Assembly: GCA_017472225.1 (NCBI GenBank)
Contig: JAFUQS010000102.1
Location: forward strand, 1-37,089
DNA: 37,089 nucleotides
Source of the DNA: Clostridia bacterium
GTDB taxonomy: Bacteria; Bacillota; Clostridia; Oscillospirales; Acutalibacteraceae
Direction of reading: 5' to 3'
Shown: positions 1 through 37,089 of the stretch, piece after piece
Layout: every line of letters begins with the position of its first letter
Position numbering within the stretch: position 1 is the first letter of the stretch
Made by a program: the position numbers and the translations under genes
Notes under the pieces: model-generated
What the model saw: the letters and a program-made list of their open reading frames with translations, nothing else
Databases searched by the model: none
Told to the model about the DNA's origin: nothing

Positions 1-73
1 TAAAGGATAGCATAAGCTTTACTCGGTATTTTTAGTTCTTGCGGAGGTTAATCCACTAAAGAGCGTGCTTTTG

Positions 74-103
74 CTTACTTTTGTCACAACCGACAAAAGT
101 AAG
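74..103. repeat. Perfect 12-bp inverted repeat
   Basis: CTTACTTTTGTC at 74-85 and GACAAAAGTAAG at 92-103 are perfect complements around a 6-nt loop (ACAACC). No T-run follows on either strand, so it does not look like a simple terminator. It may be part of a dispersed palindromic element. Confidence 0.6.
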
Positions 104-227
104 AGCCCAAGCGGCTCGAGCGTACGGAGTCAAAGGAACAGATAAAGCCTTGCCGTTAGCACCACGGCACATAAAAGCGAAGGTAAATGCATTTAGGGTA
201 GACAGTAGTCAGGAAATGACAAAACAG

Positions 228-267
228 AAAACCATTGTATCAGCGTTTCAGCTTTTACAATGGTTTT
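228..267. terminator. Inverted repeat, possible bidirectional terminator
   Basis: The 12-nt arms at 228-239 and 256-267 (AAAACCATTGTA and its complement) pair perfectly around a 16-nt loop. Both outer ends are T-rich on the strand that would be transcribed. It lies about 120 bp beyond the aspS stop and could end the hisS-aspS transcript. Confidence 0.45.
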
Positions 268-300
268 ATATGTTTAACTATCTGATTTTTTTGCATACAC

Positions 301-337
301 AGGGGGATTTGCCTTTTTACATCCCCCTCTTTTTTTG
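301..337 (+). terminator. Rho-independent terminator (plus strand)
   Basis: AGGGGGAT at 301-308 pairs with ATCCCCCT at 321-328, and a run of T follows at 331-336. The orientation would end transcription entering from the left of the window. The minus-strand side has no T-run. Confidence 0.5.
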
Positions 338-350
338 CTCGCCGCACGGC

Positions 351-374
351 GTTACTTTCTTGAAAGAAAGTAAC
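351..374. repeat. Perfect 11-bp palindrome at aspS 3' end
   Basis: GTTACTTTCTT at 351-361 and AAGAAAGTAAC at 364-374 pair perfectly with a 2-nt centre. A smaller GC-rich palindrome, CGCCG-CA-CGGCG, abuts it at 340-351. The pair begins 13 bp beyond the aspS stop codon and may protect or terminate that transcript, or belong to a repeated intergenic element. Confidence 0.5.
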
Positions 375-387
375 CAAAGAACTTTAC

Positions 388-2172
388 TTATTCCTCATCC
401 TTCAATAAGCCGATACCGAGAACATCAAGCTGTTCTGTGTCAACAATCGCAGGACAATCTGTCATAGGCTCGCTCGCATTCTGAACCTTCGGGAAGGCAA
501 TTACATCACGGAGAGTTTCAAGTCTGAGCATCTGCATAACAAGTCTGTCAAGACCGAGACCGATACCGCCGTGAGGAGGTGCGCCGAATTTGAAAGCATC
601 AGTGAGATATCCGAACTTTTCGTGTGCTTCCTCATCGGAAAGACCAAGCAGAGTGAAAATTCTCTTCTGAAGCTCCGGATCTGTGATTCTGATTGAACCG
701 CTGGCAAGCTCAATTCCGTTAAGAACAAGGTCATAAGCATTTGCTCTTACCTTTGCCTTGTCGCTTTCAAGATAGCTGAGACATTCATCAAGGGGTGATG
801 TGAACGGATGATGCATTGCAACAAACTGTCCGAGTTCTTCGTCCCAATCAAAGAAGGGGAACTCAACAACCCAGAGAAGGTTGTATTTATCCTGAGGAAT
901 AATATCCAATTTCTTTGCAACGGTCTGACGCAGTGAGCCGAGAACGGAAAGCGTTGTGTTGACCTTGTCTGCAACGATAAGGATTACGTCACCGTTTTCA
1001 GCGCCGCACTTATTCATGATCGCCTTCATTTCATCCTCTGTCATAAACTTTGCAAAGGATGATGCAATTGTGCCGTCCTCGCCTATTCTTGCCCAGGCAA
1101 GTCCCTTTGCGCCGATACCTCTTACAAACTCTGTTAATTTGTCAACTTCTTTTCTTGTAAGCACTGAGAATGCTTTTTTGGCTGTGATTGCAGCAACCTT
1201 GCCGCCGTTTTCAAGTGCGCCTGTGAACACACCGAAGCCACAGCTTTTCACTTCATCACCGATATCGGTAATTTCCATTGCATATCTTGTATCCGGCTTA
1301 TCTGAACCGTAGCGTTCCATAGCTTCAGCATAGGTAAGTCTCGGAAGCGGAGTTTCAATTTCAACACCAAGTGCTTCCTTGAATACCTTTTTCATATAGC
1401 CTTCAATAAGAGAAAGGATATCTTCCTTTTCAATGAAGCTCATTTCAACGTCAATCTGAGTGAACTCGGGCTGACGGTCAGCACGAAGGTCCTCATCACG
1501 GAAGCAGCGTGCAATCTGCATATATCTGTCAAAACCTGCAACCATTGAAAGCTGCTTGTAAAGCTGAGGTGACTGAGGCAGAGCATAGAAGCTTCCCTTA
1601 TGGATACGTGAGGGAACAAGGAAGTCTCTTGCGCCTTCGGGAGTTGACTTTATAAGCATGGGAGTTTCAATTTCAATGAAGCCGTTTTCATCAAAATAGT
1701 CACGGGTAATTTTTGTAATTCTGTGACGCATAAGAATATTCTTCTGCAGATCGGGGCGGCGAAGGTCAAGATAACGGTATTTAAGCCTTGTAAGCTCCGA
1801 TGTCTGGCAGTTTTCGATAATTTCAAAGGGCGGAGTTTCACTCTTGCCCAAAATACGAAGGTCTGTGACAAAAATTTCAATTTCACCTGTGGGAATATCC
1901 ATATTCTTTGAAGAACGCTCTCTCACAGTACCCTTTGCCATGATAACGAATTCACTGCGAAGTGAAAAAGCCTTTTCAAAAATTTCTCTGTCTGTGTTGT
2001 CGTCAAAAGCAAGCTGAACAATGCCTGTTCTGTCACGAAGGTCAACGAAGATAAGAGCACCAAGGTCTCTTTGTCTTTGCACCCAACCGCAAACAACAAC
2101 CTCTCTGTCGCAGTCCTTCTGAGTGAAGGTGCCGCAATAGTCGGTTCTTTTAAGTCCTGTCATAAGATCCAT
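388..2172 (-). CDS. aspS: Aspartyl-tRNA synthetase
   Basis: This cytoplasmic class II aminoacyl-tRNA synthetase charges tRNA-Asp (and tRNA-Asn too if the enzyme is non-discriminating). At 594 aa it has the usual bacterial length. The order is an N-terminal OB-fold anticodon-binding domain (about residues 1-110), the class II catalytic core with the motif 2 region CFRDEDLRADRQPEFTQ, the bacterial GAD insertion in the middle, and motif 3 GIGLGLDRLVM near the C-terminus. The start is ATG at 2172, preceded by GGAGGT (2181-2186) eight bases upstream. It lies 19 bp after hisS on the same strand, so the two form an operon under the T-box leader upstream of hisS. Nothing appears truncated. Confidence 0.97.
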   Translation of the reverse strand: MDLMTGLKRTDYCGTFTQKDCDREVVVCGWVQRQRDLGALIFVDLRDRTGIVQLAFDDNTDREIFEKAFSLRSEFVIMAKGTVRERSSKNMDIPTGEIEIFVTDLRILGKSETPPFEIIENCQTSELTRLKYRYLDLRRPDLQKNILMRHRITKITRDYFDENGFIEIETPMLIKSTPEGARDFLVPSRIHKGSFYALPQSPQLYKQLSMVAGFDRYMQIARCFRDEDLRADRQPEFTQIDVEMSFIEKEDILSLIEGYMKKVFKEALGVEIETPLPRLTYAEAMERYGSDKPDTRYAMEITDIGDEVKSCGFGVFTGALENGGKVAAITAKKAFSVLTRKEVDKLTEFVRGIGAKGLAWARIGEDGTIASSFAKFMTEDEMKAIMNKCGAENGDVILIVADKVNTTLSVLGSLRQTVAKKLDIIPQDKYNLLWVVEFPFFDWDEELGQFVAMHHPFTSPLDECLSYLESDKAKVRANAYDLVLNGIELASGSIRITDPELQKRIFTLLGLSDEEAHEKFGYLTDAFKFGAPPHGGIGLGLDRLVMQMLRLETLRDVIAFPKVQNASEPMTDCPAIVDTEQLDVLGIGLLKDEE

Positions 2173-2191
2173 TTTATTATACCTCCAAAAA

Positions 2192-3541
2192 TCAGAATAA
2201 GTTACCGCTCATTATTGAGTCGATATCGATATTACTTTCATAGCCGAGGTCTTCAAGACCCTTCAGGCTTTCATTGATTGAAATACGCATAAAATCATCG
2301 GCAAAAGAGTCAAGCTGAATTTCTCTTTCTTCACCCGTTGCCATGTTTTTAAGCTTTGCCTTGCCGTTTTCAAGCTCGCTGTCACCCAATACCATTGTGA
2401 AAGCAGCACCGAGCTTGTTTGCAAACTTCATCTGTGCCTTGACAGAACGGCCGACAACATCAAACTGTGCATGGAGTCCTTCTCCACGAAGGTCCGTTGC
2501 AATTCTTGCCGCACGAAGCGTTGCCTTTTCACCCATTGATGCAATATAAAGGTCACATTTAGCTTCTTCGGGGAAGGGCAGATTCTGAGCTTCCATAAGA
2601 AGAAGTAATCTTTCCATACCCATTGCAAAGCCGAGAGCGGGGGTTTTAGGTCCGCCGACCTCTTCAACAAGACCGTCATAGCGTCCGCCGCCGCAAACAG
2701 TACCCTGGGCACCGATTTGTGTTGATACAAACTCAAAAACAGTTTTTGTGTAATAGTCAAGACCTCTTACAATTGAGGGGTTGACCGTAAAGGGAATTTC
2801 CATAGCCTTAAGATATTCCTGCACCTTACCGAAGTGCTCTGCACATTCGTCACAAAGATAATCTGTCACCTTCGGCGCTTCAGCTGCAATGGCTGAGCAG
2901 ACAGGGCTCTTGCAGTCAAGAATTCTCATGGGGTTTCTTTCAAGTCTGTCAAGACAGGTGCCGCAAAGGTCAGCCTTTTTGCTTTCAAAATACTCATGAA
3001 GTGCCTTGTGGTAATTTTTTCTGCATTCAGGGCAGCCGATTGAGTTAATCTGAAGCTCAATATCCTTAACGCCAAGGAAAAGGAAAATATCATTGACAAG
3101 TGAAATTACCTCAGCATCTGCAGCGGGAGAAGCAGTACCGAGACATTCGCAGCCGAACTGATGGAACTCACGGAGTCTGCCCGCCTGAGGCTTTTCATAG
3201 CGATAGCATGAAATGAGATAACACATCTTCATAGGCTGAGGCTCATTGAAAAGTCCGTGCTCAAGATATGAACGGACAACACCTGCCGTACCTTCGGGAC
3301 GGAGTGTAATTGAGCGTCCGCCCTTATCCTCAAAGGTATACATCTCCTTCTGAACAACATCGGTTGTGTCACCCACACCTCGCTGGAACAGCTCTGTGTG
3401 TTCAAAAACGGGGACTCTTATTTCCTTGTATCCGTAATTTTTTGCAGTTTCAAGAACAGTCTGCTCAACAAACTGAATCTTATAGCTTTCGCTTGGCAGG
3501 GTATCCTGCGTACCCTTGATTGATTTTGTAACTAATGCCAT
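2192..3541 (-). CDS. hisS: Histidyl-tRNA synthetase
   Basis: This class II synthetase charges tRNA-His in the cytoplasm. Family motifs are plain: the N-terminal KGTQD, the motif 2 region, the HisRS signatures RGLDYYTKTVFEF and GGGRYDGL, and motif 3 GFAMGMERL. The C-terminal third carries the anticodon-binding domain. At 449 aa it is slightly longer than the usual 420-430 aa; the extra residues are a C-terminal tail of about 25 after the anticodon domain. The start ATG at 3541 follows an AGGA-type ribosome site. hisS is the first gene of the hisS-aspS operon, and the tRNA-sensing T-box leader ends about 30 bp upstream of it. Confidence 0.97.
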   Translation of the reverse strand: MALVTKSIKGTQDTLPSESYKIQFVEQTVLETAKNYGYKEIRVPVFEHTELFQRGVGDTTDVVQKEMYTFEDKGGRSITLRPEGTAGVVRSYLEHGLFNEPQPMKMCYLISCYRYEKPQAGRLREFHQFGCECLGTASPAADAEVISLVNDIFLFLGVKDIELQINSIGCPECRKNYHKALHEYFESKKADLCGTCLDRLERNPMRILDCKSPVCSAIAAEAPKVTDYLCDECAEHFGKVQEYLKAMEIPFTVNPSIVRGLDYYTKTVFEFVSTQIGAQGTVCGGGRYDGLVEEVGGPKTPALGFAMGMERLLLLMEAQNLPFPEEAKCDLYIASMGEKATLRAARIATDLRGEGLHAQFDVVGRSVKAQMKFANKLGAAFTMVLGDSELENGKAKLKNMATGEEREIQLDSFADDFMRISINESLKGLEDLGYESNIDIDSIMSGNLF

Positions 3542-3570
3542 ATTATATCCTCCAATAAGATGTTATGAAT

Positions 3571-3601
3571 AAAAAACACCCCAATGCTTTACGCATTGGG
3601 G
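3571..3601 (-). terminator. T-box regulated terminator
   Basis: CCCCAATGC (3579-3587) pairs perfectly with GCATTGGGG (3593-3601) around a 5-nt loop. On the minus strand a run of T follows (A-run at 3571-3576 on plus). It lies just downstream of the T-box core and just upstream of hisS, the position expected for the tRNA-controlled terminator. Confidence 0.88.
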
Positions 3602-3800
3602 ATGAAGTTGTAACTCCACGGTGCCACCCCGATTGAACGCACTGAGGCGTCCCTCTCGATGCTTTAACGCAGCAAACGGACATAAAAGTCTGCTCGGAAA
3701 TGTCTTCATCGGTTTTCTTTCGTAAGGTGCTTCCAGCCGTGGCACCTCTCTCTGAACGTGAAAAGCCGGTTACTCTTTTTCGTCAACGCATTTAATATAT
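3571..3800 (-). promoter_or_regulatory. T-box riboswitch upstream of hisS-aspS
   Basis: Read on the minus strand, the leader has an AAGAGTA (AGTA-type) element near 3775 and the apical stem I sequences AGAGAG and GGCTGG. A specifier region, GAAGACATTTCC, lies near 3707-3696. The T-box core GGTGGCACCGTGG lies near 3632-3618, and a terminator hairpin follows. The specifier triplet aligned to the usual GAA-codon pattern is GAC (3704-3702, Asp). Shifted by two bases it overlaps CAU (3702-3700, His). This fits a leader that raises hisS-aspS expression when uncharged tRNA-Asp, and perhaps tRNA-His, accumulates. The stem I pairings were drawn by eye. Confidence 0.85.
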
Positions 3801-3811
3801 AAAAATTTCGG

Positions 3812-4216
3812 TTAAGCCTTCGGGTTAACAATATCACGCCAATCAAGGTCGCCTCTTTCAAGGGCGTGAACAAGAGCCTCCGCTGTTGCAATATTTGTTG
3901 CAACGGGAATGTTGTGAACATCGCAAAGTCTGAGCAGATTTGCTTCGTTCGGCTCGTTGGGTTTTGCAGTTAAGGGGTCACGGAAGATAAGCAGAAGGTC
4001 AATTTCGTTGCAGGCAATTCTTGCCGCAATCTGTTCCTCGCCTCCCTGGTAACCGCAAAGGAATTTGGTGATATCAAGACCGGTTGCTTCACTGACTATT
4101 TTGCCTGTTGTTCCTGTGGCGCAAAGTGAGTGTTTGCTGAGTGTTCCGCAATATGCGATGCAGAACTGGGTCATGAGTTCTTTTTTTGCGTCGTGTGCAA
4201 TGAGAGCAATATTCAA
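3812..4216 (-). CDS. mgsA: Methylglyoxal synthase (divergent active site)
   Basis: This 134-aa protein matches methylglyoxal synthase, the cytoplasmic enzyme that turns dihydroxyacetone phosphate into methylglyoxal and phosphate. Visible family features are the N-terminal IALIAHD (His8), ATGTTGK at 33-39, FRDPL, and HNIPVATNIATAE. The conserved GGDQQ loop is GGEEQ here (Glu60), and the usual PHEPD stretch is PNEPN. Positions equivalent to E. coli Asp71, His98 and Asp101 are therefore altered, and activity should not be assumed. The start is TTG at 4216, chosen because AGGCGG lies eight bases upstream and the nearby ATG is out of frame. A separate promoter at 4253-4281 suggests expression apart from the mre/minD operon. 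Confidence 0.85.
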   Translation of the reverse strand: MNIALIAHDAKKELMTQFCIAYCGTLSKHSLCATGTTGKIVSEATGLDITKFLCGYQGGEEQIAARIACNEIDLLLIFRDPLTAKPNEPNEANLLRLCDVHNIPVATNIATAEALVHALERGDLDWRDIVNPKA

Positions 4217-4252
4217 ATCATTCTCCGCCTTTCTATATCATCATTCTGTTTT

Positions 4253-4281
4253 ATGATATCAAAAATTTTGTCACAATGCAA
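4253..4281 (-). promoter_or_regulatory. Probable sigma-A promoter of mgsA
   Basis: On the minus strand, TTGCAT (4281-4276) and TATCAT (4258-4253) are separated by 17 bp. The -35 box is imperfect. It lies about 37 bp upstream of the mgsA TTG start. Confidence 0.5.
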
Positions 4282-4318
4282 TAGATTTTTGAAAAATGAA
4301 TTGAATAAATTATCAGTA

Positions 4319-4335
4319 TTGTGAAAAATTCACAA
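4319..4335. promoter_or_regulatory. TTGTGAA-AAA-TTCACAA palindrome upstream of mgsA
   Basis: Seven-base arms TTGTGAA and TTCACAA flank three A. It resembles the redox regulator Rex operator, which normally has four bases between the arms, so it is one base short. It lies about 38 bp upstream of the mgsA -35 box and 17 bp beyond the minD stop. It could instead be a weak hairpin in the minD 3' end, though it lacks a T-run. Confidence 0.35.
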
Positions 4336-4351
4336 AGCTTGTGGGCATTTT

Positions 4352-5068
4352 TTATAAGCTCAGAGCTATGTATTCGCCGCAAATCCGTCTTGCAATATTG
4401 CTGAGAGGAACATAAGAAACCTGACCTTTTTTATAAACGGATTTTCCCATTGAGCCAAGGCGGATTTTCGCATCCTCCGGCACAACGCCGATAAGCTGAA
4501 CCTGTGTGGAATCAATAACCGAATCCACATTGAGAAGTCTGCCTTTTTTTATGTCCTTTTTCATCACACGGTTAATAACAAGGCGTACATCCTCAATGCC
4601 CAATCTGTTCATCTGTGCTCCTGCCGTACAGGCACTTCTTACGCAGACAAGATCGGGAGTGGAAACCACAATCCCTCTGTCTGCCGCCGCACAGGACACG
4701 GTAAGACCTCTGTCAATTCCGGCGGGAGCATCAATGAGAATAATATCAAATTTTTCGTCATATTCAGCAATAAGCTTTTTCATTTTACCTTCTGTAACAC
4801 CGTCATAGGATGGCGGACAGGTGACAACGCTGACATCGGCACTTTCATAAACCGCCTCATCGGAGCTGCAGCGACCGAAAATCACATCTCCCCAATCGTA
4901 AAGAAGCTTTTCCGTAACACCGGTGAGAAGGTCAACACTTCTGAGAATGTCGCAGTCAATGATAAGTACCTTTTTGCCCATGGCGTGAAGAGCCTTGCCG
5001 ACACCAACGGTTATTGATGTTTTTCCTACACCGCCCTTTCCCGATGCAACAACGATTTTTTCTGCCAT
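4352..5068 (-). CDS. minD: MinD-like septum-site ATPase
   Basis: This is a deviant-Walker P-loop ATPase of the MinD/ParA group (238 aa). It has KGGVGKT at about residues 11-17, the DCDI switch region and the MinD-type IDAPAGI motif. MinD proteins normally place the cell-division inhibitor MinC on the membrane. This one is short: it ends at NIARRICGEYIALSL, about where canonical MinD would continue into its C-terminal amphipathic membrane-targeting helix. Neither minC nor minE is nearby. The start ATG at 5068 follows AAGGAGG seven bases upstream, 16 bp after the PBP2 stop, so it belongs to the mreB-led operon. MinD is the best call; a related MinD-family regulator of elongation is possible. 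Confidence 0.82.
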   Translation of the reverse strand: MAEKIVVASGKGGVGKTSITVGVGKALHAMGKKVLIIDCDILRSVDLLTGVTEKLLYDWGDVIFGRCSSDEAVYESADVSVVTCPPSYDGVTEGKMKKLIAEYDEKFDIILIDAPAGIDRGLTVSCAAADRGIVVSTPDLVCVRSACTAGAQMNRLGIEDVRLVINRVMKKDIKKGRLLNVDSVIDSTQVQLIGVVPEDAKIRLGSMGKSVYKKGQVSYVPLSNIARRICGEYIALSL

Positions 5069-5084
5069 AGTGTTCCCTCCTTTT

Positions 5085-7112
5085 TTATTGAAGCAGTATA
5101 TTTTCCTGCTGTTCGTTTTCTGTCATATCCTTTTCGGCAAAATAATATTCCATAATTGCCGAAGCGATGGGAGCTGTTGAACCACCGCTTCCCGCACCTT
5201 CAACTGCAACACAAATTGCGATTTCAGGGTTTTCGTAGGGAGCAAAGGTGATAAGGAAGCCGTTATATGTTTCAATCATTTTGCCGTTAACATATTTTTC
5301 AATGGTGGTTGTACCTGTTTTTGCCGCAACCTGAACGGGCACATCGGAAAAGTCAGCATAGCTCTGAGTACCGACAAGAAGCATACCCTGATGAACAAGG
5401 TCCCAGTGAGCCTGCTTGAAATCAGCCTTGGAAAGCACCTGTGTTGTGTTTTCGCTCACTGTCTGTGAAAGGTCAGCGGATTTTACACTTTTGATTATAC
5501 TTGCTTTATATCTTACGCCCTTATTTGCAATTGTTGAAACATAAGAGCAAAGCTGAATCGGTGTGAACTGGTTATCGCCGTGTCCGATGCCCGCCTGAAT
5601 TGTAAGACCCGGTGTCCACAGCTCACCCTTGCTTGTTCTGAGTGCCACAGAGTCAACCGTACCTGCACTTTCCGTAAGCTCGATTCCTGTTTTTTCACCG
5701 AGGCCGAACATTGTGAAATAGCTGTTGAGCTTTTCAATACCGAGAAGTCTTGAGGTTTCATAAAAGAATATGTTACAGGAATTATAAAGAGCATCTATAA
5801 CATCCTGATATCCGTGCTGACCCGTACAGCCCGGCTGATAGTCCTCGTAATAGGTATAAATACCCTTACACTTGATTTTTGTTGAAGATGTTACAATACC
5901 CTCCTCAAGGCCCGCCATTGCAACTGCCGGCTTGATTGTTGAACCGGGTGTATAGGTACTTCTGAGAGCCCTGTTCCACAATGGCTTTGTTTCGTCACTG
6001 TTGAGCTTTTCAGAATCCTCTGCATAGGTATCATTGTTGAAGGTGGGGTAAGAAGCAACTGCAAGACATTCGTTGTTCCGTGTATCCATAACAACAACCG
6101 CACCCGACATGGGATAGTCACGGGAGGTTGAGGTCTGCAGACTTTTTACGCCCTTTTCAAGAGCCTCCTGAGCCACCTTCTGAACTCCGTAATCTATGGT
6201 GCTGATGACCGTATTTCCTGCAACGGGTTCAACAAGGTATTCCTCTGTCCGGTTGCCGTCGGCATCGGTGGTGATGAGCTTGACACCGTTTGCGCCACGA
6301 AGCTCACTTTCCATGGCGGCTTCGATTCCGCTTTTGCCGATAACATCATTTATGGTGTAGCCCTGTTCCTTATAGGCTTCATATTCACTTTCGCTGATGG
6401 CACCCACTCTGCCGAGAATATGCGGTGCAATTGTTCCGTCGGCATATTCCCTTTCGGTGGCAATCTGCAAATCCACACCCGGGAAAAGGTCGCTTCTTTC
6501 CATAATTGCCGAAACGAGTTCACTTGAAACATCTGAGGCAAATTCATAGTTTCTGCCGGTGTTGAAGCCGTTTTTAACCATCGAATAATAAACCGAGGCT
6601 ACATTTCTTGCCTGCTTCATTGTCATTTCCTCAAGATTATAACGCTCAGCGAGAGCATCAAAGCAGTTTTCAACCGTCGCATAATAATTCAAGTCAAGAA
6701 AGGCTTCGCTTTTGAGGTATGATACCTCATTTTCCCTGTCCTCGGAAAAAACAAGCTTTCCCTTTTTGATCTCTATAGGTAGATTATCATTCCACTCCAC
6801 GTCATTTTTGTCGAACAAACGGATAAGCTCAAGAATAATTTTATTTCTTTCATCATAGCTTGTGGGGAAGCTTTCGTAATTGAAGACTATTTTGTTGACC
6901 TGACGGTTGGTGACAAGAGGATAGCCGTTTCTGTCAAGAATATCGCCCCTTATGGCTTCAACTGTGACCTTGACACTTGACACGGCAGTGTTTCTGTGCT
7001 GCTGAGGGTTAATAATCTGAATATTGAAAAGATTCACAGCAAAGGCAAAAAAGACTATGACAATGAGAGACACAACTATTATGTATCTTTTTCTGCTGAC
7101 CTTGGTATGCAT
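5085..7112 (-). CDS. mrdA: Penicillin-binding protein 2, elongasome transpeptidase
   Basis: This class B penicillin-binding protein (675 aa) cross-links peptidoglycan during cell elongation. A short cytoplasmic N-terminus is followed by one membrane segment (about residues 12-31), a PBP dimerisation domain, and an extracellular transpeptidase domain. The catalytic motifs are STIK (SxxK, nucleophile Ser, in YTPGSTIKP), SCN (SxN, in YNSCNIFF) and KTGT. It lies directly downstream of mreD, as is usual for PBP2/MrdA, and 16 bp upstream of minD. ATG at 7112 has AAAGGAG nine bases upstream; an earlier ATG in the same region is out of frame. PBP2 is favoured over SpoVD/PBP3 by the mre context and the absence of PASTA repeats. 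Confidence 0.92.
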   Translation of the reverse strand: MHTKVSRKRYIIVVSLIVIVFFAFAVNLFNIQIINPQQHRNTAVSSVKVTVEAIRGDILDRNGYPLVTNRQVNKIVFNYESFPTSYDERNKIILELIRLFDKNDVEWNDNLPIEIKKGKLVFSEDRENEVSYLKSEAFLDLNYYATVENCFDALAERYNLEEMTMKQARNVASVYYSMVKNGFNTGRNYEFASDVSSELVSAIMERSDLFPGVDLQIATEREYADGTIAPHILGRVGAISESEYEAYKEQGYTINDVIGKSGIEAAMESELRGANGVKLITTDADGNRTEEYLVEPVAGNTVISTIDYGVQKVAQEALEKGVKSLQTSTSRDYPMSGAVVVMDTRNNECLAVASYPTFNNDTYAEDSEKLNSDETKPLWNRALRSTYTPGSTIKPAVAMAGLEEGIVTSSTKIKCKGIYTYYEDYQPGCTGQHGYQDVIDALYNSCNIFFYETSRLLGIEKLNSYFTMFGLGEKTGIELTESAGTVDSVALRTSKGELWTPGLTIQAGIGHGDNQFTPIQLCSYVSTIANKGVRYKASIIKSVKSADLSQTVSENTTQVLSKADFKQAHWDLVHQGMLLVGTQSYADFSDVPVQVAAKTGTTTIEKYVNGKMIETYNGFLITFAPYENPEIAICVAVEGAGSGGSTAPIASAIMEYYFAEKDMTENEQQENILLQ

Positions 7113-7160
7113 AATTCATAGCTCCTTTCCCTTTGACATTCTTTAATTCCCGAACATAAT

Positions 7161-7688
7161 TTATCCGTGACGGATGCTCTTCTTTTTTATTGTGGCTTTA
7201 TGAATAAAGCCGACCAGATAATAATAAACAAATGCGAAAACCATTGTGTATAAAACCGAGGGCAGATAATAGCCGAAAAGCACCTGCGCCGAGCCCTCAT
7301 AGCCTTTTCTGAAAATAAAAATGAGCCAATAAACAACATTCACCGTACCTGTGCTGACAAGGCTTAAAATCAGATTTGTTGCAAGGTTATTTCTCATTAT
7401 ATAGGTAACGAGACTGCCGCACAAAAAGCCCGCAGCAGCAAGAGACACGGAGAAAAATCCGTCTCCCCTTACAGTGGCAAAGTCCCACAATATTCCCGCA
7501 AGGGCACCGAAAAAGAGTCCGTTCATGCTTCTTTCGTACACTGCAATGGCAACAACCAAGGGAATGAGAAGCATTGCACGGGTGCCGAACAAGGACGGAA
7601 TCGCACCTGATGTATGCTGAAAAACGGCAGTGACGGCAACAAGGCACACAAGGAGTGCTTTTCTTATGTAATTTTCGGGAATTCTCAT
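7161..7688 (-). CDS. mreD: Rod shape-determining protein MreD
   Basis: This small, very hydrophobic integral membrane protein has about five membrane segments and sits between mreC and PBP2, the conserved position of mreD. MreD links MreB/MreC to the elongation machinery. Sequence conservation in the family is low, so the call rests on hydrophobicity, size and gene order. The start is uncertain. I chose ATG at 7688 because AAAGGA lies upstream. ATG at 7700 has its Shine-Dalgarno directly abutting, and TTG at 7712 (183 aa) lies only 3 bp after the mreC stop. Confidence 0.85.
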   Translation of the reverse strand: MRIPENYIRKALLVCLVAVTAVFQHTSGAIPSLFGTRAMLLIPLVVAIAVYERSMNGLFFGALAGILWDFATVRGDGFFSVSLAAAGFLCGSLVTYIMRNNLATNLILSLVSTGTVNVVYWLIFIFRKGYEGSAQVLFGYYLPSVLYTMVFAFVYYYLVGFIHKATIKKKSIRHG

Positions 7689-7715
7689 TGCCTTCACCAT
7701 CCTTTCTTTCAATTT

Positions 7716-8573
7716 TTACTCAACAATTTCTTCAACGCCCTGACCTGCAAAATCGGTGATGATAAACAGGTCTTCAATTTCTCTCACATCAACGCCGGGC
7801 TCAACCACTGCATAGCTTGAAAGGTCATATTTGCTTTCAACAACCTCACTCACAGTGCCGATAATAAGTCCCTTGGGATAAGTTCCGCCTATACCCGATG
7901 TGAGAATGAGTCCGCCGGGAGTGACTGAGGTGGTTCTGCTGAGCCCCGACAAAATGCAGTTCCCGTTTTGTGAATGCTCAATTGTTGTTGTGAGGTATGC
8001 GGTTTCTCTTGTTTTGCTTTCAATTGCGCTGATATTCACATCAGGATTGAGAATGGATTCAACAACACTGTAGGAGGGGTGTACCTTTTTGACAATACCC
8101 ACAACATAATTACCGCTTACAACGGGGTCATTTTCACTCACATCATCGTTTGAGCCCTTGTCGATGATAAGAGAAGTGAACATATCTGCACTGTCTGTAC
8201 CGATAACACTTGCACGCTGAAGTGTGAAATCGGGATTATTCTCTTTAACACCGAGCATTGTTTCATAGCTTTCAAGCTTGTGCTGAATATCATTGTAATC
8301 AGCAAGCTGACTTTCATATTCCGCAATTTTCTGCTGAAGTCTTTCAACCTCTTTTTTATAGCTGCCTGCCGAAGCAAAGCTATCCTCAAACCAATTCACC
8401 TTTTCGGAAATGAATGCCGTAGCCTTCTGCAAGGGCATGAAAACAGTACCCACTGCATCGGTTATCGGTGAAGATGAGCCCTGAGTCGCAATGGCAATAA
8501 TCGCACCGACCAGAAGAGCCGCTATGACAAAAATGAAGGTTTTGAACTTACTGCTTTTTAAAAACTGAAGCAT
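7716..8573 (-). CDS. mreC: Rod shape-determining protein MreC
   Basis: MreC is a bitopic scaffold that spans the membrane once and organises the elongasome outside it. This 285-aa protein has an N-terminal membrane segment (about residues 10-30), a coiled-coil stretch (about 65-110, KKEVERLQQKIAEYESQ) and the two beta-barrel domains typical of MreC (for example GLILTSGIGGTYPKGLIIGTV). It lies 18 bp after mreB, with AAGGTG as ribosome site, and is followed immediately by mreD. Confidence 0.94.
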   Translation of the reverse strand: MLQFLKSSKFKTFIFVIAALLVGAIIAIATQGSSSPITDAVGTVFMPLQKATAFISEKVNWFEDSFASAGSYKKEVERLQQKIAEYESQLADYNDIQHKLESYETMLGVKENNPDFTLQRASVIGTDSADMFTSLIIDKGSNDDVSENDPVVSGNYVVGIVKKVHPSYSVVESILNPDVNISAIESKTRETAYLTTTIEHSQNGNCILSGLSRTTSVTPGGLILTSGIGGTYPKGLIIGTVSEVVESKYDLSSYAVVEPGVDVREIEDLFIITDFAGQGVEEIVE

Positions 8574-8591
8574 TTTATTTCACCTTAAAAT

Positions 8592-9602
8592 TTATATTCT
8601 TTTGCCAAGATTTCCGAGAGCATCGGATTCAAGGTAAATTCCCGTTCCGTCTGCAACGCAATCAAGAGGATTATCGGCAACATGAACAGGCATACCCGTT
8701 TCAATTGAAATGAGCTTGTCAATTCCCCTGAGAAGAGCACCGCCGCCGGAAAGGGTAATTCCATGCTCCATAATGTCAGCTGAAAGCTCCGGGGGAGTTT
8801 TTTCCAAGGTTGCCTTCACAACATCAAGAATCTGATTCACACAATCGGAAAGAGCTTCACGGATTTCTTCGCTTGTGATTGTTACGCTTTTGGGAAGTCC
8901 GTCAACAAGGTTTCTGCCCTTGACCTCCATTTTTCCTTCGCCCTCATATTCCATTGCCGAGCCGATTTTTATTTTGATATCCTCGGCAGTTCTGTCACCG
9001 ACGAGAAGGTTATATTTCTTTTTGATATACTGACTTATTGCACTGTCAAAGCTGTCACCTGCAGTTCTGACCGAGCGTGAGGTTACAATGTCGCCAAGGG
9101 AAATAACCGCAACCTCAGCAGTTCCGCCGCCGATGTCAACAATCATGCTGCCGATGGCTTCACTTACGGGAAGTCCAGCACCGATAGCCGCTGCCATGGG
9201 CTCTTCAATGAGAGAAACATATTTTGCACCGGCTTCAATTGCAACATCATGAACATTTCTTCTTTCAACCTCGGTAACACCTGAGGGAATACAGATGGCA
9301 ACCCTTGCCTTTGTTAAAAATGAACCGCCGAGAGCCTTCTGAATAAACTTTTTGAGCATTTCGCAGGTGATGTCAAAATCGGCAATAACACCGTCACGAA
9401 GGGGTCTCATGGCAGTGATTGAGCCGGGAGTTCTGCCAATCATTTCCTTTGCCTCAGCGCCGACAGCAACAACCTTTGCAGGTCTTGCGCTTACATTTAT
9501 CGCAACAACAGAGGGCTCACGGATAACAATACCCTTGCCCTTGACAAACACAAGTGTGTTTGCAGTTCCTAAATCTATTCCTATATCCTGTGAAAACAGC
9601 AT
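8592..9602 (-). CDS. mreB: Rod shape-determining actin homologue MreB
   Basis: MreB is the bacterial actin whose membrane-associated filaments direct lateral peptidoglycan synthesis. The family nucleotide-binding motifs are clear: [11 protein letters not shown] at the N-terminus, [15 protein letters not shown] in the middle, and [14 protein letters not shown] near the C-terminus. The start is ATG at 9602 (336 aa), because AAAGGAG lies eight bases upstream and the protein then begins [12 protein letters not shown], as in the family. An upstream in-frame start at 9680 would add 26 residues encoded within the promoter and is rejected. It is the first gene of mreB-mreC-mreD-mrdA-minD. Confidence 0.96.
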
Positions 9603-9668
9603 TTTCTTTTCTCCTTTCAGCTTCAGAACATATATAAATGGACATAATAAGACATTATAAGATATAAT

Positions 9669-9697
9669 ATTATACCTCAAAAGCCTTTCTCATACAA
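9669..9697 (-). promoter_or_regulatory. Sigma-A promoter of the mreB operon
   Basis: On the minus strand, TATAAT (9674-9669) lies 17 bp after TTGTAT (9697-9692). The -10 is perfect and the -35 matches only TTG. The 5' leader to the mreB start is about 60 nt. Confidence 0.7.
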
Positions 9698-9804
9698 TAC
9701 TAAAGAGAAAAAATTTACTTCTTTTTTATTTTTACCGAAAAATTTCCTGTAATTCAGTTTAACACTGCAGAATTCTTTACGGCATGAGCTGTGGCAACAA
9801 TTAT

Positions 9805-9834
9805 TTGACACAGGGCACAAAAAGGATATATAAT
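9805..9834 (+). promoter_or_regulatory. Consensus sigma-A promoter of MBL-AlkD-hydrolase operon
   Basis: TTGACA (9805-9810) and TATAAT (9829-9834) are both perfect, with an 18-bp spacer. It lies 30 bp upstream of the MBL-fold gene and diverges from the mreB promoter. Confidence 0.85.
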
Positions 9835-9864
9835 GAAAGAAAATAATAACCCGGGGGTGATTTT

Positions 9865-10677
9865 ATGCTTGCAAAGGTGCTTATAGATAACATTGCAGAC
9901 AAAAGCTATTGCAGTGAATGGGGGCTTTCCGTTCACATTGAGCATAACGGAAAAAACATTCTTCTTGATACAGGTGCATCGGGAAGGTTCAGTGAAAATG
10001 CAAAGAAAATGGGTATTGACCTTGAAAAAATTGATTATGGCGTTCTTTCCCACGCTCACTATGACCATTCAGACGGTATGGATAATTTTTTCAAGCTCAA
10101 CAGCAAAGCAAAGTTTTTCCTCAGAAAGCCGGCACAGGAAAACTGCTACGGCAGACGCTTCATTTTCAGCCGTTACATAGGAATTAAAAAAGGTTTAACG
10201 GAAAAATACAAAAACAGAATCGAATATGTTTCAGGTACTTTTGAAGTCTGCGACGGGGTTTATCTGCTTGGTCACACCACAGATAATCTTGATATTGCAG
10301 GCAAAAAGGCAGGTATGTATATCAAAAAAGATAAAAGGTTTCTGCCTGACGATTTTTCACATGAGCAAAGCCTTGTTATCAGAACCTCAAAGGGACTTCT
10401 TATTTTCAACAGCTGTTCCCACGGCGGAGCTGACAACATAATCAATGAAGTTTCAAGGGAATTCCCCCAAGAACCCATTTATGCCCTCATAGGAGGCTTC
10501 CATCTTTACCGTTCAAGTGAAAATGAAGTCAGAGAATTGGCTGAGAGAATAAAGAAAACGGGTATTGAAAAAATTTACACAGGTCACTGTACCGGTGAAA
10601 AAGCATTCAGACTTCTTGCGCAAGAGCTTCCCGGAAAGGCATTTCAGCTCCGTGTAGGTTTGGAGATTGAAGCATGA
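9865..10677 (+). CDS. MBL-fold metallohydrolase, dihydropterin-synthase-like subgroup
   Basis: This 270-aa protein is a metallo-beta-lactamase fold enzyme. Metal-binding motifs are visible in order: LLDTGASG, HAHYDHSDG (HxHxDH, about residues 63-68), SCSHGG, GGFHL and TGHCTGE. The GGFHL and TGHCTGE pair is typical of the subgroup annotated as 7,8-dihydropterin-6-methyl-4-(beta-D-ribofuranosyl)-aminobenzene-5'-phosphate synthase-like; the real substrate in Clostridia is unknown. No signal peptide is seen, so it should be cytoplasmic. ATG at 9865 follows GGGGGTG. Its stop overlaps the start of the AlkD-like gene by 4 bp (ATGA), indicating translational coupling. Confidence 0.88.
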   Translation: MLAKVLIDNIADKSYCSEWGLSVHIEHNGKNILLDTGASGRFSENAKKMGIDLEKIDYGVLSHAHYDHSDGMDNFFKLNSKAKFFLRKPAQENCYGRRFIFSRYIGIKKGLTEKYKNRIEYVSGTFEVCDGVYLLGHTTDNLDIAGKKAGMYIKKDKRFLPDDFSHEQSLVIRTSKGLLIFNSCSHGGADNIINEVSREFPQEPIYALIGGFHLYRSSENEVRELAERIKKTGIEKIYTGHCTGEKAFRLLAQELPGKAFQLRVGLEIEA

Positions 10678-11363
10678 TAAAGGATATACACAAAGAGCTT
10701 TTTCTTTTGCAGGATTTATCCTACAGAGACTTTCACGCAAAGCTTATGCCGACGGTGGATAAGGAAAAAATCATCGGTATAAGAACACCTGAATTGCGAA
10801 AATATGCCACAAGCTTTGCAAAGGACAAAAGAGCCGAAGCCTTCCTTTCAGCTCTGCCTCATGAATACTATGAGGAAAATAATCTTCACGGATTTCTTAT
10901 TCAGAAAATAAAAAGCTTCGATGAATGTGTCACTGAGCTTGACCGTTTTCTGCCCTTTGTTGATAATTGGGCAACCTGTGACATGATGAGTCCCAAGGTG
11001 CTTAAAAAAGAGCCTGAAAAACTTTTAAACAAAATAAAGGAATGGCTTTCAAGCGAACACGCCTACACTGTCCGCTTCGGTGTGAAATGCCTGATGGATT
11101 TTTATCTAGATGATAATTTCAGCGAATATGTTATAGAGCTTGTTTCAAAGGTCAGGCATGAGGACTATTATGTCAAAATGGTCTGCGCTTGGTTTTTTGC
11201 AACGGCTTTAGCCAAGCAGTACGACAGCACTCTGCCATATATCACCGAAAAAAAGCTTGAAAAGCAGATACACAACAAAGCAATTCAAAAGGCTGTTGAA
11301 AGCTACCGCATAAGTGATGATACCAAGGAATATTTAAAGAAACTCAAAATAAAGGAAAAATGA
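10674..11363 (+). CDS. AlkD-like DNA alkylation repair protein
   Basis: This 229-aa all-helical protein matches the HEAT-repeat DNA alkylation repair family (AlkC/AlkD-like), whose members excise positively charged alkylated bases. The segment FVDNWATCDMMSPK around residues 96-109 holds the Trp and Asp expected near the AlkD active site, and the IGIRTPELRKYA start is family-like. It overlaps the MBL gene by 4 bp and is followed after 1 bp by an alpha/beta hydrolase, so the three genes are one transcript. I see no link of either neighbour to alkylation damage, so their co-transcription remains unexplained. Confidence 0.88.
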   Translation: MIKDIHKELFLLQDLSYRDFHAKLMPTVDKEKIIGIRTPELRKYATSFAKDKRAEAFLSALPHEYYEENNLHGFLIQKIKSFDECVTELDRFLPFVDNWATCDMMSPKVLKKEPEKLLNKIKEWLSSEHAYTVRFGVKCLMDFYLDDNFSEYVIELVSKVRHEDYYVKMVCAWFFATALAKQYDSTLPYITEKKLEKQIHNKAIQKAVESYRISDDTKEYLKKLKIKEK

Positions 11364-11364
11364 T

Positions 11365-12045
11365 ATGGATATTAAGCTTAATTACATAGAAAAAGGCACG
11401 GGCGAGCCCCTGATTCTGCTTCACGGTAACGGTGAGAATTATGAATATTTCACCCATCAGCTCGAATATTTTCCGAAAAAATACCATGTTATTGCCCTTG
11501 ACACCAGAGGTCACGGAAAAAGTGAACGGGGCAGCAAGCCCTTCACCATCAGGCAGTTTGCCGATGACCTTTATGACTTCATGAATGAAAAGGGAATTGA
11601 AAAAGCTCATATTCTCGGTTTTTCAGACGGCGGAAACATTGCAATGTGCTTCGCTTTGAAATATCCCGAAAAGGTGAACAGGCTCATTCTGAACGGAGCT
11701 AATCTTAACGGCAACGGAGTCAAAGCTCACATTCAGCTTCCGATTATTTTCGGCTTCACAGCGGCAGGTATATTCAGGCACAAAAATCCGAAGGCACTTA
11801 AAAATTATGAAATGCTCGGACTTATGGTAAATGACCCGAATGTGAAAAAAGAAGAGCTTCATAAACTGAAAATGCCTGTTCTTGTGATTGCAGGCAGCAA
11901 GGACATGATTAAAACAAGCCACACAAGGCTCATTGCTCAAAGCATTCCCGACTCACGACTCATTCTCATGAACGGAGACCATTTCATCGCAAACAAAATG
12001 CATGAGGAATTCAACGCCCATGTTGAAGGGTTTCTGAATAAATAA
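11365..12045 (+). CDS. Alpha/beta hydrolase
   Basis: This 226-aa serine hydrolase of the alpha/beta fold has the oxyanion segment LLHGNGE, then DTRGHGKSE, the nucleophile elbow GFSDGGN (catalytic Ser in GxSxG, about residue 92), a late acid in VIAGSKDMI, and the catalytic His in GDHF. No signal peptide is visible. The substrate cannot be told from sequence. ATG at 11365 is preceded by AAAGGA inside the end of the AlkD gene, eight bases away. It is the last gene of the operon; a bidirectional terminator follows at 12054-12078. Confidence 0.88.
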   Translation: MDIKLNYIEKGTGEPLILLHGNGENYEYFTHQLEYFPKKYHVIALDTRGHGKSERGSKPFTIRQFADDLYDFMNEKGIEKAHILGFSDGGNIAMCFALKYPEKVNRLILNGANLNGNGVKAHIQLPIIFGFTAAGIFRHKNPKALKNYEMLGLMVNDPNVKKEELHKLKMPVLVIAGSKDMIKTSHTRLIAQSIPDSRLILMNGDHFIANKMHEEFNAHVEGFLNK

Positions 12046-12053
12046 AAAGCAAA

Positions 12054-12078
12054 AACGGAGCTGTACTGCAGCTCCGTT
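12054..12078. terminator. Bidirectional terminator between convergent genes
   Basis: The 10-bp arms AACGGAGCTG (12054-12063) and CAGCTCCGTT (12069-12078) enclose a 5-nt loop. The T-run is strong on the minus strand and weaker on the plus strand. It separates the alpha/beta hydrolase from the oppositely transcribed paralogue pair. Confidence 0.8.
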
Positions 12079-12082
12079 ATAT

Positions 12083-12859
12083 TTATTTCCTTTTTGTGCT
12101 GTTTCTGAACACGGCTGAAATATATTCCGTATCAAAATATGAGTTCTTGCCTTTAAATAAATCACCGGGCATATCGGCACAGGGAAGAAAAGCCTTTTCA
12201 AATTTCTGTTCCGCTTTTGCTTTGGCTTTGTTTTTCAGCTTTTTCACTGCCCTTTCAATGAAAAGCTTCCACAACAACAGTGCCGCACCGGCAACAATCA
12301 GATAAACCGTGGCAGCAGTTTTGAAATCCTTGAAAATCCATATCAGAACAAATATAACAATTGCAATAAGACCGCAAATGAGTCCTGCAATTATATCGTC
12401 AAAGGTGTTTTTGGCTTTAATGAGCTTTCCTGCAACTCCTGCCCCCTGCAAAAGTACGGCTTCTCTTTTTTCTGTTTTGATTATATTCTCTTTGATTTTG
12501 TCCGCACCTTTAACGGTGTAAACAGGTTCGGAAAATTTCAGATTCACGCAAAACGGATACACTCTCTGATAGCTTTCAAAATTATTGCCGTGAGCAGTTT
12601 CCGAATAAAACTGAATGGTGACACTCTCGCCCACCGTGAATTTATAGCCCGATTCAGTGACAAATCGGTGAAAATAACTGAGTCCTGCCTTTTTTGTAAT
12701 CGGCTCAGATGAATATTCTTCATCGGTTGAAAGAAGCATGGTTGCTTCACCCTCAGGAAGCTGAGCATATTTGCCCTCAAGGGGTATCAGGGTAAAATTC
12801 TGTCCGCAAAGATTGATATTTATAATTTTGTCTGATTCATTTTTGAGAAATATCTGCAT
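12083..12859 (-). CDS. Hypothetical membrane protein, paralogue B
   Basis: I do not recognise this 258-aa protein. The first 125 or so residues are beta-rich and soluble (start MQIFLKNESDK), then a charged linker precedes two membrane segments (about residues 158-178 and 183-203). A Lys-rich stretch and a conserved tail (FDTEYISAVF...STKRK) close the protein. It shares the same layout and start with the gene immediately upstream, including YSSE..KAG, HRF.TES, YQRV.PF and P.YT.K motifs. The pair is therefore a tandem duplication, with 12 bp between the genes. There is no signal peptide, so the N-terminal domain is probably cytoplasmic with a hairpin anchor. Its function is unknown. Confidence 0.8.
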   Translation of the reverse strand: MQIFLKNESDKIININLCGQNFTLIPLEGKYAQLPEGEATMLLSTDEEYSSEPITKKAGLSYFHRFVTESGYKFTVGESVTIQFYSETAHGNNFESYQRVYPFCVNLKFSEPVYTVKGADKIKENIIKTEKREAVLLQGAGVAGKLIKAKNTFDDIIAGLICGLIAIVIFVLIWIFKDFKTAATVYLIVAGAALLLWKLFIERAVKKLKNKAKAKAEQKFEKAFLPCADMPGDLFKGKNSYFDTEYISAVFRNSTKRK

Positions 12860-12871
12860 TTTTCTCTCCCG

Positions 12872-13681
12872 TCAAATTCTTTTTGTGCTGTATTCAAACA
12901 CGGCTGAAATGTAGTTGTGGTCGAAGAAGGAATTTTCGTCTTTATAAAGGTTTTCGGGCATTCCTTTGCAGTAAACGAAATTTTCTTCAAATTTTTCACC
13001 TGCTTTGTCCACCGCCTTGTTAAAGGCTTTGCTTTCAAGAACCTTGTCGGCAGTTTTTCCTATTCCGTTTATCAGCTTTTTGATAATTTTATAAAGCACA
13101 TAAGCGACAAAGCCTAAAACCGCATAAGCTGTAATTGCGGCCTTGAGGCTGAAATTTGACCATATTCCAAGAAAAATGAATATCGTTAAAGCAACCGAAA
13201 GAACCCCGCCAACAATCCAGCTTATGTTGGTAGAAATATTATCCGCCTTTACTATAAAATCAGCTCTTCTCTCTGCTTTTTTCTCAAGCTTTTTGTTAAG
13301 AGCAAATTTTTCTCTGATTTCACTTTCGTTTTTCAATGTATAAATCGGCTTGGGGAAGTTGAAGGTTCTGCTGAAGGGCAATACCCTCTGATATGCTTCA
13401 AGGTGATCACCTTTTTTCGTTTCAACATAAAGCTCCACGGCAATTTCATTCTCAAGGGAAAAATCATACTGTGATTCGGTAATAAAACGATGGCACCAAT
13501 AATACCCTGCTTTTTCGCCGTACTTTTCGGAAGAATAGTTATCCTCTGAAGAAAGATTCAATGACACTCTGTTCCCGTGAAAGCTGAAAAAATCACTGCC
13601 GAAAGGATGCAGCAGAAAATGCTGTCCGTTAAGGTTAATACTCAGCGTTTTATCCGACTTGTTTTCGAAAAAAATCTGCAT
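12872..13681 (-). CDS. Hypothetical membrane protein, paralogue A
   Basis: This is the first gene of the tandem pair (269 aa), also not recognised. The layout matches its neighbour: a soluble beta-rich N-terminal domain (MQIFFENKSDK, about 1-125), two predicted membrane segments (about 155-200), a long basic helical stretch, and the tail YCKGMPENLYKDENSFFDHNYISAVF...STKRI. The conserved tail motif FD..YISAVF..STKR is shared by both paralogues and is likely functional. ATG at 13681 has AGGAGA close upstream. A promoter at 13711-13740 precedes it, so the two genes form their own small operon between the convergent hydrolase operon and ychF. Confidence 0.8.
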   Translation of the reverse strand: MQIFFENKSDKTLSINLNGQHFLLHPFGSDFFSFHGNRVSLNLSSEDNYSSEKYGEKAGYYWCHRFITESQYDFSLENEIAVELYVETKKGDHLEAYQRVLPFSRTFNFPKPIYTLKNESEIREKFALNKKLEKKAERRADFIVKADNISTNISWIVGGVLSVALTIFIFLGIWSNFSLKAAITAYAVLGFVAYVLYKIIKKLINGIGKTADKVLESKAFNKAVDKAGEKFEENFVYCKGMPENLYKDENSFFDHNYISAVFEYSTKRI

Positions 13682-13710
13682 ACCGGTTCTCCTGTTGTTT
13701 CATTGGTTTT

Positions 13711-13740
13711 ATTCTATCACAAGGCTCCCGGTAATTTCAA
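13711..13740 (-). promoter_or_regulatory. Promoter of the paralogue pair
   Basis: On the minus strand, TTGAAA (13740-13735), an 18-bp spacer and TAGAAT (13716-13711) are seen, with TG one base before the -10 (extended -10 type). It lies 30 bp upstream of the first paralogue. Confidence 0.65.
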
Positions 13741-13744
13741 TAGT

Positions 13745-13778
13745 AAAAAAAACAATTCCCCGACTTTGAATCGGGGAA
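13745..13778 (-). terminator. Terminator of ychF
   Basis: TTCCCCGA (13756-13763) and TCGGGGAA (13771-13778) form the stem with a 7-nt loop, and on the minus strand a run of eight T follows (13752-13745). Confidence 0.9.
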
Positions 13779-13791
13779 GCTGTAAATAAAA

Positions 13792-14886
13792 TTAAACATT
13801 GAAAAGGAAATGTACGATGTCGCCGTCCTTCATCACATATTCCTTGCCTTCACTTTTGACAAGTCCCTTTTCCTTTGCTGCTGCAAGAGTGCCGCAAGCC
13901 ATAAGATTATCAAAGGAAACAACCTCAGCTCTGATGAAGCCTCTTTCAAAATCAGAGTGAATCTTACCCGCCGCCTGAGGAGCCTTGGTACCCTTTTTGA
14001 TTGTCCATGCTCTTACCTCGGGCTGACCCGCAGTAAGATAAGAGATAAGACCCAGAAGATTGTAGCTTCTCTGAATGAGAAGATCAAGACCGCTTGTCTC
14101 AACGCCTAAATCTGTCAGGAACATTTCCTTATCTTCCTTTGAAAGAGAAGAAATTTCAGCTTCAAGACCCGCACAGATAGGAAGCACCTCTGCACCCTCT
14201 GCCGCTGCAATTTCACAAACAGCCTTATAATTTTCGTTGGTGTCGATACCTGAAACAAAGTCTGCTTCGCTCATGTTACAGGCGTAGATAACAGGCTTTG
14301 AGGTAAGAAGTGCAGATTCTGCAATGATTGCGGCTTCTTCATCGTTACACTCAACACTTCTTGCAGGCTTTTCATTTTCAAGTGCCTCTTTGACTTTTTT
14401 GAGGAATTCAACCTGAGATGCAAGGCTCTTATCACCCTTCATAGCCTTTGATGTTCTGTCAATTCTTCTGTCAATCATTTCAAGGTCAGAAAGAATAAGC
14501 TCAAGGTTGATGGTTTCAATATCTCTTTTTGCATCAACATTGCCGTCAACATGAATGATATCATCATCCTCAAAGCAACGGACAACATGAATGATTGCAT
14601 CAACCTCACGGATATGTGAAAGGAACTTGTTTCCGAGTCCCTCGCCCTTTGATGCACCCCTTACAAGACCTGCAATGTCAACAAATTCAATTGTTGCAGG
14701 GGTGAATTTTACCGGGTTATACATTTCAGCAAGCTTATCAAGTCTTTCATCGGGAACTGCAACAACGCCAACATTGGGCTCGATTGTGCAGAAAGCATAG
14801 TTTGCAGACTGTGCGCCCGCATTGGTTATCGCATTAAAAAGTGTACTTTTGCCTACATTAGGTAAGCCGACTATACCAAGTTTCAT
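13792..14886 (-). CDS. ychF: Redox-regulated ATPase YchF (Obg-like)
   Basis: This 364-aa P-loop protein matches the universally conserved YchF/OLA1 family. It has the Walker [10 protein letters not shown] at the N-terminus, [17 protein letters not shown] as the G3 region, and the degenerate G4 NMSE in place of NKxD, which marks the ATP-preferring YchF group. A helical insertion follows, and a C-terminal TGS domain ends at the last residues ([22 protein letters not shown]). It binds ribosomes and is linked to stress responses in other bacteria. The length is normal. ATG at 14886 follows AGAGGT. A strong terminator follows the gene. Confidence 0.96.
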
Positions 14887-14930
14887 TGTTAAACCTCTTT
14901 TATTTTTTCTTTATGTATTCACAACAGTAC

Positions 14931-14949
14931 GGGCGGATGATATCCGCCC
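14931..14949. repeat. GC-rich inverted repeat between metY-type gene and ychF
   Basis: GGGCGGAT (14931-14938) and ATCCGCCC (14942-14949) are perfect 8-bp arms around a 3-nt loop. No T-run follows on either strand, so it is at most a weak terminator or an mRNA-processing hairpin at the end of the sulfhydrylase transcript. Confidence 0.5.
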
Positions 14950-14977
14950 ATAGGATTTGTTTCAATTTATTCTGCCT

Positions 14978-16264
14978 TTATTCAGCAGTAGCCGCTACGA
15001 GAGCCTGTTCAATATCTGCAATAATGTCATTCACATCTTCTATACCTACAGAAAGGCGGACAAGGTCACTCTTGACACCTGCTTCAATAAGCTGCTGTTC
15101 TGTGAGCTGGCGGTGAGTTGTTGACGCAGGGTGAAGCACACAGGTTTTTGCATCAGCAACATGAGTTACAATTGATGCAAGCTTCAATGAATCCATGAAC
15201 TTTGTTGCTGCTTCTCTGCCGCCCTTTACACCGAAGGAAATTACTCCGCAGGTACCCTTGGGCATATATTTCTTTGCAAGCTCATATTGCTCGTCACTTT
15301 CAAGGCCGGGATATGATACCCATGAAACAAGCTCACTGTTTTTCAGATACTCTGCAACCTTGAGAGCATTTTCGCAATGTCTTTCAACACGAAGGGCAAG
15401 AGTTTCAAGTCCGAGGCCGAGAAGGAATGCATTCTGCGGGCCGGGGATTGAGCCAAGGTCACGCATAAGCTGAACTACTGCCTTTGTGATATATGCACCC
15501 TTACCGAAGCGTTCTGTGTATGTGATGCCGTGATAGCTGTCATCGGGAGTTGTGAGACCGGGGAACTTATCGTTCTGTGTCCAGTCAAAATTACCGCTGT
15601 CAACAATAACACCGCCGACCTGAGTTGCATGGCCGTCCATATATTTTGTTGTGGAGTGAGTAACAATGTCAACACCGAACTCAAAGGGACGGCAGTTGAC
15701 AGGTGTGGGGAAGGTGTTATCAACGATAAGGGGAACACCGTGAGCGTGGGCTGCCTTTGCAAATTTTTCAATGTCAAGCACATTAAGTGAGGGGTTGGAA
15801 ATTGTTTCACCGAAAACAGCCTTTGTGTTTTCTTTGAAAGCAGCATTAAGCTCTTCTTCGCTGCAATCGGGAGTTACAAAGGTAAATTCAATGCCGAGCT
15901 TTCTCATTGTAACATTGAAAAGGTTGAAGGTACCGCCGTAAATAGCAGTTGAGCAGACAACATGGTCACCTGCATGGCAGATGTTGAAAATTGCAAAGAA
16001 GTTTGCTGCCTGTCCCGAGGAAGTGAGAACTGCGGCAACACCGCCTTCAAGGTCTGCAATTCTTGCGGCAACTGCATCGTTTGTGGGGTTCTGAAGTCTT
16101 GTGTAAAAATAGCCCGATGCTTCAAGGTCAAAAAGCTTGCCCATTTCAACACTTGAATCATATTTATAGGTTGTGCTCTGGCAGATGGGAATCTGTCTGG
16201 GTTCACCGTTTTTAGGAGTGTAGCCGGAATGGATACACTTGGTTGCGATTTTATAGTCACTCAT
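14978..16264 (-). CDS. metY: O-acetylhomoserine aminocarboxypropyltransferase
   Basis: This PLP-dependent enzyme of the Cys/Met metabolism family (428 aa) makes homocysteine (or methionine directly with methanethiol) from O-acetylhomoserine and sulfide. The PLP lysine lies in HSTTKYMDGHATQVGGV. Other family motifs are YTRLQNPT near residue 55, SSGQAANFFA, and the C-terminal HPASTTHRQLT and RLSVGIED. The length fits the MetY subgroup, longer than cystathionine gamma-synthase. ATG at 16264 is preceded by GAGGT. It has a near-consensus promoter and a palindrome just downstream of it that could be an operator, suggesting sulfur- or methionine-dependent control. Confidence 0.92.
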   Translation of the reverse strand: MSDYKIATKCIHSGYTPKNGEPRQIPICQSTTYKYDSSVEMGKLFDLEASGYFYTRLQNPTNDAVAARIADLEGGVAAVLTSSGQAANFFAIFNICHAGDHVVCSTAIYGGTFNLFNVTMRKLGIEFTFVTPDCSEEELNAAFKENTKAVFGETISNPSLNVLDIEKFAKAAHAHGVPLIVDNTFPTPVNCRPFEFGVDIVTHSTTKYMDGHATQVGGVIVDSGNFDWTQNDKFPGLTTPDDSYHGITYTERFGKGAYITKAVVQLMRDLGSIPGPQNAFLLGLGLETLALRVERHCENALKVAEYLKNSELVSWVSYPGLESDEQYELAKKYMPKGTCGVISFGVKGGREAATKFMDSLKLASIVTHVADAKTCVLHPASTTHRQLTEQQLIEAGVKSDLVRLSVGIEDVNDIIADIEQALVAATAE

Positions 16265-16290
16265 GGTGATTACCTCTTTTCTACAGGATT

Positions 16291-16305
16291 TTATATCGGA
16301 TATAA
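16291..16305. promoter_or_regulatory. Palindromic candidate operator in metY leader
   Basis: TTATATC-G-GATATAA is a perfect 7-1-7 palindrome. It lies about 15-30 bases downstream of the predicted metY transcription start, where a bound repressor would block elongation. The binding protein is unknown; an Rrf2/CymR-like or GntR-like factor is a guess. Confidence 0.4.
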
Positions 16306-16326
16306 TTGTGCTGTTTTTATCAATTT

Positions 16327-16355
16327 ATTATAGTATACTTACACCCATAAGTCAA
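16327..16355 (-). promoter_or_regulatory. Sigma-A promoter of metY
   Basis: On the minus strand, TTGACT (16355-16350), a 17-bp spacer and a perfect TATAAT (16332-16327) are present. Confidence 0.85.
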
Positions 16356-16583
16356 GTTTAAATTTAATGGCAATTTCATTATTCCCTCCCCTTTTTCCTT
16401 CTGCTTTTTCACTCACATACTGTGGTCACTTTCAACAAAAACACCGCTTCCTTTTTGTGAGCAATAATAAACGCCGTCTTTCACAGCATAGAATTACATG
16501 GCTTTTGTCATATTTATTAGGGTAAAAAATGTACAAAGCCTTGTGTAATTATTCACAAAAAACTGCAACTTGCCTTGGTTTTA
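16356..16583. other. Spacer between divergent metY and serC promoters
   Basis: I find no gene in this AT-rich stretch. It holds only a Rex-like palindrome (16541-16558) near the serC promoter. No supportable reading frame or RNA structure was seen. Confidence 0.5.
16541..16558. promoter_or_regulatory. Rex-like operator upstream of serC
   Basis: TTGTGTAATTATTCACAA has the 18-bp length and the TTGTG/CACAA ends of the Rex (NADH/NAD-sensing repressor) site, with one mismatch in the inner arm. It ends 25 bp before the serC -35 box. No rex gene is in the window. Confidence 0.35.
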
Positions 16584-16612
16584 TTGACATAATTTAACAA
16601 GATTTGTATAAT
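16584..16612 (+). promoter_or_regulatory. Consensus promoter of serC-serA
   Basis: TTGACA (16584-16589), a 17-bp spacer and TATAAT (16607-16612) match the sigma-A consensus exactly. The leader to serC is about 40 nt. Confidence 0.9.
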
Positions 16613-16660
16613 GGATGGTAAATAACAAATTCAATTGCATATTTATATGAGGTGATTTTT

Positions 16661-17749
16661 ATGAATAGAGTTTATAATTTTTCAGCAGGCCCTTCCATGC
16701 TTCCCATGGCAGTGCTTGAATCTGCACAGAAAGACCTTATCTGTTACGGTGACAGTGGTATGTCCATTATGGAAATGAGCCACCGTTCCCCCGAATACGA
16801 TAAAATCATCAAGGATGCGGAAGCACTTCTTCGTGAGATTATGAATATCCCCGATAACTACAAGGTGCTTTTTCTTCAGGGCGGTGCATCAACTCAGTTT
16901 GCTGCAGTTCCCCTCAACCTTATGAATAAGAACAACAAGGCGGACTATATCCTTTCCGGTCAGTTCTCCACCAAGGCATACAAGGAAGCTCAGAAATACG
17001 GTGATGTGGTTGCAGTTGCCTCCTCAAAGGATGTCAACTTCTCGGAAATTCCCGCAACAACCCGTGACAGCTTCCGCCCCGATGCAGACTATGTTCACAT
17101 CTGCTTCAACAACACAATTTACGGCACAAAATACAGCTATATTCCCGACACAGGCGACATTCCTCTTGTTGCAGATATGTCCTCATGTATCATTTCAGAG
17201 CCCGTTGACGTGACTAAATTCGGTCTTATCTATGCAGGCGCACAGAAAAACATGGCTCCCGCAGGTCTCACACTTGTAATTGTCCGTGAAGACCTTATCG
17301 GTAATGCGAGAGAGGATACACCGGCAATGCTTGACTATAAGCTCATGGCAGAGGGTGAATCCATGTACAACACTCCGCCCTGCTGGTGCATTTATGTTGC
17401 AAAGCTGGTTTATGAATGGATTAAAGAGCTCGGCGGTCTTGAGGAAATGAAAAAGCTCAACGAAAAGAAAGCCAAGGTGCTTTATGACTATCTTGACAGT
17501 CAGGACTACTATATTGCCCCCGTCAAAAAGGAAAGCCGTTCAATGATGAATGTCACTTTTGTAACGGGCAACACAGACCTTGATAAAAAATTCGCTTCTG
17601 AGGCTTCTGCCGCAGGACTTAAAAACCTGAAGGGTCACAGAAGCGTAGGCGGTATGAGAGCTTCAATTTACAACGCAATGCCTTATGAGGGTGTTGTGGC
17701 TCTGGTGGAATTCATGAAAAAATTCGCCGCAGAAAACCCTAAGGCATAA
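16661..17749 (+). CDS. serC: Phosphoserine aminotransferase
   Basis: SerC is the PLP enzyme that converts 3-phosphohydroxypyruvate and glutamate to phosphoserine, the second step of serine synthesis; it also serves pyridoxine synthesis in some bacteria. Motifs: NFSAGPSMLP at the N-terminus, GGASTQFAAVPLN, the PLP lysine in YAGAQKNMAPAG, and the C-terminal GHRSVGGMRASIYNA. The start is ATG at 16661 (362 aa) with GAGGTG six to seven bases upstream. The GTG at 16652 would lie inside that ribosome site and is rejected. serA follows after 12 bp, so both are one operon. Confidence 0.96.
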   Translation: MNRVYNFSAGPSMLPMAVLESAQKDLICYGDSGMSIMEMSHRSPEYDKIIKDAEALLREIMNIPDNYKVLFLQGGASTQFAAVPLNLMNKNNKADYILSGQFSTKAYKEAQKYGDVVAVASSKDVNFSEIPATTRDSFRPDADYVHICFNNTIYGTKYSYIPDTGDIPLVADMSSCIISEPVDVTKFGLIYAGAQKNMAPAGLTLVIVREDLIGNAREDTPAMLDYKLMAEGESMYNTPPCWCIYVAKLVYEWIKELGGLEEMKKLNEKKAKVLYDYLDSQDYYIAPVKKESRSMMNVTFVTGNTDLDKKFASEASAAGLKNLKGHRSVGGMRASIYNAMPYEGVVALVEFMKKFAAENPKA

Positions 17750-17761
17750 GGAGAGAGAAAA

Positions 17762-18919
17762 ATGAAAATTATCAGAACAATGAATAAAATTGCCGATATC
17801 GGCCTTAATGAGCTTGATAAAAACAAATATGCCATTTCCGACGCTACGGACAATCCGGATGCAATTATGGTACGCTCGGCAAATCTGCATGATATGGACT
17901 TCGGCTACAAGCTTACTGCAATTGTGCGCTGCGGTGCAGGTGTGAACAACATCCCCGTTGATGCCTGTGCTGAAAAGGGTATCGTTGTTTTCAACACACC
18001 CGGCGCAAATGCAAACGGCGTTAAAGAGCTGACAATTGCCGCCCTTCTTCTCGCTTCAAGAAACATCATCGGCGGCGTTGAATGGGCAAACACCCTGACC
18101 ACCGATGTTGCAAAGCAGGTTGAAAAGGGTAAAAGCTCCTTCGGCGGCTGTGAGATTCTCGGAAAAACTCTCGGTGTTATCGGTCTCGGTGCAATCGGCG
18201 GTATGGTAGCCAACACGGCAAAAAGCCTCGGCATGAAGGTTATCGGCTGCGACCCGTTTATCACAATCAGCGCCGCATGGCATCTTTCACGCTCAATCGC
18301 TCAGGCTGTTTCTTATGATGAAATTTATGAAAAGGCTGATTATATTACACTCCATGTTCCTGCAACAAAGGACACAAAGGGCATGATTAACAAGGAAACA
18401 ATTGCAAAAATGAAGGACGGTGTTAAAATCATCAACCTTTCACGTGCAGACCTTGTTAACATTGATGACATGAAGGAAGCTCTTGAAAGCGGAAAGGTCA
18501 GCGCATATGTCACCGACTTCCCCACGGAAGAAAGCATCAACTGCAAGGGTATTATCACTATCCCCCACCTTGGTGCTTCAACAATTGAATCAGAAGATAA
18601 CTGTGCTGTTATGGCAGCTCACGAGCTTGATGATTTCCTTCAGAACGGTAACATCACAAACAGTGTTAATTATCCGGCAATTTCACTTCCCCGTTCAGGT
18701 GGCGGCCGTCTTCTTATCCTCCATAAGAATGTTCCCAACATCATCAGTCAGATTACCTCAAACATTTCGGCAGAAGGTATCAACATTGACAACATGGCAA
18801 ATCGCTCCAAGGGTGATTATGCCTGCACCCTTATTGATATGCCCGAGCTTGCGAGTGATAAGCTGATTGAAAAAATTTCTGAAATTGATAATATTATCCG
18901 TATAATTAAAGTTAACTGA
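17762..18919 (+). CDS. serA: D-3-phosphoglycerate dehydrogenase
   Basis: SerA oxidises 3-phosphoglycerate to 3-phosphohydroxypyruvate, the committed step of serine synthesis. The 385-aa protein has the split substrate domain, the NAD-binding Rossmann motif GVIGLGAIGG (about residue 140), the catalytic Arg in NLSRADLV, the Glu in DFPTEES, and the His in PHLGAST. The C-terminal 75 residues form a single ACT domain (GGGRLLILHKNVPNIISQI...), which often mediates feedback by serine. The length fits the short, single-ACT type common in Clostridia. It is cotranscribed with serC, and a strong terminator follows. serB is not in the window. Confidence 0.95.
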   Translation: MKIIRTMNKIADIGLNELDKNKYAISDATDNPDAIMVRSANLHDMDFGYKLTAIVRCGAGVNNIPVDACAEKGIVVFNTPGANANGVKELTIAALLLASRNIIGGVEWANTLTTDVAKQVEKGKSSFGGCEILGKTLGVIGLGAIGGMVANTAKSLGMKVIGCDPFITISAAWHLSRSIAQAVSYDEIYEKADYITLHVPATKDTKGMINKETIAKMKDGVKIINLSRADLVNIDDMKEALESGKVSAYVTDFPTEESINCKGIITIPHLGASTIESEDNCAVMAAHELDDFLQNGNITNSVNYPAISLPRSGGGRLLILHKNVPNIISQITSNISAEGINIDNMANRSKGDYACTLIDMPELASDKLIEKISEIDNIIRIIKVN

Positions 18920-18921
18920 TG

Positions 18922-18952
18922 AAAAAACCTACCGCCCGGCGGTAGGTTTTTT
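18922..18952 (+). terminator. Terminator of serC-serA
   Basis: A-rich, GC-cored hairpin: ACCTACCG pairs with CGGTAGGT, extended by A/T pairs and followed by TTTTTT. It begins two bases after the serA stop. Confidence 0.9.
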
Positions 18953-18954
18953 AG

Positions 18955-19089
18955 AATATAGTAACAGATGATGTTTATACTCATGCAGATGTGGAAAATC
19001 TTCGCAAAACAATCGAACTTTTGACTGTAAAGAATGTATGCAATTTGTATGCAATTGAAAAAAATATTGCAAAAAATGAGGTTGTATGA
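18955..19089 (+). pseudogene. Tyrosine recombinase/integrase C-terminal remnant
   Basis: This frame has no start codon; a stop precedes it at 18952 and it ends with TGA at 19087-19089. It reads VTDDVYTHADVENLRKTIEL followed by about 23 more residues. DVYTHAD is the catalytic-tyrosine region of phage/ICE-type tyrosine recombinases (the YxH motif with Tyr nucleophile), followed by the usual short C-terminal helix. The fragment points toward, and ends 66 bp from, the 3' end of tRNA-Lys, the classic attachment site of such integrases. It looks like the scar of a decayed or excised integrated element. The call rests on a short motif. Confidence 0.6.
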
Positions 19090-19106
19090 TAGAATGAAGC
19101 ATAAAC

Positions 19107-19141
19107 AAAAAAAGTCCCGAAATGCCCTGATTTAGGACTTT
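19107..19141 (-). terminator. Terminator of tRNA-Lys
   Basis: AAAGTCC (19111-19117) pairs with GGACTTT (19135-19141); on the minus strand the stem is followed by a run of T. It lies about 15 nt beyond the tRNA 3' end. Confidence 0.75.
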
Positions 19142-19155
19142 CGAGACATTTTCGT

Positions 19156-19231
19156 TGGTGATCCATCGGAGATTCGAACTCCGGACACCTTGATTAAAAG
19201 TCAAGTGCTCTGCCGGCTGAGCTAATGGATC
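19156..19231 (-). tRNA. tRNA-Lys (anticodon TTT)
   Basis: The minus strand folds into a full cloverleaf. The acceptor GATCCAT pairs with ATGGATC, the D-arm is GCTC...GAGC, the anticodon arm is CTTGA-CTTTTAA-TCAAG with anticodon TTT, and the T-arm is CGGAG-TTCGAAT-CTCCG. The discriminator is A and CCA is encoded (19158-19156). It has its own promoter (19251-19279) and terminator. An integrase remnant lies beyond its 3' end, suggesting past use as an attachment site. Confidence 0.96.
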
Positions 19232-19250
19232 ATCTTTGACAGCGTGATAT

Positions 19251-19279
19251 ATTCTACCCTATAATGAAAAAAATGTCAA
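19251..19279 (-). promoter_or_regulatory. Promoter of tRNA-Lys
   Basis: On the minus strand, TTGACA (19279-19274), a 17-bp spacer and TAGAAT (19256-19251), 20 bp before the tRNA 5' end. Confidence 0.85.
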
Positions 19280-19348
19280 TACTTTTCTTTAAATTTATTA
19301 TATAAAAATTTCTCAGTATTATTCATTCTTGAAAGGAAATGATATAAA

Positions 19349-20557
19349 ATGAAATATGTTGTAGTTCTTTATGACGGTATGGCAGACTACCCCGTACCTG
19401 CCCTTGGCGGCAAAACGCCGATGATGTGCGCCGACAAGCCCCTTTTTGACTCCCTTGCAAAAAATGCAGAGGTAGGTCTTGTTAAAACCGTTGATGACAC
19501 CCTGAAGCCCGGCAGTGACGTTGCAAACATGAGCGTTATGGGCTTTGACCCCTTAAAATATTACACAGGTCGCTCACCCCTTGAGGCAGTCAGCATTGGC
19601 GTCAGCCTTCTTGATGATGATGTAACACTCCGTTGTAACATTGTTACTCTTTCCGATGAGGAAAAATATGAAGATAAAACAATGGTAGACTATTCTGCAG
19701 GTGATATCAGCTCAGAAGAAGCTGCAGAGCTCATAAAAGCAGTTCAGGAGGTCTTCGGCAACGAAAAATATACATATTACAGCGGTGTCAGCTATCGCCA
19801 TTGTCTCACCGTTCACAAGGGCACAACGGACCTTGGTGATATGACTCCCCCTCACGATATCAGCGGCAGAGTAATCGGTGAATATCTTTCAAAAAGTGAA
19901 AATGCAGCTCCTCTTATCGACATGATGAAAAAGAGCTACGAGGTGCTTAAAAATCACCCTGTCAATCAAAAGCGTATTGCCGAGGGTAAGCGTCCGGGCA
20001 ACTCAATCTGGCTCTGGGGTGAAGGCAACAAGCCTATACTCCCCTCTTTTGAAAGCCTTTACGGACTTAAGGGCTCGGTTATTTCCGCCGTTGACCTTCT
20101 CAAGGGTATCGGCATCAGCGCAGGTATGGCAACACCGGAGGTTGAAGGTGCAACCGGATATATTGATACCAACTTTAAGGGTAAAGCTGAATGTGCCCTC
20201 AACGAGCTTAAAGATGGCAAAGACTTTGTATACATTCACATTGAAGCACCCGACGAATGCGGACACAGAGATGAGCCACACAACAAGGTCCGTGCAATTG
20301 AGCTGATTGATGAGCTTGTTCTCGGCACGCTTCTTGAGGGACTTAAGGAATATGACGATTACAAAATCATGATTCTCCCTGATCACCCGACACCCATTGT
20401 CACAAAAACCCACGCAAGAGACCCTGTTCCCTATATGATTTATCACAAATCAATCCCTAAGCAGGGTGTTGAGACAATCAATGAGGAAACTGCCGGGGCT
20501 ACAGGCAATTTCATCGAAAAGGGTTCAACAATTATGGGGCATTTTCTTAAAGGATAA
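19349..20557 (+). CDS. apgM: Cofactor-independent phosphoglycerate mutase, ApgM type
   Basis: This 402-aa alkaline-phosphatase-superfamily enzyme resembles the archaeal-type 2,3-bisphosphoglycerate-independent phosphoglycerate mutase. It has LYDGMADYP at the N-terminus, a PGSDVANMSVMG segment carrying the likely phosphorylated Ser, HIEAPDECGHR, and LPDHPTP with metal ligands near the C-terminus. The same group has been annotated as a proposed homoserine kinase in genomes lacking thrB, so phosphoglycerate mutase is the usual call but not proven. Its neighbours, serA/serC (which use 3-phosphoglycerate) and the O-acetylhomoserine enzyme, fit either role. AAAGGA lies about 12 bases before ATG. 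A strong terminator follows. Confidence 0.85.
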   Translation: MKYVVVLYDGMADYPVPALGGKTPMMCADKPLFDSLAKNAEVGLVKTVDDTLKPGSDVANMSVMGFDPLKYYTGRSPLEAVSIGVSLLDDDVTLRCNIVTLSDEEKYEDKTMVDYSAGDISSEEAAELIKAVQEVFGNEKYTYYSGVSYRHCLTVHKGTTDLGDMTPPHDISGRVIGEYLSKSENAAPLIDMMKKSYEVLKNHPVNQKRIAEGKRPGNSIWLWGEGNKPILPSFESLYGLKGSVISAVDLLKGIGISAGMATPEVEGATGYIDTNFKGKAECALNELKDGKDFVYIHIEAPDECGHRDEPHNKVRAIELIDELVLGTLLEGLKEYDDYKIMILPDHPTPIVTKTHARDPVPYMIYHKSIPKQGVETINEETAGATGNFIEKGSTIMGHFLKG

Positions 20558-20563
20558 AGCCAT

Positions 20564-20606
20564 AATGAGCTGTAAAAAAACTGAGTTTTTTTTACAGCTC
20601 ATTTTT
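20564..20606 (+). terminator. Terminator of apgM
   Basis: A long perfect stem, AATGAGCTGTAAAAAAA (20564-20580) with its complement up to 20603, around the 5-nt loop CTGAG and followed by T residues. Confidence 0.88.
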
Positions 20607-20667
20607 ATGTCTCTGTCAGAGGTATAAAAGTCCTTTATCAGCATCCGAAAGCATATAAATCAAACAC

Positions 20668-20696
20668 TTGACACTTAAGGCAACATAAATTATAAT
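20668..20696 (+). promoter_or_regulatory. Consensus promoter of the O-antigen-ligase-like gene
   Basis: TTGACA (20668-20673), a 17-bp spacer and TATAAT (20691-20696) match the sigma-A consensus exactly. Confidence 0.88.
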
Positions 20697-20746
20697 TGAA
20701 ATGTTATGCAAATAATTTGTCGGATTATGAGAAAGGAGGAGTTTTT

Positions 20747-22324
20747 TTGAAAAGTGACGGATATAAAACCGATAGATATCTGAACTCATGCGTGAGAGAT
20801 TTTTTAACGGCAGCTATGTTCGGTCTGCCATTGATTGTGACAAACGGATTTTTCAACATAACCGAAACCAAGTACCTGTATTTTATTCTTTTATCCGCAT
20901 TTTTCATGGTTCTTTCTCTGGTTCACATTGTTTTTAAGCGGAAGAAAGAAAGTGTTCTTGTCGGACTTCCGGACAATTTCCCGGGATTCACAACAATTGA
21001 CCGATGTGTTGCGTCATTCGGAATTGCAGTTGTTCTTTCGGCATTTTTCTCCTCCTACCCTGTGGACGCATGGCTCGGTGTATCTGCAAGATATCAGGGT
21101 GCTCTTACGGTTATAGTTTACATAATCGTTTATTTTTTGGTTTCAAGGAATTACGGTACTTCGCAGTATTATCTGTTTTTTGCCGTCGGTGCTTTTTGCA
21201 TTGTCAGTGCGATAGGTGTTCTCAACTGCTTCAACATTGACCCCTTCGGATTTTATCACAGACTCAGCAGCTCATACAAAACAAGCTATATCTCCACAAT
21301 AGGCAACATCAATTTTTATTCCAGCTATTTTTGTCTGCTTTTCCCCTTGGTTATCTGTGGTTATTCTTTAACCCGTAAAACCGTCAGCCGTATCATTTAT
21401 TCCTTTGCACTTGTTATCGGTGCTTTTGGTATGATGGTAACAGCAAGTGAAAGCTTTGCTTTAGGCTTTGCAGTATCGCTGTGCATAATCCCCATTTTCT
21501 TTTTCAACCACCGCAAAAAAATGGTATATTACCTTCAGAGTATAGTTATAATTATTGTGGCTTCACAGGTTTATAATCTGATTTACACCCATTCTGAAAA
21601 GACAAATGTTGCCATTTCAAAATCCCTCTCATTTTTCCTGAAGCCTCAGGTTTCTGCATTCGCATTTCTGCTTTGCCTTGCGGTGTATATTTTTCTGAAT
21701 GTATTCCCCCACAAAATGAAGCTTTTCAAAAAAATCTATATCGGTTTTCTGATTACGATTGTGATTGTTCTTGCTGTCTGCCTGCTCATTTCAAACACAA
21801 AGGGACTCGGACAGCTTGATGAATATTTCAAAATCACTTCCGATTGGGGAACCTACAGAGGTAAAATATGGAAATTCTGCCTTCAGAAATTCCGTGATTT
21901 CAATTTCAAGGAAATACTGTTCGGCGTGGGACCTGAAACGCTGCAGAACCTCACCTACAGAGGTGAGCTTTTCACCGATAAAACTGTTGACCAGGCACAC
22001 AACGAATATATTCAATATCTTCTCACAACGGGTATTTTCGGAATTCTGTCTTACCTTTCAATTCTTGTGGCTGTTTCAATCACCGTCATCAAAAAGCTCC
22101 GTCACAGTACCCTTGCCGTTGGCATTTTCGCCTCTCTCGTTGCTTATTGGATTCAGGGTACCGTTAACATTGCCCAGCCCTTCACAACGCCGATTATGTT
22201 CCTTTATGTTGCTTGTATCGGCGGAATGTGGATTCAGGAAAAAAGAGAAAATCAGGCAACGGCTGAAACAATAAATCGGATAAGCCATCCAAAAGAAAGT
22301 GAAAAAGAAACTGTATCAATCTGA
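20747..22324 (+). CDS. O-antigen ligase/polymerase-like membrane protein
   Basis: This 525-aa polytopic membrane protein has about 12 hydrophobic segments and a long extracellular-type loop before the last three. The segment GVGPETL...DQAHNEYIQYLLTTGIFG is the signature of the WaaL/Wzy (O-antigen ligase) family, with the catalytic-type His in AHNEY. In Gram-positives, such proteins ligate or polymerise surface glycans. The start is TTG at 20747, because AGGAGG (20734-20739) lies seven bases upstream; an earlier in-frame TTG at 20696 overlaps the promoter -10 box and cannot be the start. No glycosyltransferase genes accompany it, so its glycan is unknown. Confidence 0.82.
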   Translation: MKSDGYKTDRYLNSCVRDFLTAAMFGLPLIVTNGFFNITETKYLYFILLSAFFMVLSLVHIVFKRKKESVLVGLPDNFPGFTTIDRCVASFGIAVVLSAFFSSYPVDAWLGVSARYQGALTVIVYIIVYFLVSRNYGTSQYYLFFAVGAFCIVSAIGVLNCFNIDPFGFYHRLSSSYKTSYISTIGNINFYSSYFCLLFPLVICGYSLTRKTVSRIIYSFALVIGAFGMMVTASESFALGFAVSLCIIPIFFFNHRKKMVYYLQSIVIIIVASQVYNLIYTHSEKTNVAISKSLSFFLKPQVSAFAFLLCLAVYIFLNVFPHKMKLFKKIYIGFLITIVIVLAVCLLISNTKGLGQLDEYFKITSDWGTYRGKIWKFCLQKFRDFNFKEILFGVGPETLQNLTYRGELFTDKTVDQAHNEYIQYLLTTGIFGILSYLSILVAVSITVIKKLRHSTLAVGIFASLVAYWIQGTVNIAQPFTTPIMFLYVACIGGMWIQEKRENQATAETINRISHPKESEKETVSI

Positions 22325-22347
22325 TGAATTGACCAGTTTCTTTTTTT
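22304..22347. terminator. Bidirectional terminator between ligase-like gene and spoVT
   Basis: AAAGAAACTG (22304-22313) pairs with CAGTTTCTTT (22334-22343), with T-runs outward on both strands. The first arm lies within the last codons of the ligase-like gene. Confidence 0.7.
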
Positions 22348-22350
22348 GTT

Positions 22351-22890
22351 TTATTCTTCCATTTGTTTGCCAAGAAAGCCTGCGGCAACCTGAGTGAGCT
22401 TAATATCGGTCTGACCGGGTGCTGTTGCCTTTTCGCCGCAAAGAAGCATAACTGCTCCCATAACATCACCGCCGCCGATAATAGGGCTCATAACTGCAAT
22501 TTTAACAGGCATTTCCTCACTGACAACAAGCTCATCCCTGTCTGTGCCGTATACAAAAGAAGCCCGTCTTTCCATATAGCTTTCCACCATAGGAGAAATA
22601 CGCTTGCCCATAATTTCCTTTTTCGGCATACCCGAAACGGCAATAACATGGTCTCTGTCGCAGATTATAACTGCAAGTCCGCTTGTCCGGTTAAGCACAT
22701 CAACATACTGCTTTGTGTACGGACCAAGCTCACCGATAGGCGAATATTTTTTGAAAATAACCTCACCGTCGGTATCGGTGTAAATTTCCAGAGGGTCGCC
22801 CTCACGGATTCGCATAGTACGGCGGATTTCCTTCGGAATAACCACCCTGCCTAAATCGTCTATTCTACGAACTATTCCAGTTGCTTTCAT
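22351..22890 (-). CDS. spoVT: Stage V sporulation protein T (AbrB family)
   Basis: SpoVT is a DNA-binding regulator of late forespore genes. The 179-aa protein has an N-terminal AbrB swapped-hairpin domain (MKATGIVRRIDDLGRVVIPKEIRR, about residues 1-50) and a C-terminal GAF-like domain (about 56-178). The start is ATG at 22890: the family begins MKATGIVRRID and AAGGAG (22906-22901) lies ten bases upstream. The longer in-frame start at 22959 lies in the leader and is rejected. Its leader (22901-22958) is identical over 58 bases to a second copy at 24925-24982, which heads a truncated spoVT fragment. The gene indicates a spore-forming lineage. Confidence 0.93.
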   Translation of the reverse strand: MKATGIVRRIDDLGRVVIPKEIRRTMRIREGDPLEIYTDTDGEVIFKKYSPIGELGPYTKQYVDVLNRTSGLAVIICDRDHVIAVSGMPKKEIMGKRISPMVESYMERRASFVYGTDRDELVVSEEMPVKIAVMSPIIGGGDVMGAVMLLCGEKATAPGQTDIKLTQVAAGFLGKQMEE

Positions 22891-22900
22891 ATATACATTT

Positions 22901-22958
22901 CTCCTTAAATTACAAATTGTGTTGTTATTATCTGTATTTTGAGGAGATTTATACTGCA
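22901..22958 (-). repeat. spoVT leader, direct-repeat copy 1
   Basis: This 58-bp block directly upstream of spoVT, including its AAGGAG ribosome site, is identical in every base to 24925-24982. Both copies are in the same orientation and each is followed by a start codon encoding MKATGIVRRID. The two copies flank the cyclase-like/nuclease-like cassette. Confidence 0.95.
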
Positions 22959-22962
22959 CGGG

Positions 22963-22991
22963 TTTACTTTTTACCAGATTAATAGTATAAT
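22963..22991 (+). promoter_or_regulatory. Probable promoter of the accessory cassette
   Basis: TTTACT (22963-22968), a 17-bp spacer and a perfect TATAAT (22986-22991), 29 bp before the cyclase-like gene. It begins 5 bp past the spoVT leader repeat, so it belongs to the inserted DNA. Confidence 0.6.
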
Positions 22992-23019
22992 AATTAAAAA
23001 TAAAGAATGCGGTGTTTGA

Positions 23020-23718
23020 ATGAAAAGATCAGAATACGAGGACTATATAAAAAAGAAACTAAATGAACCAAACACATATTCTCAGGGATATGTTGCTTTT
23101 TTGGATATGATGGGATTTCAAAAATTGTGTAAATACGAAAGCTGTGAAAGAATAAAAGCAATAATAGACGATATTGAATTATTTAAATATAAATTCATCA
23201 ATTCCTTTTCAAAATTAGTAATTCCTGAAGATATTATCTCACAAACAACTGTGAAAATAATATCAGACAGCATTATAATTACAACACCTAATAACTATTA
23301 TGGACTTTTGTATATTTTGTATTTCACCGCAACTTTACATATGATGTTGTTAGATTGTGGCGTGCCTTTAAGAGGCGGAATAGAAAAAGGAGATTTCTTT
23401 GTGACTGAAACCACAATTTTTGGACCTGCAGTTATCAACGCTTATCAAATAGAAAATTCAACTACTTATCCTCGTGTTCAAATTTCTGCAAGTATCATTG
23501 ATGATTTAAGAAAAATTGGATTTGAACATAAAAAAACATTTGATTATTATGTCAATTTAAAAAACAACAAAAACATTCATCTCTCAGAAATAGAAACATT
23601 TATTTGTAAAGACTTTGATGATTGTTATTTTGTGCATTACTTCAACACAATTGAAAATATCGCTTTATTTCACAACAGCGTAAAAAAAAAATATATCGCT
23701 TTATTGAAGAACAAATAA
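23020..23718 (+). CDS. Nucleotide-cyclase-like protein (class III fold)
   Basis: This 232-aa protein shows the outline of a class III adenylate/guanylate cyclase domain. It has YVAFLDMMGF (Asp29, first metal position), IISDSIII (Asp83, second metal position), LRGGIEKGDFF (118-127, like the R-x-GI-x-x-G strand), and FGPAVINAYQIE (134-145, with an Asn where cyclases carry the transition-state Asn; the usual Arg is Gln143). No membrane segment or receptor domain is visible. Activity is uncertain. Codon use is more AT-rich than that of its neighbours, and it lies in a cassette between two spoVT leader copies, suggesting transfer. The ribosome site is weak (GGTG). A defence role with the downstream gene is speculation. 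Confidence 0.65.
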   Translation: MKRSEYEDYIKKKLNEPNTYSQGYVAFLDMMGFQKLCKYESCERIKAIIDDIELFKYKFINSFSKLVIPEDIISQTTVKIISDSIIITTPNNYYGLLYILYFTATLHMMLLDCGVPLRGGIEKGDFFVTETTIFGPAVINAYQIENSTTYPRVQISASIIDDLRKIGFEHKKTFDYYVNLKNNKNIHLSEIETFICKDFDDCYFVHYFNTIENIALFHNSVKKKYIALLKNK

Positions 23719-23749
23719 CAAATATAAGGAAAACGAAAAACTAAGTTTA

Positions 23750-23771
23750 AAGTACGAATGGCTTCGTACTT
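23750..23771. repeat. Hairpin between the two cassette genes
   Basis: AAGTACGAA (23750-23758) and TTCGTACTT (23763-23771) are perfect 9-bp arms around TGGC. No T-run follows, so it may attenuate or process the transcript between the cyclase-like and nuclease-like genes. Confidence 0.5.
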
Positions 23772-23828
23772 ATTATAATCACTATTTGAGCAAAAGTTTT
23801 ATATCAAAGATTTCGGAGGAATTATATA

Positions 23829-24728
23829 ATGGCAGACATTAAACTTTTTAATATAAGAGGAAAGGTACAAGAATACCAAAGTGGCACTGTGACACTTGAA
23901 AAAGAACTGCAAACAGTAATCGAAAACAATATGGAAACCTTTTTTGGTGTAACTTTTCTTGCGTCTGAATATCGTACCACCGATGGAGGTAGAATGGACA
24001 GCATCGGCATCGACGAAAACCATTGTCCTGTTATTTTTGAATATAAACGCTCTGTGAAAGACAGCGTTATCAACCAAGGCTTATTCTATCTTAACTGGCT
24101 CCTTGACCACAAAGATAGTTTTAAGGTGCTGGTAATTGAAAAATTGGGATTAAAAGCAGCTGAAACGATTGATTGGACAATGCCTCGGGTTATCTGTGTT
24201 GCAGGTGATTTCACAAAATATGATGAATCTGCTATAAAACAAATGAACCGAAACATCAGCTTGATTCGATATAAAAAATTTGGCGATGATCTTTTGATGT
24301 TTGAGCAGATCAATGAAAATATTGCTGCAGTAATTGAAGATAATACATCTGTTATATCCCCAAAAACAAAAAACTTAAGCAAATCCTTTGCTGACCACAA
24401 AAAAGAGGCACCTTCAACAATTTTAACTATATATGAGGATATTCGCAATTTTGTTTTAAGTTTGGGAGACGATATAACAGAGAACCAATTAAAGTTTTAT
24501 GTGGCTTTTAAGAAAATCAAAAACATAGTTTGCGTTGAAATTTTCAATAACAAATTAATATTACACCTAAAACTTGATGTAACTACAGTAGATTATGAAG
24601 AAGGTTTTACAAGAGACACTTCGGGTATCGGACATTATGCAACTGGAGATGTGGAAGTTACAATTAAAAATCGTACTGATTATGAAAAAGCAAAAATTTT
24701 AATTGAGCGTGCATATAACGAAAACTAA
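23829..24728 (+). CDS. PD-(D/E)XK nuclease-like protein with C-terminal DUF5655 domain
   Basis: The N-terminal half of this 299-aa protein has a nuclease-type core: Glu26/Glu32 in a helix, then GGRMDSIGID (Asp57) and IFEYKR (Glu71-x-Lys73), which together form a PD-(D/E)XK signature. The following INQGLFYLNWLLDH is typical of this group. The C-terminal 100 residues, beginning IYEDIRNFV, match the domain called DUF5655, with DYEEGFTRDTSGIGHYATGDVEVTI. Related proteins have been mislabelled as transport proteins. There is no signal peptide. The start ATG follows GGAGG about nine bases upstream. It is the second gene of the cassette, 110 bp after the cyclase-like gene. A role in DNA restriction or repair is plausible but unproven. 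Confidence 0.78.
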   Translation: MADIKLFNIRGKVQEYQSGTVTLEKELQTVIENNMETFFGVTFLASEYRTTDGGRMDSIGIDENHCPVIFEYKRSVKDSVINQGLFYLNWLLDHKDSFKVLVIEKLGLKAAETIDWTMPRVICVAGDFTKYDESAIKQMNRNISLIRYKKFGDDLLMFEQINENIAAVIEDNTSVISPKTKNLSKSFADHKKEAPSTILTIYEDIRNFVLSLGDDITENQLKFYVAFKKIKNIVCVEIFNNKLILHLKLDVTTVDYEEGFTRDTSGIGHYATGDVEVTIKNRTDYEKAKILIERAYNEN

Positions 24729-24732
24729 ACCT

Positions 24733-24761
24733 AAAAGCGAGGTGAAACTCACCTCGCTTTT
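24733..24761 (+). terminator. Terminator of the accessory cassette
   Basis: AAAAGCGAGGTGA (24733-24745) pairs perfectly with TCACCTCGCTTTT (24749-24761) around a 3-nt loop, with T residues at the end. It begins 5 bp after the nuclease-like gene. Confidence 0.85.
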
Positions 24762-24813
24762 GCTATGTATAAAACCGCCCCAAAACCAGTTTTTGACACC
24801 AATGCGGCGGGTG

Positions 24814-24865
24814 GGGCAAACCAGCGGAAACCCTAGTGTTTATGCGGGGTTCAGGCGGTTTGCCC
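24814..24865. repeat. Nested palindrome at the cassette/spoVT junction
   Basis: GGGCAAACC (24814-24822) pairs perfectly with GGTTTGCCC (24857-24865). Inside, GAAACCC faces GGGGTTC with one mismatch. The whole forms a two-stem nested structure of 52 nt. It ends about 15 bp from the point where the truncated spoVT copy loses similarity, so it may mark the element end or a recombination site. Other possibilities are a structured RNA or a dispersed intergenic repeat. Confidence 0.55.
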
Positions 24866-24913
24866 TATTATAACACAAGCATCGATACGACGAACAATAC
24901 CTGTTGCTTTCAT
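24851..24913 (-). pseudogene. Truncated spoVT 5' fragment
   Basis: Downstream of the second leader copy, ATG at 24913 opens a 20-codon frame. Its first 11 residues, MKATGIVRRID, equal those of SpoVT. Six of the 11 codons differ from the intact gene, all synonymously (for example AGA versus CGT). Similarity then stops and the frame ends at TGA (24853-24851). This is what remains if foreign DNA interrupted a spoVT allele at codon 11. Confidence 0.75.
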
Positions 24914-24924
24914 ATTATACAAAT

Positions 24925-24982
24925 CTCCTTAAATTACAAATTGTGTTGTTATTATCTGTATTTTGAGGAGATTTATACTGCA
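24925..24982 (-). repeat. spoVT leader, direct-repeat copy 2
   Basis: Identical over 58 bases to 22901-22958 and in the same orientation. Between this block and the start codon the copies differ slightly (11 versus 10 bases). It begins 7 bp after the stop of the upstream gene on the minus strand. Recombination between the copies would delete the roughly 2 kb between them. Confidence 0.95.
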
Positions 24983-24989
24983 TAAACAA

Positions 24990-25547
24990 TCATTTATTAT
25001 ATTTTAGAGCTATAACAGCGTCCAGATTATCTATAATAAAACTTTGCGCCGCTCTATCATAAATAACCACGGTATATGTACCTTGTTGTCCTGTTCTTTG
25101 TTCGGTCAAAATTCCCATTGCTTCGCCCTGTTCGGTAGGACGCTTTGCAGTTTTACCATCAAGGCTTGAAATCTCTTTTAACAGACCTATAGAAATCAAC
25201 CAATTTGTCAAATCCCTATGCGAAATTTTTTTCATAGTCTCGTCTGTAATAAGCAAGTTCAACCTCTTGGCAATTTCGCTTATCGGTATAGGCAAATCGG
25301 AATAAGCAAATTTTGATAACTGTTCTTCCGATAATTCAAACTTCGACCGTTTATTTTTCTTTTGCTTTATACCACCGTTTTCAATTACTTGCCTTAAGAT
25401 ATCCGAAACAAAAAAGAAGCATCTTGACAGACGAATATTATTTACAATATCGTCTTCTTTTATTGAAGTATCATCTAACGGGCTTATTCCGTTTGCCAAT
25501 TTATCTATAAATGATTTAGCATATGCTATTTTTTCAAGTTCTGTCAT
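24990..25547 (-). CDS. Hypothetical protein with winged-helix-like segment
   Basis: I do not recognise this 185-aa protein. It begins MTELEKIAYAKSFIDKLANGI. The central part (about residues 70-140, with LPIPISEIAKRLN, DLTNWLISIGLL and RPTEQGEAMGI) looks like a helix-turn-helix/winged-helix arrangement followed by a beta strand pair, so DNA binding is possible. There is no membrane segment or signal peptide. The start ATG at 25547 follows GGAGAG. It lies between a short Fic-like remnant upstream and the second spoVT leader copy downstream, in a region that looks rearranged. Its function is unknown. Confidence 0.7.
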   Translation of the reverse strand: MTELEKIAYAKSFIDKLANGISPLDDTSIKEDDIVNNIRLSRCFFFVSDILRQVIENGGIKQKKNKRSKFELSEEQLSKFAYSDLPIPISEIAKRLNLLITDETMKKISHRDLTNWLISIGLLKEISSLDGKTAKRPTEQGEAMGILTEQRTGQQGTYTVVIYDRAAQSFIIDNLDAVIALKYNK

Positions 25548-25575
25548 TTTTATCTCTCCTTAATAAAGCATTGAT

Positions 25576-25710
25576 TTATTTCATCTGAATATAACAAGTT
25601 GACTTTCCTGCTTCTTTACATATTGCAGCAATCAGTCCTAAGATCTCGGAATCCCATTTTTGATTTGTAACAGCAGAATAATTAAAAGGTCTCGTTCCCT
25701 TAGTCTCCAT
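25576..25710 (-). pseudogene. Short Fic-like N-terminal remnant (44 aa)
   Basis: A 44-codon frame starts at ATG 25710, just after a GGGAAAG ribosome-like site, and ends at TAA. It reads METKGTRPFNYSAVTNQKWD, then SEILGLIAAICKEAGKS and a short tail. The pattern RPFNYS...WD.EILGLIAAI.KEAGK resembles the extreme N-terminus of clostridial Fic-domain (AMPylase-type) proteins, but the Fic catalytic core is absent. It could be a decayed gene or an independent small protein. It lies 28 bp upstream of the 185-aa gene and may be cotranscribed. The Fic comparison is from memory and was not searched. Confidence 0.4.
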
Positions 25711-25890
25711 TTCTTTCCCTTAAATCATACCCAATTTTAAGGGGAGAGTCAACAACATAAACGAAAAATAATGTTCTTATAGTAAATAGTCGCTTTCACA
25801 CTTGTTTCACCTTAATTTAGTATGTCGCAAATATTGTATAACCTTGCGACAAAACTTATTTTGGTAGAAAAGTCCTGCTTTCGACAACAA

Positions 25891-25923
25891 ACAGAAAACC
25901 GGATGAACATATTACTCATCCGG
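25891..25923 (-). terminator. Hairpin with T-rich minus-strand tail
   Basis: CCGGATGA (25899-25906) and TCATCCGG (25916-25923) form an 8-bp stem. On the minus strand it is followed by TTTTCTGTTTG. It may be a second terminator of the pit operon, 180 bp downstream of it. Confidence 0.55.
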
Positions 25924-26003
25924 CATTATAATATGCAGGTCATACCTGATTTTTTGATCGAAAAACCAATTCAAACCGGATTTTCTACAAATTGAGTCTG
26001 ATC

Positions 26004-26039
26004 AAAAACTGCTGACCCTTTTGTATTCATGCAGTTTTT
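26004..26039. terminator. Terminator of the pit operon
   Basis: AAAAACTGC (26004-26012) and GCAGTTTTT (26031-26039) are perfect 9-bp arms around an 18-nt loop. The A/T-ended stem gives a T-run on either strand. It lies about 60 bp beyond the DUF47 stop. Confidence 0.6.
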
Positions 26040-26099
26040 ATCGCCTTTTATCCTTGTCTGTTACGAACGAATGGATAAATTTGATTTAAAAAATTGAAC

Positions 26100-26726
26100 T
26101 TATGTGTTTTTCATGATAACCGAGCCTACACATTCACTTACATGCTCACAGGCATCGGCGCATGATTCAAAGCACTCGTATATTTCACGCCATGAAATGA
26201 TTGTAAGCACATCGTTGGTGCTTTTTGTCAGCTCACGCATAGAAGCAAGATACAATTTATCACATTCTTCTTCAGCATCATTAAGCTCAATAATAAGCTC
26301 ACGAATCTTCTTTGAGCGCTTAAAGTTTTCGAACTCATCCATAAGTGCGCAGATCAATTCGCAGGATCTGACAAGCCTCTTTGCAAATTCTATAACAGCA
26401 GGTTCAACCGACTGAATATTATAAATATAGAATTTCTGCAAAATCTCCTCAAGCTTATCGGTCACCTGATCAAGATTATGACTGAGCATATCCAAGTCCT
26501 CACGGTCAACAGGAGTTACAAATGCCTTTGCAAGAGCATCATTCATTTCGTGCTTTTTCTTGTCGGCAGTATGCTCGATTTCGTGCATCTGATGAATCAT
26601 GGTTTCAATTTTATCAGGATCATAGTTCTCAAGACATTCTACAAGATATGTTGCTGCCTTTTTAGAGAGTGCGGCACCTTCCGCAAAGTTTTCAAAATAG
26701 AATTTATCACCTTTAGCCATTTTCAT
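26100..26726 (-). CDS. PhoU-like DUF47 protein, partner of Pit
   Basis: This 208-aa all-helical protein matches the DUF47/PhoU-like family (also called YkaA/Pit accessory protein), which is almost always encoded next to a PiT transporter and is thought to control it. Helical-bundle features such as MHEIEHTADKKKHEMNDALAKAF and the acidic metal-binding-type E/D-xxx-D patterns are visible. It is cytoplasmic. It lies 12 bp after the pit gene in the same operon. GAAAGGA serves the start; Met at 26726 is four bases from it and Met at 26720 ten bases, so either may be used. Confidence 0.92.
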   Translation of the reverse strand: MKMAKGDKFYFENFAEGAALSKKAATYLVECLENYDPDKIETMIHQMHEIEHTADKKKHEMNDALAKAFVTPVDREDLDMLSHNLDQVTDKLEEILQKFYIYNIQSVEPAVIEFAKRLVRSCELICALMDEFENFKRSKKIRELIIELNDAEEECDKLYLASMRELTKSTNDVLTIISWREIYECFESCADACEHVSECVGSVIMKNT

Positions 26727-26738
26727 AATTCCTTTCTA

Positions 26739-27794
26739 TCAGTTAAAAATTAACAAGAACAGTTTTGTTACTATAAAAGCGAGAAGTCCGCATCCGGGGA
26801 ATGTCAGTATCCATGTCATAACCATTTCCTTCACAACACCAAAGTTAATGGCGGAAATACGCTTCACAGCACCAACACCCATAATGGATGTAGTCTTTAC
26901 ATGAGTAGTGGAAACAGGAAGACCAAACACTGAACAGAATACAAGAGCAAGGGATGATGCTATGTCTGCTGAGAATCCCTGATACTTTTCAAGCTTAACC
27001 ATATCCATGCCGACTGATTTTATGATTTTTTTGCCACCCATTGCAGTACCTGCGCCCATAATGACAGAGCAAAGAATCATAAGCCAGGTGGGAATTGAAA
27101 ATGTGGACCCGGCAGCATTTGCATCCTGCAGAGTAAACACACAAAGCAGTATAATACCCATAAATTTTTGACCGTCCTGGGCACCGTGCATAAATGCCAT
27201 TGATGCCGCACCAACAATCTGTGCCCCTTTGAAAAAGGGCTCTGTTTTCGGTCGGTCAGCATTATAGAAAATTTTTGTAACAAGCTTGCAAATCAACCAT
27301 GCAAAGCCAAAACCTAAGGTTACAGAAATTACAATACCGTAAATAACCTTCAGCCATTGAGACCATACGATGGCATCAAGACCGCAAAGAGCCATTGCAC
27401 CGCCTGTGAGACCTGCAATCAGAGCATGACTTTCACTCGTAGGAATACCGAACAACCAGGCCAAGGTTGCCCAGATAACAATGGCAAACATGGCAGCGCA
27501 CAAAACAATAATTACGGTACGCCCTGAGTTTTCCCCGAAATTCACCATGCTTGTAATGGTCACAGCAACTTCATTGCTGATTTTGGTCATTACAAAAACA
27601 CCGAGAAAATTAAACACCGCAGCCATCAGTATTGCAGCCCTCGGCGGCATACAGCGTGTTACAACACAGGTGGCAATTGCGTTCGGGGCATCTGTCCAGC
27701 CGTTCACAAGGATAACGCCCAGCGTAAGTAATACCGCAATAAACAGCAGCGGATTCGCCGTCATCTGATTCCAAAATTCCAATATTGAATCCAT
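26739..27794 (-). CDS. pit: PiT-family inorganic phosphate transporter
   Basis: This 351-aa integral membrane protein has about ten hydrophobic segments and the two PiT signature repeats. The N-terminal one is NGWTDAPNAIATCVVTR (from about residue 26) and the C-terminal one is FGLPVSTTHVKTTSIMGVG (about 295-313). PiT carriers import phosphate, or metal-phosphate, with protons or sodium. Length and the DUF47 gene 12 bp downstream are typical. A promoter at 27847-27875 drives the two-gene operon. I see no clear Pho-type repeat at the promoter, so phosphate control is not shown. Confidence 0.95.
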   Translation of the reverse strand: MDSILEFWNQMTANPLLFIAVLLTLGVILVNGWTDAPNAIATCVVTRCMPPRAAILMAAVFNFLGVFVMTKISNEVAVTITSMVNFGENSGRTVIIVLCAAMFAIVIWATLAWLFGIPTSESHALIAGLTGGAMALCGLDAIVWSQWLKVIYGIVISVTLGFGFAWLICKLVTKIFYNADRPKTEPFFKGAQIVGAASMAFMHGAQDGQKFMGIILLCVFTLQDANAAGSTFSIPTWLMILCSVIMGAGTAMGGKKIIKSVGMDMVKLEKYQGFSADIASSLALVFCSVFGLPVSTTHVKTTSIMGVGAVKRISAINFGVVKEMVMTWILTFPGCGLLAFIVTKLFLLIFN

Positions 27795-27846
27795 AAGTAA
27801 TCCTCTTAAAAATTTCTAATTTTTGACACTGAATTATGTCAATTAT

Positions 27847-27875
27847 ATTCTATTTCATATCGTTAAATCTGTCAA
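27847..27875 (-). promoter_or_regulatory. Promoter of the pit operon
   Basis: On the minus strand, TTGACA (27875-27870), a 17-bp spacer and TAGAAT (27852-27847), about 50 bp upstream of the transporter start. Confidence 0.82.
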
Positions 27876-28010
27876 GTATCTTTTGGAACAATCAAAAAAA
27901 TTTCATATATCACTCCCGGCTTTGCTGAGTATAAAGCAACCGGAGCTTTTGGTGTCAGAATCCGATACACATTGTAAATATGCACCGGGCAGTAATATTA
28001 TACATAAACT

Positions 28011-28040
28011 GTGGCACACTTCCAAAAGGAAGTGTGCCAC
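28011..28040 (-). terminator. Hairpin downstream of the giant protein gene
   Basis: GTGGCACACTTCC (28011-28023) and GGAAGTGTGCCAC (28028-28040) are perfect 13-bp arms around AAAA. It lies 27 bp beyond the stop at 28067. The minus-strand tail is only moderately T-rich, so it may be a terminator or a stabilising 3' hairpin. The rest of 27876-28010 shows no gene. Confidence 0.65.
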
Positions 28041-28066
28041 AAAAAGTATGATTTTTAAGTTGTTAA

Positions 28067-31000
28067 TCAATAGTGTTCAAAGCCGCAATCGCAGGTTCTG
28101 CCGATTCCGAACAGCTTCCACAGGAAGCGGAGAATTCTGTAAAGGAAACGCATGAGAAGGTTATCCTTATGGCAGATACAACCACAAGCACTGCTTGAAT
28201 CGTTAATGCTGCGTCCGCAACTGTCACACTTGCCGTCTTCATCTTCGTCATAATGACCGAGAGGAGCAATGATTTCCTTGCCGACCTCGTATCCACAACT
28301 TGAGCAATAGCCGTATTCTGTGTAACCGTGAGTTGAGCAGGTGGGAGCCTGTACGGGAACTGTTACCCATGTGCCTTCATGGTTTGTTGCAGGGATAACC
28401 TCAGTTTCAGTGCAGCCCTTTTCACAGGTTCTTGTCTTTTCGCCTTCTGCGCTGCAGGTTGCGGGAGTTGTAACAACCCAGCCGTTTTCATCAGCGCCGT
28501 CAGCCACTATCCATGAGTGTCCTGTTGTGGTAAGGGTTTCCTTGCCTTCAAGACCGCAGTGGATACAACTGTAGATGTAATAGCCGTCTTCTGTGCAGGT
28601 TGCTTCAACAACAGAATCATAAATGATATTTCCGTCGTTGTCTGTGGGATAAACATGGTTGCCGTTTGCACAGTTTTCAATGATTTCAAGCTTTGCTTCA
28701 ACATCTGCCTTAACTTCTTCGAGCTTAGCAGTTGCTTCTTCAATGGGAGCTTCTTCACCAACGATGAGGTTCTGAGCAAGATCGTCAAGTGCATCTTCAA
28801 TCTCAGCCTTGATTTCATCGGTGATGTATTCACTTTCAAGGATATTTTCGAGTTCATCTGCTACCTTATCATATTCAGTGTAGTCAGCTCTGTCGATATA
28901 TTCTCTCTTGGTGTGTGCATCATTATTAGCGCAAACGAAGGTGTAATAACCCTGTGTCCAGCTGCCGTCAACAAGCTTTGAAGGACGGGTAAGATTGGAT
29001 TCTGACTTTGTTTCGTCATAATCATGAGCGTCAACATCGATTCCGATATACTCAGTTCTTGTGTGTGCTGTGTTGTTAGCACAAATGAAGGTCTTTTCTC
29101 CTCTTTCAGAGCAGGTTGCCGACTTTGTAACAGTGCCTTCATCCCATGAGTGAGCATTTTCGTTAATTGCAACAGCTTCTGTTCTTGTGTGAGTTGAATC
29201 ATACTTACAGGTGTAGGTCTTTACGCCTTCCTCAGAGCAGGTTGCAACAGTTGTAATCACGCCGGAATTCCATGAGTGACCGTCTTCTACCTTTTCAATT
29301 GCTTCTTTCTTTACGTGTTCATCGTTATAAATACAAGTGTAGGTTCTTTCGCCTTCAACAGCACAGTTTGCAACCTTTGTGATTGTGCCCTTATCCCATG
29401 AGTGAGCAGCATCATCAATTGCAACAGCTTCTGTTCTTGTGTGAGATGCATCCTGCTTACAGGTGAAGGTCTTAACACCTTCCTTCATACAGGTTGCATC
29501 TGTTGTAACTGTGCCTTCATCCCATGAGTGAGCGTCATCATCAATTGCAACAGCTTCTGTTCTTGTGTGAGCTGAATTGTGCTTACAGGTGAAGGTCTTT
29601 ACGCCTTCAGCAACACAGGTTGCATCTGTTGTGATTGTTCCTTCGTCCCATGAGTGAGCGTCATCATCAATTGCAACAGCTTCTGTTCTTGTGTGAGCTG
29701 AATTGTGCTTACAGGTGAAGGTCTTTACGCCTTCTTCAGAGCAGGTTGCATCTGTTGTGATTGCGCCTTCATCCCATGAGTGAGCGTCATCATCAATTGC
29801 AACATCCTCTGTTTTTGTGTGAGCTGAATTGTGCTTACAGATGAAGGTCTTCACACCGAGCTCGGAGCAGGTTGCTTCTGTTGTAACTGTGCCATCATCC
29901 CATGAGTGAGCACTTGTATCAATTGCAATAGCTTCTGTTCTTGTGTGAGATGCATCATGCTTACAGGTGAAGGTCTTTACGCCTTCCTTAATACAGGTTG
30001 CATCTGTTGTAACTGTGCCTTCGTCCCATGAGTGAGCGTTATCATCAATTGCAACAGCTTCTGTTCTTGTGTGAGCTGAATTGTGCTTACAGGTGAAGGT
30101 CTTTACGCCTTCAGCAACACAGGTTGCATCTGTTGTAACTGTGCCTTCATCCCATGAGTGAGCGTTATCATCAATTGCAACAGCTTCTGTTCTTGTGTGA
30201 GATGCATCATGCTTACAGGTGAAGGTCTTAACACCCTCTGCCATACAGGTTGCATCTGTTGTAACTGTGCCTTCATCCCATGAGTGGTCTGTTAAGGGGA
30301 TAATGTTTGTGTAGCCGTTTTCACAGTTTTCGTCTGTACATTCGTAGGTTTCAAAGCCGTTTTCTGTACAGGTTGCATCTTTACTTGCTGTCTTTTCATA
30401 AGTACAAGCAGTGCTTCTTGTCTGTGTACAATCTGCACAGTAGCTGTCCATTGTACCGGTGTTATCGGAGGAGTTGCCGTCACCGACCCAATCTGTCCAA
30501 TTATGTACTGCATCTTTTGAGTTACCGCAAATGCAATATGCTGTGTGAACATCTGCATCCTCGGGAGTCTTTGCTTCATATTTGTTTGTGAATTTACAAT
30601 CTACTGCTGTGTTCTTGTAATCACAGACATCACAAACCTGCTGGTGTGTTGCATCGGTATCGCAGTAGTATTCACCGTTATCATAGGTATGGTTGCCTGT
30701 TGCGGGAACTACTTCTGTGTATTTTGCTCCGCAGTTATCGGTCTGACAGGTGTAAGTCATTTCACCGTCATTACCGCAATCCTCTGTAATGGTTTTAACG
30801 CCGTTATTCCATTCATGATTTGTTTCATTACCGTACTTACCGCAGCCGAGTGTACAAAGATATGAGTGAGTACCGTCAACGGTATTGCCGTTATTTCTGA
30901 TAGCACCGGTGTAATCATGGGCAACGGATGTTTCGATTTCTGTGTAGGTCTTTGCGCCTGTTACTTCTTCAACAACGGGCCATGAATATGAATAGTGATT

Positions 31001-34000
31001 ATTATCGTCATAGGTAGCTGCTGTGTTATCGGGCACTGTGATATCTGCTGCGGCTGTGCCGTAATAATAGTAAGCAGATTTCTTGCTGCCGTCAGCCTTA
31101 ACAAAAATAATCTGATAGTCTCTGAGAGACGTGTCGTAGGTTGCTGTGTAGGTCACATCGCCTGTAACCTTAGCTATTTCCTTATCCCAACCGGCAAACT
31201 TATAGGTGTACTGTGCATCGGCAACTCTGCCCGGGTTTGTGCCGTCATAGGAGGGTTCTGTTCCGTAAAGAACATTTTCGTCTGTTTCAAGAACAGCGCC
31301 GTTCCAATTCACCCATTTAACAGTGTAGGATCTTGTTGTTGCGCTGTAGGTTGCTTTGTAGGTTACATCATCCGTAACAGTTGCGCCTTCTGTGTAACCG
31401 GTCCAGCCTGCGAACTCATAGCTGAATTCTTCAGTTGAAGCCTTTGTGGGCTCTGCACCGTCAAAGCTGATTACTGTGCCATAAGCAAGGTCTGAATCTG
31501 TTTCAAGAACAGTACCGTCTTCATCGAGCCATTCTACGGTGTACTTTCTGACTGTGGGAGTGAACTCAGCAGTGTAGACTGTATCACCTGTTGCTTCAGC
31601 TACCGCCGGAGTCCAGCCCTTGAAGGTGTAGCTGTACTGAGCAGATGAAGCCTTCACAGGAGTATCTCCGTCATAGGTGGGAACTGTTCCGTGAGGAACA
31701 TTTTCGTCTGTTTCAAGAACAGTGCCGTCCTCATTCTTCCATGTGATTGTGTAGGTATCAATTTCCCAAACAGCATAAAGCTTGATGGTTTCGCCGTCTA
31801 TGTCGCTGAGCTTTGTTACCTCAGCCTTATCAACAAATTCAACAGTCTTGTCATCGGGGTCGGTTGACCAACCGATGAAGTGGTAATTTTCCTTCTTGAA
31901 TCCGTTTGCATTGAGGTTATAAACATTATCATAAAGGAAGGTATGACCTGTTGTTGAGCCTGAGGTTGCGCCGTTACCGTCGAAGACAACCTTGTAGGAA
32001 TGCTCTGTCCACTGAGCTACGAGGGTATCACCGCCGGGAGCAAATGTATACTCATAATCAGCAGCAGATGTTGTTGTATCATCGAAGCTCCAGCCCGCAA
32101 AGGTATAACCTTTTTGAGTGGGAGGTGTGAGGGTAATTGTTGTGAAGGTGGGCTGCTTGAATTTATTTGTTGCATCGGCTGAAACTTCCTTGATTGTGAA
32201 GTTTTCAATGCTGTATGCTGTCACAGTTGCATCTGAGCTTGCGCCGCAGTCCTGGTCAAGACGAATCTGATACCAGCCTGTTGCATCGGAAACATTTGTC
32301 CATGCAGCTTCACCCTGATGACCTGACTGACCGCAGACAAACTGTTCACCGTAAACATTGTTTCCGTTGTTCTTTTTGATTGAAGCGTGGTTGCCTGCAA
32401 CACCGTCGGGGAAGAGATAGAACTCTGTAAAGCTGTTGCTTGAAGTATATGAGAATTCATATGTCTTGCCTGCTTCAAGATATACCCAAACGGGAATCAT
32501 GGTTGTGCGCTCACCAATACCGCCGGTATAGTTACCGGAAATGTCAACACCGTCAGCATCAATTGTCAAATTATATGAAATGTGACTGTCGCTTCCGCCT
32601 GAAGCACTTGAAAGTCCGTCAGGATTATGAAGAAGGTTTGATGAGTTCACACCGCCGTTGGAGTCAACTGTAAGAATCTGATCATCAACTGACCATGTTG
32701 AGAAAAGGCTTGTGCTTGATGTGAGAGCTGAAGCATCTGTCACAGCGTTGCCGTTCACATCAACCCAACCTGCGAAGGTATAACCGGGTCTTACAGGTGT
32801 GTCAAGTGCTGTGTCAGCAGTAATCAATTCTCTTGCAGCGCACTGAACTGATGCAATCTTATCTGCATCCTCAGCCTTGTAAAGTCTGATGTTTGAGAAG
32901 GTTGTTTCTGCACTGTCGGCTGTTGTGCCTATACGCAGTGAAACATATTTACAATTTTCGGGGGTTGTGAAGGTCAGGCTTGTTTTAGAATACTGAAGCC
33001 CATGACTTAAAAGGCTTCCGCTTTCGTCATAATAGAAGGGACCGAACTGAATGCCGCCGCTTGAAATTTCTGCGTCAGCCTCTGCGATATATTCAACACC
33101 GGCTTCTACAGGAATCTTATAGGTGCCTTCACCGATATATGTGTCATTGAGATCTGCTGCAATTGTTGCTGTGCCGTTATCAATGTCATAAGTGATAGTT
33201 GCTGTGTCAGACTTACTGAGCTTGCCGGCATTTGCCCAATCTGAGAATGAGAAAAGGTTGTCATAGCTGATGTCATTGGGATATGTGTTCCATGTTGAAT
33301 ATACACACCAGCTCTGTGTCATTGCGATGCTTGCATAGTTTGAAGCTGCAGCATCACCTGTGCCGTTACCGTCAGCATCGCCGTAGCCGTCATAATCAAG
33401 GTCGGCTGTCCAACCGTTGAAGTTATAGCCTGTTCTTACGGGTGCATCGTTGAGTGTGCCAAGGGTTGCATTGTAGGAATAAACCTTTCTGAGCGGGCGT
33501 GTTATCCAATTATCCATGTCCACTTCTTCTGCACGAGAGGCTTCATAGAATGCAATATCTGAGAATGTTGCACTTGCACCGGCTGTGTTCACGTCAAAAC
33601 GGATTTCAGCATAGGTTGCATTTGCAGGTGCAGTGAAGGTCTTTTTGCATACGCCTGCTGAGCTGATGCCCATATTGTAGTCGCCGTATGTACCCAGAGA
33701 AGTGCTTGTGTTTCCGTTATAGAAGAATACAAAGCCCTGAGTGCTTGTTGCAGTGTCGCTTGTATATTCGAAGGTGTAGCTCTTACCTGCGATAACGGGC
33801 ATTGCATAGTAGCCGGCTTTTCTGTTGCCTGAGCCACTGCTGTCTGTTACCTGTTCACCTGTTGTGCTTGTGTTTTTAAGGTAAACAGTGCCGTTTGTGA
33901 TGTCAACGGATTTTGTGCCTGTGAAGTTTGATGAATAGGAGTTATACCAGTCTGAAAGTGAGAACATATTATCATAAGTGATTTCAAATGTTCTGTCCTT

Positions 34001-35044
34001 GAGTCCGCCCCATGCATTCCAATTATCAACAGCAGTTTTTGCTGCGGAAGCATAGCCTGAGGGGTTGTTTGTTGAGCTGTTGACAAAGTTGTTGGGCTTT
34101 GCTGCAACAAGAGCCTTTGCAAGAGTTACAAACTCAGCAACTGATGCAGTTGTATATCTGCTCGGATTTGAAGTGATGTTATTATAAGCAGTTATAGCAT
34201 CATTAAGAGCAGTTTTAAGAGGCTTATAGTTGATAACATAAATAGAATTGGTTGCTGCTGCAGTTTTTGTGTAATATGCGGTATCTTCCTGTGTTTTTTG
34301 GTTACCTCTCCATGCCCATGTGGGAGTAATTGTTCTTAAATACTCTGTATCTGACATTGAACCCGTAAACTGAAGGGTATTTGCATAGTAGAAGTCTGTA
34401 CCCGCAGTTGACACATTTATGTCCTCCCATGTAGTACAGGTATTGCCGTTAGTGGTAGCAGCCATACTGTTGTTGCCACTTGCATGAGCAAAATAGTTCC
34501 ACATAAAGTTAAGTTGTGTATCTGAACCACGCCAATAACTGTTACCAAATGAAAGGCCGTTGTTTCCGCTGTAAATCCAACCACTGAAGGTTCTTACTCG
34601 GCAGCTTGATGCTGCGTCAACAGCCATAGCAATACCGAATTGAGGTGTTGTACTGCCATCATACATAATCGTTGTTACAGGATAATACCAACGAATACTG
34701 TCAAGAGCGTTACTATCTTTCAAACCAAGATTGCTGCTAAGCTTTGCTGCATGACCTGTAGCAGACGCAACCTGCGGCGAATAAAGAACATTCTTGTAAA
34801 TCTGTGCATAATAAGAACTGTCTGTATAGTCATTATCTTTATCGAATGAGCCGTAAACAGTTGTAACATCGGTGTTAAGTCCCGATATAGCAGATATTGC
34901 AGTATTATTTACAGTTGATGTGGATGTAGTTGCCGTATAGGTGGCAGCTTCAGCCTCCTGAGGAGCAATGAAAACCCAACATGACAAAATCATAAGCATT
35001 GCCATGGCAAGGGACATCGCTTTTTTGAAGTTGTTTTTTTTCAT
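28067..35044 (-). CDS. Giant secreted Cys-rich repeat protein (2325 aa)
   Basis: A signal peptide (residues 1-33, cleaved near EAEA-A) opens the protein. Three beta-sandwich modules resembling carbohydrate-binding domains follow (about 354-500, 592-730, 800-950), each starting near a [NS]LFS.SDW-type segment. Each ends in a P-x-[RK]-x-GY-x-F-x-GW strand of the Listeria-Bacteroides (InlB B-type/Flg_new) repeat. About 1000-1420 holds further such repeats (EDGTVLETD...FKGWT). Cys/His-rich sequence follows, including ten 42-residue units (1586-2005). The end has a DEDEDGKCD motif and a 39-residue Cys/amphipathic signature. There is no LPXTG or hydrophobic tail. It is probably an exported surface or adhesion protein; no enzyme domain is seen. 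The neighbouring gene is a paralogue. The start ATG follows AAGGAG eleven bases upstream. Confidence 0.88.
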   Translation of the reverse strand: MKKNNFKKAMSLAMAMLMILSCWVFIAPQEAEAATYTATTSTSTVNNTAISAISGLNTDVTTVYGSFDKDNDYTDSSYYAQIYKNVLYSPQVASATGHAAKLSSNLGLKDSNALDSIRWYYPVTTIMYDGSTTPQFGIAMAVDAASSCRVRTFSGWIYSGNNGLSFGNSYWRGSDTQLNFMWNYFAHASGNNSMAATTNGNTCTTWEDINVSTAGTDFYYANTLQFTGSMSDTEYLRTITPTWAWRGNQKTQEDTAYYTKTAAATNSIYVINYKPLKTALNDAITAYNNITSNPSRYTTASVAEFVTLAKALVAAKPNNFVNSSTNNPSGYASAAKTAVDNWNAWGGLKDRTFEITYDNMFSLSDWYNSYSSNFTGTKSVDITNGTVYLKNTSTTGEQVTDSSGSGNRKAGYYAMPVIAGKSYTFEYTSDTATSTQGFVFFYNGNTSTSLGTYGDYNMGISSAGVCKKTFTAPANATYAEIRFDVNTAGASATFSDIAFYEASRAEEVDMDNWITRPLRKVYSYNATLGTLNDAPVRTGYNFNGWTADLDYDGYGDADGNGTGDAAASNYASIAMTQSWCVYSTWNTYPNDISYDNLFSFSDWANAGKLSKSDTATITYDIDNGTATIAADLNDTYIGEGTYKIPVEAGVEYIAEADAEISSGGIQFGPFYYDESGSLLSHGLQYSKTSLTFTTPENCKYVSLRIGTTADSAETTFSNIRLYKAEDADKIASVQCAARELITADTALDTPVRPGYTFAGWVDVNGNAVTDASALTSSTSLFSTWSVDDQILTVDSNGGVNSSNLLHNPDGLSSASGGSDSHISYNLTIDADGVDISGNYTGGIGERTTMIPVWVYLEAGKTYEFSYTSSNSFTEFYLFPDGVAGNHASIKKNNGNNVYGEQFVCGQSGHQGEAAWTNVSDATGWYQIRLDQDCGASSDATVTAYSIENFTIKEVSADATNKFKQPTFTTITLTPPTQKGYTFAGWSFDDTTTSAADYEYTFAPGGDTLVAQWTEHSYKVVFDGNGATSGSTTGHTFLYDNVYNLNANGFKKENYHFIGWSTDPDDKTVEFVDKAEVTKLSDIDGETIKLYAVWEIDTYTITWKNEDGTVLETDENVPHGTVPTYDGDTPVKASSAQYSYTFKGWTPAVAEATGDTVYTAEFTPTVRKYTVEWLDEDGTVLETDSDLAYGTVISFDGAEPTKASTEEFSYEFAGWTGYTEGATVTDDVTYKATYSATTRSYTVKWVNWNGAVLETDENVLYGTEPSYDGTNPGRVADAQYTYKFAGWDKEIAKVTGDVTYTATYDTSLRDYQIIFVKADGSKKSAYYYYGTAAADITVPDNTAATYDDNNHYSYSWPVVEEVTGAKTYTEIETSVAHDYTGAIRNNGNTVDGTHSYLCTLGCGKYGNETNHEWNNGVKTITEDCGNDGEMTYTCQTDNCGAKYTEVVPATGNHTYDNGEYYCDTDATHQQVCDVCDYKNTAVDCKFTNKYEAKTPEDADVHTAYCICGNSKDAVHNWTDWVGDGNSSDNTGTMDSYCADCTQTRSTACTYEKTASKDATCTENGFETYECTDENCENGYTNIIPLTDHSWDEGTVTTDATCMAEGVKTFTCKHDASHTRTEAVAIDDNAHSWDEGTVTTDATCVAEGVKTFTCKHNSAHTRTEAVAIDDNAHSWDEGTVTTDATCIKEGVKTFTCKHDASHTRTEAIAIDTSAHSWDDGTVTTEATCSELGVKTFICKHNSAHTKTEDVAIDDDAHSWDEGAITTDATCSEEGVKTFTCKHNSAHTRTEAVAIDDDAHSWDEGTITTDATCVAEGVKTFTCKHNSAHTRTEAVAIDDDAHSWDEGTVTTDATCMKEGVKTFTCKQDASHTRTEAVAIDDAAHSWDKGTITKVANCAVEGERTYTCIYNDEHVKKEAIEKVEDGHSWNSGVITTVATCSEEGVKTYTCKYDSTHTRTEAVAINENAHSWDEGTVTKSATCSERGEKTFICANNTAHTRTEYIGIDVDAHDYDETKSESNLTRPSKLVDGSWTQGYYTFVCANNDAHTKREYIDRADYTEYDKVADELENILESEYITDEIKAEIEDALDDLAQNLIVGEEAPIEEATAKLEEVKADVEAKLEIIENCANGNHVYPTDNDGNIIYDSVVEATCTEDGYYIYSCIHCGLEGKETLTTTGHSWIVADGADENGWVVTTPATCSAEGEKTRTCEKGCTETEVIPATNHEGTWVTVPVQAPTCSTHGYTEYGYCSSCGYEVGKEIIAPLGHYDEDEDGKCDSCGRSINDSSSACGCICHKDNLLMRFLYRILRFLWKLFGIGRTCDCGFEHY
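28070..28186 (-). other. C-terminal Cys/amphipathic signature, copy in giant protein
   Basis: The last 39 residues run from CGCICH through a basic-aromatic helix (RFLYRILRFLWKLFGIGR) to CDCGFEHY. The partial gene at the right edge ends in a colinear 39-residue segment with 22 identical residues and no gaps. In both, an EF-hand-like D-x-D-x-DGKCD-x-C stretch comes just before. Confidence 0.8.
29030..30289 (-). repeat. Ten tandem 126-bp coding repeats
   Basis: Ten back-to-back 42-codon units encode residues 1586-2005 of the giant protein. The consensus is AHSWDEGTVTTDATC, then EGVKTFTCKH, then HTRTEAVAIDD. Each unit keeps two Cys (positions 15 and 25) and His at position 2; His at 27 and 31 are mostly kept. 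The first seven units are most alike; units 8-10 are diverged. The repeats are in frame with no spacers. Confidence 0.93.
31130..31762 (-). repeat. InlB/Listeria-Bacteroides-type repeats in giant gene
   Basis: Three units of about 70 codons (roughly residues 1095-1305) share the pattern Y-T-[IV]-x-W...G-x-VLETD...YGT...FxGW...VTYxAxY. They match the beta-grasp B-repeat family common in surface adhesins. Confidence 0.8.
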
Positions 35045-35284
35045 TTAACTGTCATCTCCTTATTTAAGATGTATGCTCTCTCCTTTTCAGTTATCTCTCG
35101 CCTTGTGAAAATATTAAGGAGCAAAGCATTTCGATTTTTTTCTCCGGGCTTTCACCGGAGTGCCTTTGTATTTTGCCTTAAGATAAATGTGTGCCCGACA
35201 CACCTGACCTCCCCATGTTCTTCCGGCATACATATTATTCCTTTTTAGCATTTTGAACGATGCAGATACACATCGACAACTATA
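35045..35284 (-). promoter_or_regulatory. Long 5' leader of the giant gene
   Basis: From the predicted transcription start near 35285, about 240 nt precede the giant gene. The leader contains at least two hairpins: GTGTG/CACAC (35189-35203) and CTCCGG/CCGGAG (35142-35160). A GGAG...CTCC pairing may extend the second. No known riboswitch signature was recognised by eye, and no intrinsic terminator is seen. Confidence 0.45.
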
Positions 35285-35291
35285 CACACTA

Positions 35292-35320
35292 AATATACCA
35301 CTTCGTTAACATTTCGTCAA
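35292..35320 (-). promoter_or_regulatory. Promoter of the giant gene
   Basis: On the minus strand, TTGACG (35320-35315), a 17-bp spacer and TATATT (35297-35292). It gives a leader of about 240 nt. The stretch 35321-35493 beyond it shows no gene. Confidence 0.75.
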
Positions 35321-35493
35321 CATTTTTTTATTATTAAAATTTCTTAAAACGTAAAAAAATTTTGTGCATTATGATGAAAAGTTTTTCACATTGTTCCTTA
35401 TTCCTACTGCACCTGATACATTTTATGGCCTCTTTTTATACCTAAACACATTATTTTTCATTCGGAATTATGAATATTCTTTTATCTTGAAAC

Positions 35494-35530
35494 AAAAAAA
35501 GGGTCTGCCGCTTAAATGCAGCAGACCCTT
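35494..35530 (-). terminator. Terminator of the right-edge secreted protein gene
   Basis: AAGGGTCTGC (35499-35508) pairs with GCAGACCCTT (35521-35530); on the minus strand a run of T follows (A-run at 35494-35500 on plus). It begins 13 bp beyond the stop codon. Confidence 0.92.
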
Positions 35531-35543
35531 GGTCTTATTAAAA

Positions 35544-37089
35544 TCAGAAGTGAACTGCTCCGCAATCGCAGATTCTGTTGATTGAGAACAGCTTCCAGAA
35601 GAAGCGGATAATCTTGTAAATGATTCTGAGGAACCAATTTTCACTGTGGCAAAGACAACCGCAATCGCCTGAATAGTCCATCTTTCTTGTGCAATCATCA
35701 CACTTGCCGTCACCGTCAGCATCGTTGTGTCCTGTTGCAGGGATATCTGTTCTGCCCTGCTCAAAGCCACACTTCTGGCAAAGGAGATATTCGCTGTGTC
35801 CGTCTTCACTGCATGAAGCAGCCTTTGCGGGCACTGTTTCCCAGCTGCCCTTGTGATTGGTTTCGGGAATTACAACAATTTCCTTGCTGTTGATATCAAG
35901 TCCGCATGATGTTCCGCACTTGTTTGCACATACTCTGTACTTGCTGCCGCTTCTGAAGCAGGTAGGTTCACTTGTAACTACCCATTCACCGAAGCTGTGG
36001 CCTGTTGCCTTGAGCTCATCCTCATAGCCTTCGGTTTCAACTGTGATTTTGCCGTTTTCACCGCAAAGGTCACAACTGAAGGTGTAGTAGCCGTCCTGAG
36101 TACAGGTAGGCTTAACAATATTATCATAAATCGGATTGCCTGCTTCATCTGTGGGATAAACATGGGCTGTGCCTGTTCTTGTTTCGGTTTCGGTTTCACC
36201 GCAGCCGTTAAGACAGTAGCGTTCAAATTCTGCACCGCTTACACAGTCACCGCTGATAAGCTTCCACTTGGACCATCTGTGTCCTGTTGCAGGAACAACA
36301 GTTGTTTCTCTGTTGAGCTCCTCGCCACAAGTTGAGCAATAAACCACTGTGTCATATGAACCGTCAGAAGTACAGGTTGCTTCAACTTCATTTTCCTTAA
36401 CGGTCTTTTCTTTGTGACCGAGGGCGGGAATTTCAGCATATGTTGTGTAATCACACTGTGAACAGGTGCGGTATGCTTCCCAACCGATTTCTGAGCAGGT
36501 GGGTGCCTTTGCTTCGTGGTCAACATAGCTGTGGCCCTTTGCGGGAACTGACTGCTGAGGTACGGTTATTTCACCACAGACTGAGCAGTGCTTACCGTCT
36601 GTTTTACCGGCAGTTACACAGGTTGCCTCGATACCCTTATCAACAACCTCTGTGTGACCTGTTCCGGGAACGATGATTGTTTCTCTGCTGAGCTCTTTAC
36701 CGCAAGCTGTACAGTAAACTACTGAATCGTATGATCCGCTTGATGTACAAGCTGCATCAACTTCATTTTCCTTAACTGCTTCGCCTTTGGTGTGTCCCTT
36801 TGCGGGAACAACAATTGTTTCTCTGCTGATTTCAGCTTTACATTTTGTACAGTAAATTACTGTGTCATATGAGCCGTCATTTTCACAATCGGCTGCAACA
36901 CTGTTTTCTGTTACTGCGTCGCCTTCGGTGTGTCCTGTTGCAGGAACAACAATTGTTTCTCTGCTGATTTCAGCTTTACATTCTGTACAGTAAACTACTG
37001 TGTCATATGAGCCGTCATTTTCACAATCGGCTGCAACACTGTTTTCTGTTACTGCGTCACCTTTGGTGTGTCCCTTTGCGGGAACAACA
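35544..37089 (-). CDS. Secreted Cys-rich repeat protein, 5' end beyond window
   Basis: The reading frame is open from the right edge (first full codon at 37088) to the stop at 35544, giving at least 514 residues. No ATG, GTG or TTG occurs in frame before GTG at 36347, which lies inside a repeat (YDTVVYCSTCGEEL), so the gene is partial rather than starting there. It has tandem 46-residue units (VVPA.GHT.G.AVTENSV..DC then GSYDTVVYC..C..EISRETI), more divergent CxxC/GH units, a DADGDGKCDDC segment, and the same 39-residue C-terminal signature as the giant neighbour. It is presumably secreted like its paralogue, but the signal peptide is outside the window. Confidence 0.85.
   Translation of the reverse strand, partial: VVPAKGHTKGDAVTENSVAADCENDGSYDTVVYCTECKAEISRETIVVPATGHTEGDAVTENSVAADCENDGSYDTVIYCTKCKAEISRETIVVPAKGHTKGEAVKENEVDAACTSSGSYDSVVYCTACGKELSRETIIVPGTGHTEVVDKGIEATCVTAGKTDGKHCSVCGEITVPQQSVPAKGHSYVDHEAKAPTCSEIGWEAYRTCSQCDYTTYAEIPALGHKEKTVKENEVEATCTSDGSYDTVVYCSTCGEELNRETTVVPATGHRWSKWKLISGDCVSGAEFERYCLNGCGETETETRTGTAHVYPTDEAGNPIYDNIVKPTCTQDGYYTFSCDLCGENGKITVETEGYEDELKATGHSFGEWVVTSEPTCFRSGSKYRVCANKCGTSCGLDINSKEIVVIPETNHKGSWETVPAKAASCSEDGHSEYLLCQKCGFEQGRTDIPATGHNDADGDGKCDDCTRKMDYSGDCGCLCHSENWFLRIIYKIIRFFWKLFSINRICDCGAVHF
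35547..35663 (-). other. C-terminal Cys/amphipathic signature, copy in right-edge gene
   Basis: The last 39 residues run from CGCLCH through RIIYKIIRFFWKLFSINR to CDCGAVHF. They are colinear with the end of the giant protein; all five Cys, both His and the RF-x-WKLF core are shared. Confidence 0.8.
36675..37088 (-). repeat. Tandem 138-bp coding repeats, continuing past the edge
   Basis: Three 46-codon units fill this stretch: 37088-36951, 36950-36813 and 36812-36675. The first two are nearly identical at the DNA level and the third is diverged. The array probably continues outside the window. Near-identical units this long can collapse or expand in short-read assemblies. Confidence 0.85.

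Follow-up and report, generated by a model that had tools for sequence, protein, structure and literature searches.

SCC and composite SCC are serine-recombinase cassettes that form arrays at the end of a gene, some copies of which have no recombinase, while integron gene cassettes are small and diverse, stand in arrays and share common linkers. Tn4451, mobilised by TnpX, reportedly has a promoter at its circle junction. In the accessible text of the sources, Tn4451/TnpX has a 2-bp core, one large serine recombinase and low target specificity (PMC5704250, PMC3158075), and CIMEs have lost their integration and transfer genes, retain an att-type junction and form tandem arrays in one target gene (PMC5704250). 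Streptococcal ICEs with serine integrase triplets are described there as targeting mutT, traG and hsdM (PMC4701971), and gin, a non-phage element carrying girA, girB and girC, as interrupting the sporulation gene gerE of Bacillus cereus (PMC5595907). The nearest known systems to the locus described here are CIMEs, SCC composites, gin and the ICEs with triplet serine integrases.

The window, i.e. the whole stretch of DNA that was analysed, is 37,089 nucleotides long; at the 5' end of spoVT it contains one cassette that is complete and what is left of one or more older ones. The features are as follows.

22351-22890, minus strand: intact spoVT of 179 aa, which closes the array on the spoVT side (SpoVT_C E 2.2e-40, MazE_antitoxin 1.3e-11)
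22859-22890, minus strand: codons 1-11 of the full spoVT, with the GA dinucleotide at 22859-22860
22901-22958, minus strand: proximal copy of the cassette-type spoVT leader
23020-23718, plus strand: cargo 1, 232-aa protein with a weak nucleotide-cyclase-like match below the cut-off (PF00211 E 0.016)
23829-24728, plus strand: cargo 2, 299-aa DUF5655 protein (PF18899 E 5.6e-12; PDLC04946 E 5.6e-129)
24733-24761, no strand assigned: hairpin terminator of the linker, of a sequence common to other cassettes
24814-24865, minus strand: arm (P'-like element end) that includes the nested palindrome; 24815-24880 scores 67.6 bits with the arm model
24867-24872, minus strand: TATAAT within the arm, unchanged across the 22 arms aligned
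24882-24913, minus strand: truncated spoVT start, codons 1-11, with the terminal GA at 24882-24883 as the junction
24925-24982, minus strand: distal copy of the cassette-type spoVT leader, probably derived from an older cassette
24990-25547, minus strand: 185-aa cargo of the older, distal cassette (137/185 identity to the cargo of locus L245; also matched in locus L130)
25576-25710, minus strand: 44-aa remnant of a Fic-family gene (from its translation; 83-85% nucleotide match to the L245 and L130 genes, in which a Fic domain is present)
26100-27794, minus strand: PhoU-like and Pit-like phosphate genes

The 58 bp at 22901-22958 recur exactly and in the same orientation at 24925-24982, and ungapped extension gave 67 nt at 97% identity (22892-22958 and 24916-24982). 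An exact repeat of this length 2 kb apart far exceeds chance. An ATG and the peptide MKATGIVRRID follow each copy (22890 to 22859 and 24913 to 24882), and six of the 11 codons differ between them (codons 4, 5, 6, 9, 10 and 11), every change being synonymous; the distal copy departs from spoVT past the GA of codon 11. The coordinates bear out the original observation of the repeated leader and peptide, the synonymous differences and the two genes, terminator and palindrome between the copies. The block was found once in the genome to which the window belongs, and the arm model detected one strong arm in the window. Of the claim that the leader is invariant, the exact repeat stands, but the duplication of a host leader does not: both copies are of a widespread cassette type and are not a private host duplication. 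Among 159 truncated copies with enough leader sequence, at least 50 of the 58 positions were matched in 14 and all of them in three (the window and two other genomes); for the 76 full spoVT copies the corresponding counts were 17 and one, the window itself. The proximal and distal leaders of the window agreed at 66/69 positions when gapped and 19/62 when ungapped, and gapped values were used because ungapped counts are too low where an indel is present.

The PADLOC model of PDC-S18, a candidate defence family, matches residues 1-298 of the 299 of cargo 2 (E 5.6e-129). No relative among solved structures was found for the 232-aa protein, and comparison of the cargo with solved structures yielded one weak match each, of no use. 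The 185-aa gene is cargo of an older cassette and not native: its product shares 74% identity with the cargo of cassettes in other loci, and a Fic-family gene precedes it in both L245 and L130. The predicted empty site, comprising the 185-aa gene, one leader and an intact spoVT, was not supported, this gene being cassette cargo elsewhere with the Fic remnant upstream, and none of the empty sites seen among the relatives compared had the flanks of the window. The phosphate genes may be cargo of yet greater age, since genome G124 has the same pair between two truncated spoVT copies; PhoU was dropped as a native neighbour on this evidence. No truncated spoVT copy or strong arm was seen before the pair in the window, which has no large serine recombinase adjoining the array and no ICE.

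When 394 genomes of the order were scanned, 39 had truncated starts with arms, and these represented 33 of 169 genera; the backward control gave none. The loci analysed contained 165 distinct truncated spoVT starts on recount (164 at first, 159 ending in GA), 160 of which stop at the codon-11 GA and run into the shared arm, a proportion to be read with the preference of the search pattern itself for GA-ending copies. These copies vary mainly at third codon positions, which the search also favoured, and occur up to three in a row. Between them lie 76 distinct cassettes of 0.66-6.4 kb with very varied cargo, so that the expected presence of other cargo at the same spoVT codon was seen in many relatives. 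An arm-only model applied to 147 genomes gave 28 matches at E ≤ 1e-10, and spoVT codons precede 26 of these (20 loci, plus six in loci read before); of the remaining two, one lies at a contig start and the other (G467:C17:29340) is without spoVT codons. A degraded paralogue or plain duplication was rejected on the common end point and arm of the truncated copies. The codon-plus-arm pattern had no exact match in viral contigs and positions 24740-24990 had no match in plasmids or phages; an origin from either is not backed by these searches.

The cassette-type arm also forms one end of a set of ICE-like elements, the other end of which meets spoVT at the same GA. In all 11 such elements examined, the first codons of the full spoVT are replaced by TTGACA-N6-GA. 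A triplet of large serine recombinases lies near the spoVT end in 5/5 elements with enough sequence; all 12 triplet ORFs were related to those of G113 and their domains were checked. The triplet of G358 is separated from spoVT by three other ORFs. Genes for ParA, ParB, VirD4-type and Maff2 proteins lie near the other end, the conjugation matches T4SS-DNA_transf and Maff2 being above the cut-off and TrbL_4 below it, and G090 has the two ends on the same strand of a single contig, with 67 kb between them. Rejoining the ends generates TTGACA-N17-TATAAT in seven of eight genomes, the eighth having been computed with the wrong copy; the TATAAT of the arm is thus the -10 half of a junction promoter in these related elements. 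The original statement that no recombinase is present is correct as far as the cassette goes, but elements terminating in this arm carry large serine recombinase triplets. ICE-like elements, and others at codon 34, do interrupt spoVT.

The block in the window is probably a mobile cassette without a recombinase. It would belong to an array that grows in the 5' end of spoVT, at a site founded by serine-recombinase insertion, where small derivatives lacking recombinases now exchange cargo largely by homologous recombination between linkers (leader, 11 codons, arm and terminator, about 280 bp). As the junctions suggest, an element with large serine recombinases would recombine at the codon-11 GA, joining the host leader and first 11 codons to the element arm in an attL-like junction. 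ICE-like members leave spoVT without a start; cassette members come with a leader, a ribosome site and initial codons of their own, by which spoVT is rebuilt. The predicted insertion at codon 11 with a replacement leader and start is supported, and the relatives include an empty/occupied pair, G178 and G201. For the cassettes, this step is drawn from the shared arm and GA, because no relatives of four large serine recombinases were found among 145 cargo ORFs and none adjoins the window's array. No cassette circle was seen. Homologous recombination with crossovers in the linkers would then swap cargo, as is seen in the sequences of one pair and suggested by others. At least two rounds can be seen in the window: an older cassette with the Fic remnant and the 185-aa gene, followed by that with the 232-aa and PDC-S18 genes adjoining spoVT.

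The pair in question is the 1.0-kb cassette of G201 and G138, which is identical at 1015/1017 positions between genomes whose arm and terminator agree at 116/136 and spoVT body at 448/508. These double breakpoints support homologous recombination, as had been proposed, as a mode of movement. The same cargo was also found in genomes of different families, and where hosts differ so do the arms and leaders. Six cross-genome matches start inside the linker, at +70 to +179. It is possible, but rather unlikely, that all movement is site-specific, the triplet recombinases of resident ICEs acting in trans at the GA, like Ccr on SCC, with homologous recombination only blurring the record. The arm and GA common to recombinase-bearing elements speak for this, as does the empty/occupied pair, from genus g89: the distal leader of the occupied G201 matches the sole leader of the empty G178 at 67/70 positions and is native, whereas its proximal leader (50/69) is that of the cassette. 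The same genus holds an ICE-like end (G014), and SCC Ccr enzymes recombine non-canonical att pairs according to the accessible text of PMC5595907. However, a cassette circle would carry an attL-like junction, no cross-genome cassette pair was found with a match starting at the GA, and the same cargo occurs with differing arms and leaders. Cassettes might be mobilised in trans by the triplet. Distal and full codons are identical in seven of 35 arrays (44 pairs less nine whose downstream copies are short ORFs), against 0.7% expected from other arrays, and a simple crossover at GA does not account for these. Leaders differ in five of the seven; recombination with an empty allele from another strain of the species is tentatively preferred over a 32-bp target-site duplication.

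These identical codons, together with the linker-mediated exchange, could be cited for pure homologous recombination and duplication without any site-specific founder, the truncated copies being spoVT paralogue fragments or tandem duplicates. This is improbable given the single GA and arm of the 160 copies, the use of that arm by recombinase elements and the existence of an empty site. It is similarly improbable that truncated copies are retained to regulate cargo or spoVT by means of a short leader peptide, a sporulation-type promoter and a hairpin. The leader, invariant TATAAT and palindrome are indeed kept in cassette and ICE-like arms, and codons vary mainly at third positions, but such variation is expected of recently displaced functional starts. 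RNAalifold found no consensus pair in 22 arm rows, which were heterogeneous and in some cases cut, and Rfam gave three weak matches, all below the cut-off and none covering the arm; the arm was accordingly rejected as an RNA structure. In 50 of 75 cassettes, moreover, the cargo ORF of greatest length runs antisense to spoVT, so the truncated copy does not drive it there. An assembly artefact of metagenome bins is most improbable: the genomes are drafts and many contigs end near repeats, but the pattern matched at least 118 contig stretches from several studies and arrays lie inside long contigs (e.g. G124 in L130, G147 in L136).

The favoured reading, serine-recombinase founding followed by linker recombination, sets the cassettes beside several known systems. 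Like CIMEs, they form tandem arrays in one target gene and keep an att-type junction, here the attL-type GA plus arm. They differ in that the spoVT side is a complete spoVT start with its leader and not an element attR, TTGACA-N6-GA being absent there, and in being of 0.66-6.4 kb with one or few genes, spread over many genera and exchanging cargo through linkers. SCC differs in being much larger, in other hosts and at the 3' rather than the 5' end of its target; the target here is spoVT, not rlmH, and in place of a ccr-type recombinase no serine recombinase was found in the cargo. Integron cassettes differ in that the spoVT linker consists of a host-gene start and the arm. The ICE-like elements resemble the triplet ICEs, which in the available account insert inside a gene with 2-8 bp repeats, in having three serine integrases at one end, whereas neither recombinases nor transfer genes are seen in the window cassette; spoVT is not among the targets named in that account, and the TTGACA-N17-TATAAT junction promoter was seen here. 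Like gin, a non-phage element, they interrupt a sporulation gene and have three genes for recombinases. The accessible description of gin has excision rebuilding gerE, while spoVT cassettes rebuild the gene when inserted, and the window's spoVT is uninterrupted, in contrast to the interrupted gene that defines a sporulation gene-intervening element. Tn4451/TnpX shares the 2-bp core, large serine recombinase and circle-junction promoter, but has a single recombinase and low target specificity, and cassette arrays are not described in the available text.

Among the titles and opening abstract lines of open papers, a body that leaves out most subscription papers, spoVT was not reported as an integration site. 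The spoVT start and arm together provide a marker by which small mobile cassettes can be found in numbers in gut Clostridia, with cargo that is uncharacterised and in part defence-like. The system also suggests how a sporulation regulator can serve as an insertion hot spot and still be kept, and it makes the spread of tiny recombinase-less cassettes testable. More tentatively, throughout an order of gut Clostridia the spoVT start may act as a platform that captures genes in the manner of an integron. Triplet-recombinase ICEs would deposit the conserved linker, and their recombinases in trans and homologous recombination would then gather and trade single accessory or anti-phage genes, spoVT being rebuilt at each step. 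Restriction, Fic and further defence-like genes occur in cassettes elsewhere, together with genes of unrelated kinds, so the array probably offers accessory and defence genes a place at low cost. PADLOC at 1e-5 matched four of 10 cargo ORFs hand-picked out of 114, two only by weak TPR matches, and the cargo is not purely defence; in the comparison set, 0/10 chromosomal-type genes were matched, two of them being PhoU and Pit and thus possibly cargo.

The 58-bp repeat and both spoVT start codons lie at the positions of the original prediction, as do the features between the copies (two forward genes, a terminator and a palindrome), and the 11 common codons carry the six synonymous differences ascribed to them. 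The array comprises:

22351..22890, minus strand: spoVT, the full copy
24882..24913, minus strand: distal truncated spoVT start
24990..25547, minus strand: 185-aa gene upstream of the distal copy

Only one example of the block is present in the source genome, whose draft assembly has 111 contigs and 2.33 Mb. Its cargo is a 299-aa PDC-S18/DUF5655 protein and a 232-aa protein whose cyclase-like match is weak and below cut-off. The leaders agree while the codons differ because both leaders belong to one widespread type.

A search with spoVT and its leader, run on the window's genome and those of 58 relatives, matched 53 of the 59, and many of these gave additional partial matches to the leader and start region. 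The recurrent junction reads leader, ATG, spoVT codons 1 to 11 and then, in place of spoVT, an arm consisting of a few bases, TATAAT and a palindrome, to which a hairpin terminator is added in cassettes. Every genome is a draft assembly whose contigs often break at the spoVT repeats, and counts depend on the search pattern. Among 394 genomes of the order, 39 contained the codons plus arm with up to two mismatches, as did 33 of the 169 genera; the backward version used as control had no match. A scan of genome contigs matched at least 118 stretches; among the matches listed, titles were Clostridia, Oscillospiraceae and similar, and many came from ruminant guts. The loci read (L-handles; G-handles denote relatives' genomes) contain 165 distinct truncated copies of the codon-11 class, 12 belonging to a second class, and a further 12 left unassigned; 76 copies continue into spoVT, among them 11 short ORFs and 7 that are cut off by the contig end. 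Codon 11 is cut at GA in 160 of the 165, a figure that the search pattern itself favours, and an arm-only model was built for that reason. It matched 56 of 147 genomes at E ≤ 0.001. At E ≤ 1e-10, spoVT codons directly preceded 26 of 28 arms, comprising six loci read earlier and 20 fetched from the arm search (18 read by script and two by eye, one of these without ATG). The remaining two were an arm at a contig start and G467:C17:29340, which is without spoVT codons. Weaker matches covered part of the arm only, some of them elsewhere, for example behind a tRNA-like end.

Sequences partly related to the arm hairpin (CCCGCATAAACACTGG-like) were seen away from spoVT at L365, L368, L371, L373 and L374, at L371 immediately following a tRNA-like 3' end; such relatives are perhaps the ends of other element families. 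The spoVT leader can itself be element-derived, to judge from L192, L221, L248, L258, L286, L021, L045 and L049, where it is the hairpin motif followed by the ribosome site. In truncated copies of two genomes (L127, 3930 and 7348; L130, 5901) a palindromic insert of approximately 27 nt (GCCC..TTGGGG) splits codon 3 at the same place.

The truncated start and arm also end larger, ICE-like elements in other genera and families. Near the arm end were found ParA and ParB (G090), a VirD4-type fragment and Maff2 (G425), and a TrbL-like protein below cut-off (G157). The full spoVT of these genomes begins at codon 11, its first codons being replaced by TTGACA-N6-GA at 11 of 11 ends, including one in G014, of the window's own genus. 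Where sequence suffices (G090, G358, G113, G335 and G081), three large serine recombinases lie at the TTGACA end, adjoining spoVT in four genomes and separated from it by three ORFs in G358. The 12 ORFs of G090, G358, G335 and G081 all match the G113 triplet (E ≤ 6.4e-141), and the seven scanned, from 15 in total, each carry Resolvase and Recombinase domains. In G090 both element ends lie on one strand of one contig, approximately 67 kb apart. Joining the ends at GA gave TTGACA-N17-TATAAT in seven of the eight genomes analysed. In G081, the remaining one, the automated result came from a second, intact spoVT start, and a hand count on its other spoVT copy also gave 17 bp. The window's truncated start thus looks like the attL of an ICE-like element, and the TATAAT of the arm would supply one half of a promoter complete only in the circular form. 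ICE-like elements whose ends would give this spacing on rejoining lie at L171, L173, L176, L177 and L180, with attL loci at L109, L112, L113, L123, L125, L126, L138 and L139. In their putative circle-junction promoter and 2-bp core the elements resemble Tn4451 with its TnpX, for which a junction promoter formed in the circle has reportedly been described (by title, Lyras and Rood 2000). A 2-bp core is given for Tn4451/TnpX in passages of two papers (PMC5704250, PMC3158075).

An empty and a filled site, the comparison that the original prediction called for, were found in relatives of genus g89. G178 has one spoVT and a single leader. The truncated copy of G201 carries the G178-like leader (67/70) and upstream sequence (328/394), and its full spoVT has a different, cassette-type leader (50/69 to G178); when the flanks of the G201 cassette are joined at GA, they agree with G178 at 798 of 906 positions. 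An empty site with the window's own flanks was sought and not found.

Between consecutive copies lie 76 distinct cassettes of median length 1.65 kb (0.66–6.4 kb), of which 75 carry an ORF of 110 aa or more, 47 of them just one; in 50 of the 75 the largest ORF opposes spoVT. Two or three truncated copies precede spoVT, intact or cut by the contig end, in 8 of 35 arrays. Cargo is diverse, 145 ORFs falling into 115 clusters. Among the 114 cargo ORFs that reach 110 aa, the most frequent Pfam matches were N6 methylases (4), and type I specificity, Fic, TPR, AraC-type regulator and oxidoreductase families (3 each); PADLOC matches included restriction-modification, SoFic, mad2/mad5-like and several PDC families. 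Four large serine recombinases used as queries found no relatives among the 145 ORFs. Cassettes at L050 and L277 hold similar short secreted-type proteins with an adjoining signal-peptidase-like protein (named by eye).

One cassette, running from immediately past the terminator as far as the first codons of the full spoVT, is common to G201 and G138 with 1015 of 1017 positions identical; outside it the two genomes have diverged (116/136 in arm and terminator, 448/508 in the spoVT body). Since both breakpoints fall inside linkers (leader, 11 codons, arm and terminator), these alignments point to exchange by homologous recombination. Six cross-genome cassette pairs begin to match within the linker (at +70, +93, +163, +166, +173 and +179, counted from the ATG of the truncated copy), and the others within cargo; no cross-genome cassette match starts at GA (+32), and one ICE-like pair starts at +25. 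A 159-aa cargo is common to G031, G006 and G055, with differing arms and leaders. Seven of the 35 arrays have the same codons in the distal and the full copy (0.7% expected from other arrays; 0 of 10,000 shuffles reach this), which counts against a simple picture of movement; the leaders of five of these arrays differ (41/60 to 55/68, gapped) and those of two are alike (63/70 and 68/70). Recombination with same-species empty alleles could be the source of the identical codons.

The 185-aa gene, originally taken as the native flank of an empty site, is not that: it has 74% identity to a cassette protein in L245 and also matches a cassette of G124 (L130). A Fic gene precedes the 185-aa-type gene in both, and the window retains a 44-codon Fic remnant at the position expected from that order. 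So the window shows what reads as an older cassette that is missing its distal junction, followed by the 232-aa/PDC-S18 cassette and finally by spoVT. The window's Pit and PhoU have 78% and 81% protein identity to a G124 pair (L130:6161-7852) flanked by two truncated spoVT copies, and may for that reason be old cargo too; neither a truncated copy nor a strong arm was found ahead of them in the window. The G124 arrangement appears as if housekeeping-type genes can turn into cargo. Past the phosphate genes, from 28067 onwards on the minus strand, lies a very large, repetitive and apparently secreted protein gene, known from ORF starts only.

A large serine recombinase fused in frame to the SpoVT C-terminal part was found at spoVT in six genomes of the genus, as ORFs of 722–740 aa, one of which is interrupted where its contig stops:

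L309: fusion ORF of G003
L310: fusion ORF of G018
L311: fusion ORF of G026
L312: fusion ORF of G021
L313: fusion ORF of G016
L042: fusion ORF of G010

SpoVT_C, Resolvase and Recombinase domains lie in one ORF in all five scanned. Elsewhere in G003, G010, G018 and G026, spoVT codons 1 to approximately 34 are followed by a different arm. The fusion recombinase and, at the other end, the codon-34 start mark a second insertion point and element family in spoVT, of which cassette-like derivatives also seem to occur. TnpV lies near the codon-34 end in G010.
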